64,000 bases of DNA, taken from Leptothermofonsia sichuanensis E412. Lineage in GTDB: Bacteria; Cyanobacteriota; Cyanobacteriia; Leptolyngbyales; Leptolyngbyaceae. The position numbers and the translations under genes were made by a program. The notes below the pieces were generated by a model that saw nothing but the letters and a program-made list of their open reading frames with translations, did no database searches and was not told where the DNA came from. Every line of letters starts with the position of its first letter. Position 1 is the stretch's first letter. Location: NCBI RefSeq assembly GCF_019891175.1, contig NZ_CP072600.1, positions 6,138,001 to 6,202,000 of the forward strand, given 5' to 3'. This document shows positions 1 to 64,000 of this stretch, one piece after another.

Positions 1-626
1 TTCTGGCACTCGCCCTCAACTACGACCAATCCGAACTGGCGACAGCAGATAAGCTCTCAGAGAGAGTGATCCAGCAAACCACCGGAGATAACTCCCTGGC
101 AGCCATTTTGAGTGTCCTGAACGAAATCGTTTCAGCAGAGCAGTTTGAGCCAGTGGACGCCAGCGACCCAGAGGAGCGCTACCTCCGGGCTGGTCAGTTG
201 ACAGTTATCACCATGCACAAGGCAAAGGGACTGGACTGGGACTTTGTCTTTCTTCCTTTTCTGCACGAGAACACCATTCCAGGTACGCTGTGGGTATCCC
301 CTCAGACCCAGTTTTTGGGTGAGTTTACCCTGGCAGAAGTTGCCCGCGCTCAAATTCGTGCCAGTGTCCACAATCAGTTCCCTTTACCCGATACACAGAC
401 AGCCTGGGAACGAGCAAAACATTTGAAAACTGCTGAAGAATTCCGTTTGCTTTACGTTGCCATGACGCGAGCCAGACGGTTGCTGTGGATGTCAGCCGCC
501 CAAAAAGCCCCGTTCACCTGGAACAAGCCAGATAATCTGGATGAACGCAAACCCTGTCCTGTAATTCCCGCCCTGGCTGAACAGTTTCCCTGGGCCGTGA
601 GTCAGGTTCTTGGGGCAATTAATTAA
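1..626 (+). CDS. UvrD/Rep-type superfamily 1 DNA helicase, C-terminal part
   Basis: The reading frame is open from the first base, so only the C-terminal ~207 residues are present. Helicase motif V (ITMHKAKGLDWDFVFLP, about nt 207-257) and motif VI (FRLLYVAMTRARRLLW, about nt 440-488) are intact; these bind DNA and the ATP gamma-phosphate in UvrD/PcrA/AddA-like 3'-5' helicases. The Arg pair in TRARR supplies the expected arginine finger. The tail after motif VI is short, with no nuclease domain, so this looks like a stand-alone helicase rather than AddA or RecB; the missing N-terminus prevents a firmer call. It ends convergently with, and overlaps by 8 bp, the next gene on the minus strand. 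Confidence 0.85.
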   Translation, partial: LALALNYDQSELATADKLSERVIQQTTGDNSLAAILSVLNEIVSAEQFEPVDASDPEERYLRAGQLTVITMHKAKGLDWDFVFLPFLHENTIPGTLWVSPQTQFLGEFTLAEVARAQIRASVHNQFPLPDTQTAWERAKHLKTAEEFRLLYVAMTRARRLLWMSAAQKAPFTWNKPDNLDERKPCPVIPALAEQFPWAVSQVLGAIN

Positions 627-1134
627 TGAACCCAATCCGCTTCATGATATTTTCTCGATCTTGCCGTCCTAACTCAATCCATTGCTCAAAGCTAGATTTG
701 TCAGAGTAGCGCTCAAACCAGTTTTTTAATTCCTCAATATTGTTTCCCACACTCCAACCTTGTGGATATGGAACAATCATCTTTTGAAAGTATGGGATAT
801 ACCATCGCATAAAAACTTCTCCGAATAGATCAGGGATCATGCCATTGACAAGTTGCTTATGTTTAATGGCGATCCAAAGTCGTTGGTAAAAGTTGATCAC
901 ATTCCAGATATGCGAATATTCCTCTGCTTCTAGCAATGGAGAGAACTGGTCATAGGTCTTGTCCATATACTGGGCAAAAACCCTATCAGCAGGTCTTCTG
1001 GATTTAAGCACTTCGCCTGAATTAAATTCCCGGTGTAGCTCAAGGGTAAGTTGCATTTTGGCGTGTCTATCAGAGGTTAACCATGCAATGAATGAACCAA
1101 GAAGTGTCCCAACAATGCCGAATAATGCTTCCAT
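619..1134 (-). CDS. hypothetical membrane-anchored protein (171 aa)
   Basis: One N-terminal hydrophobic segment (about residues 3-20, LFGIVGTLLGSFIAWL) is followed by a soluble, aromatic-rich helical domain with a central FYQRLW segment. The overall plan resembles the DUF4760-type single-pass proteins of bacteria, but I do not recognise a specific family and assign no function. ATG at 1132-1134 has a weak purine stretch directly upstream (TAAGGG). The gene converges on the helicase gene and overlaps its last codons. Confidence 0.55.
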   Translation of the reverse strand: MEALFGIVGTLLGSFIAWLTSDRHAKMQLTLELHREFNSGEVLKSRRPADRVFAQYMDKTYDQFSPLLEAEEYSHIWNVINFYQRLWIAIKHKQLVNGMIPDLFGEVFMRWYIPYFQKMIVPYPQGWSVGNNIEELKNWFERYSDKSSFEQWIELGRQDRENIMKRIGFIN

Positions 1135-1175
1135 CCCTTAATTCTCAATCTCATGCTTTGCCCTTACCAGGGAAT

Positions 1176-1242
1176 TATAGCGATCCTATCTGGATTGTGA
1201 GAAAGGATTCCCCAGGAATCCTTTCTCACAAAGCCTCTCACT
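1176..1242. repeat. dispersed hairpin repeat, copy 1
   Basis: About 67 bp that recurs at 60967-61032 with few changes. The core is a perfect 17-bp inverted repeat (1195-1211 with 1215-1231, loop CCA). No reading frame is conserved, so it is a non-coding mobile or structural repeat. Confidence 0.8.
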
Positions 1243-1420
1243 CTCACAACTGATTTAGGACTGCTATATATAGCAGGTGCCAGGTGTTATGGCAGGGGAC
1301 GGGGTACAGGAAAGGAAGAATGACGGGAGCAGGCTTTGCTTTCTGAGTTGTCCTGGATTCAATGGCTACCGCTACAGGTGTTAAAGATTGTGGATTAAAT
1401 AAACTGAAAAACTTAGAACC

Positions 1421-1448
1421 TTACCACAGAGGCACAGAGAACACAGAG
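1421..1448. repeat. CTCTGTG-type dispersed repeat, copy 1
   Basis: A 28-bp stretch rich in CACAGAG whose reverse complement occurs at 52304-52331. Similar CTCTGTGTTCTCTGTG words are common in intergenic DNA of cyanobacteria. It lies inside a possible upstream extension of the next gene, which argues that the extension is not coding. Confidence 0.7.
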
Positions 1449-1526
1449 TCGCTTCTTTGTGCCCTTCGTGTCTTTGTGGTGAAGTTGCAGGTTATAAAAT
1501 CCTCAGGCTTAAAGAAGGAAAAGACC

Positions 1527-2795
1527 ATGACGACTCGTCTTGTAGACAGGACCGCGATCGCCTATCTCCGTTCTCCGGAGGCTATTCGGCAACGGTGCCA
1601 GCAATTATTCGATCTGGCCTGCACCGATCAGTTGCGTTATTTTCGATGCGACTTGAGTCAGTTGGATGCCACGGCTGACTATGTCATCCAGGTCATGGGG
1701 GAAACCTATCCAGACTTTAACATCCCGTTTCATAGCCGCTGGCGACATTTTGAAGTAGGAAGTCCCCTGCGGCTGAACCAACTGGAGCAACAACTGTCCA
1801 GGTTGCCTCCGCTGGAAAAAGCCTGGGCAAAATTTGATTTAGCCATTATAAGCGTACTGCTGGATGCGGGGGCAGGTGCCCGGTGGCGGTATCAGGAACC
1901 GGAGACAGGGGAAGTATTTGGACGGTCAGAGGGGTTAGCGGTTGCCAGCTTTCATCTGTTCTGTCAGGGCCTGTTTTCCAGTGACCCCACCCATCCTTTG
2001 CGGGCAGATGCGATCGCCCTCCAGCAACTTTCAGCCACACAATTAGCAACGGGCTTCCAGTCCAGTCCAGAAAATCCGCTGGTGGGGATGCAGGGGCGCA
2101 CCGATCTCCTCCAACGCCTGGGGCAAACCCTTGCACTACACCCCAGACTGTTCGGTTCCCACAATCCCCGCCCCGGTTATCTGGTCAACTACCTGTTAGA
2201 CGAAACCCGGCATGGACAACTTGAAGCCAGCACTATTCTGAAATCTATCCTGGAAGGACTGGGCGACATCTGGGCGGGACGCCTCACCCTCGCAGGGGTC
2301 AATCTCGGCGATGTCTGGTTCCACCCTGCCCTGCCCCCCCTCCCCCTTCCCCCCTCTCCCCTCTCTCCGCCGGACTCTCTTTCACTGGTTCCCTTCCACA
2401 AACTCTCCCAGTGGCTGGCGTATTCCCTGCTGGAGCCATTACAGGAATTAGGAATCACCATCACTGGCCTGGAAGCCATGACCGGGCTACCAGAGTACCG
2501 TAATGGTGGCTTATGCGTGGACACCGGTTTATTACAGGCTAAAGACCCGATTGTTTTCCAACAACCTCATTTGCCTGGCTCTGAAGTGATTGTGGAATGG
2601 CGAGCCTTGACCGTCATTCTGTTAGACCAGATTGCCGAAACCATTCGGACAAAATTAAACCGCTCAAGCGTTGAACTCCCCCTGGTTAAAGTCCTGCAAG
2701 GCGGCACCTGGACAGCCGGACGCAAAATTGCTGTTGAGAAACGTCCTGGTGGCATTCCCCCAATTCAAATCGAAAGCGATGGAACTGTATTTTAA
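1527..2795 (+). CDS. DUF1688 / Urc4-family protein
   Basis: About 422 residues, matching the DUF1688 family whose fungal member Urc4/Urg3 takes part in uracil catabolism through ureidoacrylate-type intermediates; the reaction is not settled and the role here is inferred from the family only. Recognisable blocks are YLRSPEAIRQR near the start, PFHSRWRHFE, a GRSEGLAVASFHLF region, RPGYLVNYLLD and the conserved C-terminal block from VEWRALTVILLDQ through LPLVKVLQGGTWTAGRKIA to the end. The ATG at 1527 follows AAGAAGGAAAAG; an upstream in-frame start at 1362 would translate an intergenic repeat and is rejected. A proline-rich insert is described separately. It ends convergently on the glycosyltransferase with a 4-bp overlap. 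No urc1- or urc5-like gene is adjacent. Confidence 0.85.
   Translation: MTTRLVDRTAIAYLRSPEAIRQRCQQLFDLACTDQLRYFRCDLSQLDATADYVIQVMGETYPDFNIPFHSRWRHFEVGSPLRLNQLEQQLSRLPPLEKAWAKFDLAIISVLLDAGAGARWRYQEPETGEVFGRSEGLAVASFHLFCQGLFSSDPTHPLRADAIALQQLSATQLATGFQSSPENPLVGMQGRTDLLQRLGQTLALHPRLFGSHNPRPGYLVNYLLDETRHGQLEASTILKSILEGLGDIWAGRLTLAGVNLGDVWFHPALPPLPLPPSPLSPPDSLSLVPFHKLSQWLAYSLLEPLQELGITITGLEAMTGLPEYRNGGLCVDTGLLQAKDPIVFQQPHLPGSEVIVEWRALTVILLDQIAETIRTKLNRSSVELPLVKVLQGGTWTAGRKIAVEKRPGGIPPIQIESDGTVF
2321..2370. repeat. pyrimidine-rich insert inside the Urc4-like gene
   Basis: About 45 bp made almost only of C and T encode an in-frame PPLPLPPSPLSPP linker. The run resembles intergenic CCCCTCTCCC tracts seen elsewhere in the window (for example near 3910-3970 and 60100-60150), suggesting a low-complexity tract captured within a coding region without shifting the frame. 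Confidence 0.7.
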
Positions 2796-3823
2796 GGAAG
2801 CCCGTTGGGTTCTGGATGACTACCGGGCTTCACCACTTCCCGCACCCGATAAATGGGTCGTCCCTGGGACTCATGGTAGGTTCGCATCAGTAACTCCGCC
2901 AGCAAACCAAAACTGAATAGCTGCACGCCAGCCAGAAGCAGCACAATACATAAAATTAGCAGGGGACGATTACCAATACTGGCTCCCAAAAAGAGTTTGA
3001 TAAAAGTAAGATGTCCACCAATTGCCAGTCCCACCACTAAAGAAGCCAGACCAAACAGCCCAAATACATGCATGGGTTTGGTGAGAAACTTCTGCATAAA
3101 CCAGATAGTGAGCATATCCATCATCACCCGAAAGGTACGCCACAACCCATATTTACTCCGACCATAAATGCGGGCATGGTGACGGACTGGCATTTCAGTA
3201 ATGCGGGCACCTTCAATAAACGCCAGGGCCGGTAAAAAGCGATGCAACTCCCCATAGAGATTCATGTCAGCCACCAGTTCTGAACGGTATGCCTTGAGCG
3301 AACAGCCATAGTCATGCAGTTTCACTCCGGTTACCTGCCCAATCAGCCAGTTGGCAATCCTGGAGGGCAGCAGTCGGGTCAGGGCTGCATCCTGGCGGTC
3401 TTTGCGCCAACCGCTAACTAGGTCAAATCCTTCGTCTAATTTGGCAAGTAATCTGGGCATATCTGCCGGGTCATTCTGCAAATCGCCATCCATCGTAACG
3501 ACTGCCCGTCCTCTGGCATGGCTGAACCCTGCTGCCATTGCGGCTGTTTGACCATAATTACGGCGCAAAATAATAGCGCACAGATCAGTTCGACTTGCTG
3601 CCAGTTGCTTCAGTAAATCCGTAGAGCCATCCGTAGAGCCATCATCAACACAGATGATCTCATAGGAAAGATGGGCATCCTTCAGGCTGGTGGCGATCGC
3701 CTCCATTAAATGGGGCAGGCTCTCAAACTCATCCCGAATGGGCACCACAACCGATACCTCAGGGTTGCTCACCGATGGAACAAGCTGAAACGGACTTTCC
3801 TCAGAGTGCAGTGAAATACTCAT
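2792..3823 (-). CDS. family 2 glycosyltransferase, polyprenyl-phosphate type
   Basis: A GT2 enzyme of the DPM1/ArnC/GtrB kind, expected to move a sugar from a nucleotide donor to polyprenyl phosphate at the inner membrane. The GT-A start (VSVVVPIRDEFESLPHL), the DDGSTDGS loop and the MDGDLQNDP metal-binding motif are all present, followed by GWRKDRQD and the SLKAYR segment. Two C-terminal transmembrane helices (about residues 265-330) anchor it. Start ATG 3821-3823 is preceded by AAAGGA; the frame extends 27 codons further but without a comparable site. About 343 residues, normal for the family. The donor sugar cannot be read from the sequence. Confidence 0.88.
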   Translation of the reverse strand: MSISLHSEESPFQLVPSVSNPEVSVVVPIRDEFESLPHLMEAIATSLKDAHLSYEIICVDDGSTDGSTDLLKQLAASRTDLCAIILRRNYGQTAAMAAGFSHARGRAVVTMDGDLQNDPADMPRLLAKLDEGFDLVSGWRKDRQDAALTRLLPSRIANWLIGQVTGVKLHDYGCSLKAYRSELVADMNLYGELHRFLPALAFIEGARITEMPVRHHARIYGRSKYGLWRTFRVMMDMLTIWFMQKFLTKPMHVFGLFGLASLVVGLAIGGHLTFIKLFLGASIGNRPLLILCIVLLLAGVQLFSFGLLAELLMRTYHESQGRPIYRVREVVKPGSHPEPNGLP

Positions 3824-4015
3824 TTCCTTTGTCAATGGATAATTCCTGGTGAATACCAGCGATGGCAGATCTGACTTTGCAAGAACTTTAAGTAAACCTA
3901 TCACAGGTGAGGACTGAGAGAGGGAAGCGGGAGGAAAGAGAAGGGAGGAGGGCAGGGCGACTGAGAGTGATAGCAGAGTACAGGGGAAGAGAATATAGGG
4001 TACAGGGTCCCCTCT

Positions 4016-4720
4016 CTAACAACTAATACCTGACAACCTTTCCCCTCTATAACCAGCAACCACCCGCCCTGCTCCCCGCAACTGAGACTGGTACTTCTGA
4101 CTGATGGGGTCGTTGCCGCCAGAGAGGCGGTCAATGCCGATGCCGTTGCGTCCCTGGTCTTTACCAGAACTGTGAATGTAATAGTCATCCCCCAGATAGA
4201 TGCCCACATGGGTAGCTTTTGTCGGGGGACCAAAGAAGATCAGATCCCCAGGTAGGATCTGGTCAAGGGCGATCGCTTGCACAAACGCCTCTTGCTGATA
4301 GGCATCCCGTGGTAACCAGATACCTGCCGAGGCAAAAGCCGTTTGGACCAGGCCAGAACAGTCGAAATTGGGACCTATGGTGCCACCCCAAAGGTATTCG
4401 TTGGGATGGGTCATGGCAGTCCGGGCAAAGGCGATCGCGGCAGGTATCCGGGCGCGAATCTCTGTTTCTGAAAGCAGGGCAGGTCTATAAGCAGAATCGG
4501 CGACCTCCAGGTGTTCTATGTCATGGACTGCCAGCCAGCCCGGATAGTCATCCTCGCACAGGCAGACCAGAATAGCTTCCAGGGGCTGATCAGGTTTTTT
4601 GGTCTCTCCTGAGGAGAGGGACTCAATTCGCAGGTATCGTCCTGCGGCGGCCTGGGTTGCCAACCGTTCCAGCGCAGGGGAGTCATAGAGGTTTAGATTA
4701 ATCTGACAGCGGTACTGCAT
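4016..4720 (-). CDS. NlpC/P60 peptidoglycan endopeptidase
   Basis: Two-domain cysteine peptidase like the cyanobacterial gamma-D-glutamyl-L-diamino acid endopeptidase: an N-terminal SH3-like region (about residues 1-85, cell-wall recognition) and a C-terminal NlpC/P60 domain (about 100-225). The catalytic cysteine sits in NFDCSGLVQTAF, the histidine in THVGIYLGDDYYIH, and the polar third residue is the nearby His/Ser of YIHSSG. No signal peptide is visible; related cyanobacterial proteins also lack one, so it may act on muropeptides during recycling. ATG 4718-4720 has AAGGA eight bases upstream. It follows the glycosyltransferase on the same strand but about 190 bp apart. Confidence 0.88.
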   Translation of the reverse strand: MQYRCQINLNLYDSPALERLATQAAAGRYLRIESLSSGETKKPDQPLEAILVCLCEDDYPGWLAVHDIEHLEVADSAYRPALLSETEIRARIPAAIAFARTAMTHPNEYLWGGTIGPNFDCSGLVQTAFASAGIWLPRDAYQQEAFVQAIALDQILPGDLIFFGPPTKATHVGIYLGDDYYIHSSGKDQGRNGIGIDRLSGGNDPISQKYQSQLRGAGRVVAGYRGERLSGISC

Positions 4721-4738
4721 TTGGAGGTCCTTCGAGGG

Positions 4739-4805
4739 GTGAGGAGTGAGGAGTGAGAGGTGAAGAGTGAGGAGTGAAGAGTGAGGAGTGAAGGAGTGAG
4801 GAGTT
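4739..4805. repeat. degenerate GAGGAGTGA tandem repeat
   Basis: Seven or so imperfect head-to-tail copies of a 7-10 bp purine-rich unit (GAGGAGTGA / GAAGAGTGA) directly upstream of the NlpC/P60 gene. Typical of slippage-prone simple repeats. Confidence 0.8.
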
Positions 4806-5231
4806 GGCCCTCACCCTCCATACCCAGTACCCAAGTAAATCAGATTTGCTTTCCATTTCCTCCGGACGAAGTACGAAGTGGATGAAGAGTGGAGTGGTAG
4901 ATGCACCCTGATTTCGCCCCTAGCTCCTGCGCTGGGGGCTTTCTGTTCTTTAAGGACAAATCAAGCCATAGGGGGTGGTACTGAATTAAGCCAGATTGCG
5001 ATCGCTCAGATCTCCAATTTCTTCGAGAAGTTGAAGATCTTAACCCCTTACGTCAGTGCCATTCAACCATAGGGTTTTTCTAAAACTTAATGAATTCCTT
5101 GTAAATCGTGTTTCAGAGTTGCCTGGACAACGGGGAATAATTTTGTAGCCTGGAATAGTGTGTTTCTAAAAACCGTTGGCTACGTGAATTCATTGCCCAA
5201 ACTTGCCCAGCCATCTGCATTTGTGGAAGGA
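4806..5231. other. intergenic region without a recognised gene
   Basis: Separates the divergently read NlpC/P60 and glucosidase genes. A 64-codon open frame at 4878-5072 has no ribosome-binding site and no family resemblance. The region must hold the promoters of both flanking genes, but I see no confident promoter motif. Confidence 0.5.
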
Positions 5232-7565
5232 ATGACCATAGAAACTGTTGAAATCGACGGCAAAACCTTTGTCCCTGCCGAGCAATTACCCATTCCAGAG
5301 TGGCCCTGTGTATTGAGCGAACGCCCTCAACCGATTCTGACGCTGAAAGATGATGACCTGTTTCTCTTGACCGATACGTTAGGCAACATTGGCGGTTGTA
5401 TGGGGGATGACCGCAGTGCCAGTATGGGTCTGTTCTGCAAAGACACCCGCTTTCTCAGTCGGCTCGAAGTGCAGATTGATGGGCGATCGCCCATTCTGCT
5501 CAGCAGTACCGCCGATAAAGGGTTCATCCTCTCGGTGCTATGCACAAACCCCAATATTGACCATCGTATTAAAGCGGAATCGATTGGTATTAAGCGAGAA
5601 CTGGTTCTGAATGGAGGACTGTTTGAGGAAATTGAAATCGCAAACTACAGCACCAGTGCAGTCACCTTTGAACTGAGCCTCAGCTTTGATGCAGATTTTG
5701 TCGATTTGTTTGAAGTCAGAGGATTTGGGCGAGAAAAACGAGGACGCCTGTTACGCCTGCTGCCGCCGCAGGAAAATAGGGCGATCGCCGATTCAGACCA
5801 CCCAGAACTTGAAACAACGTCTGATCACCCTGAAAAAGTTGACGCTGAAATGGAGTCTCCCCTTCCAGCGACACCACCAGATCCCTCCAGAACCCCGCCT
5901 CCGATTGAACATATTCTTGCTTATCAGGGACTGGATGGTTCCCTGCTGGAGTCCCGAATTCAGTTTGCTCACCGTCAACCCGACTTCATGAAGGGGAATA
6001 CAGCAATCTGGCAACTGCATCTGGAGTCCCATGAAACCCAGATTTTAGGGTATCGTCTCCAGATGATGAATAATGGACGGTCGGCTTCAACGGTCACAGC
6101 ACCAGCAACCCTGGCCCAGGCAAAAGCAGCAGAACTGATGGAAGAGCAGACCTGGCGGCAACAGGCCACCCGGATTCGGTCTGACAAAAACACCTTCAAC
6201 CAGATCATTGAACGGGCAGAGCAAGATATTTATCTGTTGCGACAATCGTTTGGTAAAGGTAAAGCGCTTTCAGCAGGTGTGCCCTGGTTTTCCACCCTGT
6301 TCGGGCGTGACTCCATCATTGCCGCCTCTCAGATCTTGATGCTGGATCCGCAAATTGCCCGCGAAACACTCTATATTCTGGCGCAATACCAGGGCAAAAC
6401 AGAGGATGAATGGCGCGATGAACAACCGGGCAAAATTTTACACGAGATCCGCTTTGGCGAAATGGCCCGCTGTCAGGAAATTCCCCACACCCCCTACTAC
6501 GGCACAGTAGATGCCACACCATTGTGGATTATGCTTTATGCCGAATATTTTGCCTGGACCGCAGACCACGAGACTTTAGAGAACCTCTGGAGTAATGCGC
6601 TGGCGGCGATGGACTGGATCGATCGCACGATGAAGCAAACAGGCTACCTCAGCTATTTCCGCAAATCTAAGCGAGGGCTGGATAATCAGGGATGGAAAGA
6701 CTCTGGAGATTGCATTGTCAATCGTCGGGGGCAGTTGGCCCACGGTGCCATTTCCCTCTGCGAAGTGCAGGCCTACGTCTACGCGGCTAAGATTCGGTTG
6801 GCGCAAATTGCGCGGATGAAGAAGCGGATTGACCTGGCAGATCGCTGGGAAGAGGAAGCAAGGGACTTGAAGATGCGCTTTAATCGGGACTTCTGGATGG
6901 AAGACCAGGATTTTTGTGCCCTGGCCCTGGATGGCGAAGGCAAGCAGGTGGATAGTATTACGTCTAATCCCGGTCATTGTTTGAGTCTGGGCATCTTCAC
7001 TCCAGAAAAGGCATATAGCGTGGCGGAGCGGTTACGTGCTCCCGATATGTTTAATGGCTGGGGAATTCGCACCTTGAGTAGCCTGTCGCCTGCCTACAAT
7101 CCAATGGGTTATCACATTGGTTCGGTATGGCCCCATGACAATGCCCTGACAGCTATGGGACTGCGATCGCTGGGTCTGATTGATCAGGCCCTTGAACTGG
7201 CTCAGGGCATTCTGGACATGACCAAACGTCAACCCTACCACCGCCCACCAGAGCTGTTCTGCGGATATGTTCGCACGGATGACAGTGACCCGGTGCAGTA
7301 TCCAGTTGCCTGTACTCCCCAGGCATGGGCAACTGGCAGCATCTTTCAACTGCTTCACATGATGGTTAATCTGGTACCCGATGCACCCAGCAACACCCTG
7401 CGCATCATTGATCCGGCATTGCCGGAAAGCATCAACTATTTGTCTTTACATAATCTGCGGGTTGGTCCGACCCTGCTGGATCTGGAATTTGAGCGATCGG
7501 GTTCCATTACAGCCTGTCGAGTGTCCAAGAAACGGGGTAACTTACGGGTGATTATTGAAGCATAA
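5232..7565 (+). CDS. amylo-alpha-1,6-glucosidase / glycogen-debranching-like protein
   Basis: About 777 residues with the bacterial two-part plan: an N-terminal beta-sandwich domain starting DDDLFLLTDTLGNI and continuing to about residue 300, and a C-terminal (alpha/alpha)6 glycoside-hydrolase domain. The catalytic region shows PWFSTLFGRDSIIAASQ, a YYGTVDATPLWI segment, LDNQGWKDSGDCIVN and a GYHIGSVWPHDNAL block, the hallmarks of this family; the acidic residues of GRDS, KDSGD and PHD are in place. It likely trims alpha-1,6 branches from glycogen or related glucans. The ATG at 5232 fits the family start; a GTG at 5160 would add 24 residues and cannot be excluded. A proline- and acid-rich linker lies around residues 190-225. 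Confidence 0.85.
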   Translation: MTIETVEIDGKTFVPAEQLPIPEWPCVLSERPQPILTLKDDDLFLLTDTLGNIGGCMGDDRSASMGLFCKDTRFLSRLEVQIDGRSPILLSSTADKGFILSVLCTNPNIDHRIKAESIGIKRELVLNGGLFEEIEIANYSTSAVTFELSLSFDADFVDLFEVRGFGREKRGRLLRLLPPQENRAIADSDHPELETTSDHPEKVDAEMESPLPATPPDPSRTPPPIEHILAYQGLDGSLLESRIQFAHRQPDFMKGNTAIWQLHLESHETQILGYRLQMMNNGRSASTVTAPATLAQAKAAELMEEQTWRQQATRIRSDKNTFNQIIERAEQDIYLLRQSFGKGKALSAGVPWFSTLFGRDSIIAASQILMLDPQIARETLYILAQYQGKTEDEWRDEQPGKILHEIRFGEMARCQEIPHTPYYGTVDATPLWIMLYAEYFAWTADHETLENLWSNALAAMDWIDRTMKQTGYLSYFRKSKRGLDNQGWKDSGDCIVNRRGQLAHGAISLCEVQAYVYAAKIRLAQIARMKKRIDLADRWEEEARDLKMRFNRDFWMEDQDFCALALDGEGKQVDSITSNPGHCLSLGIFTPEKAYSVAERLRAPDMFNGWGIRTLSSLSPAYNPMGYHIGSVWPHDNALTAMGLRSLGLIDQALELAQGILDMTKRQPYHRPPELFCGYVRTDDSDPVQYPVACTPQAWATGSIFQLLHMMVNLVPDAPSNTLRIIDPALPESINYLSLHNLRVGPTLLDLEFERSGSITACRVSKKRGNLRVIIEA

Positions 7566-7599
7566 AGATGTATCAGTCAACGGTCAGAATCCGGCGTCA

Positions 7600-7705
7600 C
7601 ATTTTACTCGCGCGGTGGAGAAGAGTGCTGCGATCGGGACAGGCTTTCGTAGTTTAACCGAGGCATTTGATCCGACAACGCCAGCAGAACGCATTCTGAG
7701 CCTTT
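7600..7705 (+). pseudogene. serine resolvase/invertase fragment
   Basis: A short frame contains GTGFRSLTEAFDPTTPAERI, close to the GAGFRSLTEAIDTTTPAGRM block that precedes the E helix of Pin/Tn3-type serine recombinases. Nothing upstream or downstream continues the domain, so only about 30 residues remain. It marks the left edge of the accessory island. Confidence 0.65.
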
Positions 7706-7931
7706 GTGATGGTTACAGGGTAAGCAAGTCAGCACCAGATTTCCTGAAGTGGTCTGTCCACCATGCATGAGGGCGATCTCCTGATCAACCTCAGGGCTGT
7801 CGATGGAGAAGATTTGGTAAATCAGGCAATATTCGTAAGCCCCGGATGCTGGCTGGATGACCCGTTAGCGAAGGGATGCCGATGCTACGCCTGAAAGGTC
7901 TGATCAAGTGCATCCCAGTTTTGTAAGTTTG

Positions 7932-7967
7932 CCCTCATCCCCCAGCCCCTTCTCCCAGAGCGAGAGA
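7932..7967. repeat. CCCTCATCCCCCAGCC-type intergenic repeat
   Basis: A stretch of the widely seen cyanobacterial intergenic word CCTCATCCCCCAGCCCC followed by TTCTCCCAGAGCGAGAG. Non-coding. The rest of 7706-7989 holds nothing I recognise. Confidence 0.6.
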
Positions 7968-7989
7968 AGAGGAGCCGGATTTGATCCGG

Positions 7990-9722
7990 CATTCCGCCCT
8001 TTGAAGTGTCACACAGGGAATTTAGCTGCATAATTTTTACAAGGCTTCGGGCAAAGGGGGTGTGGTATTAGCAAGGAGTTGATAGTGCAAGACCTTGACC
8101 ATCTGGGCATTGTTGCCGGATTGGTAGACGAGTTGGAGAGTGTGGAACAGGTCAACCAACATCTGGGTGAAGACTTACGGGAACGGATTAGCCCAGGGGT
8201 GGTGGTGAAAGCCATGATTTTGAATGGCTTAGGGCTGGCATCAGCGCCGTTGTACCTGTTTGAGCAATTTTTTGTGGGCAGAGCTACCGAGCATTTGCTG
8301 GGGGAGGGTGTTTTGGCAGAGTATCTCAATGACGACCGTTGAGGACGAGTGCTCGATGCCCTCTATCGAAGTGGCTTGAGTCCATTGTTTCTGGCGATTT
8401 GCTTGAGGACTGCCCAAAAGTTTGGAATCGAGCGTCAAAGTGCCCATCTCGATGCGACATCCTTTGCGGTCGAGGGGGCGTATGAGGTGTCAGCGGTGGT
8501 TGGCAGTACTGTGCCGGTACCCATCACCCTGACCTATGGGTACTCGCGCGACCATCGTCCAGACCTCAAGCAGTTTGTGATGAACCTGGTATGTTGGGGC
8601 GATGGCGATATTCCCGCCTTTGTCGAGTTAGCCGATGGCAACCAATCCGATAAAACTCGCTTTACTGCTGTGATGCAAGAGTTTAAGTCCCAGTGGAACT
8701 TTGAGGGGTTGTATGTAGCCGATTCTGCCCTCTACAGTCAGGACAATCTGGGACAGTTGTCCGGCATACAATGGTTAACTCGTGTCCCATTAACGCTGAC
8801 GGCGGCCTCCGAGTTAGTCAATCATTTACCCGACACTGCGTTAATTCCTACAGCCCTAAAAGGGTATCGCATCGCAACTGTCTGCTGTGAGTATGGGGGT
8901 GTTAAGCAACGCTGGTTGGTAGTCGAGAGCGCTGAGCGCAAGCAAGCTGACCTGAAACAGTTAGACAAGACTTTGGCAAAGGCGGAGACTCATTGGCAAT
9001 CGCAATTGCGCCACCTCTGTAGCCAAGAATTTGCTTGCGAAGCGGATGCGTTAGCCGCACTGAAAAAGTTTGAGCAAAACTTACCCTGGCATCAACTGGT
9101 AGACGTGAGTGTGAAACAAACGTTGCACTATGAAAAACCAGGCAAGCCTAAACCAGAGACTCCTCCCACTCGTATCACCTATCAGCCACAGGCATCATTA
9201 ACCCTCAACTTAAGCGTTGTGACCCTGCATCAGCAACGAGCCGGACGCTTTGTTCTAGCAACCAATCTCTTAGAGTCCGAACAATTGGGCGAACAACAGG
9301 CGCTCCAAGAGTACAAGGCTCAACAAGGCAACGAGCGAGGCTTCCGGTTTCTCAAAGACCCGATGTTTTTTGCCTCCAGTGTTTTCCTCAAATCTCCAGA
9401 ACGGATTATGGCACTTGGCATGATCATGGGTTTATGTTTACTCGTGTATAACCTGGGGCAACGCCAACTCCGCCAAGCTCTGCAACAGTCTAATCAAACC
9501 ATTCCAAATCAACTAGGCAAAGGCACACCATGTCCGACCCTACGTTGGGTCTTTCAGTGTTTCATGGCAGTTCACTTTGTCGTGTTGAATGGCGTTAAAC
9601 AGATCGTCAATCTAACCGACGATCGCCAATGGATTCTCCAATTTCTCGGTTCTGCTTGCCGACAGTACTACTTGCTGTGTTGAAGGGGAAAATCCTTTTG
9701 TGCCAGTTGAAAGTGCGGAATG
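7990..9722 (+). mobile_element. IS1634-family insertion sequence, inactivated
   Basis: About 1.73 kb bounded by 30-bp imperfect terminal inverted repeats (7990-8019 and 9693-9722, 24 of 30 identical, beginning CATTCCGC). It holds one transposase frame interrupted by a stop codon. No target duplication is visible at the flanks. Confidence 0.82.
8079..9683 (+). pseudogene. IS1634-family transposase with internal stop
   Basis: A continuous frame of about 534 codons broken by one TGA at 8340-8342. Upstream is the DUF4277-like N-terminal domain (LGIVAGLVDEL ... ISPGVVVKAMILNGLG); downstream is the DDE core with AHLDATSF (first Asp), YVADSALYS (second Asp) and an FRFLKDPMFF block (Glu region). Homologues normally read DDxLGRxLDALY at the break; TTA or TTG to TGA is a single-step change, so this is probably a nonsense mutation. 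The downstream part could restart at GTG 8349 but would lack the N-terminal DNA-binding region. Confidence 0.85.
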
Positions 9723-9835
9723 TGGGATTAAGCAATAGTTCGGACAGTTTTTAGAGAGAGAAAACCGCCTGTAGACAAAAAAACACCTCTGTTTGTAAGG
9801 TGCAAGTAATCAACCAAACACCCAATAGGTAGCGA

Positions 9836-10011
9836 TGCAACCTACTCTACAAGCCCTACTGTCGAAAGTGGGGCATTTAGCAAACCGCAACAAAAGTTTC
9901 TGTTGAGTCTGTTTCCCACGATCCTTCTGGTGATGGGCAAAGTCAACTTCACCAATTTGAGTCGTTATAGTAAGTGGTCAGAGAAAACCTATCGTCATCA
10001 GTACAGTTAAT
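9836..10011 (+). pseudogene. N-terminal fragment of an IS4-superfamily transposase
   Basis: ATG at 9836 opens MQPTLQALLSKVGHLANRN and then shifts frame near 9895; the next frame gives QQKFLLSLFPTILLVMGKVNF then TNLSRYSKWSEKTYRHQY, a typical N-terminus of cyanobacterial IS4-superfamily transposases. It stops at TAA beside the left end of the following IS1-type element, so the rest has been lost. Confidence 0.65.
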
Positions 10012-10020
10012 CATTCAACG

Positions 10021-10872
10021 GTAGTCCTTTTTAGGAAAGGATAAGGAAAAAGCAAGCATCCCCTCAACAGTTGGATAATTGCAGACGGATCTGTTCGTTA
10101 TAGTGATGGATGAAATTCCAAATCGCAGCGATATGATTATCCAATTTCTTGGAAAATGATAGGGTCTTTCGCACTAATCGAGATACCCGTTGCCTTAAGG
10201 TATTGTTGAATCGTTCGATGTAGCTAGTCAAACCCGTTTCTTTGCCAACGGCATAATGCCGGTTACTTGGTAGGACAGCCTTATAAGCATCCCAATAGTC
10301 GGTGTAAATCACCGCACATTGCCGATACACCCCCGGCATCGATTGCCCCAAGGCTAAAGCAGAGTCTTTTGAACGATCCCCAATGGGGCAACCCACAATC
10401 TCGCGGGTTCGCGTATCGAGCGCTAACCACACCCACTGCTTGTTGCCTTTATCATCAACAAACGACCACAATTCATCCATTTGCACTGTTAAGGCTCCCT
10501 TGGGCTTAGGGGTCACCTGCACCTGACGGGGCACCTCCTCGTAGCATTGGTTGACATAGCCTTGTAGCCAGGACTCTGACAACTTCAGCCCACGGGCGAT
10601 CCCGCCAGGGGAATCTTCTCTAACAGCAGACGGTCAATCATGGCAGTGCTGTCTTTTTCCCGAGGTTTCCACTGAGGATTTTCGACAAATTGGCGACCAC
10701 AATCACGGCATTTGTAGTTTTGTTTGCCTCGCCGGGTCGTGCCATTTTTCATGATGTCGTCAGAGCCACAGTTGGGGCATCGCAGGAAACGAGGAATGCT
10801 TCACATATGCAGATACAAAGAACAACCTTTATCTATTATCCATTTTCTCTGTCCTTTATGAAAAAGGACTAC
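10021..10872 (-). mobile_element. IS1-family element, degenerate
   Basis: 852 bp bounded by inverted ends that start GTAGTCCTTTTT on both sides (10021-10032 and 10861-10872), with further partial symmetry inward. The flanks belong to two unrelated broken genes (an IS4-type transposase and an integron integrase) and show no target duplication, so a deletion or recombination event has joined them here. Confidence 0.75.
10064..10806 (-). pseudogene. IS1-family transposase (InsA-InsB), broken
   Basis: The InsA part reads RCPNCGSDDIMKNGTTRRG and YKCRDCGRQFVENP, a zinc ribbon; the InsB part (10064-10582) carries VQMDELWSFVDDKGNK, VIYTDYWDAY and YIERFNNTLRQR, the DDE-type core. Two lesions are visible. 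A TGA follows directly on the only upstream ATG (10804-10806), and a one-base shift near 10598 separates LAG from IARGLKLSESWLQG, where no A-rich slippery run is present. The element is therefore probably dead. Confidence 0.75.
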
Positions 10873-11068
10873 TGTGCTCTTGAACCGCCAACTGTGTGAG
10901 GAACGCCTCGATTTCTGCTTTCCCCATCTCCCTAGGATGACGTTTGTTGTGAAAGAGCAGGTAGCGCTTAATCCACTGGAGATAGGTTTTTTCGGTTCGA
11001 AAAGAGTAGTGCTTACGTCGTAGAGTCTCCTGAACGACTTCGAGCAACATCTTGGGCCGGTCAGTCAT
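10873..11068 (-). pseudogene. integron integrase (IntI-like tyrosine recombinase), N-terminal fragment
   Basis: ATG 11066-11068 opens about 65 residues with LLEVVQETLRRKHYSFRTEK, YLQWIKRYLLFHNKRHP and MGKAEIEAFLTQLAVQE. This is the SAM-like core-binding domain, and the spacing of KHYSxRTExxYxxWIxRYxxFHxKRHPxEMG is that of integron integrases rather than XerC/D. The catalytic domain with its R-H-R-Y residues is missing: the frame runs into the IS1-type end at 10872. Two attC sites farther on support an integron origin. Not functional. Confidence 0.8.
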
Positions 11069-11145
11069 AGTTACTTCAGGATTCTTTAAGAGAAATTTCT
11101 GGCTGACTCCCATATAATCAGGTTAACTTATAGGTAAGGAGGGTA

Positions 11146-11290
11146 GATCTGCGGAAAGTTTCGGGAGATCCACCCAGATTCGGGGGATCTACGGAAAGTT
11201 TCGGGAGATCCACCTCTATGGGGATGATCTGCGGAAAGTTTCGGGAGATCCACCCAGATCCGGGAGATCTACGGAAAGTTTCCGTATAAT
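11146..11290. repeat. four 40-bp direct repeats, each an imperfect palindrome
   Basis: The word GATCTNCGGAAAGTTTC starts at 11146, 11186, 11226 and 11266, exactly 40 bp apart; three copies continue GGGAGATCCACC. Each unit has dyad symmetry (GATCT ... AGATC outside, CGGAAA / TTTC inside), and copies alternate G and A at the sixth base, giving an 80-bp super-repeat. The array starts about 75 bp upstream of the integrase start, and similar words (TATAATCA followed by GTTA) occur on both sides (near 11112 and 11284). Possible roles are a regulator array or part of an attI region; both are inference. Confidence 0.85.
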
Positions 11291-11343
11291 CAATTGTTAG
11301 CCCTGGTTGACTGACAAAAGTTACCTGAAATCTGCTGAACAGC

Positions 11344-12588
11344 TTGTGGCGCGGTAGTTTCAGGGATTGGAGGAAGAAGTGGGGAGCCAGCGTTCTAAGC
11401 TTAGATACCACTCAAAAGCGTAGATGCTGTGAAAAAAACTCCCCCCTCTACAATGCCTTGAACGCTTGGCTGGGTCAATCGGTGCCCTGGGCTCATCGTA
11501 GCCATCTGACGACCTGCCTGTGGAGGGTGGTGGCTTTGCTCCAGCGCGGAGAAATCAACCTGACTCGCTGGCTGCCCTATGTGCCGTGTCGAGGGGTGCA
11601 GGCACAAAGCAAACAACGACGGCTAAGCCGCTGGCTGCACAACAGTCGCCTGAACGTCCATCGCCTGTACAAGCCCCTGATTCAAGCGGCATTAGCCCAT
11701 TGGGATGAGGATTGTTTGTACCTGAGCTTGGACACCTCGCTGTTTTGGGATGAGTATTGCTTGATTCGCCTAGCGGTGGTGCATCGAGGCCGGGCGTTGC
11801 CTGTGGTCTGGCGGGTGCTCCAGCACCGCAGTGCGTCCGTCGCCTTCAGTGACTACCGGGAGATGCTCCACCAAGCCGCCCATCGCTTGCCGTCGGGGGT
11901 AAAGGTGGTCGTCTTAGCCGACCGGGGCTTCATTCACACCGAGGCCATGAGCGCCATAACCGCTGAACTCGGGTGGCACTACCGCATCCGCATCAAGCGT
12001 AATACTTGGATTTGGCGGGCGGGCCATGGATGGTGTCAATTGAAGGATATTCACCTTCAGCGCGGGGAGGCTCTCTGTTGGCACACCGTGAAGCTCCACA
12101 AAGGCGAGTGGTACGGGCCGGTGCATATCGCCTTTGGTCATAACAGCCTCAACGGCGAGTTTTGGGCCATCGTCAGCGATGAACCCACCCACCTGCGCAC
12201 CTTCGAGGAATACGGCTTGCGCTTCGACATTGAGGAGGCGTTTCTCGATGGCCAATCCAACGGCTGGAATCTCCAGAAATCTGAAATTCGCTCCCTCTGC
12301 GCCCTATCCCGGCTTTGGTTCCTTTTGGCCGTCGCGACGCTCTACGTCACCGCTCAAGGTCTCGAGGTCGTCGCAACAGGCAAACGGCGATGGGTTGACC
12401 CCCATTGGTTTCGTGGCAATAGCTACTTCCGCATTGGATGGGATTGGCTGAAAGCCGCCCTAGAGAACGGGTGGCCACTCATCCGTCATGTCTGTTTCAC
12501 TCATAACCGCGATCCTGAACCCGCGATGGCATCTCGCAAACAGCATGAGCAACGCACCTATCGAATCGAATTCAAAGTACACACGTAA
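11344..12588 (+). CDS. IS4-superfamily DDE transposase
   Basis: About 414 residues with a complete DDE core: first Asp in LYLSLDTSLFWDE, second Asp in VVVLADRGFIHTEA, and Glu in LRFDIEEAFLDGQSNGWNL. The N-terminal ~25 codons may not be translated; LYNALNAWLGQSVPW looks like the true start of the conserved protein, but no ATG precedes it closely. The frame looks intact. I could not define terminal repeats. It reads away from the broken integrase and is cut close to its 3' end by the end of the next element. Confidence 0.75.
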   Translation: MWRGSFRDWRKKWGASVLSLDTTQKRRCCEKNSPLYNALNAWLGQSVPWAHRSHLTTCLWRVVALLQRGEINLTRWLPYVPCRGVQAQSKQRRLSRWLHNSRLNVHRLYKPLIQAALAHWDEDCLYLSLDTSLFWDEYCLIRLAVVHRGRALPVVWRVLQHRSASVAFSDYREMLHQAAHRLPSGVKVVVLADRGFIHTEAMSAITAELGWHYRIRIKRNTWIWRAGHGWCQLKDIHLQRGEALCWHTVKLHKGEWYGPVHIAFGHNSLNGEFWAIVSDEPTHLRTFEEYGLRFDIEEAFLDGQSNGWNLQKSEIRSLCALSRLWFLLAVATLYVTAQGLEVVATGKRRWVDPHWFRGNSYFRIGWDWLKAALENGWPLIRHVCFTHNRDPEPAMASRKQHEQRTYRIEFKVHT

Positions 12589-12624
12589 GTAGCTAAGGGT
12601 TAAAAAGCTCAGGTATGTAATGGT

Positions 12625-13287
12625 TCATGAATGAGCCAATTTCGAGGGAAATCGGAATCGTTCAGCTTGATACCCTGCCGCTTGCGCTCTGGCCTCGACC
12701 CCATCAATGACGGCATAGGCTAAGTCCAGTTCATGTTCAAACATATGTCCTCGCAATTCGTGCGTTTTTAACTGATGCCACTCGATTTCAATCGGATTGA
12801 GTTCGGAGCAGTATTTCGGTAAGAAAAAGCAATACAGTCCGCAAGTTTCCCACTCTACCCATTTCGCCTGCATCTGTTTGCTGGTATGAGTGGGGCTGTT
12901 ATCTTGAACGATGACCCGGATCTTGCCCGTTTGTGCCAATTGGAGTTTGGCTTGCCGAGCCTGTTCATCCATCATCGTGATGTAGCGAGTGCTATCGAAA
13001 CTGCCCACCACCAAGCCATAGACGAAACTTACCAAGGGTTGCAACAATCCCAAAATGCTAATCCGTTTGCCTCGCCGTGAGGTTTGTTCAAGGCGCTTCT
13101 GTTCTCCCACAAAGAAATAGCTATACTCGACGGGCATCCACAGCGAAAACCCCGATTCGTCCAGATAAAACAAGTCGATGTCTCCTGCTGCTGCCCATTG
13201 CAGCCTCTCCAAGTCCGCCAGTTTCTTCGCCTTTTCGACTGGGTCTTGCTTGCCTCGGTGACTGTGACGAGTGCGTTTCCAAATCAC
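12625..13287 (-). CDS. IS630-family transposase, second frame (DDE domain)
   Basis: Catalytic part of an IS630 transposase: DLFYLDESGFSLW (first Asp), IRVIVQDNSPTHTSK (second Asp) and CSELNPIEIEWHQLKTHELR (third acidic residue, E in NPIE). It begins within the stop region of the upstream frame (GTG at 13285-13287) and is most likely made as a fusion by -1 slippage on the A-run at 13292-13298. Confidence 0.85.
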   Translation of the reverse strand: MIWKRTRHSHRGKQDPVEKAKKLADLERLQWAAAGDIDLFYLDESGFSLWMPVEYSYFFVGEQKRLEQTSRRGKRISILGLLQPLVSFVYGLVVGSFDSTRYITMMDEQARQAKLQLAQTGKIRVIVQDNSPTHTSKQMQAKWVEWETCGLYCFFLPKYCSELNPIEIEWHQLKTHELRGHMFEHELDLAYAVIDGVEARAQAAGYQAERFRFPSKLAHS

Positions 13288-13742
13288 CCCCTTTTTTTGA
13301 GCACCTGTCGGAGGTGGTCGGCACTCAACTCGACGTTCCGCTCACTGGCTAACTTGTGGGCCAGTTGCTGACTATTGTAGGTGTGCGGTTCTGCTCGTAA
13401 ACACGCTTCCAAGTACTCCATGTCCTCCGCTTGCCACCGTCGTTTGGCGCCCGGTCTGGGCCCATCCCACAGTCCCCCTAATCCCTTGGCTTGCCAACGC
13501 CCCAAAGTTTCTCGCACCGTTCGCTCATGCCAGTGGAACAAGGTGGCAATTTTCTCCACATACATCCCTTGATGGCTCAACCGCACCACTTCGGCTCGGT
13601 CTTTCACCCGCTGAGGAACGGTCGTTGCGGTACGAAGCTCAAACAAGGTGCGCTCTTCAGCAGCACTGAGAAACACTCGTAAGCGGGCGCCCATCGTCTG
13701 CCTCTCCAAACTGTTGAAATCGATGCCTTTATCTAACTTCAC
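13284..13742 (-). CDS. IS630-family transposase, first frame (helix-turn-helix)
   Basis: About 152 residues carrying the paired HTH DNA-binding region (VVRLSHQGMYVEKIATLFHW ... TVRETLGRWQAKG) and a winged segment ending VLKKRG. The last codons AAA AAA AGG GGG TGA contain the A7G5 run; a -1 step there enters the catalytic frame directly. The start may be ATG inside the first 20 codons (MGARLRVFLSAAEE). Confidence 0.82.
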   Translation of the reverse strand: MKLDKGIDFNSLERQTMGARLRVFLSAAEERTLFELRTATTVPQRVKDRAEVVRLSHQGMYVEKIATLFHWHERTVRETLGRWQAKGLGGLWDGPRPGAKRRWQAEDMEYLEACLRAEPHTYNSQQLAHKLASERNVELSADHLRQVLKKRG

Positions 13743-13837
13743 ACACCTGAACTTTTCAAGCCCGGTCTCTAAGTACAGGACAAAAGTTTGAGGGTAATGT
13801 TCTAGGTTTGTTGTTTTCCTTACGAAGAACTGGTTAG

Positions 13838-14158
13838 ATGGAGAAGTCAGTAGTTGCGGGAACTCAAGTTATGGTATTAGAACCAATTCACTGCCCTGTG
13901 TGTGATGGGATTGAGGTGATCAAACACGGCACAACACCAGACGGCAAACAGCGCTACTTTTGTCAAAACTCAGGATGCCATCGGCGCACCTTTATTTTGC
14001 AATACACCTATCAAGGGTATCTGCCTGAAGTCAAGCAACAAATCAGCGATATGGCAATGAATGGGAGTGGGATTCGAGACACTGCCCGTGTCCTTCACAT
14101 TAGTCCAACGACGGTGATTGAGGAATTAAAAAAAAAGATCGTCAACTCAAAGCCGTGA
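13838..14158 (+). CDS. IS1-family InsA
   Basis: About 106 residues: a zinc ribbon (HCPVCDGIEVIKHG ... YFCQNSGCHRRTF) and a helix-turn-helix (GIRDTARVLHISPTTVIEELKKK). InsA of IS1 represses the element and, by -1 frameshifting, forms the InsAB' transposase. Near its end an A9 run (14128-14136) allows a -1 step into the next frame; that frame is open from the run onward, giving a continuous fusion. Confidence 0.88.
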   Translation: MEKSVVAGTQVMVLEPIHCPVCDGIEVIKHGTTPDGKQRYFCQNSGCHRRTFILQYTYQGYLPEVKQQISDMAMNGSGIRDTARVLHISPTTVIEELKKKIVNSKP

Positions 14159-14622
14159 ATGAACTCAAACTGGCTGAGTTGGAACCCGCTCAAAGCATCG
14201 TAAAGCTTTGCCAGTGGGAAGATACAGAGGCAGAAGCCGATGAAATGTGGAGTTTTGTCCAGTCTAAAGCCCAGCAACGTTGGTTATGGCATGCAATTGA
14301 CCATCACAGTGGAAAAATATTAGCTTATGTGTTGGCGACGCATCAAGATGAAGCATTCCTCCAACTCAAAGCGTTATTAGAACCGTTTGGAATTATGCAG
14401 TTTTACACAGATGGTTGGGGAACCTATGAGCGGCAGCTTGACCCAAGTCTTCATACCGTTGGCAAACAGAACACGCAGAAGATTGAGCGTAAGCATTTGA
14501 CTTTACGCACGCGCTTGAAGCGATTAGCTCGCAAAACTATTTGCTTTTCTAAGTCCATTCTGATGCATGACATTGTGATTGGGCTATTTATTAACCGTTA
14601 TGAGTTTGGTTTTGCTATCTAA
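14155..14622 (+). CDS. IS1-family InsB (catalytic part)
   Basis: About 155 residues with the IS1 DDE core: EADEMWSFVQSKAQQRW (first Asp region), MQFYTDGWGTYE (second Asp) and TQKIERKHLTLRTRLKRLARKT (Glu/Arg-rich third segment). A GTG at 14155 overlaps the InsA stop, but production as an InsAB' fusion through the A9 run is more likely. Intact. Confidence 0.88.
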   Translation: MNELKLAELEPAQSIVKLCQWEDTEAEADEMWSFVQSKAQQRWLWHAIDHHSGKILAYVLATHQDEAFLQLKALLEPFGIMQFYTDGWGTYERQLDPSLHTVGKQNTQKIERKHLTLRTRLKRLARKTICFSKSILMHDIVIGLFINRYEFGFAI

Positions 14623-14637
14623 CCTAAAACAACAAGT

Positions 14638-15699
14638 CTAGAACACGACCAGTTTGAGATTGTCCAAGAACTCATCTAATTTATGGTCAAGATTAACGAG
14701 TAGGTTGTGCAAGTAATCTAAGCCATATCGGAATAGACTCTGGGCTTTGCGCCCATGGGACTTGAGTTGAATCGTTTTGTGCGCCTGCCGCCACACCCCC
14801 GTTCGCATCACCCAACATAACGCCAATGTGAGGAGCGCAAAGAGCTTGCGGACTCGGTAGTCATCAATAAAATGGGTCGCTTCGAGGCAGAAGCCCCGAG
14901 TTTTGAACGCACCGAACAGGGTTTCTAAATTCCACCGCAGGGCGTAATCTTTGAGGGCTGAATGGGGTGAATGGTTGGTGACCAAAATCAGTAATTCCTG
15001 GGTGTCAAGCCGCAGACCAACGACATACACCCAATGTCCCCACACTTGACGGCGTTTGCGTAAAATCTTGGTTTCACCCGCTTTGAGATCGGCAAAGAGG
15101 ACGCGGCCATTCAGGGCTTTGCTGCCATCACTGAGCGTTTCAGTTTCGCGAATCCGCCCCCGAAACGGGATTGGCTCATCTTCGAGCAAATAGCCAATCC
15201 ACTCCCGCCCAACAAATTCGCGGTCGCTCGTCAGGCACCGCAGGCGGACATCCTCGCCAAAAATCGTGAAGAATTCGTTGAGCAAATCGATGCGCTCTTG
15301 GGTGTTGGAATTGCCGCGGTTGTCCAGCATCAGAAACACCACCGGAAAGGAAATACCCTGATGGCAAATGCCCAGGGTGAGAATGTTGAAAACGCTACCG
15401 CCAAAGCTCCATTCGGTGCGGTCTATGGCGAGCACCCAAGGCTGCGGGATCCCCATCAGGCAGACCACGGCACGGGCAATCGCCGCATAATCGAGATCAA
15501 AGTCGCTAAAGAAGCGCTGGAGACGCTTGTAGTTCGACGGAATTTGGGCGGAACCACAAAAGCTAGCAGCCAATTCGCTCAGATTCACCGTACGGGTTCG
15601 TAGCAGGGCGATCAGAAATTGAGCCACAAATGCCAGCCGCGCACCATGCCAACCGAGGAGGGGCTGCAAAACTTGGCGAAATTCGGTAATCTGTTGCAT
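14638..15699 (-). pseudogene. IS4-family transposase, 3' end replaced by IS1
   Basis: About 353 residues. The DDE residues are in WVLAIDRTEWSFGG, LRCLTSDREFVG and LRWNLETLFGAFKTRGF, the last matching the Y-(2)-R-(3)-E-(6)-K style signature of IS4. ATG 15697-15699. The IS1 insertion replaces the last few codons: joining the two sides of the target duplication gives an original ending NLKLLSCT, now NLKLVVF. The change touches only the tail, so the protein may still be active. Confidence 0.8.
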
Positions 15700-15799
15700 G
15701 GGGGTCTCGTTGGTTTGTTGTTATTCCTAGGAAACCCCTTCCCGCCTAAGTTTTCAACCCTCTGTGTGCCTCAATTGACAAGTTTTGTCCTGTACTGAG

Positions 15800-16438
15800 G
15801 GTTGGTTCAACCTTTGCTTTTTATTAGCATGGTCATTTCGTTTGCTCAACCAGCAGTGCGTGACCCCAAGCAGAAAATTGCCTATGCTGCTGGACCATTT
15901 ATGCTCTTTCACCGTTTTGCCTATGAGCAAGTGGGCGGACATCGAGCCGTCGCCCATGAAGTAGCTGAGGATGTCGCCCTGGCTCGCGCCATCAAACGCC
16001 ATCAGTTGTAAGTTGGAATATTATTTGGGCGCGAATCTAGCCAGCTTACGCATGTATACCACGTGGGCTAAGCTCTGGGAAGGTTGGACAAAGGTACTGT
16101 ATGTGGGCGCATGGCGAAATATCTGGCTCATGCTATTGCTGGTTGTCACGATGCTCAGTCTCTATACAATACCCTGGCTAGGGTTCGTAATTTTGCTGGC
16201 AAAGGGTCTGATGGTTCGCTGGAATGTGATAGACGGGTTATCGATGGGGCTGATCCTGTCATCGCTAGGCTTGCAGTATTATCTGCGATCGCAAACAGCT
16301 CAGCTTTTACACTGTCCTGCGAAATACTGGTGGCTGCAAAGCATCGGCGGACTGCTCATCACCATGATGGCGATCGCTTCAGTAATCAAAGTAGAAACGG
16401 GCTGGGGCTGGACATGGCGAGGTCGTTCATTAAAGTAG
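15800..16438 (+). pseudogene. family 2 glycosyltransferase, C-terminal fragment with frameshift
   Basis: Starting right at the end of the IS4-type element, one frame gives IAYAAGPFMLFHRFAYEQVGGHRAV and AEDVALARAIKRHQ, then a frame change near 16008-16012 continues as KLEYYLGANLASLRMYTTWAKLWEGWTK followed by three hydrophobic segments. This is the back half of a processive, membrane-bound GT2 (the VxEDxxLARxIK and R-Y-x-G-A-N-L motifs). The N-terminal nucleotide-binding half is absent. Decayed. Confidence 0.75.
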
Positions 16439-16695
16439 CCTTGCTTTGAGTACTGCTGTGTAACCCTCTTTCATCACTCCAGGTGAAGTAAAATCAAGCC
16501 TAAATGCTGAAAGTCTTTCACAACCTGCTGTTTAGCATATACGCATCATTGTCGAGTATTCTGCAATATTGGAAATAAGCGGTAACTGCTAAGACTCAAG
16601 ACGGCCAGGAGATTCACCATTTTTGAATAAATTTACTCTGCCTAAATGATAGAAGAGGGGTAACAATGCTAAATCCCAAGGCTAGGGGTGAAGTA

Positions 16696-17866
16696 ATACC
16701 AATTTAAATGGGGTTCAGGGCAGATAGGGCATTCAGGATGAAGGAATATCCTGTGATCGAAGCAATAACTTCTGGAGTCAATTGAGCCAGGAGTTGATCG
16801 ACCTTCGCTTGGAGTTGCTCTAGCGTTTTGAACGAAGCCCACTTCAAATCTGCCTTGAGGTATTCCCACAACCTTTCAATCGGATTTAACTCTGGGCAGT
16901 AAGCAGGTTGAAACAATAAAATCACATTCTCTGGCACCACTAAATCTTTACTGCTGTGAAAACGCCCGTTATCCACTTGTAGAATGTTGAGACTATCGGG
17001 GTAGGCTTTGGAGAACTCCTCGAGGAACGCTTGATAGCAAGCAGTATCCACATGGGAGAATTGCAAGAAAAACGACTCTCCGGTTGCTGGTTCGACGGCC
17101 CCATAGAGCCAAAACGCTTTGAACAACCATAGCCATTGCCCAATCGGTTTGATACCACAAGCAGTAATCAAGCGCCCAATCAGGGTTTTGAGTCCAAAGC
17201 GACTTTCATCCTGAGCAAAATAACGGATAGGACGCTCCTCCTGGATGACTTGCCGAGCATACTGGCTCAACAACTCCAGGTCATCTGCAAGGTTTTTTTA
17301 AATGATTCGCGCCGTTCACAATCCTGCTTGATATTTTGCGGACGAGCCACTTTCAGCTTCGCTTGGAGGCGATAGCGCGTCATTTGGTATACCGCATGAT
17401 ACTCCGCTTCGACACCCAACTCCTCCGCTAACCACTGTTGCACAGCTCCATAACTGGCAAATCCATGTTCCGAGTTCTTTAATCGCTTAGCCAGTGCCTC
17501 TTCCGCCCATTGTGGAATCTTGCGGACACCGCCAGACGACACTTTACGTTCCAGCATGGCACTCACCCCACCTTCCCGATACTGCAATAACCATCTCCCT
17601 ACTGTATTGCGATGTTTCCCACTGTATTGCGATGTTTCCCGATCGCCTTGGCAATCGCACCAATGCTGGGTGGCTTTTCCTGTTTGAGCCAGTACAGCAC
17701 TTGCAGGCGTTCCTTGTCCTTTGGTGTTTCCACTTGTTGCAATTGTTGGACTAGCTCATCGAGACTTTCTTTGACTTTAACCGAGGTGACTCCAGCCATT
17801 GCAGAGGGAATCTAAACTACCCTCTCAGTCTACTCTATTTGCCCTATATCCAATTTAAATCGGTAT
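16696..17866 (-). mobile_element. IS630/ISY100-like element, inactivated
   Basis: Inverted ends beginning ATACC and containing ATTTAAAT lie at 16696-16712 and 17850-17866. The element carries one broken transposase. Its right end is only a few bases from the attC core at 17868-17874. Confidence 0.75.
16704..17799 (-). pseudogene. IS630/ISY100-like transposase broken by a 20-bp tandem duplication
   Basis: Three pieces: the HTH start (17599-17799, SIGAIAKAIGKHRNTVG), a middle piece (17267-17587, MLQYREGG-like through FKKTLQ) and the DDE core (16704-17273: IRYFAQDESRFGL, ILQVDNGRFHSS, CPELNPIERLWEYLK). The first break is caused by two perfect copies of a 20-bp word at 17601-17620 and 17621-17640; removing one restores GKHRNTVGRWLLQYREGG. 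The second break sits at an A7 run (17293-17299) and is probably the normal -1 frameshift site. Confidence 0.85.
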
Positions 17867-17868
17867 AA

Positions 17869-17953
17869 GCTAACGGTGAAGTTGTGCGGCGGCAGACAAC
17901 CTCGAACTCGCATCAATAACCTTTGTGCCGTCCGCACCAACGTAGTGTTAGGC
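17869..17953 (-). other. integron attC recombination site (cassette end)
   Basis: Read on the minus strand, the site opens with core R'' GCCTAAC (17953-17947, perfect RYYYAAC) and closes with R' GTTAGCT (one mismatch to GTTRRRY). Between them two arms pair imperfectly: GTTGGTGCGGACGGCA opposes TGCCGCCGCACAAC, leaving single unpaired G and A bases on the same strand, the extrahelical-base signature IntI needs. Length about 85 bp is within the 57-141 bp attC range. The brnA stop codon TAA is part of R''. Confidence 0.85.
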
Positions 17954-18190
17954 TGTCTCGCTACCTGCTGATTGTGGCATCGACTCGATCAAGGCTCTTA
18001 GCACTTTGTTGACTGATTCAGGCGTTGTAAAAACCTGAGCCACATCCTCATCTAAAACCACAACCGTTAATTTCTGTGGCTTTTGACCAGCAGCAAATCG
18101 ATTGGGTTTCGCCTTCTCGTAATCAAACCGATACTCAGGTGAAATCTCGTCTTCAAAATTTTGTGTTTGATCAGAGGGCGTTTTGCTCAT
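17948..18190 (-). CDS. brnA: BrnA-family antitoxin
   Basis: About 80 residues: a flexible N-terminus that wraps the toxin (EISPEYRFDYEKAKPNRFA) and a C-terminal DNA-binding ribbon-helix-helix-type part (LTVVVLDEDVAQVFTTPESVNKVLRALI). ATG 18188-18190 overlaps the 3' end of brnT by 20 bp, as is usual in this toxin-first operon. In characterised systems BrnA neutralises BrnT and represses the operon. The TAA stop lies inside the attC core, typical of integron gene cassettes. Confidence 0.85.
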   Translation of the reverse strand: MSKTPSDQTQNFEDEISPEYRFDYEKAKPNRFAAGQKPQKLTVVVLDEDVAQVFTTPESVNKVLRALIESMPQSAGSETA

Positions 18191-18449
18191 AATCCTCACG
18201 CTCATTGCGAGTAGCTAGACGGGCACTGATGATACGGACATTACCAGATCGCTCAGTAAAAGCAATTAACAGCAACCGATTTTGCCGAGAGTGACCAATA
18301 ATGATTTCTCTCTGTTCATCTACAGAATGAGCCTCATCATCAAAAATGACCGCCAGAGGGTTGTCGAATACGGTTTTGGCTTCTTCAAAGCTGACACCGT
18401 GTTTCTTCAAATTACTAGCGGCTTTCGACTGATCCCACTCAAACTTCAT
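18171..18449 (-). CDS. brnT: BrnT-family toxin (RelE-like ribonuclease fold)
   Basis: About 92 residues, normal for BrnT: MKFEWDQSKAASNLKKHGVSFEEA at the start and a C-terminal block VRIISARLATRNEREDYE, with the conserved Arg and His expected of BrnT ribonucleases. Full length and in frame. It precedes and overlaps brnA, forming a type II toxin-antitoxin unit that would stabilise an integron array or its host segment. Confidence 0.88.
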   Translation of the reverse strand: MKFEWDQSKAASNLKKHGVSFEEAKTVFDNPLAVIFDDEAHSVDEQREIIIGHSRQNRLLLIAFTERSGNVRIISARLATRNEREDYEQNAL

Positions 18450-18456
18450 GCTTAGA

Positions 18457-18756
18457 TCATACCTGATTGTTCAAGGAGTGTAGTAGCCTTGCACAGAGGT
18501 CTGCCATCTCAGCAATAAACTCCCCAGCCTCAGACAAGAAGGTATAGTACTCAAATCGATACAATGCATCTAACTGGCTTGTAGAAGAAAGTTTTTGATG
18601 GAGTAGTTGTTTTTTGGGATCAAGATGTGACAAATCGCCAAAAGTTCTGGCTTTAAAGAGGTCAAGTAATGACAAATCAGGAATATCTGGCACATGAGTT
18701 ATAACCCTGCCAGTTAACGCTTTAGCCTCTATCAATTCCTCAAAGGTTTTATACAC
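18457..18756 (-). CDS. hypothetical protein in the BrnTA cassette (99 aa)
   Basis: An acidic, leucine-rich protein starting at GTG 18754-18756, ending 7 bp before brnT on the same strand, so probably co-transcribed. The segment from LSSTSQLDALYRFEYYTFLSEAGEFI is helical. I do not recognise a family. It sits between the presumed upstream cassette boundary (GTTA at the IS630 insertion point) and brnT, so all three genes may form one cassette. Confidence 0.5.
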   Translation of the reverse strand: MYKTFEELIEAKALTGRVITHVPDIPDLSLLDLFKARTFGDLSHLDPKKQLLHQKLSSTSQLDALYRFEYYTFLSEAGEFIAEMADLCARLLHSLNNQV

Positions 18757-18810
18757 TATGTTCCATTTGTTAAGGAAATCAGTCTGATTTTTTGCTAGCT
18801 CGTTATAGCC

Positions 18811-19305
18811 CTACGCAGTCACGTTAGGGCATTCTCTAAAAGCAGCATCAACACAATCGCGCAAGTTATCAAACTCATCCCAGCGTTGCCGCATCCAATT
18901 TTTGAGCACAAACCACCAATGCTCAATCGGATTCAAGTCTGGGGAATAAGGGGGTAAATACCAAATCTCACACCCTGCTTGAGTCCCGATCTCTTCAATG
19001 GTTTGAGAATGATGGAAACTGGCATTGTCAATCACAATCACATCTCCCGGTCGCAGTTGGGGGACTAAGCACTCCTCCAACCACATCTCCACTAAATCCC
19101 GGTTGCACGAGCCAGCAAAGGTCATTGGCGCAAAGAGGCTGTTCTCTCGTAAGGCAGCAATCCAACTGACTCGTTCGGTGCGTTTTCCTGATTTAAGCCC
19201 ATAGAAGCGTTCTCCAACCTCGCAGTAGCCGTAGGGATACACGTCTCGATTATCAATGCCTGCTTCATCGACATAGACAACCTGATGCGGCAGCTTACTC
19301 CTCAA
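18811..19305 (-). CDS. IS630-family transposase, second frame (DDE domain)
   Basis: Catalytic half: HQVVYVDEAGIDNRDVYPYG (first Asp), VIVIDNASFHHS (second Asp) and LPPYSPDLNPIEHWWFVLKNWMR (third acidic residue). No defect seen. Expected to be made as a -1 frameshift fusion with the preceding HTH frame at the A8 run 19361-19368; the -1 frame is open from there, giving KKTYGYRERDDLKRQEFQER before this piece. Confidence 0.85.
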   Translation of the reverse strand: MRSKLPHQVVYVDEAGIDNRDVYPYGYCEVGERFYGLKSGKRTERVSWIAALRENSLFAPMTFAGSCNRDLVEMWLEECLVPQLRPGDVIVIDNASFHHSQTIEEIGTQAGCEIWYLPPYSPDLNPIEHWWFVLKNWMRQRWDEFDNLRDCVDAAFRECPNVTA

Positions 19306-19328
19306 GCGCTCTTGAAACTCCTGTCGCT

Positions 19329-19694
19329 TCAGGTCGTCTCGTTCCCGATAGCCATAGGTCTTTTTTTTCGACTAAACCCAATCTTTCGCAAGGCTCGACT
19401 GATGTCCTGCTGTGTCACATTATCCCCCCACAGGGTTGCCAGTCTCGCTTGGGTCTGATCCCCATGCTGCTTGACAAACTCACGAAAGCGCGGCCAGTCG
19501 GTAATCTTATGCCGATTTCCGCGCTGAAACCCAGTCATCGCTCGGCAATCTCCCGTTTCTGCTTCCCGTTTCAACCACAGGTCTAAGGTATGGCGACTGA
19601 TGTTGAACATTCGACAGACATCAACTTTGCGGTGGCCTTGTTTCACGGCTTCAATCGCTTTGCAACGCAAGTCGTAGCTGTAGGGGGCGGGCAT
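19329..19694 (-). CDS. IS630-family transposase, first frame (helix-turn-helix)
   Basis: About 121 residues: PYSYDLRCKAIEAVKQGHRKVDVCRMFNISRHTLDLWLKR is a clear HTH, followed by the second DNA-binding part (DNVTQQDISRALRKIGFSRKKR). ATG 19692-19694. The A8 run at 19361-19368 near the end is the likely -1 frameshift site. Confidence 0.85.
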   Translation of the reverse strand: MPAPYSYDLRCKAIEAVKQGHRKVDVCRMFNISRHTLDLWLKREAETGDCRAMTGFQRGNRHKITDWPRFREFVKQHGDQTQARLATLWGDNVTQQDISRALRKIGFSRKKRPMAIGNETT

Positions 19695-19756
19695 AGGTGT
19701 TCCTAAACTCTCCTGATGGCTCTATAATAACGTCCTAACCCAAATGCGTAGTACTA

Positions 19757-19800
19757 TAACATGCTGGTTCACAAGACAGACACAAACACGGTCATTTTTT
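19757..19800 (-). other. probable half attC site between two insertion sequences
   Basis: With the IS630 element removed, the minus strand reads CTTGTGAACCAGCATGTTAACGAG. The pattern GAAC, six bases, GTTAAC mirrors the closing arms of the two complete attC sites (CAAC, six bases, GTTAG in both). The opening arm would have been lost to the IS66 insertion at 19806. This would be the boundary in front of the BrnTA cassette. Inference only. Confidence 0.4.
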
Positions 19801-19805
19801 TGAAT

Positions 19806-21217
19806 GTAATTGCTCAACTCAGCGGGAATAGGGATTGGTGAGGGTTTAAGGCCGCAGAAATGGACTCAAAAGCAGAAAGCCCTTGACGCTTACCCGTATT
19901 CACCACAGAACGAATATCGGCGAACAAATCTTTGCCCCACTCGGAGCGAAATCCATTGGTCACCTTGCGAAAAATCACACTCATCCGCAGCGCCTGTTCA
20001 CTGGCATTATTGGTCGGCGCAATCGTTGTGTCTGCCAAAAATAGAAACAGATGCTCCCGCAAGTTTCGGTAGCGCGTTTGCAGCCGAATGCCATCGGCTT
20101 GAGTCGGACACAGGGCGAGTGCTTGGTCTAATTCTCGGTTGATCCGGCAGCGATATTGATATTGCGTCGAAGCAGACAATTGCTCCCAGCGTCGATGCCA
20201 AGCACAAGCGCGTAAGACTAACCGCTTCATCCGAGGCGAAAAGATCGTATCCCCGGCATCAATGCCATACTGACAATCGCGCAACTGATGGGCTAAGCAG
20301 ACTTGCCAATCTGACGCAGGATGTTTCTTTTGAGCGCTGAACAAATCCGACACCCAAATCTCAGGACGATGCCCTGCCATCACGTGCTCAATCACCTCTG
20401 CCCCACGGGACGGGCGAATCACATGCAAGCAGACTTGAGCATTTTGAAACACCCATTCCCATACCGTCTTGCCTCTCAGCCGCGCACTGGTTTCATCGCT
20501 GCCGACCAGTCGGGAACTGCGTAAGCGCTGCACAATCGCCGCAATCGATGGGTCTAATTGCGTTTTGACTCGTTGAAAGAGACTTGCCAAAGCACCTTCG
20601 GAAATCGCTAAATTGAACACCTCCGACATCAGTTGACTCAGCCGCGCATAGCTGATTGCATGACCGTAGCGCAACGTCGTGACTAAGGCCGCCACCCCAT
20701 CGCCGAAGGGACTGCCGGGTTCTAGTCCCACCGGAACTGGAGCCAATTGAACTTCTCCACAACCCGGACAGGTGCAACCATACCGTTCCACTTGAGTCAC
20801 AACCGGGCGAATCGGTGGAATCTCCACTTTTTCATAGCGTTGCAGCAATTGCTGAAGGGTTCCAGACAGACTCACACCACAAGTTTTACACCTGTTCACT
20901 TCGGCGCGGATAATTTGGTCGGGATTCGGAGTCAGCTTACGCCCACCACCACAGCGTCCCACACTCGCACTTCGATTTATCTCTTGGGAGCCAGAAGGCT
21001 CGCTAACTGCTGCTTTGAATCCTTGAGCAGGGGGTAAACTGGAATTCTTGGATGTCTTTTTCGGCTTCTTTTGTTGCAACTTTTGCAGCTCATCCCACAG
21101 TGTCTGGATCAGCCTGTCCTTATCAGAGTCTGTGAGTTGCTTGAGGTCTGGAAGCTCTTTCATGCCTTTAACTCTAGTGTTCTTTCTCGCCTTGTCAACC
21201 CCCAGTTGAGCAATTAC
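19806..21217 (-). mobile_element. IS66-family element, single-gene type
   Basis: Perfect 14-bp inverted ends GTAATTGCTCAACT at 19806-19819 and 21204-21217. Only the tnpC-type transposase is present, not tnpA or tnpB. No 8-bp target duplication is visible. The right end lies within the first codons of an aldo/keto reductase gene. Confidence 0.88.
19814..21163 (-). CDS. IS66-family transposase (TnpC)
   Basis: About 449 residues. In order: a coiled N-terminus ending in a KKTSKNSSLPPAQG linker, a zinc finger (RCKTCGVSL ... CTCPGCGEVQLAP), the DDE core with LVGSDETSARL (first Asp), a second Asp in IWVSDLFSAQ, and TIAPTNNASEQALRM (Glu). ATG 21161-21163 follows AGTTAAAGG; the frame runs further upstream but that part is non-homologous. 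Intact. Confidence 0.88.
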   Translation of the reverse strand: MKELPDLKQLTDSDKDRLIQTLWDELQKLQQKKPKKTSKNSSLPPAQGFKAAVSEPSGSQEINRSASVGRCGGGRKLTPNPDQIIRAEVNRCKTCGVSLSGTLQQLLQRYEKVEIPPIRPVVTQVERYGCTCPGCGEVQLAPVPVGLEPGSPFGDGVAALVTTLRYGHAISYARLSQLMSEVFNLAISEGALASLFQRVKTQLDPSIAAIVQRLRSSRLVGSDETSARLRGKTVWEWVFQNAQVCLHVIRPSRGAEVIEHVMAGHRPEIWVSDLFSAQKKHPASDWQVCLAHQLRDCQYGIDAGDTIFSPRMKRLVLRACAWHRRWEQLSASTQYQYRCRINRELDQALALCPTQADGIRLQTRYRNLREHLFLFLADTTIAPTNNASEQALRMSVIFRKVTNGFRSEWGKDLFADIRSVVNTGKRQGLSAFESISAALNPHQSLFPLS

Positions 21218-22270
21218 CTTCTCGGTAATACAGGATTGAGAGTGTCTGAACTCTGCCTTGGGGCAATGACATTTGGTGAAGATTGGGATTGGGGGGCGAA
21301 TGAGGCAACCAGCCGCGCCATCTTTGATGCATTTGCCGAAGCCGGTGGAAATTTTATTGACACTGCCAATATTTACACCAATGGTACGAGTGAGAAGATG
21401 CTGGGTGACTTTATCAAGTCTGAGCGCGATCGCTTTGTCATTGCCACTAAATATACGGTCATGATGAATCCCAATGATCCAAACTCTAGCGGTAATCAGC
21501 GTAAAAACTTGATGCGATCGCTCGAAGCCAGCCTGAAGCGATTGAACACTGACTATATTGATCTCTATTGGGTACACATGTGGGATACAGTCACCCCAGT
21601 AGAAGAGATGATGCGGGCACTCGATGATGCAGTTCGATCGGGCAAGGTGATGTATGTTGGCATTTCAGATGCGCCTGCATGGGTTATCAGTCGTGCCCAA
21701 ACCCTCGCCGAGCTAAAGAATATGACTCCATTTTCTGCAATTCAGCTTGAGTATAATTTGGTTGAGCGCACGGTCGAACGGGAATTATTGCCAATGGCGG
21801 AAGATTTGAATTTAAGTATATTGGATTGGTCTCCGTTGGGTGGTGGTGTGCTAACTGGAAAATACCTCAACGCTAATTCCGGTCAGGATAATCGGCTCAA
21901 CAAAGCAGAATACTTCCAGCAGTACACCGTCGAACGCGCCATGCAAATTGCTCAAGTCGTGGTTGAGGTTGCAGAGGAATCCGGTTGTAGCGCTGCACAG
22001 GTCGCCCTTGCTTGGATTCGTCAGCAATCCCCTAGACATATCCCAATCATTGGAGCGCGTAACCTTGAGCACCTTAAGGACAATCTTGGTTGTCTTGATA
22101 TCACATTGAATCAACAACAACTCGCTCGATTAAATGCAGCCAGCGATATCGATCTAGGATTTGCTACAAAGTTTCTTCGTCGCTTACAAAACTTGTTTTT
22201 GGGTGCTGCAACTGAGTCATTAGATTTAAGCCTACATCCAACATCAGAGATCATACTGGGTCGTCAATAA
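21218..22270 (+). pseudogene. aldo/keto reductase, first codons removed by IS66
   Basis: Residues from LLGNTGLRVSELCLGAMTFG to the C-terminus of a YajO/Tas-like aldo/keto reductase. The catalytic tetrad is present: Asp and Tyr in NFIDTANIYTNG, Lys in FVIATKYTVM and His in DLYWVHMWD; the NADPH-binding IPIIGARNLEHLKDNL motif is intact. IS66 begins directly at the second or third residue, so the native ATG and ribosome-binding site are lost, though a GTG at 21239 could still start a shortened protein. The stop is 21 bp before the attC site at 22292, so this is an integron cassette gene read in the attC direction. Confidence 0.82.
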
Positions 22271-22291
22271 CTCACTTCATCGCTAGCTGCG

Positions 22292-22378
22292 GCATAACAA
22301 CCCTGCTGGAGCGGACTGAAGAGAGATCTTGGTGGAGTTGCGAAGGCTCTTTGCAGCCGCTCAACAGGAACGTTAGAT
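22292..22378 (+). other. integron attC recombination site (aldo/keto reductase cassette)
   Basis: Plus-strand reading: R'' GCATAAC (22292-22298, one mismatch) and R' GTTAGAT (22372-22378, perfect GTTRRRY). The arms CCTGCTGGAGCGGACTG and CAGCCGCTCAACAGG pair with unpaired C and A bases on the same strand, matching the extrahelical-base layout of attC. Length 87 bp. It follows the reductase stop codon closely. Orientation is opposite to the attC at 17869, so the array has been rearranged. Confidence 0.85.
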
Positions 22379-22724
22379 CCGGGAAATACCAGGTTGGTGT
22401 CTTTTGTTGACCGTTCGCTGTATAAGTTCGATTTGCTGTAATAGGGTGTTTAATAATTGCATCAGATATGCCAATCTCCAGAACTTCCAGCCGAAAGCGA
22501 CGTTTCTGACCCTCTGCACCAAAAATTTTGCAGACCTCACAAAGTCCGTTTTTCACTGAGCATTTTTGCTCGGTTGGATCGCAAACCTTTCCACCCATGC
22601 CGCGTACCAGGGCTTCCATCCACCAGCGCAGGCTTCCCAGGAGGGCGGTTTCGTGGATGCGGTCAACTTTGCCGTCTACGCCACCTGTCCACAAAGGCGT
22701 TAAGGTCTTAATTGTGATGTCCAT
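22373..22724 (-). pseudogene. cmr1: Cmr1 (type III-B CRISPR effector), N-terminal fragment
   Basis: MDITIKTLTPLWTGGVDGK then HETALLGSLRWWMEALVRGMGG is the N-terminal Cmr1 block, followed by a CxxC-type cysteine cluster (CDPTEQKC ... CEVCKIFGAEG) and RRFRLEV, the first part of the RAMP fold. Homology ends at WYFPDL, exactly where the attC core begins; the frame continues to 22272 through attC sequence. Full Cmr1 is roughly 300-550 residues, so about two thirds is missing. No other cmr gene and no CRISPR array is in the window. ATG 22722-22724 is preceded by AAGGA. Confidence 0.85.
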
Positions 22725-23128
22725 TGTCCTTGGGGGAGGCTATCTCTCTAAATTCCCTGGATAGCACATTTTCCTGACTATAGCTCAAGGTTACTCATTC
22801 GTGTTCAATTCTGCACTGTTATAGATAGCCAGGCGCGTATGAGACAGGTTAGGGATCGCCAATCCGCCATGGGATCCTTTTGCCCCTGTCCCCTATCCCC
22901 TGCCACACCTGGAAAGAACCAGGACTCACCCTGAATGGCTGATTGCCCGGTGAGTCTTTCTGGCAATGGAGTTAGAGCGATCGCAACCCGTTGAACCGGG
23001 TTATGCCCCGGTTCTGTTAGCTGTGGGTCTATCCAAACTGGAAGGGTTGAAAATGGATTACAGCAGAAGTACAACTCCAGTGCAGCTATCCTTTCTGTCG
23101 ATGACAATTTTGTAGAGGTTCGACAGCC
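22725..23128. other. intergenic region with no recognised gene
   Basis: Contains the common cyanobacterial GGGGACAGGGGCAAAAGG-type low-complexity word. A 100-codon frame on the minus strand (22805-23107) has no family features. Nothing else is recognised. Confidence 0.5.
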
Positions 23129-23713
23129 TTAAAATCGCTGGTTTTCAGGTTTAACCACTCCACTCCCAGGTTCATTCAGGAATAGATTTTTTGCCGCGTC
23201 ATTCTGGTAAACACAGTCAATTTTAGGAGACGATTCGAGGGTTCCCGTAAAGCCAAAGGTGTTCATCCGATGCTTACAATCGCGCACCTGTTCTGAGTTC
23301 ACCAATCCTCTTTGTTCCAGAATTGCCCAGTTATTGCTCCGCAGCACGCAGCCCGGTTGAGTCGTTGGTTGGGAGACAAAGACATTCAGCGGATTCAACG
23401 TCACAAATATCCGTGTGTCCATGGCGATGGCACTGGCTCCAAACTGAACACACACTTCAGCATTGGGTGCTTTACTCTCCAGGTCACTCAGCGTGACAAT
23501 CTTGCCAGTGCCGCCGGAGGTCGCTACGGAACTAAAACCAAGACCAATTCCAATTCCCAAAATGAAAACACCCGCCAGCACTGCCAGTGATGTGGCACTT
23601 AAGATGGAAGGCTTGGATGGTTTCCGCTTCGGAGGAACGTCCTCATAGTCGTAATCATCAAAGTCTCTGTCTCTGTCATATTTGTAGCTGGTAGACCGGG
23701 ATTTACGTTTCAT
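23129..23713 (-). CDS. DUF3172-family membrane protein
   Basis: About 194 residues: a charged, Asp/Tyr/Arg-rich cytoplasmic N-terminus (YDRDRDFDDYDYED), one transmembrane helix around residues 37-60 (ATSLAVLAGVFILGIGIGLGF) and an extracytoplasmic domain with Cys in EVCVQFGASAIAMDTRIFVTLNPLNVFVSQP. The last segment is the signature of DUF3172, a cyanobacterium-wide family of unknown role. ATG 23711-23713. Unrelated to the neighbouring island. Confidence 0.8.
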   Translation of the reverse strand: MKRKSRSTSYKYDRDRDFDDYDYEDVPPKRKPSKPSILSATSLAVLAGVFILGIGIGLGFSSVATSGGTGKIVTLSDLESKAPNAEVCVQFGASAIAMDTRIFVTLNPLNVFVSQPTTQPGCVLRSNNWAILEQRGLVNSEQVRDCKHRMNTFGFTGTLESSPKIDCVYQNDAAKNLFLNEPGSGVVKPENQRF

Positions 23714-23868
23714 AGTTGCCTGTCTCAGGTCAGGAAAGTTGTGGAGCGATCGCCCCTTCGCGATTAGAACAGAAAGCATTCCCTTCCCCTAGTATGCCGC
23801 TAAATATGGCATATCCGCAGCAGGGGACAGGGGGAGTTTCGTCTCAACTATAGCAAGGGAAAGAGGTC

Positions 23869-23967
23869 CAGGGATGTAAAATCCCCTGTCCTGACTTCGA
23901 TATTTAGTGCATTTGCACCCTTAATTCCAAACTCCTGGGCCAGGGATGTAAAATCTCCTGTCCTGAC
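23869..23967. repeat. two direct copies of a 27-bp word plus a hairpin downstream
   Basis: CAGGGATGTAAAATC followed by C or T and CCTGTCCTGAC occurs at 23869-23895 and 23941-23967. Just downstream a perfect 12-bp inverted repeat (CAGCGTTGCAAC, 24007-24018 with 24031-24042) can form a hairpin with a 12-base loop. No T-run follows, so terminator function is doubtful. Confidence 0.65.
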
Positions 23968-24102
23968 GTTGACGGCTCCCACCATACTCTAAGAGAAATG
24001 CACAATCAGCGTTGCAACTTGCCTGGACAGGTTGCAACGCTGAAGCCGTTTGAATCTGTACCCCGCGTGTGGTCAGAACTGTCTCCTATGGTCAGGACTG
24101 CC

Positions 24103-24849
24103 CTACTTCTGTTTCGCAGCTTCCTGACGGCGCTTGCGAAAGTAACTCAATCCGCCAACCAGCATCAGTCCTCCCAAAACAGGGGGAGTTGGGATAGGGC
24201 GGGGAGGTGCCAGTCTGGCAGATGCAAAAATGCTGAAATCATTGAAGTCATTGTCTTCAGGTTCAGTTCGATAAGCACCATCCTCAAAGGCGATCGCAAC
24301 AATTCCAGCAAACGGATCAGCAGAAGAGAAGTTACCCGGATTTGGAAACGGAGATCCCTCTGAACCAGAGCCAAAGGAACCAAACAGAACTCGCTGGGTT
24401 CCTCCATTCAGAGCATTGGTTGAAAACATACTGGGAACACGAGGTCCGTTGGCCGGTTCTTCAGGAGCTTCACTGAATAGTTCGAGAGTGTAGAGTACTC
24501 CTGCTCGGAATGTAAAGGAGCTTGTACAGTTAAGGACAGCAGCTCCAGGACCACAACTCGCAAACCAATTTGAAGGAGGTGGATCCCCTGGACCGGGCAC
24601 AACATTTGCCTGCCTGATTTCGTCAAACAGAGTGGCTACACGGACTGTGCTTGCTCCCGATTGTTCGGCAACAAATAGAGTTGACCGAAACTGGTTGTTC
24701 GAGAAGGCAAAGCCAAATTCAACAATCGTGTCTGCATCAAACTGAATACCGGAAGTGCCAAAGATATTTGCCGCTTCAGCAGGAGCAGAGAGAATGCCTA
24801 AGACAGCGGTTGCAGTAGTAAGAGAAAGAAGGGATCTGGATAAGTTCAT
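24103..24849 (-). CDS. PTPA/PEP-CTERM-type exported protein
   Basis: Signal peptide MNLSRSLLSLTTATAVLGILSAPAEA, a secreted beta-rich domain with two Cys (NWFASCGPGAAVLNCTSSF), an ED-N-DFNDF stretch, and a C-terminal sorting tail: PTPPVLGGLMLVGGLSYFRKRRQ, that is a short Pro motif, a hydrophobic helix and a basic end. This fits the cyanobacterial PTPA-CTERM variant of the PEP-CTERM/exosortase system, which anchors or processes surface and biofilm-matrix proteins. ATG 24847-24849 has AGGA seven bases upstream. The ligand or role of the domain is unknown. Confidence 0.82.
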   Translation of the reverse strand: MNLSRSLLSLTTATAVLGILSAPAEAANIFGTSGIQFDADTIVEFGFAFSNNQFRSTLFVAEQSGASTVRVATLFDEIRQANVVPGPGDPPPSNWFASCGPGAAVLNCTSSFTFRAGVLYTLELFSEAPEEPANGPRVPSMFSTNALNGGTQRVLFGSFGSGSEGSPFPNPGNFSSADPFAGIVAIAFEDGAYRTEPEDNDFNDFSIFASARLAPPRPIPTPPVLGGLMLVGGLSYFRKRRQEAAKQK

Positions 24850-25140
24850 AAGTCATTCCTGAAGCAAAATTACCCCTATGGGTGCAAATTAGTGTGTCGG
24901 TTGACACCTCCTGACTCTTTAGGCCGATCAATTGGGGGACTCTGCTTGTTTCTTCAGGAAAGAAAGGAGCTTACAGGATGGTTTTTTGAAACATTGGTTA
25001 AATCTTTACATAGATCCGTGGTTACACTTATCCGAATATCTTATCTGGGAAGGTGTTGCTGATCAGAGTTCTGAAAAGGCAGCCAGGATTCTCAACTTTT
25101 TGGTTGAAACTCTGATTGTGCCCATAACCTCGTTAACTTC

Positions 25141-25249
25141 GTTACCAGGCTCCAGCCTGGTAACGGCGCATGGAAGCTCCAGTTTTCAGAGTACGTGGGC
25201 ATGTGACAGATAGACAGAACGATTGGCAAGAGGAAGCTGGAGCTTCCTC
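25141..25249. repeat. two adjacent palindromic elements
   Basis: A perfect palindrome GTTACCAGGCT-CC-AGCCTGGTAAC (25141-25164) and another GAGGAAGCT-GG-AGCTTCCTC (25230-25249). Palindromes of the same style lie at 61051-61067 and 61168-61211. Part of the 24850-25675 gap between genes, which otherwise holds the repeat at 25387-25508 and no recognisable gene. Confidence 0.75.
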
Positions 25250-25386
25250 CCTGGCATTGCTAACGAGTGTAAATCCGACGAGAAACTGTTCAGATGATAC
25301 GGGTGTATCTCCGCTAGGCAGGAGTCTGGCAAGGAGTGTAAGTGGTACCAATCCCATATATTATTAGTACAAATATATTATTGACA

Positions 25387-25508
25387 CCATGTTCAACTTG
25401 GGAGCCAGGATTCCGGTATCTCATGGACTTCGATCGAATTGAGTGGCCAACCTCCGCAGACATCAGGGATCTAAAGTTTGTTGCACTTCGCGTCATTAGT
25501 GCAGAAAT
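25387..25508. repeat. dispersed 120-130 bp repeat, copy 1
   Basis: About 75 percent identical, by eye, to 44959-45086, starting CCATGT and ending with AGCRNNNNGAAATA-like sequence. Both copies read as a frame with FDRIEWP / FNRMDWL and RDLKFVALRV / RDLKIVVLCV, but neither frame has a start signal, so the repeat is treated as non-coding. Confidence 0.7.
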
Positions 25509-25675
25509 ACTGTCAGTGCCGCCCGACCAGGATGGGTAAATTCTGACTGGAAAATCAGCCAGGGGGTTGCAAAGGGGTGAATTATAGGTACAATTGTACT
25601 ATCTTCGTGTGAGAGATGCTCCTGCGACTGACGTCGAGCTATCCCTCTCTCAAAATAGCCGGTTATCCCCCAGCC

Positions 25676-26917
25676 ATGAAAGAACTGCAAGACCGAATTC
25701 AAGCTATCCGTTCCCTGCAAACTGAAATGAACCTCGCCAGGCAGCCTGAGTCTGACCATTTCCCGGAGGAGTCCGGCGATCGGAGTCCGGCAAAGCTTAT
25801 AGAGATGCCAGAACGGGACACGCAAGCCCAACCCACCACCCGATCGCGGCGCAAATCGCCGACCTCCTCGAAGCGCAAAGCCTCCGCCTCGGCTGCCAGA
25901 CAACAACCACCTGTACCCTTTCGCCAGTTGCGGGAGAACCAGGATCTCTTTCAGCAACCATTTGCAGAGGATCTGAAGCGACTGGAAGCTCAGGCTGCAC
26001 GGATTAATCAGGTTGTGGCTGAACGCCCTCAAACTTCAATCGGTCCTGAACCATTGGAGGGCGCGGAGGGGGATGAAGATGAAGCAGTTCAGGAACCACT
26101 GGCCCAGAAGCGCCCCCCAAAAAATGCCACTGGACGGTCAACGGCAACTCGAAAGAAGTCGGCGAAAGGATCGAAGCAGGCACAGCCAACCGATGACGAG
26201 AGGGAGGTTTTATCGATGTCAGCACCCGAAGATGAAGATTCAGAACAACTGAGAACCCAGACAGCACGTATTAACCGTCTACTGGCAGAACTGGAAGAAA
26301 CCATTCGCGAAGCCGGAACAGTGGCAAAGGAGTCTCACTACGAAAGCCAGGGTTCTGAGCCAGCGATCAACCAGCGTCGAGATCAACGTCGAGGTCAACG
26401 ACCGGGCGATCGCAGACCCTCCTCCTCCAGTACTTTCAACGAAACTCCTTTCACCGAAGCGCAATTTGCCAGCTATCCCCAGGGAAATCTGAAAAAGGCT
26501 GTGCGGGAAGCTGCCCAAACTGCTCAGGCTTTGCGGGATCTTTCCCATCACGAACCCTATACCCCGCTGGGTTTCACTGCACCAGACAGTTTTGCCCGCC
26601 CGTACAATGCCTACCCTCACCGCTCTTTGTTAGACCAATTGGGGCTGTGGTTGCGAGGGTGCTTCCAGGTTCCCCGTAAACCCCTGGACAAATTAGGAGA
26701 TGCCTTTTTGTGGATTGTGATTGCCGGGGTGATCCGTGTCGGTTCGCGGTTTCTGATGGCAACCTACCCCTCCTACTCTCCGTTGATCATAGTTCTGATG
26801 CTGGCTCCAGCGGCATGTGCTATCTATCTGGCTCTGTTTGTCCCCAAAGCCGGGTTCGTGTCAGTTTACCGACTGTTTCTGATTATGCTGGGGCTTTTCC
26901 TGGGAGGAAGGCTCTAA
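25676..26917 (+). CDS. hypothetical protein: coiled coil, disordered middle, C-terminal membrane helices
   Basis: About 414 residues. A short helical start (MKELQDRIQAIRSLQTEMNLA) is followed by a long polar region rich in Arg, Lys, Ser, Gln and Glu with two related helical words (LKRLEAQAARINQVVAE and LRTQTARINRLLAELEE), then a helical segment (LKKAVREAAQTAQALRDLS) and three hydrophobic segments from about residue 345 to the end (AFLWIVIAGVIRV, LIIVLMLAPAACAIYLALFV, VYRLFLIMLGLFLG). I know no named family for it. It leads a four-gene, same-strand group; the RINxLLAE repeats suggest oligomerisation. ATG 25676 is chosen because sequence before it lacks coding character. Confidence 0.6.
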   Translation: MKELQDRIQAIRSLQTEMNLARQPESDHFPEESGDRSPAKLIEMPERDTQAQPTTRSRRKSPTSSKRKASASAARQQPPVPFRQLRENQDLFQQPFAEDLKRLEAQAARINQVVAERPQTSIGPEPLEGAEGDEDEAVQEPLAQKRPPKNATGRSTATRKKSAKGSKQAQPTDDEREVLSMSAPEDEDSEQLRTQTARINRLLAELEETIREAGTVAKESHYESQGSEPAINQRRDQRRGQRPGDRRPSSSSTFNETPFTEAQFASYPQGNLKKAVREAAQTAQALRDLSHHEPYTPLGFTAPDSFARPYNAYPHRSLLDQLGLWLRGCFQVPRKPLDKLGDAFLWIVIAGVIRVGSRFLMATYPSYSPLIIVLMLAPAACAIYLALFVPKAGFVSVYRLFLIMLGLFLGGRL

Positions 26918-27152
26918 ATACGACCTCCCTTTGAGCGAAAACCTCTTTGCAGGAGACAACTTTTGCGTCATAGGGAAATACCCCCATTGCTTGATATAGC
27001 CGGGGACAGGGAAGAAAGGATGACAGGAACAGGGATTGAGCATTCTAATTTGTCCTGACCTGGATGGCTTCGCTACATACCCACAATGCCTGATATAAGC
27101 CAGATCTTTTTCTGGGCGGAAGGCTCTTAAACGATTAATCCTGGAGAAACCA
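26918..27152. repeat. spacer with internal direct repeat
   Basis: Two related words, TACCCCCATTGCTTGATATA and TACCCACAATGCCTGATATA, lie about 100 bp apart (around 26979 and 27079). Between them is a GGGACAGGGAAGAAAGGATG stretch with the same order of words as 1300-1362. Non-coding. Confidence 0.55.
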
Positions 27153-27545
27153 ATGAACAACCGGAAATTGTATCGTGTCATTCCGAAGCAGATCGTAGCG
27201 GGTGGCTCGGCACTGCTGGCGGTGGCTCTGCTGATGGATTTTCATGTTTTGCCCTCTTTTGGGAGTCGAAAAAATGGTTCAGAAGCGTGCCAGCGTGTGG
27301 TGCAGTCTCAAGCCCGGTTATCCAGAGAGCAACTGGCTCGCCTGCTGACCGTGCCTGAGGGCGATCGCAAACAGAAGGTGCGAGAAATTTTGAAAGATCC
27401 CTACTGCGAATTGTCTAACCTGCAAATTCGGGCAGGTGCCCCTGCTCAACGTGAAGCCTATCCCATGGAGTTTGACCCCCAAACCTGGCTGGTCGTTCTC
27501 TACGAAGGAGAGCAGTATGCCGGATACCGAATCAATGCTCGCTAG
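27153..27545 (+). CDS. hypothetical single-pass membrane/exported protein (130 aa)
   Basis: ATG 27153 follows CTGGAGAAACCA. Basic start, then a hydrophobic helix at about residues 13-32 (IVAGGSALLAVALLMDFHVL), then a small extracytoplasmic domain with two Cys (EACQRVVQ and DPYCELSNL) that could form a disulphide, and a PQTWLVVLYEGEQYAGYRI end. Family not recognised. Second gene of the group; the next gene overlaps it or follows closely. Confidence 0.6.
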   Translation: MNNRKLYRVIPKQIVAGGSALLAVALLMDFHVLPSFGSRKNGSEACQRVVQSQARLSREQLARLLTVPEGDRKQKVREILKDPYCELSNLQIRAGAPAQREAYPMEFDPQTWLVVLYEGEQYAGYRINAR

Positions 27546-28068
27546 GGATTGCAAATTCAACCAGGTTCATCATGTCATCGGGGGAAGAATCCGATTCAGG
27601 TTGGGGGTACCCGCTGCCTTTGAAAGCGGGTTCAGAATGGCTCTGCTGTTGGCTGTCCTGTTACTGCCGCTGGGGTGTAGCCAACCAGTTCCGGAACCAC
27701 CGATTACGCTCAAACTGTATCAGTCCTGGGAGTTGCAGCCGGGCGACACCATTGCTGGGCGACGGGTCCTGGGCGGGTTAGGAGATATATCCATAGCTCT
27801 GGAGGGTAACAATGTCTATGCCCCCTTTAGAGGCAAAACCCAGCGTGACAGGGGAAACTGTCTGATTTTTTCCAGCCCGGAGGTTCCGGCTTATTTGTTT
27901 CGTCTATGTGGACTGGATAACCCCCGCTTCGGCACGGTTAACCAGGGAGATGCCCTTGGCAGGGGGCGATCGCTGCAATTTGCGGCACTGCGTAAACAAC
28001 CCAATGGCACCTGGGCGATCGTTGAGCCTGCCAAAGAAATTCTGGAACGAACCCTGACTCCCTTATGA
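27517..28068 (+). CDS. hypothetical lipoprotein with an LytM-like beta fold
   Basis: A lipobox LLPLGC near codon 54 marks a lipoprotein; after it an extracytoplasmic domain with VYAPFRGKT, NCLIFSSPEVPAYLFRLCGL, TVNQGDALGRG and LQFAALRKQPNGTWAIVEP. The order of strands and the xVxxGDxLGxG-like turn resemble degenerate LytM/M23 or biotinyl-lipoyl-like barrels, but the metal-binding His and Asp of M23 are not seen, so it would be non-enzymatic. Start ATG 27517 (GGAG 8 bases upstream, overlapping the previous gene) is preferred for its basic n-region RIRFR; ATG 27637 is the alternative. The stop overlaps the next start (ATGA). Confidence 0.55.
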   Translation: MPDTESMLARDCKFNQVHHVIGGRIRFRLGVPAAFESGFRMALLLAVLLLPLGCSQPVPEPPITLKLYQSWELQPGDTIAGRRVLGGLGDISIALEGNNVYAPFRGKTQRDRGNCLIFSSPEVPAYLFRLCGLDNPRFGTVNQGDALGRGRSLQFAALRKQPNGTWAIVEPAKEILERTLTPL

Positions 28069-29522
28069 ATGCTTCTTCCAAAGTAGTTTCTTCTCAGGTC
28101 GTTGCTTCTAAAACTGGAGTAGACCTCCGACCATCATTCAGCCCCAAAATTCGGAGCGTGACAGAAAAAACGCCTTCGGCCAGAAAACGGCGACAGTTGA
28201 AGGCGGCTTTGCCCTCTGGTCCTCTGGTTGTTGTGGACGAGAGGATTACCACTCACCAGGGGAGAACCTACGGAGCACTTTTCTCGGAACCAATTCCTGA
28301 ACCCCTGAATAGGGGATTTGAACCTGCCACTCCAGTGAAGTCCTGGCAACTCTGGTTCCATGGTCTGTTTACCATTCTCAGCCTGTTTACTATTGGTTTG
28401 GGTCTTACGCCCCCTGCCCTGGCAACCAACAGTTTTGGTGCACTGGATTTCTCCCCTCCCTCCAATGTTTCTTCAGGAAACGATACTGCCTACTCCACTT
28501 CCAGTCCGGAGTTATCCCACCCATCTGCCCCAGACGCTGCCCCGGAACCCGCCCCGGAATCTGATCTGGACACTAAACCTGAGTCAGACATATCTTCTGT
28601 GCCAGAACTGGCTCAGGCAGAAACTCGCCCTCCTGCAACCCGGGCAGATTCTTTTTCCCAGGCAAAGTCACCTCCGTCTTCTGTTCCTTCCCCATTCGTG
28701 TTTCCCGATTCTCCCCCAGCAGAACCGCCATCACCTGACACTTCTTCCTCAGATGGGTTGAGTTTTTCGCCCTCTGGTGCCCCTGCCACCCCGCTGCCCA
28801 CAAAGCCTGAATCTAATCCTGCGATGATTCCCTCTGCTCCTGCCAGCCCTGGTTCTTCCAATTCTGCCCGACTGGATGACATCTTCAGAGGGGGGGCAGA
28901 TTCTCTGGTTGCCCGCACGGTTGGTCATGCCGAAGGCACGCGCAACCCGGATGGGAGCAAGACTCGCGCTTATCAGGGGCATTCCGATCCCGGTAATGGG
29001 GTCTGGAATTTGGGTAGTTTTTCATTTCAGCATTGTCGAGAGTATGGCTGTTCAACCCCTGAACAGGCTGATGTTCACCAACTCAATCGGTTAAGGGGAC
29101 AAACTGAAAAGCTGCGTCAGCGAACCGCTGCTTTAGGAATCAACATGACACTTCTGGAAGAGTTAAATGGAATTGATCTGGCAAACCAGGCTCCTCTGGC
29201 TGCCCTGGGACAACCTGGCTACCCTGAATGGCTCAAGCAGGCCCATGATAAAGGATTGAGAGGAGAGAAAGCTATCTTGTGGGCGCGAGTCAGTTCTTTC
29301 TGGGATCCCGGTCGGAATGGCTGGAATGCTCCTGGGCTGGGTAATACCGAATCTCGCATTGAGCATGACCAGAACCGGCGACTGAAGGCGATCGCCCGTG
29401 CCCTGGACATTTATCAACAGCAGGTTGCGGCGGGCAAAATTCCCCATGCTCAACCCGAGCAGAAGGTTGCTGCCACACCATCCCATGAGTGGGCGGATGG
29501 AGGAGATGGGGGTGAGGGGTGA
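28065..29522 (+). CDS. hypothetical exported protein with lysozyme-like C-terminal domain
   Basis: About 485 residues. A 95-residue basic N-terminus, a hydrophobic signal/anchor (about residues 98-118, FTILSLFTIGLGLTPPALA), a long Pro/Ser/Glu-rich linker to about residue 270, then a globular domain: DSLVARTVGHAEGTRNPDG, YQGHSDPGNGVWNLGSFSFQH, and an alpha-helical end with AILWARVSSFWDPGRNGWNAPG. The GHAEGTR and H-D-P-G-N region looks like an active site of a muramidase or transglycosylase-like enzyme acting on peptidoglycan; this is inference from motif style. ATG 28065 overlaps the preceding stop, implying translational coupling. Last gene of the group. Confidence 0.55.
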   Translation: MNASSKVVSSQVVASKTGVDLRPSFSPKIRSVTEKTPSARKRRQLKAALPSGPLVVVDERITTHQGRTYGALFSEPIPEPLNRGFEPATPVKSWQLWFHGLFTILSLFTIGLGLTPPALATNSFGALDFSPPSNVSSGNDTAYSTSSPELSHPSAPDAAPEPAPESDLDTKPESDISSVPELAQAETRPPATRADSFSQAKSPPSSVPSPFVFPDSPPAEPPSPDTSSSDGLSFSPSGAPATPLPTKPESNPAMIPSAPASPGSSNSARLDDIFRGGADSLVARTVGHAEGTRNPDGSKTRAYQGHSDPGNGVWNLGSFSFQHCREYGCSTPEQADVHQLNRLRGQTEKLRQRTAALGINMTLLEELNGIDLANQAPLAALGQPGYPEWLKQAHDKGLRGEKAILWARVSSFWDPGRNGWNAPGLGNTESRIEHDQNRRLKAIARALDIYQQQVAAGKIPHAQPEQKVAATPSHEWADGGDGGEG

Positions 29523-29570
29523 AAAGTTGCACATCCCATACCCAACAACTAATAACGGTTTCTCTGTTCC

Positions 29571-30278
29571 TCAAAGCCGCTGCAACAGACTTAGGCCGTG
29601 GGTGTCTGTGCCACAGGTTCTCAATAGATTGTAGGTTTCACTCAGTTCTTCAACCCGCAGGGTCTGGAGGGGGCTGGTACGCCAGGGGCTGGGATTATCG
29701 TAGGCATAGTAGGCTTCCACACCGTCGATCCCCAATCGGGCGGCTTCCGGGATCAGGTCATCCGGCGATCGCCGGTATCGTGCCGGGTGGGCTAACACCG
29801 CCAGTCCGCCTGCCGCATGAATCGCCGCAATCACCTGGTCTGCCTCGTAGGCTTCGTCCACAGCAGTCTGTTGCAGCAGGTAGGGCATCATCGAAAAATG
29901 CTGGGGGTCGAACGCATATCCCAGGATGTGGACTTCGGTTTCCAGCAGATTGGCATTAATTTCAATCCCTGTCCACAGAACCGGGGCAGTTTGAAATGGA
30001 TTTTGTTGCTGCCAGTTGTGGAGCCACTGTTGAGCCATCCGATAACCATTGACTGTGTGGTGATCGGTGATGGCAAGCCCTTGAAGACCAATCTCAATCA
30101 CCTGTTGCATGAGCATCTCTGGCTGGAGCTTCCCATCCGAGCAAACCGTATGCATGTGAAAGTTGTAAGTTGTCGGGCAACTTTCCGCATGAATGTTCTC
30201 AAATACCTGTCTCAGTGCGGTTGCACTTTGAGCGGCTGGCATCGAAAAAGCTTTAGCCTGAGCCAAATTAGCCACCAT
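29571..30278 (-). CDS. PHP-domain metal-dependent phosphoesterase
   Basis: About 235 residues with all four PHP motifs: YNFHMHTVCSDG (I), LAITDHHTVNG (II), GGLAVLAHPARYR (III) and CGTDTHG (IV), which together bind two or three metal ions. Stand-alone proteins of this kind hydrolyse nucleoside 3',5'-bisphosphate or other phosphoesters, such as YciV/RnmAM; the exact substrate is not readable. ATG 30276-30278. Convergent with the four-gene group on the plus strand. Confidence 0.88.
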   Translation of the reverse strand: MVANLAQAKAFSMPAAQSATALRQVFENIHAESCPTTYNFHMHTVCSDGKLQPEMLMQQVIEIGLQGLAITDHHTVNGYRMAQQWLHNWQQQNPFQTAPVLWTGIEINANLLETEVHILGYAFDPQHFSMMPYLLQQTAVDEAYEADQVIAAIHAAGGLAVLAHPARYRRSPDDLIPEAARLGIDGVEAYYAYDNPSPWRTSPLQTLRVEELSETYNLLRTCGTDTHGLSLLQRL

Positions 30279-30395
30279 AGACGCCTCTAGTACAGTAAGT
30301 TGAGCTGGTTTCGTCTATATATTTACATATTTTAATTTTTATCGGCGTGGCAGCATTTCACCCAGGGTAAACTGCCCCCAGCCTGAATTCATCTT

Positions 30396-32192
30396 TTAAT
30401 CAATCCTCAGATTGAACGGTAGTCGAGCATAGGCACCCAATGGGTCGTTCATCGCTTTCAGGACGGCCAGATCCTTCTGAAGTTTTGCCAATTCAAGGGA
30501 CAATGGATCCGACTGAGCCGTGGATTGTGATATCTGATCCCCTACTAACTTACCGAAAATACGCTCCTCCAGGCTGCGAAATTTGGGATATTCTTCAATC
30601 TGCCACCGGTCCCCCAGGCTGGCACGCCTGGCAGCCTCTTGAATCGCTGCTTCTAAGCCGCCCAGTTCATCGACCAAGCCCAGTTCTTTTGCCCTTCGCC
30701 CAGACCACACCCGTCCCTGGGCAATTTCTGCCACTCTGGTCTTTGGCAATTTGCGAGATTCGGCAACTTTGGTGAGAAATCGATCATAGTAGCTGTTAAC
30801 GGTTTTTTGAATCAGCGTCAGTTCCTGGGAATTTTTAGGTCGGTAAAGGGAGTAGATATCTGCAAACCGCCCGGTTTTAACCGCATCCCAGGTGATGCCA
30901 TTGTTGTTTGCCAGTGCCTGAAAATTGGGCAGGATTCCAAAAACACCGATGGAACCTGTGATGGTGTTGGGTTCGGCAAAGATGCGATCGCTGAACGTTG
31001 AAATCCAGTACCCCCCTGAAGCGGCTACCGTCCCCATGGAAACCACCAGTGGTTTTGCTTTGCGGGTTAGTATCACCTCACGCTGAATAATTTCGGACGC
31101 AGACACACTGCCACCGGGACTGTTCACCCGCAGAACAACTGCTTTGATCTCATCATCCTGACGGATCTGGCGGAGTTGTTTGGCGAGGCGATCGCCCCCC
31201 ACCTGGCGCCTGCTTCCCTGACCGTTGACAATATCCCCTTCAGCATAGACCACAGCAATCTTCTCGCCAGAACGGCGATCGCGCCCAATGGCATCCTCAG
31301 CGACCCCGGCATAGGCTTTTAACCCAAGCTGGCGAAAAGTTTTTTCCCCCGGATCTTCCCCGGTCAATTGCTTCAGGTCAGCCACCACCTCATCCAGGTA
31401 GGCGATCCGGTCAACCAGGCGATTTTTCAGTGCTTCCTGGGGCATCAAAATACCCTGATTATTGGAAAGGGACTGAATTTGCTGGACCGTCAGTTTTCGA
31501 TCCTGACTGGCGGCGGTGACAAACTCACTCCACAGGTCAGTCAGGAGCGTTTCAGTCTGTTGCCGGTTCTCTGGACTGCGCTTTGCCAGTAGAAAAGGCT
31601 CTACCGCAGACTTATACTTGCCGACCCGTGTCACCTGAACGCCAACCCCGATTTTTTTGAGGGCATCGGCAAAAAACATGGCTTCCGAACTCAGTCCATT
31701 CAACTCCAGGGCACCAATGGGGTTAATCACAACTGTGTCAGCAACCGATGCCAGATAATACTCCCGCTCTCGCCAGTTCACATCATAGGCAATGATCTTC
31801 TTACCCGATGCCCGGAATCGGTGCAGCGCAGCTCGAATTTCCTTGAGCGGAGCAAAGCCAGCCCCACCCACACCCTCTGCACTGCTGTAAATGTAAAGTC
31901 CAACAATTCGAGGATCGGTCGTGGCATGGTTGATAGCATCAAGAGTAGCCCGCAGGGTCATCGTTTCCGTTTCATCACTGGACAGGGCTTCTCCAATCGT
32001 GCTGGCAGCCTGTCTGGCGTCGGAAATCGTCATTGCCAGGTCAAAGGTCAGCACGGTTTTGTTTTTGACTGTGGGTCCCGTTTCGCGCGAAGCGACCATG
32101 ATAACGAGGGCCAGCAAACCACCAATGCTCAAGCCGAGAAAGATCAACAAACCCAGCAGCGTCGCAAAGGTGTACTTCAGAAAATCACGCAT
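30396..32192 (-). CDS. sppA: signal peptide peptidase SppA, 67-kDa type
   Basis: About 598 residues, the tandem-domain SppA form. An N-terminal transmembrane anchor (residues 7-36) precedes two homologous peptidase S49 domains. The catalytic Lys is in the first domain (VTRVGKYKSAVEPFL) and the nucleophile Ser in the second (MGTVAASGGYWIS), the arrangement of E. coli SppA. The oxyanion segment LRVNSPGGSVSASE is present. It degrades cleaved signal peptides and membrane proteins; in cyanobacteria SppA is linked to acclimation of the light-harvesting system. ATG 32190-32192. Confidence 0.93.
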   Translation of the reverse strand: MRDFLKYTFATLLGLLIFLGLSIGGLLALVIMVASRETGPTVKNKTVLTFDLAMTISDARQAASTIGEALSSDETETMTLRATLDAINHATTDPRIVGLYIYSSAEGVGGAGFAPLKEIRAALHRFRASGKKIIAYDVNWREREYYLASVADTVVINPIGALELNGLSSEAMFFADALKKIGVGVQVTRVGKYKSAVEPFLLAKRSPENRQQTETLLTDLWSEFVTAASQDRKLTVQQIQSLSNNQGILMPQEALKNRLVDRIAYLDEVVADLKQLTGEDPGEKTFRQLGLKAYAGVAEDAIGRDRRSGEKIAVVYAEGDIVNGQGSRRQVGGDRLAKQLRQIRQDDEIKAVVLRVNSPGGSVSASEIIQREVILTRKAKPLVVSMGTVAASGGYWISTFSDRIFAEPNTITGSIGVFGILPNFQALANNNGITWDAVKTGRFADIYSLYRPKNSQELTLIQKTVNSYYDRFLTKVAESRKLPKTRVAEIAQGRVWSGRRAKELGLVDELGGLEAAIQEAARRASLGDRWQIEEYPKFRSLEERIFGKLVGDQISQSTAQSDPLSLELAKLQKDLAVLKAMNDPLGAYARLPFNLRID

Positions 32193-32274
32193 AGTTGGCT
32201 GGTGGCAATAGCAGGTTGCTTCTAGCTTAGGAGGTAATCAGGGTTAACTGCCACCCGTGAATTCATTCTGCTTT

Positions 32275-33288
32275 TTAGCAACGCGGCCCTTCCCGCTGGC
32301 GGCACAGTTCACACAGCTCGATAATTTTTATCTGTAGGGTTGAAAGCTCATCGGACCCCAGTTTCAGGCTGGCTTCCAGATCCAGCAGCAGGGGGAGGGT
32401 TTGCAGCAGTGTGGCCAGGGGGAGGAATTCTACTTCTTTTTTGAGGAAGTAAAGGCGTTTGGGATTGTTAATTTCGGCGGCCTGGGCGATCGCCTGCTCA
32501 TCCCGTTCGCCCGTTTCGACCATGAGTTTGACCCAGAGCCAGGTGCGGAATTGCCCAACCAGAGACTTAACAATCATCAGGGCCGGCTGGTTCTGGCGCA
32601 GTAGATCTGCAATCAGGTCGAGAGCGTGGGTGGTTTCTCCCTGGCGAATGGCACTCCCCAGTTGCAGGGTGTTCTGGGTGCTGGTGGTAACGAGGGTTGC
32701 GATCGCCCGCTCATCCAGTGCCTGTCTGGAATGGCTCCCGTACAGCCGTAATTTTTCCAGTTCGCCATAGAGCTGACGGGTATCATTGCCCACAGATTCT
32801 GCCAGCAGTTCAGTGGCACCTGGGGTGAGCTTGATGCCCACTTCCTTCGCTGCCTGCTGCACCTGCTTGACCAGCAGATCGGTCTTCCAGGGAGGAATTA
32901 CAGAAAACTCCCGCACCTCCGCGTATTTTTGCAGCAACTTTGTGACCTTAAGGCGGCTGTCGGGTTTGTGGCTGGCAGTCAGCAGCAGAACACTGGTTTC
33001 TGGCAGGTTTGGCAGGGTTCGTTCCAGTTCGCCATAAAGGTCTTCTGGGCAGCGCTGACAGAGGGGCGTATCGACCAGCCACACCAGACGGCTGCCCATG
33101 CCAAAGGGGGGGGTCATTGCCTGGTTCAGTCCCTGAACTATCCCATCCGGTTGATCGGGCGTTATCTTATCGAAGTTGAAACTGCTCCAGTCAGGATCCA
33201 GGACGCGCTGTCGCAGAGCCGTGGTTGCCCGGGCGATCGCAAATTCATCTTCTCCCCAATAGAGGTAAATTGGCAACTGGGATACCAC
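32275..33288 (-). CDS. holA: DNA polymerase III delta subunit
   Basis: About 337 residues, the AAA+-like clamp-loader subunit that opens the beta clamp. Start region PIYLYWGEDEFAIARATTAL, the beta-contacting hydrophobic stretch TPPFGMGSRLVWL, a central SRLKVTKLLQKYAEV, and the C-terminal collar helices (NQPALMIVKSLVGQFRTWLWVK, NNPKRLYFLKKEVEFL) match HolA of cyanobacteria. GTG 33286-33288 or TTG at about 33277 may be used; AGGAGG lies just upstream. It follows sppA by about 80 bp on the same strand. Confidence 0.9.
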   Translation of the reverse strand: MVSQLPIYLYWGEDEFAIARATTALRQRVLDPDWSSFNFDKITPDQPDGIVQGLNQAMTPPFGMGSRLVWLVDTPLCQRCPEDLYGELERTLPNLPETSVLLLTASHKPDSRLKVTKLLQKYAEVREFSVIPPWKTDLLVKQVQQAAKEVGIKLTPGATELLAESVGNDTRQLYGELEKLRLYGSHSRQALDERAIATLVTTSTQNTLQLGSAIRQGETTHALDLIADLLRQNQPALMIVKSLVGQFRTWLWVKLMVETGERDEQAIAQAAEINNPKRLYFLKKEVEFLPLATLLQTLPLLLDLEASLKLGSDELSTLQIKIIELCELCRQREGPRC

Positions 33289-33452
33289 CTCCTGACCTGT
33301 TTATGTAATTGTATTGTCCTATTGGCTCTGACACACTGGAAGAGAATTATGGGGACACCTGCCATGCTGTACATTGAACCTGCTCTCATCGCCTTCAGGA
33401 ATCAAGATTGGGGGCGTAGGATGGGAACCAGGTGCTGTTGAATCCACCTATA

Positions 33453-33514
33453 TTGTTGAAATAGTAATTTGTTGAAATAGTAATTTGTTGAAATAGTAAT
33501 TTGTTGAAATAGTA
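33453..33514. repeat. 16-bp tandem repeat, about 3.9 copies
   Basis: TTGTTGAAATAGTAAT repeated at 33453, 33469, 33485 and 33501 with no mismatch except the last bases. It lies directly upstream of a TTG-start gene, so copy number might affect expression. Confidence 0.92.
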
Positions 33515-33532
33515 CTGCGAGGGCGATCGAAA

Positions 33533-34318
33533 TTGGACGAAAACTACCAGACCTACCTTAACCGGGCAATGCGTCTAATCCTGCCAGAAACATACCAGTC
33601 TCAGGTGCAGTTGATTCAAGAGTCCCCTAAGTTTCGACCGCATCCAGAAAAGGGCACCCAGGCAGTCCCTTTTCCGGGATATACGATTATTACTCCCACG
33701 GGCAGCGACGACCCCAAAAATGTTGCCCTTTACGACCGGCTGAAGGATTACCAGCAGCAGCTTTTACAGCAGTTGGGAACTCGTTTATTTGCCCCGGTCC
33801 CTGCAGAGAGTTTTCATCTCACCCTGGCTGACCTGATCTGGGACAGTGCCTACCGGGCTGCCAGTGAAGAAAATCCAGAGTTTGACTCCCAACTGCAACA
33901 GTGCATTGCCCAGATCTTTGAGCAGTGTCAGCCAATCTCAGAGGGAACGGCAATCCCATTTCAACCCATCGGAATCATGATGATGACCCGGGCGATTGCT
34001 CTCTGTCTGGCACCTGTGGACGAAGATTCCTATGAACGGGTGCTCAAGTTTCGGCGGGCAATCTACCAGAACCATGACCTGATGGGGTTGGGCATTGAGC
34101 AGCAATATTACTTTACCCCCCACATCACTCTGGGATACTTTGGCGAAATTCCACCGGCTGAGGATTTGCCAGCCGTGGGCGATCGCATCACAGACCTGAA
34201 CCAGCAGTGGATTGACGCAGACACTCTGGAGTTTTGGGTATATCGGGCAGAACTGCGCAAATTTGATGATATGACCCGTTACTACCGGGCACCAGAATGG
34301 GCCGTATTTGAGTTTTAG
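33533..34318 (+). CDS. DUF1868-family, 2H phosphoesterase-like protein
   Basis: About 261 residues with two H-x-T motifs, SFHLTLADLIWD and YFTPHITLGYFG, spaced as in the 2H (LigT/CPDase-like) phosphoesterase superfamily; DUF1868 proteins of cyanobacteria have this layout. A 2',3'-cyclic phosphate or RNA-end substrate is likely but unproven. Start TTG 33533 with GAGGG about ten bases upstream; an ATG at 33569 is the alternative. It is followed 26 bp later by a hydrolase gene on the same strand. Confidence 0.75.
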   Translation: MDENYQTYLNRAMRLILPETYQSQVQLIQESPKFRPHPEKGTQAVPFPGYTIITPTGSDDPKNVALYDRLKDYQQQLLQQLGTRLFAPVPAESFHLTLADLIWDSAYRAASEENPEFDSQLQQCIAQIFEQCQPISEGTAIPFQPIGIMMMTRAIALCLAPVDEDSYERVLKFRRAIYQNHDLMGLGIEQQYYFTPHITLGYFGEIPPAEDLPAVGDRITDLNQQWIDADTLEFWVYRAELRKFDDMTRYYRAPEWAVFEF

Positions 34319-34344
34319 ATGGCTATTGCCAGGAGCACCATTTC

Positions 34345-35088
34345 ATGAGCAATCAGGAAATTCGGGCCGGGTGGGTTCAGGTTCCCAATGGGGACTTGCA
34401 AATTGACTCCTATCTGGCAGAACCAGCCAGCGGAGGTCCTTTTCCCGCTGTCATCGTGATCCAGGAAATCTTTGGTGTCAACTCCCACATTCGGGATGTG
34501 ACTGAGCGCCTTGCCAGGGAGGGGTATGTGGCGATCGCCCCCGCCATCTACCAGCGCACTGCCCCGGGCTTTGAGGTGGGCTATGGAGAAGACGACACCA
34601 TCCTGGGGCGTAAATACAAGGAGATGACCACAGCGGCGGAGCTATTGTCCGATATCCAGGCAGCCATCACCTATCTGAAAGCCAAACCCAATGTCAGGGG
34701 AACAGCGATCGGTTCAATTGGCTTCTGCTTCGGTGGGCATGTCGTTTACCTGGCAGCCACCCTACCGGATATCAAAGCCACGGCTTCCTTTTATGGGGGC
34801 GGTATTGCGACCCTGACGCCGGGTGGAGGTCCTCCCACCATCACCCGCACACCGGAAATCAAAGGCAAAATATACGTTTTCTTTGGCACTCAGGACCCGC
34901 TGATTCCTAACGACCAGGCAGACGAGGTTGCGGCGGCACTCCAAAACCATCAGATTCCTCACCAGGTTTTTCGCTACCCGGCATCCCATGGGTTTTTCTG
35001 TGACCAGCGTGCTGACTACAGTCCAGAAGCGGCTGCCGATGCCTGGGAGAAGGTTAAGCAACTGTTTCAACAGGAACTCAAGTCCTGA
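34345..35088 (+). CDS. dienelactone hydrolase family protein
   Basis: An alpha/beta hydrolase of the DLH class with Cys as nucleophile: GFCFGGHVVYLAAT (nucleophile elbow GxCxGG), Asp in FFGTQDPLIP and His in YPASHGFFCD. About 247 residues, full length. AGGAG precedes ATG 34345 by nine bases. DLH enzymes hydrolyse cyclic dienelactones in aromatic catabolism, but many members have other ester substrates. Probably co-transcribed with its neighbours on both sides (gaps of 26 and 6 bp). Confidence 0.9.
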   Translation: MSNQEIRAGWVQVPNGDLQIDSYLAEPASGGPFPAVIVIQEIFGVNSHIRDVTERLAREGYVAIAPAIYQRTAPGFEVGYGEDDTILGRKYKEMTTAAELLSDIQAAITYLKAKPNVRGTAIGSIGFCFGGHVVYLAATLPDIKATASFYGGGIATLTPGGGPPTITRTPEIKGKIYVFFGTQDPLIPNDQADEVAAALQNHQIPHQVFRYPASHGFFCDQRADYSPEAAADAWEKVKQLFQQELKS

Positions 35089-35094
35089 TCCCGG

Positions 35095-35961
35095 ATGATG
35101 ACCAACGCTCCCCTGATCCAATCTGTTTCTGATACAGCGCTGGCGGTTGCTTACGCTCGTGCCCTGGAAAGCGATCGCCCGGATGCTCTATTTCAAGACC
35201 CCTTCGCCCATCTGCTGGCAGGGGAACAGGGCAAAGCCATCTATCAGCAGCTTCAGGGCGATCGCTCGATTGGCTGGTTCGTTTCTACCCGCACAGCAGT
35301 GTTGGATGACTGGATTCTTCAGGAAATTAAGCACCACGGCGTCGATACGGTGCTCAACCTGGCTGCCGGACTGGACACCCGTCCCTATCGTATGGCACTT
35401 CCCCCTCACCTCCGCTGGGTTGAAGCAGATCTCCCCCCCATCCTGGCATATAAGCAGGAAAAACTGGCGCAGGCTCAACCCACCTGCCGGTTAGAACAGA
35501 TTCCTACGGACCTGACCAATGGATTTCAGCGTCGCCACCTGCTGGCTCAGGTAAATGCCCGTGCATCCAGGGTACTGGTCATTACGGAAGGTATCCTTGT
35601 CTACCTGGCACCCGGCCAGGTTGGGGAACTTGCCGCCGATCTGCATACCCAGCCCACCATTACCTCCTGGTTCAGTGACCTGGTATCCCCCCTGTCAGTC
35701 AAAGTCGCCCGACTACGCATGAGCCAGGAATCGATTGCCAGGGAAGTCCAACTGCTATTTGCGCCGGACAATCCCAGCCACTTCTTCAACCCCTATGGCT
35801 GGCAGGTGCAGGAATCGCGATCGCTCTGGCACGAGGCCCGCCGCCTCAACCGGGAAGTGTTTTTGGGCAAACTTGCCCGCTGGCTGCCACCGTTGAAGAT
35901 TAGCGTCGTCCGGCTGCATCTATTGCCCAGAATCTATTGCCCAAATTCTAGCCGTGCCTGA
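35095..35961 (+). CDS. class I SAM-dependent methyltransferase, LCM/PPM-like
   Basis: About 288 residues. Motif [16 protein letters not shown], the acidic [10 protein letters not shown] loop and [17 protein letters not shown] are typical of the leucine-carboxyl-methyltransferase-related family (COG3315), whose members methylate carboxyl or hydroxyl groups of small molecules. N-terminal [22 protein letters not shown] is also characteristic. Substrate unknown. It starts 6 bp after the hydrolase stop, and its 3' end overlaps the convergent PCP-reductase gene. Confidence 0.88.
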
Positions 35962-36104
35962 TCAATAATTTCAGCAGTCACAGTGTCCAGATCGGCTTCC
36001 CGGGCCAGATGTTCAATTCGTTCCCGCGCCTGGGAGCGGACAAAAAAAGGGATGCTTTTCAACTTAGCCCTGGCTTCGGGCGTCCACTTGAGCTGGTCAC
36101 TCAT
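35934..36104 (-). CDS. stand-alone PCP-reductase domain protein
   Basis: About 56 residues: [47 protein letters not shown], which is the C-terminal PCP_red domain found at the end of ChlB/BchB subunits of light-independent protochlorophyllide reductase, here as a separate small protein. ATG 36102-36104 follows AGGTGAG. Cyanobacteria carry several such single-domain proteins; whether it binds the reductase is unknown. Overlaps the 3' end of the methyltransferase gene by 28 bp on the other strand. Confidence 0.85.
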
Positions 36105-36197
36105 GTCAAACTCACCTGTTTTCAATGATTTGCTGGTTCAATGATTTGATTGATCAGAAGCCAGCGACTGCCACCCTGCCTGCCAGAGCGATCGCCG

Positions 36198-36380
36198 CTA
36201 CAATAATTTTGCATTCATCCAAAATCGCACATTGGGATCGCATGCGGCTACCATTTCGGCAAATACCCAGGTTCCCTGATTTTTACGATTGACTACCTGA
36301 AAATGTCGCCATCCTTCAATGGTTTGACAGGCCGTCCACCTGGAACCAACGAGATGGGGAAACTTTTGTTTTTGTGCCAT
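36198..36380 (-). CDS. TIGR02450-type Trp-rich small protein
   Basis: 60 residues: KFPHLVGSRWTACQTIEGWRHFQVVNRKNQG followed by a W-V-F-A-E-M-V-A-A-C segment and an RFWMNAKLL end. The spacing of Trp residues matches the TIGR02450 family of short conserved proteins of unknown function found in cyanobacteria and some proteobacteria. ATG 36378-36380. Unlinked to the next gene, which is divergent. Confidence 0.75.
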   Translation of the reverse strand: MAQKQKFPHLVGSRWTACQTIEGWRHFQVVNRKNQGTWVFAEMVAACDPNVRFWMNAKLL

Positions 36381-36482
36381 TCAGTGCTCAAAACTTTACA
36401 ACTCCGTATGGACGAACTTGAGCTTAAATAGGGAAGCAGAACCCCAGTTAAGTCGGGTACGTCCATTATTGAACAACGGCTT

Positions 36483-37280
36483 ATGAAACCTCAAGCTTCC
36501 ATCCTGCAAAAAACGATCCCGACTGGAATGGTCGCATTGTTGACGACGCTCAGTGTTGCCACCCCGGCGCGATCGCAAAATTTTGATCATACTCAACAAC
36601 TTTTATCTACCCGTAAGTGCCCCCGCTGCGAACTCAGCAATGCTGGATTAGTATTTGCCAATCTTTCTGGGGCTGACCTGAGCCAGGCGAACCTGGCGGG
36701 TGCCAACCTCAGTCGAGCAAACTTGCAGGGTGCAGACTTAAGGGGAGCAAACCTGACGGGGGCAAGCCTCTATGGGGCTAATTTGGTGGGAGCAAAGCTG
36801 GATGGAGCGAACCTGACTGTCACAGATTTGCGGGGTGCTTACATGATGGGGGCATCGCTGGTGGAGACAGTCATGCATGGGACGCTGTTGCAGGGTGCCG
36901 TTGGCTTATCCCCTGAAACTGGCAGCGCAGAGCAGTTCTATCAGTGGGCACTCCAGGACGAGCACCGCAAAAACTACCCAGGTGCCATCGATAACTTTAC
37001 CCAGGCCCTCAGTCGTAAACCAGACTTTGCCCAGGCTTACCTTGGTCGAGGCGTGGTTCTTCTGCAATCGGGAGAAGACGAGGCGGGTCTGGCAGATATC
37101 CGGCAGGCTGAGCGGTTGTTTACGGCTCAGGGCAATCAGGAAGGAAGCAAGTTGACTCAAGCAATGATCAAACAACTCACCACCCCTCCTCCCCAGCCGA
37201 AATCAGGCAATGGATTGGGGCTGGCACTCCTCGGACTTATAGGAACCGCGTTGCAGTTTCTTCCATTGTCAATTTTTTAA
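36483..37280 (+). CDS. exported pentapeptide-repeat and TPR protein
   Basis: About 265 residues. A signal sequence (to about residue 31, ending in SVATPARSQ), a CPRCEL pair of cysteines, then about 15 pentapeptide repeats of the A(D/N)LxG type (residues 55-130) forming a right-handed beta helix, then two TPR-like units (HRKNYPGAIDNFTQALSRKPDFAQAYLGRGVVLLQSGEDEAGLADI), and a hydrophobic C-terminal helix. Secreted or thylakoid-lumen scaffold; function unknown. ATG 36483. The end overlaps the convergent gene by 44 bp. Confidence 0.85.
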   Translation: MKPQASILQKTIPTGMVALLTTLSVATPARSQNFDHTQQLLSTRKCPRCELSNAGLVFANLSGADLSQANLAGANLSRANLQGADLRGANLTGASLYGANLVGAKLDGANLTVTDLRGAYMMGASLVETVMHGTLLQGAVGLSPETGSAEQFYQWALQDEHRKNYPGAIDNFTQALSRKPDFAQAYLGRGVVLLQSGEDEAGLADIRQAERLFTAQGNQEGSKLTQAMIKQLTTPPPQPKSGNGLGLALLGLIGTALQFLPLSIF

Positions 37281-37722
37281 CGGGAGGAGCAGGGACGGGT
37301 TTCTTGGGTTTGCGCTGGGGAGCGATCGCTGAAACCACGACCGATACAGCATCCATATAGTCGTCCAGACTTCTTTTGGGAGCCTGACTGGAGGCGGTAG
37401 GGTTCGATTTCCCAGGGCTGGAAAAATCAGTTGCCGGTTTTGTCTGGGATTTCATACCCAGCTTCAGAACGGCAATGGATCGATTCAATCGCTGTCTTTC
37501 TACCTGATAAGACCGTTGTCCCCGGTTTCCTGAAGACACTGTTTGAGCACGTCGGGACTGTTGCGCAACCGACTGCTGGCTGGAAAAGATAGTGAAGGAA
37601 AGGACTGACACGCTCCCAACTGCCATGATGACGGCAAGCCATCCCGCCACCAGGGCAGTGCGTTTTTGAGCGGTCGAGCCAGAATCCGATGGACACTTAG
37701 TCTGAAAACGTTGGGACAGCAT
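37237..37722 (-). CDS. hypothetical single-pass membrane protein
   Basis: About 161 residues with a transmembrane helix at about residues 24-46 (LVAGWLAVIMAVGSVSVLSFTIF) and a basic, Ser/Gln/Pro-rich outer region. No recognised domain. The last 15 codons overlap the end of the pentapeptide gene on the other strand. ATG 37720-37722. Confidence 0.5.
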   Translation of the reverse strand: MLSQRFQTKCPSDSGSTAQKRTALVAGWLAVIMAVGSVSVLSFTIFSSQQSVAQQSRRAQTVSSGNRGQRSYQVERQRLNRSIAVLKLGMKSQTKPATDFSSPGKSNPTASSQAPKRSLDDYMDAVSVVVSAIAPQRKPKKPVPAPPVKKLTMEETATRFL

Positions 37723-38090
37723 TGAAGGTTAGGGGAAACAGGTGAAGTGAACGAGAGGAACTTAAATAAAGTGTGCCCATGACTACACCCTGATGCCTCT
37801 AGTTTACGAAAAGGGACTATCAAGTCTTATTAAAACTGAAGGCGACTTCGACGAATCTTTACATAGGAACCACCCTATAGGGTATAACCCTGATCTGGTT
37901 GGGTGTTTCCCGTTTTAAGGGTGACAGTCCGATCAATCCTCCACTCTTACAAGTGAAGCGATCAACTCTCATCATCCAGATCGGAATCTCTCTATAACTT
38001 TATATGACCTGTTGCTTGTATGTCCTGTTATTAGATATACAAGCAATTCCCCTATACTCAGGATATACCGAAATAGAGGTTTGGCCTGGC

Positions 38091-38159
38091 TAAAAGCTTA
38101 TCCGAAAACTTCCTCAGTTTGGGTTTGACTTTGACAATTGGGGCTTCCGGATAGGCTTT
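38091..38159. mobile_element. MITE-like element, copy 1
   Basis: 69 bp with inverted ends TAAAAGCTTATCCGAAA and TTCCGGATAGGCTTT. Strongly similar to 61074-61146. No coding capacity. A TA at the left edge fits a Tc1/IS630-type target. Confidence 0.75.
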
Positions 38160-38164
38160 CCGAT

Positions 38165-38275
38165 ATCTGTCGGTGCCCGTTGATGACTGGGCACCAGGCA
38201 GGTTCACACGTTAGACTAAAAGCCTACTTAAACAAGCCTTTTGCCCCCTTTGTGAACCGGGTCGTTGCCTGAGAT
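38165..38275 (+). ncRNA. candidate structured RNA upstream of the histidine kinase
   Basis: Two nested helices are evident: a perfect 7-bp hairpin GGTGCCC / GGGCACC (38172-38178 with 38189-38195) and a long arm AGGCA-GGTTCACA / TGTGAACC-TGCCT (38196-38208 with 38251-38270) enclosing an inner AAAAG / CTTTT pair. No reading frame fits. Could be a small RNA or a leader of the kinase mRNA; strand is assumed. The remainder of the 37723-38506 gap holds the MITE copy and no gene. Confidence 0.4.
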
Positions 38276-38506
38276 CGCTTCATTCCTTCTCTCTAACCAT
38301 TCACCAGTGGGTGCATGATAGCGGAGTCTGATGTCTGATGGATGATTTGTCCTTTTTCCTTTGGGGAAAAGGGCTAGCGGTCTATTCTATGATGGTGAGT
38401 TGTTCACGGGTATTGCTAATTGCAGGAATTTTTTCAGTGGTCAGGGATTACCCCCATCCCCTCCGCCAGCGCATGATTGCTAGAAATAAATCCAGGGGAG
38501 TTGGTC

Positions 38507-41044
38507 ATGAACCCTGAGCAGCCCATAGGTGGGTCTGAATCTGGTGAAGCGACCGGGCAGCCGCCGTTGGAAATAAACTTGCGTCTGCCAGAAGCCAGGT
38601 TGAACAACATTTTGAGTCGCGAAATCACCGCAGTTGCTAATGTTCAAGAGATGGCTGTGCAGGAGTGTGAAGAACGTTACAAGCTTGCCATTCAGGCCGG
38701 GCAGGTGGGCATCTGGGACTGGGATTTGACCAGCGATCATGCTTACATTGACCCTCATCTGAAAACAATGTTGGGCTACAGTGAACATGAAATTTCAGAT
38801 CGTATTGATGATTGGCGGCAATTGGTTCACCCCGATGATGTGGAATCTGTCCTGGCAGCCATTCAGGCTTGTCTGGCAGGAACGGTGCCGGACTATATCA
38901 GTGAGTACCGGATCCGGCATAGAGATGGCAGCTATCGCTGGTTCTTAAATCGGGGAGTCGTGTTTCGGAATGAAAAGGGTGAACCCTATCGGATGCTGGG
39001 CGTTCGCATTGACATTAGCGATCGCAAACGGGACGAAATGATGCACCGCCAGGCGGAAGAAGCACTGCGCCAAAAAGCAGCCTGGGAACAATTGTTGCGA
39101 TCGCTCACCCAACGAATTCATCAGTCATTTGATCTGGACTATATTTTGGGGACGGCTGTAACAGAAGTCCGGCAAACCCTCCGGGCCGATCGGGCGCTGG
39201 TATTTCAACTGCACACGGATGGTTCAGGACAGGTCATTCAGGAATCGGTTGTACCAGAATATCCGGCGACTCAGGCAATGGATTGGCTCGATGAATGCTT
39301 TCCGCCGGAATGCTACGAGCACTACTGCCGGGGAATTCCTCGGATTGTCCTCGATGTGGCAATGGATCCATGGGCTGACTGCATCGCCGAATTTATGCAG
39401 TCAGTGGGGGTGAAATCGAAGGCGGTTGCTCCTATTATCCAGCGGCAGGAAGATGGCTCGATCCGGGTATGGGGGTTGCTGATTGTCCATGCCTGCTCAT
39501 TCTATCGAGAGTGGCAGATGGCTGAAGCCGAACTGTTGCAACAGGTGGGTAATCAGGTGGCGATCGCCATTCAACAGTCGGAACTGTATCAACAGGTGCA
39601 GCAACTGAATGCCACCCTGGAGACCCAGGTACGGGAACGTACTGCTGAGTTGGAGCAGGCACTGGAGTTTGAATCTCTCCTGAAACGTATCACGGACAAA
39701 GTACGGGACAGCCTGGATGAAGCACACATTCTGGAAACGGTCGTTCAGGAGCTAGCTAAGGGGCTGGACATTGCAGGGTGTGATGTGGCACTGCATGACC
39801 CTGACCAGGGGGTGTCCGTAATTCGCTATGAGTATATTGCCGCAGGGGTCCCCCCTGCCAAGGGGGGTGTTTTATCTTTAGTAGACCCGGATGAGATTTT
39901 GGCTCAGTCATTACGGGGTGAGACCTTTCAATTTTGTCGAGTTGTCCTGGATCCAGTCCGCCCAATTGAATATCGATTTGCTATTTTGAGTTGTCCAATT
40001 TTTGACAACCACGGGGTTCTGGGGGATATATGGTTGTTACGCCAGCGGGAACAGAGCTTTAGTGATTCAGAAATAAGGCTGGTACAACAGATCACGAACC
40101 AGTGCGCGATCGCCATTCGTCAGGCCCGTTTATTTCAGGCAGCCCAGTCCCAGGTGACGGAACTGGAGCGGCTCAACCGCCTCAAAGATGACTTTCTCAG
40201 TACCGTTTCTCACGAACTGCGCACCCCTGTTTCCAGCATCAAGATGGCAGCCCAAATGCTGGAAAGTTTGCTGTTTAGAAGCGAACCCGGTGGGATGGGG
40301 GATGAAGCCAGCCAGACCCCGCTAACGCTAGACGCTGCTTCATTGCAACGGCTGCACCGCTATTTTCAGATCTTGCAGGATGAATGTCAGCGAGAAATTA
40401 GTTTAATCACCAACCTGCTCGATCTGACTCGCTTAGATGCTGAAGTTGAACCCCTGGTTCTCACTCCAATCAGCCTTCAGATCTGGCTTCCCCATGTGGT
40501 TGAGTCCTTCATGGAACGGCTGCAAAATCACCAGCAAACCCTGCAATTCAATCTTCCAGACGATCTGCCACCCCTGACAACAGACCTCTCCTACTTACAA
40601 CGCATTCTGACTGAGCTACTGACCAATGCCTATAAGTACACCCCAGCCGGGGAAACTATTACGGTAGCCGCCAGGGTGGTGATGGAAAGGGAAGAAAGAT
40701 GGGCAGAAAAAGAGGAGGAATTACCGATCAAGGATAAAGAGACCAATTGTGTATCCTTTATTCTCCACCCTTCGCCCTCACAGGATCCGTCGATTTCACA
40801 CGATCCTTCATTCATGCTAATCAGTTTGACCAACACTGGGGTGGAAATTCCGGCTCAGGAAATGCCCCGGATTTTTGACAAGTTCTACCGCATTCCCAAC
40901 CACGACCCCTGGAAGCACGGAGGAACTGGACTGGGACTGGCACTGGTCCGCAAACTGGCAGAACGGCTGGGGGCAATGATTGAGGTTCGTAGTTCTAACC
41001 GGCAAACAACATTTATTCTGTGGTTCAGGATTTCAGTTTCGTGA
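38507..41044 (+). CDS. PAS-GAF-GAF sensor histidine kinase
   Basis: About 845 residues. A PAS domain with PAC motif (residues about 50-175: GIWDWDLTSDH ... RIDISDRKRDE), GAF 1 (about 195-360, ending ACSFYREWQMAEAELL), a coiled linker, GAF 2 (about 390-540), then HisKA with the phospho-acceptor His569 in STVSHELRTPVSS and a HATPase_c domain (N box LLTNAYKYTP near 706, G box HGGTGLGLAL near 804). A 40-residue polar insert (residues about 725-760) splits the ATPase fold. GAF domains lack the Cys-His chromophore motif of cyanobacteriochromes. GGGAG seven bases before ATG 38507. No response regulator is adjacent, so an orphan kinase. Confidence 0.9.
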   Translation: MNPEQPIGGSESGEATGQPPLEINLRLPEARLNNILSREITAVANVQEMAVQECEERYKLAIQAGQVGIWDWDLTSDHAYIDPHLKTMLGYSEHEISDRIDDWRQLVHPDDVESVLAAIQACLAGTVPDYISEYRIRHRDGSYRWFLNRGVVFRNEKGEPYRMLGVRIDISDRKRDEMMHRQAEEALRQKAAWEQLLRSLTQRIHQSFDLDYILGTAVTEVRQTLRADRALVFQLHTDGSGQVIQESVVPEYPATQAMDWLDECFPPECYEHYCRGIPRIVLDVAMDPWADCIAEFMQSVGVKSKAVAPIIQRQEDGSIRVWGLLIVHACSFYREWQMAEAELLQQVGNQVAIAIQQSELYQQVQQLNATLETQVRERTAELEQALEFESLLKRITDKVRDSLDEAHILETVVQELAKGLDIAGCDVALHDPDQGVSVIRYEYIAAGVPPAKGGVLSLVDPDEILAQSLRGETFQFCRVVLDPVRPIEYRFAILSCPIFDNHGVLGDIWLLRQREQSFSDSEIRLVQQITNQCAIAIRQARLFQAAQSQVTELERLNRLKDDFLSTVSHELRTPVSSIKMAAQMLESLLFRSEPGGMGDEASQTPLTLDAASLQRLHRYFQILQDECQREISLITNLLDLTRLDAEVEPLVLTPISLQIWLPHVVESFMERLQNHQQTLQFNLPDDLPPLTTDLSYLQRILTELLTNAYKYTPAGETITVAARVVMEREERWAEKEEELPIKDKETNCVSFILHPSPSQDPSISHDPSFMLISLTNTGVEIPAQEMPRIFDKFYRIPNHDPWKHGGTGLGLALVRKLAERLGAMIEVRSSNRQTTFILWFRISVS

Positions 41045-41606
41045 GTGTGACTGCCAGATTTGCTCCAAGGTTCTCAATGGATGCTTGCTGGTTCAGGTCC
41101 TTTAGAGAGCCATCCGGGTTAAAGGCTTCATGGGCCTTACCCACCGCTAATTGATCGGGCAGCACCAGAACTTTGATATTTCCCAGGATCGCCCGCAGAT
41201 GCACCAAGCCCCGTAGACCACCCAGCGCACCGGGGGAAGCACTCATAATTGCAGCGACTTTTCCGGCAAAGCAGGCGAGGGGAGGTTCCCCCTCAACCGG
41301 ACGGGATGCCCAATCGATCGCGTTCTTCAACACCCCGGAAATGGAACTGTTATACTCTGGAGACGAAATCAGCAGCCCGTCATGTGCCAGCAACAAATCT
41401 TTGAACTGACGTGCGCCGGGGGGAATTCCCTGGTCTGCTTCCAGATCTCCGTCATAGAGTGGCATGGACACATCGCGCAGGTCGATAAATTTCACGTCCG
41501 CCCCGGCTGACTGTGCTCCTGCGATGGCAACTTTAACCAGCTTTTTATTGAAAGAGTCCGTGCGGGTACTACCAGCAAATGCCAGGATTTTAGGGGCATA
41601 AGACAT
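41025..41606 (-). CDS. NADPH-dependent FMN reductase family protein
   Basis: About 193 residues with a flavodoxin-like fold: phosphate loop ILAFAGSTRTDSFNKKLV and the flavin-binding SPEYNSSISGVLKNAIDW segment, followed by GKVAAIMSASPGALGGLR. Matches the ChrR/YieF/azoreductase-like group (COG0431), using NAD(P)H to reduce FMN, quinones or metals. ATG 41604-41606 is preferred. Ends convergently, overlapping the kinase 3' end by 20 bp. Confidence 0.9.
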   Translation of the reverse strand: MSYAPKILAFAGSTRTDSFNKKLVKVAIAGAQSAGADVKFIDLRDVSMPLYDGDLEADQGIPPGARQFKDLLLAHDGLLISSPEYNSSISGVLKNAIDWASRPVEGEPPLACFAGKVAAIMSASPGALGGLRGLVHLRAILGNIKVLVLPDQLAVGKAHEAFNPDGSLKDLNQQASIENLGANLAVTLTKLKS

Positions 41607-41680
41607 TGAGGGAAAGGTGCTATACAACAATTTGAACTCAGGGTAGCGCTAAATTCAGTTTGAGAAAAGTCCGTCACTCA

Positions 41681-41726
41681 AATCGGCGTTGCTGATTTCG
41701 GGTATGAATTGAGCGTTGTATGAATG
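41681..41726 (-). repeat. AATTCATACCC dispersed repeat, copy 1
   Basis: The reverse complement of 41681-41726 (CATTCATACAACGCTCAATTC then ATACCCGAAATCAGCAACGCC) matches repeats at 52061-52118 and 61481-61536. Non-coding; located between genes in each case. Confidence 0.7.
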
Positions 41727-41909
41727 GCAACTTCGTTCCAATTTGTACTGGCTATTCAGCACCAGCCTCAAATCAGGATCGCCGTCTAACATCTAAGAAT
41801 CAACAACCAACCCCTAACAACTAACCACTGTAAGAAGTTCACTCAAAATCGGGTGGTCTTTTGCCGAAGTAGGATTAAATTGGATTTATGTAAGCTCAGC
41901 AATTTTTTC

Positions 41910-44069
41910 ATGTTACTTGAGCGCGTTTTTATTCAGGCGGCGACGTTGACTCTGGCATCTATCTTCAGCCGTGTGGTTTGCGATGGTGGAGGTAAGTTTG
42001 TCAGTTGGGTCAAGGAAAGAGATGAAGACCCCAGGCAGTTACTTGACCGGGCAGCGGAGCAATATGCCCAGCGGTATGCCAATCGCCACGGTATTTTGAA
42101 GGTTTTGGGAATGCGGGAGCCAGTTTCCCTGGAATCGGTCTACACGTCGGTTCAGTTCCTGGATGGAGATAGTATCAATCCCTATGACTCGATTGAGGAA
42201 CTGGAAAAAGCCTTTCGGGAGCGACCGGAACCCAGTTTTCAGCTCCGCAACTCTAAAAAGCAGGATGGGCTGAAGGTCGCCAACAAACAGCCCTATTTGA
42301 TGGTTCTGGGGGGACCGGGGGCAGGCAAGTCTACCTTTTTACGAAAGATGGGCTTAGAAGCACTCAAAGGCAGAAGTGGCGGGTATCTGCATGAATCTAT
42401 TCCAGTCTTGATTGAACTGAAAAGCTTCAATACGGAGAAGATTGACATTGCTGCCGCGATCGCCCAGGAGTTCCGAATCTGTGGCTTTCCCTCCTCTGAG
42501 CAAACGACCCTGAAACTATTGGAGCAGGGCATGTTATTGCTCTTGCTGGATGGTTTAGATGAGGTTCCTTCCCGTAACCTGGACACCGCCATTCACCAAA
42601 TTCAAGATTTTGTCGATCAGTACGATCGGAATCGCTTTATTACCTCCTGTCGGATTGCGGCCTACCACCACAACTTCAAACGATTTACGGATGTGGCCAT
42701 GGCCGACTTTAGCCATACCCAGATCAAACAGTTCATTTTTAACTGGTTTCATTCAGAGATTGACTTACAGGCAAACACCGCTCAGCGCTGCTGGCAACTG
42801 CTCCAAAAACCCGAAAACCGGACCGCCCGTGAACTGGCTCAAACCCCGCTGTTGCTCACTTTGCTGTGCCTGGTCTACGACAAGAAACAGCAATTTCCCC
42901 AAAATCGGAGTGTGCTTTACTCCAGGGCATTACGGGTGTTGATGGAAGAGTGGGCCGCTGAAAAACGGATCTTTCAGGAAGAGATTTATCAGGGACTTAG
43001 CACGGAACTCGAAGAAGTTTTACTGTCTGAAATCGCTTACCAGGGGTTTGAGGCAAATCGGCTGTTTTTCCAGAAAAAGGAAGTGGTGAATCAAATCAAG
43101 TACTTCCTGGCAGATAACTTGAATGCACCCAGACATCTGGATGGGGAGTCCATTCTAGAGGCGATCGCCATTCAGCAGGGCATCCTGGTAGAACGGGCGC
43201 AGGATGTCTATTCCTTCTCGCACCTGACCTTGCAGGAATACCTTACAGCTCAGTACATTGACGATCACCAGATCATCCGCAAATTGGTGACTGAGCATCT
43301 CACCCACGAACGCTGGCAGGAGGTGTTTTTACTGGTGGCAGGATTGATGAAGGGAGGAGCAGATTCCCTGTTGCTGGCCATGGAAGCCCAGGCAAAAACC
43401 TTTATTACCACGCCCAAACTCCAGGCATTGCTGAACTGGGCAACGGGTGTGACCAGCGATTCTGATAGTAATCTTACCCCGGCCACCCGGCGCAGCACTG
43501 CCCTGTTTCTGGCACTGGTCAATGACGCCACATTCAATCTGGTACACCTCCTTCATCCCGACCTGGCCCAGACCTTAAAGCTTGCGGGTACCCTTGCTAA
43601 TACCCGAATTGCAGGCTTTACAACTAACCTGGACAAAACACCAGCACGGGCGGCTATCCCCACTCGCGCACTGGCGATCGCGCTGACCCACTCCCGTGCC
43701 ACCCGTCCGGTGGGACAGGTATTCAATCAGGCACTGGTAGAAACCTTCATCAAGAAACTGACAACGTTCCAGATTTTCAAAGAAAGTAATTTTCAAGTTC
43801 TGGTCAGTCGTCTGCAAGCCTTAAAAGAAGAAGCTCCTGATATTCGACAGCCTGCCAGTGTGCATCAAGAGTTTTATCATCGCGTTTATCAGATCTGGTT
43901 CAATACGCTTAAACTGGATCCTGCCTGGATCAACCTCTCTACCGAAGAACTCCGCAAACTGGAGTGTTATTTCTATGCCAACTGGCTGATGATTCGATGC
44001 AGACAGGCAGCGGTCAGAGTATCTTCACAAACCTGGACAGGGATTGAAGCGCGGATATTGCAGGGCTAG
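41910..44069 (+). CDS. NACHT-domain NTPase (NLR-like STAND protein)
   Basis: About 719 residues. N-terminal helical region, then a NACHT module: Walker A LMVLGGPGAGKSTFLRKMG (near residue 134), Walker B LLLLLDGLDEVPS (near 212), a sensor 1 RFITSCRIAAYHH, the FSHTQIKQFIFNWF winged segment and TPLLLTLLCLVY, ending in FSHLTLQEYLTAQYI, typical of bacterial and cyanobacterial NACHT ATPases. The C-terminal ~250 residues are helical without recognised leucine-rich or TPR repeats. Bacterial NACHT proteins include anti-phage defence proteins; no enzymatic effector domain is visible. Start may also be GTG 41853. No neighbouring defence gene. Confidence 0.8.
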   Translation: MLLERVFIQAATLTLASIFSRVVCDGGGKFVSWVKERDEDPRQLLDRAAEQYAQRYANRHGILKVLGMREPVSLESVYTSVQFLDGDSINPYDSIEELEKAFRERPEPSFQLRNSKKQDGLKVANKQPYLMVLGGPGAGKSTFLRKMGLEALKGRSGGYLHESIPVLIELKSFNTEKIDIAAAIAQEFRICGFPSSEQTTLKLLEQGMLLLLLDGLDEVPSRNLDTAIHQIQDFVDQYDRNRFITSCRIAAYHHNFKRFTDVAMADFSHTQIKQFIFNWFHSEIDLQANTAQRCWQLLQKPENRTARELAQTPLLLTLLCLVYDKKQQFPQNRSVLYSRALRVLMEEWAAEKRIFQEEIYQGLSTELEEVLLSEIAYQGFEANRLFFQKKEVVNQIKYFLADNLNAPRHLDGESILEAIAIQQGILVERAQDVYSFSHLTLQEYLTAQYIDDHQIIRKLVTEHLTHERWQEVFLLVAGLMKGGADSLLLAMEAQAKTFITTPKLQALLNWATGVTSDSDSNLTPATRRSTALFLALVNDATFNLVHLLHPDLAQTLKLAGTLANTRIAGFTTNLDKTPARAAIPTRALAIALTHSRATRPVGQVFNQALVETFIKKLTTFQIFKESNFQVLVSRLQALKEEAPDIRQPASVHQEFYHRVYQIWFNTLKLDPAWINLSTEELRKLECYFYANWLMIRCRQAAVRVSSQTWTGIEARILQG

Positions 44070-44208
44070 GGGGCACTGCAAGCCCCTGGAAGGATTTGGA
44101 TGGATTTAACAAAACACTGGTTTACAAACAGTTTTTAAGGCTGGATGAATTAAAGATATCCAGTTCATCCTGCCATTAGCCGCACCTGGGACATCGATCA
44201 AGCTGAAA

Positions 44209-44862
44209 TCAGGCATTAAAGGGAATCACGGCGTGATCAACGACAACATAAGCGATGGCATCAGACTTGAGCGATACATCATAGCCCCCGGTGAATTCGC
44301 CAAAGGAAGGCAGCATTAACAGATTTTGGGAGGTGTCCAGGTAAAAGCAGGGTAGACGCAAGTTGTCTAATCGCGTCTTGATGCGGATACAGGGATGGAT
44401 ATGCCCACAGATGTTTAAACAATTTTGTTGGGGTTGGGGTTCATGACTGAGGACTAAATTCCCGATTTTAATCCCATCCGTAAAGCAATGGATGGCAAAT
44501 GGTTGAAGGTCCGAAATTAAGGCACGATCATGATTTCCTACGACCAGATGCACCTCCGTGGGAATGCTGTCGAGGAATTTTGTCCAACTATCCAGCACTT
44601 CACTGACCAGGGCATATCTGGAGTGAAATAGATCCCCCAGTATCCATAATGTTTGGGGTCGCAGGCGATCGCACAGCTGATGCAACCGATCCAGTGTCAC
44701 CTGGTTCACCTGATTGGAAATCGGAATCCCCTGAAATTGAAAGGTTTCAGACTTGCCCAAATGTATATCAGCAACCAGCAGGGTTTTGAGGGGTTCAATA
44801 TAAATGGCTTTTTCAGGTAAGAGTTGCAGCGGCACCCCCAGAATGCTAATCTCAACTTTCAC
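44209..44862 (-). CDS. pdeM: metallophosphoesterase, ligase-associated DNA damage-response type
   Basis: About 217 residues with the calcineurin-like signature: LLVADIHLGKSE (D-x-H), TLWILGDLFHSR (G-D), HLVVGNHDRAL (G-N-H-D), and LVLSHEP ... ICGHIHPCI (H and G-H-x-H). Size and the LSHEP, GHIHP motifs match PdeM, which in other bacteria travels with a DNA ligase/exonuclease module; no such partner is near here. Start at 44860-44862. Likely a DNA or nucleotide phosphodiesterase. Confidence 0.85.
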   Translation of the reverse strand: MKVEISILGVPLQLLPEKAIYIEPLKTLLVADIHLGKSETFQFQGIPISNQVNQVTLDRLHQLCDRLRPQTLWILGDLFHSRYALVSEVLDSWTKFLDSIPTEVHLVVGNHDRALISDLQPFAIHCFTDGIKIGNLVLSHEPQPQQNCLNICGHIHPCIRIKTRLDNLRLPCFYLDTSQNLLMLPSFGEFTGGYDVSLKSDAIAYVVVDHAVIPFNA

Positions 44863-44958
44863 AGGATAAACACCCTTATTCCGAATTCTGCATCCATCAT
44901 TGCTGGTTGCCTGCCAGATACTCTCATCACAGTATTTTCTTGACCTGGACCAATAATG

Positions 44959-45086
44959 CCATGTACAACCTGGAAGCCAAGATCCCTGCCTGGTATCCTA
45001 TGGATTTCAATCGAATGGACTGGCTAACCTTCCCAGACTCCAGGGATTTGAAGATTGTTGTACTTTGCGTCAATAGCATAGCGATA
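44959..45086. repeat. dispersed 120-130 bp repeat, copy 2
   Basis: Homologous to 25387-25508 (see copy 1), here directly upstream of tsaE. No terminal inverted repeats are obvious. Confidence 0.7.
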
Positions 45087-45114
45087 TTTATCTTACCCCT
45101 CCCATGCTTGACCC

Positions 45115-45603
45115 ATGGCTCCCTCCTCTAAAACCCTCTTTCTACCTGACCCGGAGGCAACCCGGCAATTAGGCATCAAACTGGGGCAGTGTCTTCCAGC
45201 GGGGAGTGTGCTGTTGTTGGAGGGAGATTTGGGGAGCGGTAAGACAACCCTGGTGCAGGGAATTGGGCAAGGGTTGGGTATTAAAGAGGCGGTGGATAGC
45301 CCCACGTTTACCCTGATTAATGAGTATTTAAACGGGCGGCTACCCCTATACCACTTAGATCTTTATCGCTTGAACCCAGCCGAAACTGCTGACCTTTATC
45401 CAGAAATCTATTGGGAAGGCGAAGTTGAGTCGGGCATTGTGGCAATTGAATGGGCGGAGCGATTGCCTTACCGACCACAGACATACCTGCATATTCATTT
45501 GACCTATGACCCTGATTCAGGAAGAAGGATAACCCTGACTGTAGTGGGCCAGTCGGTGGAACAATCTATATTGGAGGCTGTGATTGGAGGCGATCGCTCC
45601 TGA
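45115..45603 (+). CDS. tsaE: tRNA t6A biosynthesis ATPase TsaE
   Basis: About 162 residues. P-loop LLLEGDLGSGKTTLVQGIGQGLG, the SPTFTLINEY switch and the YHLDLYRL and IVAIEWAERLP segments are those of TsaE (YjeE), the ATPase that with TsaB and TsaD forms threonylcarbamoyladenosine at position 37 of ANN-decoding tRNAs. ATG 45115. Full length. No other t6A genes adjacent. Confidence 0.93.
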   Translation: MAPSSKTLFLPDPEATRQLGIKLGQCLPAGSVLLLEGDLGSGKTTLVQGIGQGLGIKEAVDSPTFTLINEYLNGRLPLYHLDLYRLNPAETADLYPEIYWEGEVESGIVAIEWAERLPYRPQTYLHIHLTYDPDSGRRITLTVVGQSVEQSILEAVIGGDRS

Positions 45604-45627
45604 CTCCTGATTTCTGATTTCTGATCT

Positions 45628-46221
45628 TTACCTGGAATTCTCGTAAACATTCACCCGACCGTAACCCAGGAATAGACCCCGGCTGTTCTCGCCTTCGGGG
45701 AACGCGGTCACTCCAAACAGATATACCCCTTCATCGCGGGGGTTCCGGTTTGTTTCCAGGGAAACAGTGACTGTCTGACCAGGAGCGATTGGCGGATCAA
45801 AGACCAGCGTGACCTCATTGGAGTCCGCAGGCATTTCACCCCCAATGGTTGCCAGCGGAACTTCGGGTCCACCAGCATAGGTGTTACCCAGGAAAGCTCG
45901 ACTCTGGTTGGGATTGAAATGGACGTTATAGGTTTCCTGGTCCTGAACAATTCTCAGCGCTTGCAGGTTAGCACCAGCATCTTCAGGTAGCGTGACTGTG
46001 AACTGATAAGTAGAAGGTGTATTCACAGACTGGAAAGAAGACGCTGCACTGACCAGGCGGGGAGAGCGGTCAAAAAAACGCTGACCACTGGGAAGCTGAC
46101 CCGCACTGGCAGACAGTACCAGAACTACCCCTGGAAGTGCAATTCCCCCGACCAGAGCTGCCGCACCCACCAGGCGAGACGTGAATGAATGAGAGAACTG
46201 ATGAACAATTTTTCTAAACAT
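45628..46221 (-). CDS. DUF2808-family exported protein
   Basis: About 197 residues: signal peptide (MFRKIVHQFSHSF then a hydrophobic stretch ending SASAGQLPSG), then YQFTVTLPEDAGANLQALRIVQ, FNPNQSRAFLG, VTLVFDPPIAPGQTVTVSLETNRNP and a GVYLFGVTAFPEGENSRGLFLGYGRVNVY end. All typical of DUF2808, a cyanobacterial periplasmic or surface family of unknown function. ATG 46219-46221 chosen; an upstream extension of 12 codons is unlikely. Confidence 0.85.
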   Translation of the reverse strand: MFRKIVHQFSHSFTSRLVGAAALVGGIALPGVVLVLSASAGQLPSGQRFFDRSPRLVSAASSFQSVNTPSTYQFTVTLPEDAGANLQALRIVQDQETYNVHFNPNQSRAFLGNTYAGGPEVPLATIGGEMPADSNEVTLVFDPPIAPGQTVTVSLETNRNPRDEGVYLFGVTAFPEGENSRGLFLGYGRVNVYENSR

Positions 46222-46780
46222 GATTGAACTAACATGATTGAACTCCAACGGTTTCAAACGTTGAGCCTCTATCCAAAAACCTCGCTGAAAGCATTCCCCT
46301 GAAAGACAGCCAGTGGTCTGTTGAGAATTTGCGAGGGGTTGAAAACCTTCAGTTGAAAACCTTCAATCAATGCCCCTGGTAATATCCTCTGTCCATCGAC
46401 CTCAAACATTTACCTCAACGTTGACAGACGACCAGCCTGTCTGGGGAACACCACTGTCCGATCAGCAGCTCAACAAAACTTAACCTTAAATCAACTGGAA
46501 AAAGTGAACTGGAGTCGAAAGAGAGATCTTTATTTGTATTTTAGAATACAAATTGCTCAGAATTATCCGAATTGTCAGGGTTTCCTGACTCTAAAGCAGG
46601 GAAAGTCTGGCAGCCCGAACCTGGGCAGTGCCTGAAGTTGGACTCATGGCAGAGGGTAGGGGAGAGGGGCGTGACAGAAGGGGCGATCGCTACCCCTGCC
46701 CCTCTTGGCGATCGCCTGAAAGCGCTGGTGTCCTCCAAAATTTGGGAGGATTTCGGAGGACAGGGTTGAGAGTGTCTACT
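46222..46780. other. intergenic region with a small tandem duplication
   Basis: GTTGAAAACCTTCA occurs twice head-to-tail at 46338-46351 and 46352-46365. GTCCTCC ... GGAGGAC near 46731-46762 could form a hairpin beyond the 3' end of pyrC but lacks a T-run. No gene is recognised. Confidence 0.5.
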
Positions 46781-48112
46781 TCAGTCAGACTCAAACCTGA
46801 GTGCCTGTCCCCGAACATCGGTATGCAGAGTTCCGCGATCATAGGCCACTTTTCCGCCAACAAGGGTGTAAACTGCCCATCCGGTTAAATTCCAACCTTC
46901 AAAGGGACTCCATTTACATTTGGTGACAAGGTCTTCCCGCCGCACTGGATGGTAGGTGTTCAGATCGACCAGAACCAGGTCAGCATCGTATCCAGGGGCA
47001 ATTACCCCTTTGTTGGGAATGCGATATGCCTGGGCAACTGCTGTAGACATCCAGTGAGCCACCTGAGCCACGGTGCAGCGTCCTGCTTTTGCCTGGGTCA
47101 GCATGAGCGCCAGGGAGGTTTCTACGCCCGGCATTCCAGAGGGGGTGTTTGGATAGGTCTGCGCCTTCTCTTCCAGAGTATGGGGAGCGTGATCGGTGGC
47201 AATGAAGTCGATCACACCATCCAAAAGCGCCTGCCAGAGAACTTCATTGTCATGGGGCGATCGCAGCGGTGGATTCATTTGCGCCAGCGTTCCAATGGTT
47301 TCATAAGCATTGGTATTTAGCAAAAGATGCTGAGGTGTCACTTCAGCCGTTACCCAGGCCGGTTTATGCTGACGCAGCAACTCTGCTTCTTCGGCGGTTG
47401 ACATGTGTAGGATATGGAGTCGGCGGCGATATTTTTGAGCAAGCTGGAGCGCCAGTCGAGTGGCATTCAAGGCAGCCTGATTGTCCTGGATGGTGGAGTG
47501 AATAGCCGGGTCGGTAATGCCGGCAAACTGCTGTCGTCGCTGGGCAATACGGGCCTGGTCTTCTGCATGAACAGCAATCAGCCGGGTTCCCTGAGCAAAA
47601 ATCTTTTCCAGCACTTCATCCTGATCAACCAGTAGAGGCCCATGCATGGATCCCATGAAAATCTTGATTCCGGCGACTGGCGTTGCCTGCAAAAGATCAG
47701 GGAGCAGTTCTGCGGTGGCTCCAATAAAAAAGCCATAATTTACCAGGCATTTCTGAGCCGCCCGCTGAAGCTTGTCATCCAGGGCTGCCTGAGTGGTGGT
47801 CAGTGGGCGAGTGTTGGGCATTTCCAGAAAGGAGGTCACTCCGCCTCTGGCACAGGCACAACTGGCCGTGAACAGATCCTCCTTGTGTTCCAATCCGGGT
47901 TCACGAAAATGAACCTGAGGATCAATCACCCCTGGCAACAAAGTCAGTCCATTGGCGTCTATTTCAGTAACAGGACTTTCAGTCACGGGCGAAATTTCGG
48001 AATTCACCTGTACAATGACACCATCCTGTATCTGAACATCACCCAACATGAATTCTCCACTGGGAAGAAGAATCTGGGCACGGCGAATAATTAAAGGGGC
48101 ATGGGATGTCAT
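46781..48112 (-). CDS. pyrC: dihydroorotase, class I
   Basis: About 443 residues, cyclising carbamoyl-aspartate to dihydroorotate in UMP synthesis. Binuclear metal ligands: the H-x-H of DPQVHFREPG, carboxylated Lys in GIKIFMGSMHG, His in LIAVHAEDQ and LHILHMSTAEE, and Asp in IDFIATDHAPHT. PNTRPLTTT and the late GVIAPGYDADLVLVDL are also present. ATG 48110-48112. Not clustered with other pyr genes. Class I type rather than a non-catalytic homologue, since all ligands are conserved. Confidence 0.93.
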   Translation of the reverse strand: MTSHAPLIIRRAQILLPSGEFMLGDVQIQDGVIVQVNSEISPVTESPVTEIDANGLTLLPGVIDPQVHFREPGLEHKEDLFTASCACARGGVTSFLEMPNTRPLTTTQAALDDKLQRAAQKCLVNYGFFIGATAELLPDLLQATPVAGIKIFMGSMHGPLLVDQDEVLEKIFAQGTRLIAVHAEDQARIAQRRQQFAGITDPAIHSTIQDNQAALNATRLALQLAQKYRRRLHILHMSTAEEAELLRQHKPAWVTAEVTPQHLLLNTNAYETIGTLAQMNPPLRSPHDNEVLWQALLDGVIDFIATDHAPHTLEEKAQTYPNTPSGMPGVETSLALMLTQAKAGRCTVAQVAHWMSTAVAQAYRIPNKGVIAPGYDADLVLVDLNTYHPVRREDLVTKCKWSPFEGWNLTGWAVYTLVGGKVAYDRGTLHTDVRGQALRFESD

Positions 48113-48309
48113 GATTTTGTCATGCAGGATTTGTAATCCTGGAGTAGTTTAGAAAAGGATGGTTATTGCCTGGTAGCGCTTATATGGCAGTTCGTGGTGG
48201 CAGTAATTAGCCATTGTGTCCTATAACTATTTTGTCTCAGTCTGTCTTGGCGCTCTTTGTTACAGTCCAGATCAATTAATTTTTCGTAAGTACCTGACAG
48301 TTAAATCCT

Positions 48310-48915
48310 ATGACCCGTGTAGAAAGCAAAGCATCAGATGAAAACTCTCCTCAGCAACCGGGGCCTCAACCAAGGGTGACAGAAAATCCCTGGGTTGAGG
48401 GTCTTAAGACGATTGGCTTGAGTGCTGTGCTGGCATTTGGCATTCGTACCTTTGTTGCTGAGGCTCGCTACATTCCTTCTGGCTCAATGCTACCTACTCT
48501 ACAGGTCAACGATCGCCTGATTGTGGATAAGGTTGGCTATTACTTCAGAGACCCTCAACGGGGAGACATTGTCGTATTCGCACCAACCGATGCGCTGGAA
48601 AAACAAAACTTTAATGATGCGTTCATCAAGCGAATTATTGGCTTGCCGGGCGAGAAAGTAGAAGTGAAAGGTGGGCGAGTCTACATTAATGGTGAACCTT
48701 TGCGAGAAAATTACATCGCAGATAATCCTCAGTACGAATGGGGTCCTCAAGTGGTACCGGCAGGGTCCTATCTGGTTCTGGGCGACAATCGTAACAATAG
48801 TTATGACAGCCACTATTGGGGTTTTGTCCCTCGCAACAAAATTATTGGTCGGGCTGTGGTTCGCTTCTGGCCTCCGAATCGGATTGGAGAAATCACACCA
48901 GAACCAAGTTATTAA
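48310..48915 (+). CDS. lepB: signal peptidase I
   Basis: About 201 residues: one transmembrane helix ([21 protein letters not shown]), catalytic Ser in [14 protein letters not shown] and general-base Lys in [15 protein letters not shown], then box [23 protein letters not shown]. Type I signal peptidase cleaving secretory and thylakoid signal peptides. The short-loop form is usual in cyanobacteria. ATG 48310. A separate TPR protein gene follows at 49004. Confidence 0.94.
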
Positions 48916-49003
48916 GCTAGATGGTAGGATTTTCCATTCCACAATTCATCCTGTAGAATAGCGGGGAAATTTACCAATCTCCAACGCTAGGGATGGTGGT
49001 TAG

Positions 49004-49951
49004 ATGCAGTACAAGCAACCGGGCGGTCAACGACTCAAAAATCAGAAACAACCCTGGCGGCTGGGGGGATTGGTGGGTTTCATTCTGTTGAACAGCGGTC
49101 TGCTGGTGCCCCCTACCCCTGGATGGGCGTTGCCCGTCAGCTCTACTCAGGTAGCTCAGGCAACTCCATCTGCCGAGTCTGAAATCAGCCAGGGATTGCA
49201 ATACATTCAGCAGGGAAATCTGGATCAGGCGATCGCGTCCTTTCAGCGCGCAACCCAAATTAATCCCCGCATGGCGGCTGCCCATTACAATCTGGGATTA
49301 GCCTTACGCCAGAAGGGTCAACTCCAGGCATCCGCTAACGCCTTCTATCAGGCAACTCAGGCTGACCCTAGGTTTGCGCTTGCCTTTGCCAATCTGGGAG
49401 CCGCCCTGCTTGAAGGAAATAACCTGCAACAGGCAAAGGATTATTTACAGCGGGCGATTCAGCTTGATCCCCAAATGGGCCTGGCGCACTATAATTTGGG
49501 TTTAGTGTATGAAAATCAACGCGCCTATGATCAGGCCCTGGAAGCCTTCAAAAAGGCGATGCAGTTGACCCCCACCGCTCCTGAACCGGCTTACCACATG
49601 GGTATGGTTTATTTGCAACAGGGTAAAACGAAGGAGGCAAGGGCTTCCTTTGAGCAGGCAGTCAAAATTACCCCGAAGTACCCGGAGGCTCATTACAACA
49701 TCGGCTCTATTCAGTTTCGTGAAGGCGACCTGGAAGGGGCACTGGCATCGTTCCGACGCTCCGCAGAAGCCAACTCTAACTATGCCAATGCCTATTATGC
49801 GGCTGGGCTGGTTTTTATCCGGCAGGGTAAATTTAAGGATGCTCAACAGGTTTTGAGCTATGCGCGGGATCTTTACTCTAAGCAGGGCAACGGGCAGTGG
49901 GCAGAAAAGGCCAGTCAGGCATTACAAAAAGCCCAGTCAGGTCAGCGTTGA
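49004..49951 (+). CDS. exported TPR-repeat protein
   Basis: About 315 residues. Signal peptide (residues about 18-45, GFILLNSGLLVPPTPGWALPVS), then seven or so TPR units from about residue 60: LDQAIASFQRATQINPRMAAAHYNLGLALRQKGQ and successive copies with the W-L-G-Y-A-F-A-P pattern. A periplasmic or lumenal scaffold. ATG 49004; no clear ribosome-binding site. Function not determined. Confidence 0.85.
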   Translation: MQYKQPGGQRLKNQKQPWRLGGLVGFILLNSGLLVPPTPGWALPVSSTQVAQATPSAESEISQGLQYIQQGNLDQAIASFQRATQINPRMAAAHYNLGLALRQKGQLQASANAFYQATQADPRFALAFANLGAALLEGNNLQQAKDYLQRAIQLDPQMGLAHYNLGLVYENQRAYDQALEAFKKAMQLTPTAPEPAYHMGMVYLQQGKTKEARASFEQAVKITPKYPEAHYNIGSIQFREGDLEGALASFRRSAEANSNYANAYYAAGLVFIRQGKFKDAQQVLSYARDLYSKQGNGQWAEKASQALQKAQSGQR

Positions 49952-50321
49952 TCGGTATTTTCAGCAATGCGGTATGTTCTGTCTATAGCGGTAGCCATCC
50001 GGATCAGGCCAAACCAGTTCAGGAAGGCAAAAGGCAGAAGGCAGAAGGCGAAATCCTTATAAATTCTAAAGTTGAGCGTCAAGGCACTGTACAGTTATGT
50101 CTGCCAACCTGCACTAGAACGCCGGTACAGAAATCGGATTTCTTCTACCAGATGCCCAGGTTTCGTTGAATTTCTCACCAGAAATCCGATTTCCTGGAAT
50201 TCTGAACCGATGCTCTAGAAAGCTCAGAGCCTTATCCTGCCATCCTTTCTTCCCCATACCCAGGTCCCTGTCCCCTGTTCCCTGCGGTATCCAGTATTTC
50301 AATAATGCCTGTAACCCTGAT
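49952..50321. other. intergenic region with an inverted-repeat pair
   Basis: AGAAATCGGATTTCT at 50129-50143 and AGAAATCCGATTTCC at 50180-50194 are inverted copies of each other (14 of 15). A GGCAGAAGGCAGAAGGCG short tandem is at about 50026-50052. The end is the tail of a CCCTGTCCCCTGTTCCCTG low-complexity tract. No gene. Confidence 0.55.
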
Positions 50322-52004
50322 TTAAGGGCGATCGCACCGATCGCCGGAGGGCCTCTGGCGCGCTTCAAATCCTGCGATCGCAGTATGCAACGTCAGATAA
50401 ATATGGTCATGCCCAATTTTTTGCAGTAAACCCGATCGCTTGAGTTGGGCATAGAGATCCTGCTTGACCCGTGCCATTGCAAATGTGATCCCTTGTGCTC
50501 CCAATTCATCGACCAGTTCTGATAGGCCATCAATCGCGGTAATATCCACTTCAACAATGGCTTCTGTGTTTAGCACAAACCACTCGACAGGGGTTGTTTC
50601 GGCTGCGATCGCCTGGAGGGCGCGTTGCTTGAAGTTCTCTACGTTGGCAAAGCAGAGTGGTGCATCATAGCGATAAATCACCAGACCTGGAATTGTGGTT
50701 GCACCTGGCCAGTCTTCAATGTCATGCAGTCCTGGGATGTCGGGTACCTGACCCAGTACAGCGTCATGGGGTCGGGCAATGCGGGCAAACAAGTCAATCA
50801 CCGATAAACTGACCGCAACCGCAACCCCAATCAGAATATCGGTTATCAAAACGCCCGTGAAGGTAATCAGAGCCAGGGCAAATTCGCTGCGTCGAAATCG
50901 ATGTAATCTGAAAAATTCGGAAATCTCAATTAGCCTGGTGGCCGCAAAGATGACAATTGCCCCCAGTGCCGCCTTAGGAAAAAGTGCCAGCAGGGGGCGT
51001 AAAAACAGCAGCACAAGAACAACCACAACCAGTGCCACCAGCGAAAATACCTGGGATTTGCTGCCCAGGGAGTCCCCAATCACTGTGCGGCTGCCACTGC
51101 TGCTAATGGGAAATCCCTGCATCAGCCCATTTCCCAGGTTGGCAATTCCTAAAGCCAGTAGCTCCTGGTTTGCATCAATTTTGTAATGATTGCGGGCCGC
51201 AAAAATGCGGGCAGTCAGGACATTATCGGAATAGCCCACAATCGCAATGCCAATTGCAGAGGCAATCATGGGCAGCACCTCCTGAACAGTCATCCCGGGC
51301 AAAGCCCAATGGGGAAACCCAGCCGGAATGGTACCAACCACGGCAATTCCCTGCCGATCAAGATGAAACATGGAAACGACGGCGGTGGATAGTAACACGC
51401 CCAGTAATGGGACGGGGGCAGAGGGAAACTGACGGTGCCCGATAAACAAAAAACATAAGACCAGAATCGTCAGGATCAAGGTGGGTGAATGGATGTGATC
51501 CAGCCGCTGGATGAATTCGCTCAAGGTCCCTAAAACCGTGTCTGATTGAATGGGGATGCCGCTAATTTTACCGAGCTGACTGACTATCATAATCAGAGCA
51601 ACTCCCGCCATATAGCCAATCAGAATCGGTTTGGACAGCAGATCCGCCAGAAATCCCAGTCGGGCACTATAGCCAGCTAAACACACCAGCCCCACCACCA
51701 AAGCCAGCAAAGCTGCCAGACTGGCATAATTACTACCATCTGCCGCCGCCAGAGGGGCGATCGCGGCTGCCGTCATTACAGCCGTTGTTGATTCTGGACC
51801 AATAGAGAGTTGAGGCGAGGATCCAAACACGGCGTATAAAATGAGCGGCGGTAGAATTGCCCACAGACCCGCCACAGGCTCAACTCCTGCCAGTTCTCCA
51901 TAGGCCATGCATTGGGGAATCAGATAGGCGGCCACCGTGATGCCTGCCAGCCCATCTCCCCATAACCACGATCGCTGATAGGAAAGTAGCTGTTTTAAGC
52001 CCAA
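50322..52004 (-). CDS. SulP-family anion transporter with STAS domain
   Basis: About 560 residues: an N-terminal block of 10-12 transmembrane helices starting LIPQCMAYGELAGVEPVAGLWA and holding SIGPESTTAVMTAAAIAPLA, GYSDNVLTARIFA and GFPISSSGSRTVIGDSLGSKSQ (the SulP signature), then a cytoplasmic STAS domain (about 420-545, FVLNTEAIVEVDITAIDGLSELVD). Candidates are bicarbonate (BicA-like), sulphate or other anion symport; the sequence does not decide. TTG 52004 is the likely start. Single gene. Confidence 0.88.
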   Translation of the reverse strand: MGLKQLLSYQRSWLWGDGLAGITVAAYLIPQCMAYGELAGVEPVAGLWAILPPLILYAVFGSSPQLSIGPESTTAVMTAAAIAPLAAADGSNYASLAALLALVVGLVCLAGYSARLGFLADLLSKPILIGYMAGVALIMIVSQLGKISGIPIQSDTVLGTLSEFIQRLDHIHSPTLILTILVLCFLFIGHRQFPSAPVPLLGVLLSTAVVSMFHLDRQGIAVVGTIPAGFPHWALPGMTVQEVLPMIASAIGIAIVGYSDNVLTARIFAARNHYKIDANQELLALGIANLGNGLMQGFPISSSGSRTVIGDSLGSKSQVFSLVALVVVVLVLLFLRPLLALFPKAALGAIVIFAATRLIEISEFFRLHRFRRSEFALALITFTGVLITDILIGVAVAVSLSVIDLFARIARPHDAVLGQVPDIPGLHDIEDWPGATTIPGLVIYRYDAPLCFANVENFKQRALQAIAAETTPVEWFVLNTEAIVEVDITAIDGLSELVDELGAQGITFAMARVKQDLYAQLKRSGLLQKIGHDHIYLTLHTAIAGFEARQRPSGDRCDRP

Positions 52005-52060
52005 CGTCTTAAGCCCACTATTATGGGTCAGGTAGAATGGTGGATGGTGCTGAACAGCCG

Positions 52061-52118
52061 GATGAATTGAAACGAATTCAATTCATGTAACGCTCAACCC
52101 ATACCCAAAATCACCCAC
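52061..52118 (+). repeat. AATTCATACCC dispersed repeat, copy 2
   Basis: GAATTGAAACGAATTCAATTC then ATGTAACGCTCAACCCATACCC matches the copies at 41681 and 61481. Another shorter copy of the ATTCAATTCAT word lies at about 52280. Confidence 0.7.
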
Positions 52119-52303
52119 ACCATTTGGCGTGACTGGGTGAGTGCCTGCCATTGTCTCACGTTTAATTTTTCTGGCAGCAAGCTACCTAAAGATTCTTCGG
52201 GTTGGAGGAGTTGGGGCACAGTGTTCTGCGAATAATCTAAGGCGGAAGGATGTTGTTGAATCGCCAGGATAAATTGAAGCCATTCAATTCATCCCCAGAA
52301 TTA

Positions 52304-52331
52304 CTCTGTGTTCTCTGTGCCTCTGTGGTAA
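52304..52331. repeat. CTCTGTG-type dispersed repeat, copy 2
   Basis: Reverse complement of 1421-1448, 28 of 28 matching by eye. The 52005-52537 gap contains this and the preceding repeat but no gene. Confidence 0.7.
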
Positions 52332-52537
52332 ATTCTTTTAGCTTTTCGGTTGATTGAATCTACGATTTGAATCCACAATCTTCAGCCCTGCCGTAGTTAT
52401 AGCGTGAGAACAATCAAATGCAGATCAGTTCTCATCTAAATACACGTTCAAAACTCAGCCGACATTCATTCCAACCTGTTAATCTACTACCATTCCAGAC
52501 TTTTCAAGCCTTTCTCTTAACCCCAGGGGGATATTCC

Positions 52538-53236
52538 ATGCTAAATCTTGAAGACTTTCTTGGAATCGTGCATCCGGCACTGGCAGTGGTCATCATCTTC
52601 CCGTTGATTGGAATGGTAACCCGGTTAGCCTGGCAGACCCGCCAGCGTCGTTTACAGGTTGCGGAGGAGGGGAAAAGCAAAGTTGCCCCTGTGGTTGGGC
52701 AGGAGCATGTCCAGCTCGGCAAATGGCTCAGCGGCTCGGTCGTGGGTATTTCCCTGATTGGGCTGGCTTACCCGTTGTTTACCAAAATGCTGAAAGCGGA
52801 AGTATTGGCAAAGGACCCATTCCGGTTCTACTTTATCATTGCCATGTTTGCTGCCACGATCGCCTCCCTGATTATTCTCTACAATGCCAGACCTAAAATC
52901 TGGCGGGCAGTCTTTGCCACATTAACCGGCATGGGCGTGATGGTGCTTGGCTTTCAGCCAGAGATTTTCCGTCGCAATGATGAATGGTACCTGTCCCACT
53001 TCTACTTCGGCATGGCTGTGATTATGCTGATGATTTTTTCCCTGGCGATCGTCCAGGAAATTTATCAGGATCGCAAAAACCGCTGGCGCAGAGTTCACAT
53101 CGTGCTTAACTCCATTGCCCTGTTGTTATTTATCAGTCAGGGCTTTACCGGCACACGAGATTTACTGGAAATTCCTCTGAGCTGGCAGGCACCGGCAATT
53201 TATAACTGTGACTTTGCCAACAAAACCTGTGGGTAA
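52538..53236 (+). CDS. DUF4079-family membrane protein
   Basis: About 232 residues with five or six hydrophobic helices: VHPALAVVIIFPLIGMVT, VVGISLIGLAYPLF, FYFIIAMFAATIASLIILYNARP, ATLTGMGVMVLGFQ, FYFGMAVIMLMIFSLAIVQEIYQ and a late ALLLFISQGFTGTRDLLEIP. The HPALAV and GxTGxRDLLxIP motifs are typical of cyanobacterial DUF4079 proteins; histidines in helices suggest haem or metal binding in the membrane, but this is inference. ATG 52538 follows AGGGGGATATTCC and is preferred over the upstream in-frame ATG at 52418. Confidence 0.8.
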   Translation: MLNLEDFLGIVHPALAVVIIFPLIGMVTRLAWQTRQRRLQVAEEGKSKVAPVVGQEHVQLGKWLSGSVVGISLIGLAYPLFTKMLKAEVLAKDPFRFYFIIAMFAATIASLIILYNARPKIWRAVFATLTGMGVMVLGFQPEIFRRNDEWYLSHFYFGMAVIMLMIFSLAIVQEIYQDRKNRWRRVHIVLNSIALLLFISQGFTGTRDLLEIPLSWQAPAIYNCDFANKTCG

Positions 53237-53346
53237 AGATTTATTGCTAATCCCGGAAACACAAGCAACTTCCCTAGTAGGTATGATGTCATCAGCTTTT
53301 TAAGCGTTGCTTTTTTATACGTCGCCTGTGTTGGGAGAGAGCGTTC

Positions 53347-56300
53347 ATGCGTGAGTGGGGTCGGGTCAAGTTCCTTGGGCTGTTCCTGGTTGGACTCCTG
53401 CTGGTGTTCAAGCTGGGTGGGTGTAGTGCGGCAAATCTGACGCCGGGTTGGGCACCATTGCCAGCGGTGACCCCCTTGCCCAACCCCCAACTGCCCGACT
53501 GGATTGAACAGATCAGCCCCCTGGGGGAAGCAGCACCGACCGCTCAAATTCGGATTCGGTTTAAAGAGCCTCTGATTCCGGTTGAAAATCTGGAGAGTAA
53601 AGACCAGCAAGACCTGCTCAAAAAATTTGAAATTCTGCCCCCCTTACCGGGTCAATTTCGCTTTTTGACCCCTCGCATGGTGGGCTTTCAGGCAGATCGG
53701 GCGACTCCTCAGGCAACGCGAGTCAAAGTGACGCTCAAAGCCGGACTAGCCGATCTGAAAAACCATCGCCTCGACAAAGACCTGGCCTGGACCTTTAACA
53801 CTGAGCCAATTAAGCTGACAAATTTGCCCGGTTCGGCTGGGGCAGCGTCCTCTGGGGAACCTGCTGAACCGTTTGAAACCAAGCCTGTTCTCAAGATCAC
53901 CTCCAATACTGAGCTGGATCTGGCTTCGCTTAGAGAACATCTGAAACTGATGCCACCGGGAGAAACCAAGGGGGTATTGCTCAGAGTTGATTTGCAGAAG
54001 CAGGAAGGGAGTACCGAAGACCTGTCTGCGGCAGAAAACTTTGATGATTCAGGGAAAAGCTGGGTTTATGCGATTGAACCCCAGCAGGCCCTGGCAAAAT
54101 CTACCCGTTATCGATTAGAGGTGGTTCCAGGTGTTCGTCCGGCGCAGGGAAATCTGCCCAGTGAGACAACCTTTGCCAGCCAGATTGAAACGTTCTCACC
54201 CCTGGCATTTCAGAAGTTGGGGTACTACGGTCAACCTGATGCTGGGGGGGCCTATGGGCGATTTGTCAAAGGTACGGCTCAACTGGAGTTCAATAATGGA
54301 TTGAATGCAGAGTCAGCGATCGCCAGCATTTCAGTCAACCCGGCTCCCAGGCAAGATGTCCCCCTGGTGCAGGTGTATGAAGGCGATCGCATCATCAACC
54401 TCAATCCCTGGGCACTGGAGCCAGCAACCACTTATACCATTACCATTGGTTCTGGCTTAAAGGACAAGTTCGGGCAAACTCTGGGTAAACCTGTCACGGT
54501 TCAGTATGACACGGGGGATGTTTCTCCTGACATCTGGGCACCCTCTGGCCTCAATATCTTTCCAACCGGAAAAGACCTGCAACTGAATATCTCTGCGGTT
54601 AACCTGCCCAGCTACAAGTCAGCATTTTCTGTCGTGCAGCCGACTGACCTAGTTTACTACGACTCTGCTTACCCCAGGGAAGGGGGCAGCGGACTTTTGC
54701 CCGATCCTTCTACCTGGAGAAGCACCCCGATCCAGACCCAGAACAATCAGGCAATGGATATCCCCGTTCCCCTGCAAAAGGAACTGGGGGGAAGCACAGG
54801 CATGCTGGCCTATGGGGTGCAGGCACGGACCAACGCCTACAAAGAGGACAACCAGGAGCGCTGGCGAGAACCGACCATCTACGGACTGGTGCAGTTGACC
54901 AATCTGGGCGTCTTTGCCCAGTGGTTTCCAGAGTCTGGAATAGTGCGGGTGCACCATCTCTCTGATGGCGCTCCGGTTGCCAGTGCTTCGGTGCGGATTT
55001 ACCAGTCACGCCTGGAGGCAACCTCACCAGGGGATGCCTCTCCCTGTGCTACAGGCACTACGGGTAAGGATGGCACCCTGCTCCTGACTGCCCAGACCCT
55101 CCAGTCCTGCATGGGCGGAAACCGTTTTGCAGAACCGCCCAAACTCTTAGTCATCGCCCAGGAGGGAAGCGACTGGGCGTTTACTCGTACCAATGAGTAC
55201 AGTGGTGCCTATGGCTATGGGGTTGAGGCTGGCTGGCAGAGCAGCAAGCCGGAGTCCAGGGGGACGATTGTCAGCGATCGCCAGCTCTACCAGCCTGGAG
55301 AAACGGCTACTCTGACTGGGTTTGCCTATTACCTGCAAAATGGTGCCCTGAAACAGGATAAAAAAGTCCCTTACACCCTGACCCTGGAAGGTCCTAATGG
55401 ACTGAAGAAAAATCTGGGCACCCAGACCACCAATGACTTTGGTACCTTTTCTCTAGAATTGCCCCTGGAACCAAACCAGCCTCTGGGCTACCACTACGTC
55501 AAAGCCAGAGCAGACAATGGAGTGGAAATTCTGGGAGAGTTTCGAGTGGCGGAGTTTAAGCCGCCGAACTTTAAGGTAGAACTGACCCTCAGTGGCGGGG
55601 AGCTGGCCAGGAGTGCAGAGGAACAAAGGAGCAGCAGTCCTCAGGCTGCCTCCCCTCCAACCATGATTGCCCTGGGGGGACGGACCATTGAGGCAAAAAC
55701 CCAGAGTAGCTATCTGTTTGGTGCTCCGGTAGAGGGGGGCAAGGCGAACTACTATGTGACCCGACAGCAAACTCAGTTTAAGCCCAGAGGATGGGAGGAG
55801 TTTTCCTTTGGGCGGCAGTGGTTCTGGCCCGAAGAAGCGCCAGTGGTGGCTACGGATGTGCTGCAAACCAGTCAGGTGTTAAACAACAGCGGGCAAAGTA
55901 GCCAGACCGTCAAGGTTGAGCAAAACCTGCCCTACCCAATGACCTACCGGGTCGATGCCCAGGTGTCAGATGTTTCTAACCTCTCGGTTTCTGATTCCAA
56001 AACCTTTGTGGCACTACCGGGCGATCGCCTCATCGGTTTGCAAAGTGACTTTGTGGCAACCGCTGGCAAAGACTTTCCCGTCAAAGTCATTGTCACCGAC
56101 CCCTCTGGCAAACCCTACCCCAGCCAGCGAGTCCGCCTGGAATTGCAGCAGATGAACTACAGCCGCGTTACTCGGCTGGTGGAGGGGAGCCGTATTGAGC
56201 AGAACCAGGTGGAATATAAAACCGTAGACAGCAAAGACGTACAGGCAGACGTACAACCCCAAACTGCCCTGCTGAAGCCCCCCACTTCCGGGTCCTACCG

Positions 56301-59142
56301 TATCCGGGCAATGCTGGGCGGCGGCAACGAAGTCAGCGCGACGGATATTCAAATCTGGGCAACCGGGGATTCTCCCGTGGGTTGGGGCAACCGTTACCGC
56401 AACAATCGCCTGGAGATCACACTGGATAAAAAGAGCTATCGCCTGGGCGATACCGCCACTGCCCTGATTCAGTCCCCCTACCCGGATGCTGAACTCTACT
56501 TCTCAGTGGTGCGGCACAACACCCTTTACCGGACTGTGACCAGAGTGACGGGTGGTGCTCCCCAGGTGCAGTTTCAGATCACTCCCGACATGATTCCCAA
56601 TGCGGCGGTCGAAGCCGTTCTGGTGCGGCAGGGCAAACCCCTGGCACAGGTCGAGCCGGGCAGCCTGAACAATTTAGTCCGCATTGGCTTTGCTCCCTTT
56701 GCCACTGACCTGAGTACCCAGTACTTGCAAGTCGATACCCAGATAGCTCCCACGCTCAAACCGGGGGATGAGCAAACCGTCCGCCTGACCCTGAGAAATG
56801 CCCAGAACCAGCCTGCCCAGGGGCAAATCACTGTCATGGTGGTGAATGAAGCAGTGTTGCAACTGACTGGCTACCGTCCTCCGGACCTGGTGAAGACCGT
56901 CTATGCCGAGCAGCCCATTTCCACCCGCCTGAGCGACAACCGCCCGGATGTGGTGATAGAGCCACTGGCATCTCCGCTCGAAAAAGGGTGGGGCTACGGA
57001 GGAGGGATCGCTCCCGGTGCTGGTAGTACCCGTGTTCGTGCCGACTTCAAACCGCTGGCGTATTACAACCCTGCGGTAATGACAGATGCGATCGGCAATG
57101 CCGAGGTCACCTTCAAACTACCGGATGACCTGACTACCTGGCGTGTGATGGCGATCGCCACCGACGGCAATTTACATTTTGGGAATGGAGATGCCACCTT
57201 CCTCACGACCCAACCCCTGATTGCCAGTCCTTTACTACCCCAGTTTGCCCGTCCCGGCGATCGCTTCCAGATTGGAACCGCCATCACCAACAACACGGGG
57301 CAGGGAGGCAATGTCTCCGTCAATGGCACCGTCACCCCACCCCTTAAACTGGACAAACCGGGGAGTACCCAGGGACAGGTAGGCGACTCTGGCACCACGG
57401 CTTACCGCTTTCCCGTCGAAGTCCAGGAAACCGGTACGGCAAAAGTCCAGTTTAATACTCAACTGGGCAGTGCTACCGATGGCTTTGAGGTGCCCTTAGA
57501 AATTCGCACTCAGGATGTGATCGAGCAGGTAATTGAGAGCGGCTCCACCACCAGCGAAGCCAAAGTTCCAATCCAGGTAGACAAAGATGTTGCCAGGGAT
57601 GTGGGTGGACTGGAGATTACCCTTGCCAGTACGCTGATGCCAACCCTGACTGCCCCGGCTCAACAGGTTTTGGATCAGGCAGACCTGCCCTTCCTGGAAC
57701 CTGCTGCCAGCCAACTGGCGATCGCCGCCAACCTGGACCTGCTATCCAAAACCTACGGGCAGACCTTTGCGGGTTTTGCACCAAAGCAACAGGCAAGCCA
57801 GGCCATCGAACGGCTGCAAAGGCTGCGAAAACCTGACGGTGGGTTTGCCTCCTACCCCAGAGCCGAACGGTCAGATCCATTCGTTACCCCCTATGCCGCC
57901 CGGGCGATCGCCCAGGCAACCCGTGCCGCCATCGAAACCCAGCGCATTGCTGCCTTAGAAGCCCCCCTGAAAACCTATCTCAGTAACCTGCTGGCGAATC
58001 CAGGGCAATACGACTTTTGCAAAGAGTCCCTGTGTAAGAACCAGCTCCGCCTGGAGGCATTGATCGCCCTGGCAGAACTGGGGGATCAGCGCAGTGACTT
58101 TCTGGCAGACCTGTACGCTGCCCGCAGTCAGTTTGACCCGGTGGAGCAGATTAAGCTGGCCCGTTACCTCCTCCGGTTCCCCAACTGGCAACAGGAAGCC
58201 AGGGCAATGGCAGACCAGATCCAGGAAACAATCTACGAAACGGGACACACCGCAACGGTCAACCTGCCCCTGGGCTGGAGCTGGCTCAATTCCCCAACCG
58301 TTGCTCAGGCCGAGGCATTGCAACTGGAGATCGCCCAGAAAGCCCGTCCCAATGTGATTGATCGGAGTTTGCAAGGGTTGCTGGCCCAACGCCGAAACGG
58401 CACCTGGCAGAGCACCTTCGACAATGCCGAAGCCCTGACAGCCCTGGTGGCCTATCGTCAGCTTCAACCCGTGCCGCCTGACTTTGAAGCAACGGCTCAA
58501 CTGGCAGGCAAAACCCTCACCAGCGTCAAATTTCAGGGCTACCAGAACCCCAGTTCCGGGGTGAAAGTTCCCATCCAGGATCTGCCCCAGAACCGCAATG
58601 ACCTGATGCTTAAGAAAACTGGCCAGGGAGTGCTGCACTACCTGGTTGCCTACCGCTATCGCTTGAATGGCAACCAGCCTGGTCGGGTCAACGGTTTACG
58701 GGTTACCCGCACGATTCGCCCTGCCAATCAGGATAAAGTGCTGTTTCGCACCGGACTGTATGCGCCTGACCCCCTCAAAGTCCCTGCTGGTCAGGTCTAT
58801 GACGTGGGACTGGAAATCATCACTGACCACCCCGTAAATCATGTCCTGATCACCGACCCGCTCCCCGCCGGTTTTGAAGCCGTAGACAACAGCTTCCAGA
58901 CCTCTACTCCCTACTTTGAAGCAAAAGGGGATAGCTGGCAGCTTGCCTACCAGACCATCTACAAAGATCGCGTCGTTGCCTACGGGGACAAACTCGACCC
59001 TGGTGTATATACCCTGCATTACCTGGTCCGCTCTGTCACCCCCGGCACCTTCGTCTACCCCGGCTCAGAAGCCCATCTGCAATATGCCCCTGAGGAGTTT
59101 GGGCGATCGGCTTCCTCCATCCTGGAGGTGACGGAGAAATGA
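53347..59142 (+). CDS. alpha-2-macroglobulin-like lipoprotein
   Basis: About 1931 residues, similar to bacterial YfaS/YfhM. A lipoprotein signal ending in FKLGGCSAAN, an Ig-like N-terminal region, MG domains with the WFPESGIVRVHHL and DRQLYQPGETATLTGFAYY motifs, a bait-like section, the central DDLTTWRVMAIATDGNLHFGNG block and a C-terminal alpha/alpha toroid domain. The thioester motif CxEQ expected near residue 1447 is replaced by FLEPAAS, so it cannot link covalently to proteases and resembles the YfaS subclass. No penicillin-binding partner (pbpC) is adjacent. ATG 53347. Predicted periplasmic protease trap or structural partner. Confidence 0.88.
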   Translation: MREWGRVKFLGLFLVGLLLVFKLGGCSAANLTPGWAPLPAVTPLPNPQLPDWIEQISPLGEAAPTAQIRIRFKEPLIPVENLESKDQQDLLKKFEILPPLPGQFRFLTPRMVGFQADRATPQATRVKVTLKAGLADLKNHRLDKDLAWTFNTEPIKLTNLPGSAGAASSGEPAEPFETKPVLKITSNTELDLASLREHLKLMPPGETKGVLLRVDLQKQEGSTEDLSAAENFDDSGKSWVYAIEPQQALAKSTRYRLEVVPGVRPAQGNLPSETTFASQIETFSPLAFQKLGYYGQPDAGGAYGRFVKGTAQLEFNNGLNAESAIASISVNPAPRQDVPLVQVYEGDRIINLNPWALEPATTYTITIGSGLKDKFGQTLGKPVTVQYDTGDVSPDIWAPSGLNIFPTGKDLQLNISAVNLPSYKSAFSVVQPTDLVYYDSAYPREGGSGLLPDPSTWRSTPIQTQNNQAMDIPVPLQKELGGSTGMLAYGVQARTNAYKEDNQERWREPTIYGLVQLTNLGVFAQWFPESGIVRVHHLSDGAPVASASVRIYQSRLEATSPGDASPCATGTTGKDGTLLLTAQTLQSCMGGNRFAEPPKLLVIAQEGSDWAFTRTNEYSGAYGYGVEAGWQSSKPESRGTIVSDRQLYQPGETATLTGFAYYLQNGALKQDKKVPYTLTLEGPNGLKKNLGTQTTNDFGTFSLELPLEPNQPLGYHYVKARADNGVEILGEFRVAEFKPPNFKVELTLSGGELARSAEEQRSSSPQAASPPTMIALGGRTIEAKTQSSYLFGAPVEGGKANYYVTRQQTQFKPRGWEEFSFGRQWFWPEEAPVVATDVLQTSQVLNNSGQSSQTVKVEQNLPYPMTYRVDAQVSDVSNLSVSDSKTFVALPGDRLIGLQSDFVATAGKDFPVKVIVTDPSGKPYPSQRVRLELQQMNYSRVTRLVEGSRIEQNQVEYKTVDSKDVQADVQPQTALLKPPTSGSYRIRAMLGGGNEVSATDIQIWATGDSPVGWGNRYRNNRLEITLDKKSYRLGDTATALIQSPYPDAELYFSVVRHNTLYRTVTRVTGGAPQVQFQITPDMIPNAAVEAVLVRQGKPLAQVEPGSLNNLVRIGFAPFATDLSTQYLQVDTQIAPTLKPGDEQTVRLTLRNAQNQPAQGQITVMVVNEAVLQLTGYRPPDLVKTVYAEQPISTRLSDNRPDVVIEPLASPLEKGWGYGGGIAPGAGSTRVRADFKPLAYYNPAVMTDAIGNAEVTFKLPDDLTTWRVMAIATDGNLHFGNGDATFLTTQPLIASPLLPQFARPGDRFQIGTAITNNTGQGGNVSVNGTVTPPLKLDKPGSTQGQVGDSGTTAYRFPVEVQETGTAKVQFNTQLGSATDGFEVPLEIRTQDVIEQVIESGSTTSEAKVPIQVDKDVARDVGGLEITLASTLMPTLTAPAQQVLDQADLPFLEPAASQLAIAANLDLLSKTYGQTFAGFAPKQQASQAIERLQRLRKPDGGFASYPRAERSDPFVTPYAARAIAQATRAAIETQRIAALEAPLKTYLSNLLANPGQYDFCKESLCKNQLRLEALIALAELGDQRSDFLADLYAARSQFDPVEQIKLARYLLRFPNWQQEARAMADQIQETIYETGHTATVNLPLGWSWLNSPTVAQAEALQLEIAQKARPNVIDRSLQGLLAQRRNGTWQSTFDNAEALTALVAYRQLQPVPPDFEATAQLAGKTLTSVKFQGYQNPSSGVKVPIQDLPQNRNDLMLKKTGQGVLHYLVAYRYRLNGNQPGRVNGLRVTRTIRPANQDKVLFRTGLYAPDPLKVPAGQVYDVGLEIITDHPVNHVLITDPLPAGFEAVDNSFQTSTPYFEAKGDSWQLAYQTIYKDRVVAYGDKLDPGVYTLHYLVRSVTPGTFVYPGSEAHLQYAPEEFGRSASSILEVTEK

Positions 59143-59194
59143 GATCGCTACAATCCACAACCCCTAAGACACTCCATCTTACGTGCGCTCCTGG

Positions 59195-60016
59195 CTATAG
59201 CTCAGTGGGGCTGGCTTTCAGGTGAGCGAAATCGAACCACCGGGGATCGGCTAAATGGGACGGAGAAACATTTTGCAGGCTGCGGAAGAGGGTTTCAGTA
59301 CGACCGGGGTGTTCCTGTTCCCAGGTTTGCAACATTTGTTTGATCTGGGTACGCTGTAGAGTCTCCTGAGAACCACACAGTTGACAGGGAATAATAGGAA
59401 ACTGCCGCAGGTCTGCGTATTGCTGAATATCGGATTCTGAACAGTATGCCAGGGGACGGATAACGACATGGTGCCCATCATCACTTAACAGTTTGGGGGG
59501 CATTGCTTTGAGTTGTCCGGTAAAAAACAGGTTGAGGAAGAGGGTTTCAACGATGTCGTTCCGGTGGTGTCCCAGGGCAATTTTGGTCGCCCCTTCTTCG
59601 CGGGCTACTCGATAGAGGATGCCTCGACGTAACCGGGAGCAAAGCCCACACATAGTTTTCCCTTCTGGGATAACTTGTTTGACGACGCGATAGGTATCGG
59701 CTTCCACAATGCGGTAGGGAACGCCGATCGCCTCCAAATAGTTTGGCAGGACATGGGCAGGAAATCCTGGCTGCTTCTGATCCAGATTGACTGCCAGTAT
59801 CTCAAACCTTATCGGAGCGCATCGCTGAAGTTGCAGCAATATATCCAGCAGGGTGTGGGAGTCTTTACCACCCGAAAGGCAAACCATGACGCGATCGCCC
59901 GCCTCAATCATGGTATAGTCCTCAATTGCCCTGCCAACCTGATGGCGCAACTGAGTTTGTAGCCTGATCAGTGGTTTTGAGCGAGGTCCGGTTAAGCGCG
60001 AAGTTGCTGTTTCCAT
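59195..60016 (-). CDS. ttcA: tRNA 2-thiocytidine biosynthesis protein TtcA
   Basis: About 273 residues with PP-loop [18 protein letters not shown] and two Cys pairs CGLC and CQLC that bind the iron-sulphur cluster, plus [19 protein letters not shown]. TtcA thiolates C32 of certain tRNAs. ATG 60014-60016 has GGAG six bases upstream; the frame runs 4 codons further to a TTG. Intact. Convergent with the alpha-2-macroglobulin gene, 52 bp apart. Confidence 0.93.
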
Positions 60017-60305
60017 CTTGAACTCCAACCGATAATCTCCCGGCAGTCAGTGTACCCTGACGCCTGATTCACAACCAACAACTGAATAATTTCCCTCACT
60101 CCTCTAACCCCCTCCCACTCCTCTACCCTTCCACTCCTTTCCCCTCTCTTCCTTTCCCAGCAGGCATTTCCAGCTTTCAACCAGTTTTTTCTCAGCCCCA
60201 TTCCTCAAAAAATTTTCAGAGGTTGATATGTTCGTGGGGTTAGCGGGGTACGTTACATCCAGGAGTTAGAACCAAGTACCCCGCATCTTAAAGGAGAAAC
60301 CTCTC

Positions 60306-60857
60306 ATGAAATCTGAATTCAAAGCAAAATTCATCCAGCACCTGGCTCAAAAGAAGCAAGAAGAAGGCTTCACCCTGATTGAACTGCTGGTTGTAATCAT
60401 CATCATCGGTATTCTGGCTGCTATTGCGTTGCCTTCCTTCCTGAACCAGGCAAACAAAGCGAAGGAATCTGAGTCCAAGCAGTATGTAGGTTCCATGAAC
60501 CGTACCCAGCAGGCTTACTTCCTGGAGAAAAATACGTTCACCAACAATATTGGTCTCCTGGGTCTGGGTATTAAGACCGACAGCACCAACTACTCCTATG
60601 CCATCCCAGAAGTAGGTAACACTGCGGTTAAAAACGTGTCCTATCCCAAAAATACGACCACTCTGCGGGCACACACTGGTGGGGTTCAGATCGGTGTAAC
60701 CTCTGAAACCGCTGGACAGGGCGAAGCAACCACCCTGGCAATTCTGTGCCAAAGCCCCAGACCCTCTGCTGGTAACCCGGCTGGGGTAGGCTTCTCTGCT
60801 GCAACCTCCAGCGCTGGTCCTAGCTGCGCCAGCACCTTCGAACCTCTGCTCAACTAA
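60306..60857 (+). CDS. pilA: type IV pilin-like protein (PilA)
   Basis: About 183 residues. A basic leader of 21 residues ending KKQEEG, the prepilin cleavage site before FTLIELLVVIIIIGILAAIALPSFLNQ (E5 present), and a variable C-terminal domain rich in Thr, Gly and Ala with two Cys (LAILCQSPRP and SCASTFEPLL) that likely form the D-region disulphide. Major pilin type of cyanobacterial type IV pili, needed for motility and DNA uptake. AAAGGAGAAACCTCTC precedes ATG 60306. A terminator follows. The gap before it (60017-60305) holds a CT-rich tract and the promoter. Confidence 0.9.
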   Translation: MKSEFKAKFIQHLAQKKQEEGFTLIELLVVIIIIGILAAIALPSFLNQANKAKESESKQYVGSMNRTQQAYFLEKNTFTNNIGLLGLGIKTDSTNYSYAIPEVGNTAVKNVSYPKNTTTLRAHTGGVQIGVTSETAGQGEATTLAILCQSPRPSAGNPAGVGFSAATSSAGPSCASTFEPLLN

Positions 60858-60903
60858 GAGAGGGGACTGCGACTCCTTAGTAGCGATTTTTGGTTAGAGG
60901 CTG

Positions 60904-60939
60904 ATGAGAGTGGGTAGTTCTATCCACTCTCATTGTTTT
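60904..60939 (+). terminator. rho-independent terminator of pilA
   Basis: Perfect 10-bp stem ATGAGAGTGG / CCACTCTCAT (60904-60913 with 60924-60933), a 10-base loop and a T5 run at 60935-60939. Confidence 0.88.
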
Positions 60940-60966
60940 TGGCGACCTACTTTATAGCAGAGGGCA

Positions 60967-61032
60967 TATAGCGATCCTATTGGATTGTGGGAAAGGATTC
61001 CCCAGGAAGCCTTTCTCACAAAGCCTCTCACT
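60967..61032. repeat. dispersed hairpin repeat, copy 2
   Basis: Second copy of 1176-1242 (see copy 1); the stem here carries two mismatches. Confidence 0.8.
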
Positions 61033-61050
61033 AGAAGGATAGCCCTGGTG

Positions 61051-61211
61051 TCCAGGCAGAGCCTGGACTGCTCTAAAAGCCTGTCCGAAAACTTCCTCAG
61101 TCTGGATTTGAGCGTTGTCCATTGGGGTTTTTCGGATAGGCTTTAATGCGGCGCTGCCGCTGATACGGGAGGCGGAGCCTCCAGAATCCATTCCCACGCA
61201 GAGCATGGGAA
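61051..61211. repeat. cluster of palindromic elements
   Basis: TCCAGGC-aga-GCCTGGA (61051-61067), GGAGGC-gga-GCCTCC (61168-61182) and TTCCCA ... TGGGAA (61191-61211). They lie around the MITE copy at 61074. Same style as palindromes at 25141-25249. Confidence 0.7.
61074..61146. mobile_element. MITE-like element, copy 2
   Basis: 73 bp with ends TAAAAGCCTGTCCGAAA and TTTTTCGGATAGGCTTTA, flanked by TA on both sides. The interior is about 75 percent identical to 38091-38159. No coding capacity. Confidence 0.78.
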
Positions 61212-61391
61212 CGAGAACCGCCTCTAAAACCACCCTGTCGAATCTAAGCAATCGCTCAAAGCTTTTCCAGGTAAAGAATCTAAGCATTTTTCAGAAAAGT
61301 CATGAATAATGCAGGTTAGGACTGCTATAGCAGAGGACAGGGGATAGGGGACAGGGAACCAGGGAAGGAAGACAAACGGAAAGTTGTGATA

Positions 61392-61417
61392 AAAAACCCC
61401 CTGACAGGTCAGGGGGG
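61392..61417 (-). terminator. rho-independent terminator on the minus strand
   Basis: Stem CCCCCTGAC / GTCAGGGGG (61398-61406 with 61409-61417) with a minus-strand T-run from 61397 to 61392. Placed to end transcripts of the DUF4278 gene upstream on that strand. Confidence 0.75.
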
Positions 61418-61480
61418 CAGCAAGTCTGGTTAGGAATAGCAAAGCAATCAATCAAGAGTGGTGGCGCTGAATAGCAATAC

Positions 61481-61536
61481 GAATTGAAAGTCTTCAATTC
61501 ATCCAACGCTCAATTCATATCCAAAATCAGCAACAC
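61481..61536 (+). repeat. AATTCATACCC dispersed repeat, copy 3
   Basis: GAATTGAAAG then TTCAATTCATCCAACGC and TCAATTCATATCCAAAATC; matches copies at 41681 and 52061. Ends just before the stop of the DUF4278 gene. Confidence 0.7.
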
Positions 61537-61544
61537 CAGAAGAG

Positions 61545-61721
61545 TTAACGAGTATATCGGGTTCCCCGGTATCGCAGTTCAGCCGCTGTCGCGGGTTGAG
61601 AAGTTTGGAAACTCGAAATGGTATAGGGTGTTCCTCGAAAAATTCCATCCTTCTGAACTTCGATTCCTTCCAGAAGGAAATCAGACCGTTGATAGCGATG
61701 ACCGCGATAACTCAGTTCCAT
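61545..61721 (-). CDS. DUF4278-family small protein
   Basis: 58 residues: MELSYRGHRYQRS at the start and ELRYRGTRYTR at the end, two Y-R-G-x-x-Y words typical of DUF4278, with KDGIFRGTPYTISSF between. AAAGAGGT lies seven bases before ATG 61719-61721, and a terminator follows on the same strand. DUF4278 proteins are short, common in cyanobacteria and of unknown role; several are associated with stress responses, which is not testable here. Confidence 0.8.
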   Translation of the reverse strand: MELSYRGHRYQRSDFLLEGIEVQKDGIFRGTPYTISSFQTSQPATAAELRYRGTRYTR

Positions 61722-62167
61722 AACTGTTACCTCTTTTTTTAGGGGGCTTACAATTTCTTAGTGTGTGGGATTTCTCGCTCCCGTCGAGTGACCGATGTAC
61801 TGCAAGCGTGTGAGTTTTCTGGGCTGATTCTGTGACGGAGAGAGGTTCAGAGGGATAGCAGAAAACACCTTGAGTTGGTGACCAGTAAAGCATCGTGGGA
61901 ATGACCCGGATCACAATTCGGCAGAGAACATAAATGCCTGGTGTATGCCCCATGCAGTTTTACCAGGATTTTCACAGTGAACCTTCTGCGATCGCTCAGA
62001 CAGACGAGGTTTACTCGATCGATCACTCAATCCGTCGAGTCACGTTTCTATCGAAACCCCGCCTCCTTACCCGTGTGAATGGATTGTGCAGCCAATGAAT
62101 TCCAGGCTATGCTCGAATTCAAAAGTTTCCTGTCTTTGCTTGACCCTGTGATTGGAGGAGGTGTCTG
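61722..62167. other. intergenic region without a confident gene
   Basis: It must contain the divergent promoters of the DUF4278 gene and the hydrolase gene. A 54-codon frame at 61934-62098 has no ribosome-binding site. No motif recognised. Confidence 0.45.
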
Positions 62168-63196
62168 ATGAGTCCATCTACCACCCAACAACTCCCAATT
62201 CCCTCCCACTTCGACTCTATGAAGGTTGGTGAGGTTTGGAGAGTCGCCTACCAACCATTGGCTGTTGCCGCTGAAACCTGGGCAAAACAACATGCTATTT
62301 TGCCAGCATCAGAGGATCGGGTGCGCGTTTGTTTGCTGGCAATTGATGTCCAAAATACCTTTTGCATTCCCGACTTTGAATTGTTTGTTGCTGGTAGATC
62401 GGGCATGGGGGCGGTTGAAGATAACACACGATTGTGTGAATTCATCTATCGCAATCTGGGACGAATTACTGCGATCTACCCCACCATGGATACCCATACG
62501 GCCACTCAGATCTTTCATCCTATCTTCTGGGTCAATGCGGCGGGAGAACATCCCGCTCCTGCGGCTACCACAATTACCCTGGAAGATGTGGAGCAGGGTA
62601 TTTGGCGAGTGAACCCGGCGATCGCCTACAGTCTCACAAACAATGACTACGAAGCTCTTCAACGCCATGCTTTGCATTACACCCGATGTTTGACCGAAGC
62701 GGGCAAATATCCGTTAACTATATGGCCCTACCATTCCATGTTGGGGGGAATAGGTCATGCGCTTGTCTCAGCCGTTGAGGAGGCGATATTTTTCCACGGT
62801 ATTGCCCGTTCCAGTCAACCCCACTTTGAAGTGAAGGGGAGCAACCCCCTGACCGAAAATTATTCGGTCCTGCGTCCGGAGGTCATGGAGGGAGCCAGGG
62901 GGGAAGTCATTGCCCAGAAAAATACTAACCTGATTCAACAACTGCTGGAGTTTGACCAGGTGCTGATTGCGGGTCAGGCAAAAAGCCACTGTGTTGCCTG
63001 GACAATTGATGATTTGTTGACCGAAATTCAGGCGATCGACCCTGGTTTAGCCAGGAAGGTTTACCTGCTAGAGGACTGTACATCGCCTGTTGTGGTGCCC
63101 GGAGTGGTTGATTTTACAGAACAGGCGGATGCTGCATTTCAGCGGTTTGCTGATGCTGGAATGCAGGTTGTGAAATCCACAGAAATATTTGGCTAA
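62168..63196 (+). CDS. isochorismatase-like cysteine hydrolase, long form
   Basis: About 342 residues, longer than the usual ~200 because of an N-terminal extension and inserts. [12 protein letters not shown] (catalytic Asp), [15 protein letters not shown] (metal or substrate His), the Lys expected before the cis-peptide bond, and [14 protein letters not shown] (nucleophile Cys) match the isochorismatase/nicotinamidase superfamily. GGAGGAGG seven bases before ATG 62168 is strong. Substrate unknown; nicotinamidase-type amide hydrolysis is one option. Single gene; no obvious operon partner. Confidence 0.85.
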
Positions 63197-63437
63197 GATC
63201 TGGCTAAGATTTGACTGAAATGGTTGGCGATCGCCCGGGGACGCCTGGCTTCCAGACCTGAATTAATTTAGTCATTGGGTCATGGGGATCTGTAAATTGT
63301 GTACCTGCAACCCGGGTTTCGACTTCGCTCAACGCCTGGTGGTTGCAGGCAGAGCAAAACTAGCGGATCGGCTACCCTGACTAACCTAATTCACTTATCC
63401 TTGCAGCAATGAGTGCGAATCTTGATCGGTCACTCCT

Positions 63438-64000
63438 ATGATTGAAACTTTAGCTGCGCTCTCCGCCTCGGCAGCAGCGGGGATGAGGATTGCTCTGCCT
63501 CTACTTGTCATTGCGCTACTGTACGGAAACATCCTCTGGTCACAGATACCGATTCTTTCTCGACTTGATCCCCCAATTGTTTTAGGAGTATTGGTGAGCT
63601 GGTCTCTGGCAGAGGTCGTGCTTTCCAAGGACCCTCTGGGACGACGAGTACTTTTGATTGTTCAACTGGTGTTTAGCCCTCTGGTTGGGGCAATTTTAGG
63701 AATGGCCGTTGCCCAGGTGACCGGCAAACCATCCTGGCTTGTGTGGCTCCTGGGAGGTGTAGGTGGTTTGCTCGCCCTGGTGTTACAGCTAGTACAGACT
63801 GGCTGGTCTTACCGATTACGGAATATCCCATTATGGGTGATCTTTGCCCAGGACACCCTCTGTGTGTTGTTGGTTTTGTTCGCACTGGATGCTCCCCGTC
63901 AGGGAGGAATCATTGCCTTACTCCTCCTGTGGCTGGCAATTCGCAGTTCAAAGGAGTGGCACCGCTGGTACCAGGCACAGGCACTGCCCGGACAGCGTGG
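63438..64000 (+). CDS. DUF4126-family membrane protein, 5' part
   Basis: ATG 63438 opens a frame that runs off the window (about 187 residues shown). ALSASAAAGMRIALPLLVIALLYG, the RLDPPIVLGVLVSWSLAEVV segment, LIVQLVFSPLVGAILGMAVAQV and further hydrophobic helices fit DUF4126, a family of small polytopic membrane proteins of unknown function. The helix pattern is complete to the edge. The last bases give PGQRG. Confidence 0.8.
   Translation, partial: MIETLAALSASAAAGMRIALPLLVIALLYGNILWSQIPILSRLDPPIVLGVLVSWSLAEVVLSKDPLGRRVLLIVQLVFSPLVGAILGMAVAQVTGKPSWLVWLLGGVGGLLALVLQLVQTGWSYRLRNIPLWVIFAQDTLCVLLVLFALDAPRQGGIIALLLLWLAIRSSKEWHRWYQAQALPGQR

What the first reader, a model, noticed from the sequence alone, without database searches (positions are those of the whole stretch)
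25676..29522. Unrecognised four-gene group of envelope proteins ending in a lysozyme-like domain
Genes read in the same direction with coupling at the last two junctions (ATGA overlap): a coiled-coil membrane protein, a single-pass protein with paired Cys, a lipoprotein with an LytM-like barrel lacking metal ligands, and an exported protein with a muramidase-like GHAEGTR / H-D-P-G-N domain. A non-enzymatic LytM partner beside a wall hydrolase is a common activator-enzyme theme, so this may be a cell-wall remodelling or secretion machine.
Basis: inference. Interest (0 to 1): 0.6.

Follow-up and report, generated by a model that had tools for sequence, protein, structure and literature searches.

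The report
Cyanobacterial wall-cutter and regulator gene group
Four neighbouring genes in a cyanobacterium look like an unnamed cell-wall remodelling unit: a lysozyme-like cutting enzyme, a dead-enzyme relative that probably switches it on or off, and two membrane proteins that probably anchor and steer the pair.

Summary
None of the four window proteins has a significant Pfam, NCBIfam or PHROG match. The lipoprotein P3 is predicted as a LytM fold (PrgK LytM E 7e-4; LytU Z 10.3, DipM and EnvC 9.7); none of 54 rows keeps the whole metal site. P4 ends in a confidently modelled domain (pLDDT 94.9); its 33 best VIA rows are all lysozyme-superfamily enzymes, Z up to 8.5, Foldseek statistics are weak; E290 and D308 are invariant in 59 of 59 rows. 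The genes are a module: P2 and P3 occur in the same 9 of 244 cyanobacterial genomes, all with P4; P1, P2 and P3 lie upstream of P4 in 41 of 70 named loci; P2 and P3 are one protein in one genome. The P4 domain is fused to M23 peptidase domains in one cassette, one plasmid and two viral contigs. Best explanation: a degenerate LytM lipoprotein controls a lysozyme-type wall enzyme, held by P2 and P1. Secretion or conjugation is not supported. The process served is unknown.

The parts
25676..26917 (+). P1: 413 aa; fast-evolving N-terminal part (probably cytoplasmic), C-terminal hydrophobic domain of about three passes
   Evidence: relative in 39 of 42 genomes of the order; no significant Pfam/NCBIfam/PHROG match
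27002..27070 (.). dispersed repeat in the P1-P2 gap, not part of the coding module
   Evidence: at least 39 other places in the same genome at 81-90% identity, 40 of 210 candidates scored; no unusual RNA fold
27153..27545 (+). P2: 130 aa, single-pass, probably extracytoplasmic domain with two invariant Cys
   Evidence: relative in 40 of 42 genomes of the order; fused to P3 in G049
27535..28068 (+). P3: lipoprotein with degenerate LytM domain; overlaps P2 by 11 bases
   Evidence: relative in 41 of 42 genomes of the order
28065..29522 (+). P4: exported protein with proline-rich linker and C-terminal lysozyme-like domain; overlaps P3 by ATGA. GTG at 28335 is an alternative start shortly before the signal-like segment
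   Evidence: relative in 40 of 42 genomes of the order; residues 36-241 have a 38% identical match in G025, which favours the long form
28845..29447 (+). P4 lysozyme-like domain (residues 261-461); candidate catalytic residues E290 and D308

Best explanation
An envelope module that controls a peptidoglycan-cutting enzyme. P4 is exported and its C-terminal domain, a lysozyme-superfamily fold with E290 as probable acid and D308 as second carboxylate, cuts the glycan strand. P3, a lipoprotein with a LytM fold that cannot hold the catalytic metal, binds P4 and raises or lowers its activity. P2, anchored by one helix with a small domain (probable disulfide) outside the membrane, forms a unit with P3. 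P1, a membrane protein with a long, variable and probably cytoplasmic part, works with P2 and probably passes position or state from inside the cell to the P2-P3-P4 complex. Shown by computation: the predicted folds, loss of the metal site, invariant acids, shared occurrence and the P2-P3 fusion. Inferred: binding, regulation, catalysis, disulfide, topology and role of P1.
For: P3: Foldseek best hit PrgK LytM E 7e-4, VIA Z 10.3 to 9.6 to LytU, EnvC, DipM, LytM; columns inferred to match metal or active-site residues: first His 0 of 54, Asp 51 of 54, then His 3 of 54 and His 20 of 54. P4: pLDDT 94.9; VIA rows 1-33 all lysozyme-superfamily enzymes, MltE Z 8.5, P22 lysozyme 8.1, GH46 chitosanase 8.0; E290 and D308 59 of 59. 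Module: same 9 of 244 genomes for P2 and P3, all with P4, next to P2-P3 in 8 of the 9; P1+P2+P3 upstream of P4 in 41 of 70 loci; P3/P4 ATGA overlap in 15 of 59 pairs. P2-P3 fused in both copies of G049. P2 tree: the 34 P2 with a P1 in the locus and the 23 without are two sides of one branch, support 99/97, 0 of 500 shuffles, so P1 and P2 go together. P4 domain fused to M23 in L203, L197, L191, L193 and to SLH in L213, L214, L220; in a Microcoleus phage it sits between Amidase_2 and M23 genes. Precedents: DipM's inactive LytM stimulates a lytic transglycosylase and an amidase (PMC10336132, abstract); PrgK's degenerate LytM lowers the activity of its own muramidase domain (PMC11323569, abstract).
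Against: The fold match of P4 is weak: no PDB hit at E <= 0.001, best E 0.51 with probability 0.93, and Z under about 13 can be common for helical models (note). P4 is not tied to the cassette: 14 of 70 P4 loci have none of P1-P3 upstream, 11 of 20 P4 genomes lack P2 and P3, and in the P4 tree cassette P4 need 11 changes. In G029 and G030 P3 and P4 lie in different loci, beside different P2 copies (G009 looks alike, but its contig ends just after P3). No direct evidence of P3-P4 contact; P2-P3 fusion was seen in one genome only. P1 and P2 were not modelled. Profile comparison of P3 with single M23 sequences was weak (probability 4.5 and 0.1%).
Confidence: 0.58

Rival explanations
1. P4 is a non-catalytic or off-target lysozyme relative: a wall-binding or scaffold domain (as recalled for the SpmX muramidase domain), or an enzyme on another polysaccharide such as sheath material (GH46 chitosanases are among the structural neighbours).
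For: GH46 chitosanases (Z 8.0, 7.8) and the SpmX muramidase domain (Z 7.2) are among the VIA rows; E290 and D308 are 18 residues apart, a spacing recalled for GH46.
Against: Both acids invariant in 59 of 59 rows, nine of them from viral contigs; repeated fusion to, or neighbourhood with, peptidoglycan peptidases and an amidase.
Confidence: 0.17
2. A tamed phage lysis cassette: P4 from an endolysin, P1 holin-like, P2 and P3 spanin-like, kept for programmed lysis or release of material.
For: The P4 domain is 56% identical in viral contig L009, upstream of genes matching terminase, head-tail adaptor and major head protein; viral P4 fall at several places in the P4 tree. The order membrane protein, single-pass protein, overlapping lipoprotein, wall enzyme recalls lysis cassettes (recalled).
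Against: P3 is a LytM fold, which I do not know of any spanin; P1 has a long variable part and no significant phage family match; the six flanking window proteins scanned are not phage genes; found in 39-41 of 42 genomes of the order, with an old duplication.
Confidence: 0.1
3. A wall-opening accessory of a secretion, pilus or conjugation machine, as VirB1 (recalled) or PrgK is for type IV secretion.
For: PrgK, with LytM plus lysozyme-like domains, is the best Foldseek match of P3; a Leptolyngbya boryana plasmid carries a P4-like gene near an M23-DUF2927 gene.
Against: No such genes among the six flanking window proteins scanned; neighbours differ between genera (most not annotated); all five plasmid records with a match are typed non-mobilizable.
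Confidence: 0.1
4. Unrelated neighbours that happen to lie together.
For: P1 is 235 bases away with a repeat between; P4 also occurs without the others.
Against: Shared occurrence, synteny, fusion and the P2 tree.
Confidence: 0.02

Closest known systems
DipM of Caulobacter crescentus (degenerate LytM factor)
   Same: Inactive LytM domain that controls autolysins, among them lytic transglycosylases (PMC10336132, abstract); fold match Z 9.7
   Different: DipM acts on several enzymes at division; here the likely target is the next gene, of a family without a name in the libraries searched, with two unnamed membrane proteins
PrgK of pCF10
   Same: Degenerate LytM together with a lysozyme-like domain that it regulates (PMC11323569, abstract); best Foldseek match of P3
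   Different: One polypeptide in a Gram-positive conjugation system; here separate genes in cyanobacteria, no conjugation genes seen beside the window copy
EnvC/FtsEX/amidase axis
   Same: Membrane input, degenerate LytM, wall hydrolase (pathway recalled); fold match to EnvC Z 9.7
   Different: No ABC transporter match in the module, and a glycosidase-type instead of an amidase partner
Alr3353 (LytM factor) and AmiC1 of Anabaena
   Same: Cyanobacterial LytM factor that interacts with a wall enzyme (PMC6463045, passages)
   Different: Partner is an amidase; P2/P3 were found in only 9 of 244 cyanobacterial genomes sampled
Lysozyme superfamily (GH24, GH46, MltE/MltF)
   Same: Predicted fold, Glu at the end of the first long helix
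   Different: 8-14% identity in VIA rows 1-33; no Pfam family

Membership tests
Degenerate LytM (dLytM) factor | LytM/M23 fold | tested here: met
   E 7e-4 to PrgK LytM, Z 10.3 to LytU (2.8 A over 99 residues), on a predicted model of pLDDT 88.9
Degenerate LytM (dLytM) factor | Metal site incomplete | tested here: met
   no His in 54 rows at the first ligand column, 20 of 54 at the last; columns assigned by motif and spacing, helped by the weak alignment
Degenerate LytM (dLytM) factor | Located in the cell envelope outside the cytoplasm | tested here: inconclusive
   Hydrophobic segment, lipobox-type Cys in 53 of 54 rows and fusion to P2; no experiment
Degenerate LytM (dLytM) factor | Changes the activity of a wall hydrolase | not testable with these tools
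   needs purified proteins
Lysozyme superfamily | Fold | tested here: inconclusive
   VIA rows 1-33 all of this superfamily, Z up to 8.5; Foldseek best E only 0.51. Favourable but below strict thresholds for helical models
Lysozyme superfamily | Catalytic Glu at the end of the first long helix | tested here: met
   helix 21-30 of the model ends in Glu, E290 59 of 59; VIA ranges 20-190 on T4 lysozyme 1-164 put it at T4 Glu11 if no gap lies between (T4 numbering recalled). Position only, not catalysis
Lysozyme superfamily | Glycosidase or transglycosylase activity | not testable with these tools
   none
Any Pfam, NCBIfam or PHROG family (window proteins) | Match over the curated cut-off, or a significant E-value | tested here: not met
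   best E 0.052 (P3, DUF1894, under its cut-off)
EnvC-FtsEX system | ABC transporter FtsE/FtsX in the module | tested here: not met
   P1 and P2 give no significant Pfam match
Type IV secretion or conjugation locus | Transfer genes nearby | tested here: inconclusive
   none among six flanking window proteins scanned; neighbours elsewhere vary and were mostly not annotated
Phage lysis cassette | Endolysin-type relative in phages | tested here: met
   sequence relatives of the P4 domain in phage records and viral contigs; their lysis role is inferred from position
Phage lysis cassette | Holin | tested here: inconclusive
   P1 has about three hydrophobic segments but no significant family match

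The most novel reading that the evidence does not exclude
An undescribed membrane-to-wall control system of (mostly) filamentous cyanobacteria: P1 senses or places from the cytoplasm, P2-P3 carry the signal, and a lysozyme of a new family, shared with cyanophages, opens or trims septal or lateral peptidoglycan; an old duplication split it into a P1-bearing and a P1-less version that coexist in many genomes and may serve two sites.
Probability: 0.2. Interest if true: 0.7.

Novelty: new variant of a known kind. Interest (0 to 1): 0.5.

Why it matters
Degenerate LytM factors are known best as amidase activators (recalled). A conserved gene group that pairs one with a lysozyme-type enzyme and two unnamed membrane partners would be a compact system to ask how cells turn a glycan-cutting enzyme on at the right place, in what are, by genus names (recalled), mostly filamentous cyanobacteria; my paper searches found no description of it. 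It also points to four protein families that Pfam, NCBIfam and PHROGs leave blank.

Tried and rejected
Conjugation or secretion link: looked at neighbours, flanking window genes and plasmid records; nothing consistent. PDB sequence search with P4, its profile and the P2 profile gave only hits I take as chance, best E 0.33, 0.73 and 0.47; the P3 profile hit designed 'Cake' proteins over 34 residues (best E 6.5e-10) with no stretch passing on its own, set aside as a repeat effect. Twelve of 51 P2 rows match a POLR3C winged-helix model, best E 0.0007: judged chance, not followed. Direct profile comparison of P3 with single M23 sequences was weak. The idea that cassette P4 form one inherited clade was tested and rejected. 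Promoter and terminator scans were at shuffle level. The repeat in the P1-P2 gap folds no better than shuffles. Paper searches found no description of this gene group: (open-licence PMC papers only). Of papers I saw search listings, the abstracts and section lists of PMC11323569 and PMC10336132 and passages of PMC6403190 and PMC6463045.
Full report
What is there. The window is a stretch of the 6.43 Mb single-contig genome of a cyanobacterium. Four genes lie on the + strand: P1 25676-26917, P2 27153-27545, P3 27535-28068, P4 28065-29522. P2 and P3 overlap by 11 bases, P3 and P4 by ATGA; P1 stands 235 bases off, and that gap holds a repeat with at least 39 further places in the genome (40 of 210 candidates scored). 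Hydropathy: P1 has its hydrophobic segments at residues about 337-410, P2 one region at 9-32, P3 a lipoprotein-type leader, P4 a signal-like segment at about 96-119. Rough dN/dS values against the same genus (L091, or L109 for P4): P1 0.40/1.60, P2 0.13/2.04, P3 0.18/1.85; P4 domain dN 0.11 with dS not computable. This fits selected genes, though dS is near saturation.

No known family by sequence. Pfam, NCBIfam and PHROGs give nothing significant for any of the four, nor do 54 P3 rows (best E 0.017) or 59 P4 rows (best E 0.0086) against Pfam at a convincing level. Of 51 P2 rows, 12 match a winged-helix model, best E 0.0007, which I take as chance.

P3 is a degenerate LytM protein. AlphaFold2 with 54 rows gave pLDDT 88.9. 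The only PDB hit at E <= 0.001 is the LytM domain of PrgK; M23 enzymes, DipM and others follow. VIA gives LytU Z 10.3 (2.8 A, 99 residues), EnvC 9.7, DipM 9.7, LytM 9.6. At the inferred ligand and active-site columns His is present in 0 of 54, Asp in 51 of 54, His in 3 of 54 and His in 20 of 54; the window has G80, D84, S146, Q148. The columns were assigned by motif and spacing with help of a weak profile match.

P4 ends in a lysozyme-like domain. AlphaFold2 with 59 rows gave pLDDT 94.9, pTM 0.91. Foldseek found no PDB hit at E <= 0.001; the two best are a phage endolysin (E 0.51, probability 0.93) and a prophage muramidase (0.59, 0.89). VIA rows 1-33 are all lysozyme-superfamily enzymes: MltE 8.5, MltF 8.4, P22 lysozyme 8.1, GH46 chitosanase 8.0 and so on. 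Z values of this size are not proof for helical models. In the viral library the best match is a 990-residue Krakvirus protein at E 1.2e-7, a sequence relative. G287, E290, G291, T292, R293, H306, D308, N315, G317, S320 and Q322, among others, are invariant in 59 of 59 rows, nine of them from viral contigs.

The context of the P4 domain is peptidoglycan. It is fused to an M23 peptidase domain over Pfam's cut-off in a P4 of genome G049 (L203), a Leptolyngbya plasmid (L197) and two viral contigs (L191, L193), and to SLH domains in three genomes of one family (L213, L214, L220). In Microcoleus phage My-WqHQDG the relative lies between an Amidase_2 gene and M23 genes. In viral contig L009 a relative with 56% identity lies upstream of genes matching terminase, head-tail adaptor and major head protein. 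Other P4-domain proteins scanned, such as L217, L219 and L209, show no second Pfam domain.

The genes form a module. In the order, of 42 genomes P1 is found in 39, P2 in 40, P3 in 41, P4 in 40. In a sample of 244 genomes of the phylum P2 and P3 occur in the same 9, from six families; P4 is in 20 including those 9; in 8 of the 9 P4 is next to P2-P3, not in G068. P1 was not searched in this sample. Of 80 named loci fetched by the P4 domain alone (best 80 of 164 relatives), 10 had under 2.5 kb upstream and were dropped; of 70, 41 have P1+P2+P3 upstream, 9 P2+P3, 3 P1+P2, 3 P2 alone, 14 none (same strand, within 4.5 kb, profile E <= 1e-4). In G049 P2 and P3 are one open frame in both copies. P3/P4 ATGA overlap was seen in 15 of 59 pairs (L148 and L180 give two rows each because P3 is split there); in the others the nearest in-frame ATG lies up to some hundred bases off.

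Two versions. Loci fetched in the order, chosen for having matches, mostly show P1-P2-P3-P4 together, P1-P2(-P3), or P2-P3-P4; rarer are P1-P2-P4, P2-P4, and P1, P2 or P4 alone. A tree of 57 P2 sequences separates the 34 with P1 in the locus from the 23 without by one branch, support 99/97, reached by 0 of 500 shuffles. So P1 and P2 evolve as a pair, and an old duplication gave a P1-less version. The window genome has the P1-bearing version plus a lone P4 elsewhere. P4 itself moves: cassette P4 need 11 changes on a 72-row tree (a chosen subset of loci), and viral rows fall at several places; several branches are long and the bootstrap had not settled.

Mechanism. From these facts I infer that P4 cuts glycan strands, P3 controls it through its LytM groove, P2 holds P3, and P1 links P2 to the inside. 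DipM's inactive LytM stimulates a lytic transglycosylase and an amidase (PMC10336132, abstract), while PrgK's degenerate LytM lowers its neighbouring muramidase (PMC11323569, abstract), so the sign is open. The own genome also has eight near-complete M23 matches and one in two pieces, and several Amidase_3 matches, so the module adds to ordinary wall enzymes. In Anabaena a LytM factor, Alr3353, interacts with the amidase AmiC1 and affects septal nanopores (PMC6463045, passages); a septal role here is only an analogy.

Verdict. A new variant of a known kind, not a new principle.

Noticed in passing
window 27002-27070: Dispersed repeat of about 67 bases in the P1-P2 gap, at least 39 other places in the genome at 81-90% identity; folds no better than shuffles as RNA.
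   Followed up: partly
window 22275-22724 (-): A 150-residue RAMP-superfamily protein (E 5.7e-18), short for a type III CRISPR subunit (recalled); neighbours not checked for CRISPR genes.
   Followed up: no
window 24106-24849 (-): Protein ending in what looks by eye like a PEP-CTERM sorting signal (motif recalled); no Pfam match.
   Followed up: no
L086 9371-10519 (-), G000:C1:4014550-4015128: A second, stand-alone P4-domain protein in the same genome; it groups with other stand-alone copies.
   Followed up: partly
L068-L074, L076, L078, L079: In these loci a response-regulator-like and a cupin-like gene (clusters c4 and c5, read by eye from the translations) lie divergently upstream of P1.
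   Followed up: no
L055-L059: In one genus ExbB/ExbD-like genes (clusters c7, c8, read by eye) follow P4, with phosphate-transport-like genes further on.
   Followed up: no
L199 5776-7144: Microcoleus phage: matches to a second P4 domain lie in two adjacent frames, the second of which also carries an M23 domain.
   Followed up: no
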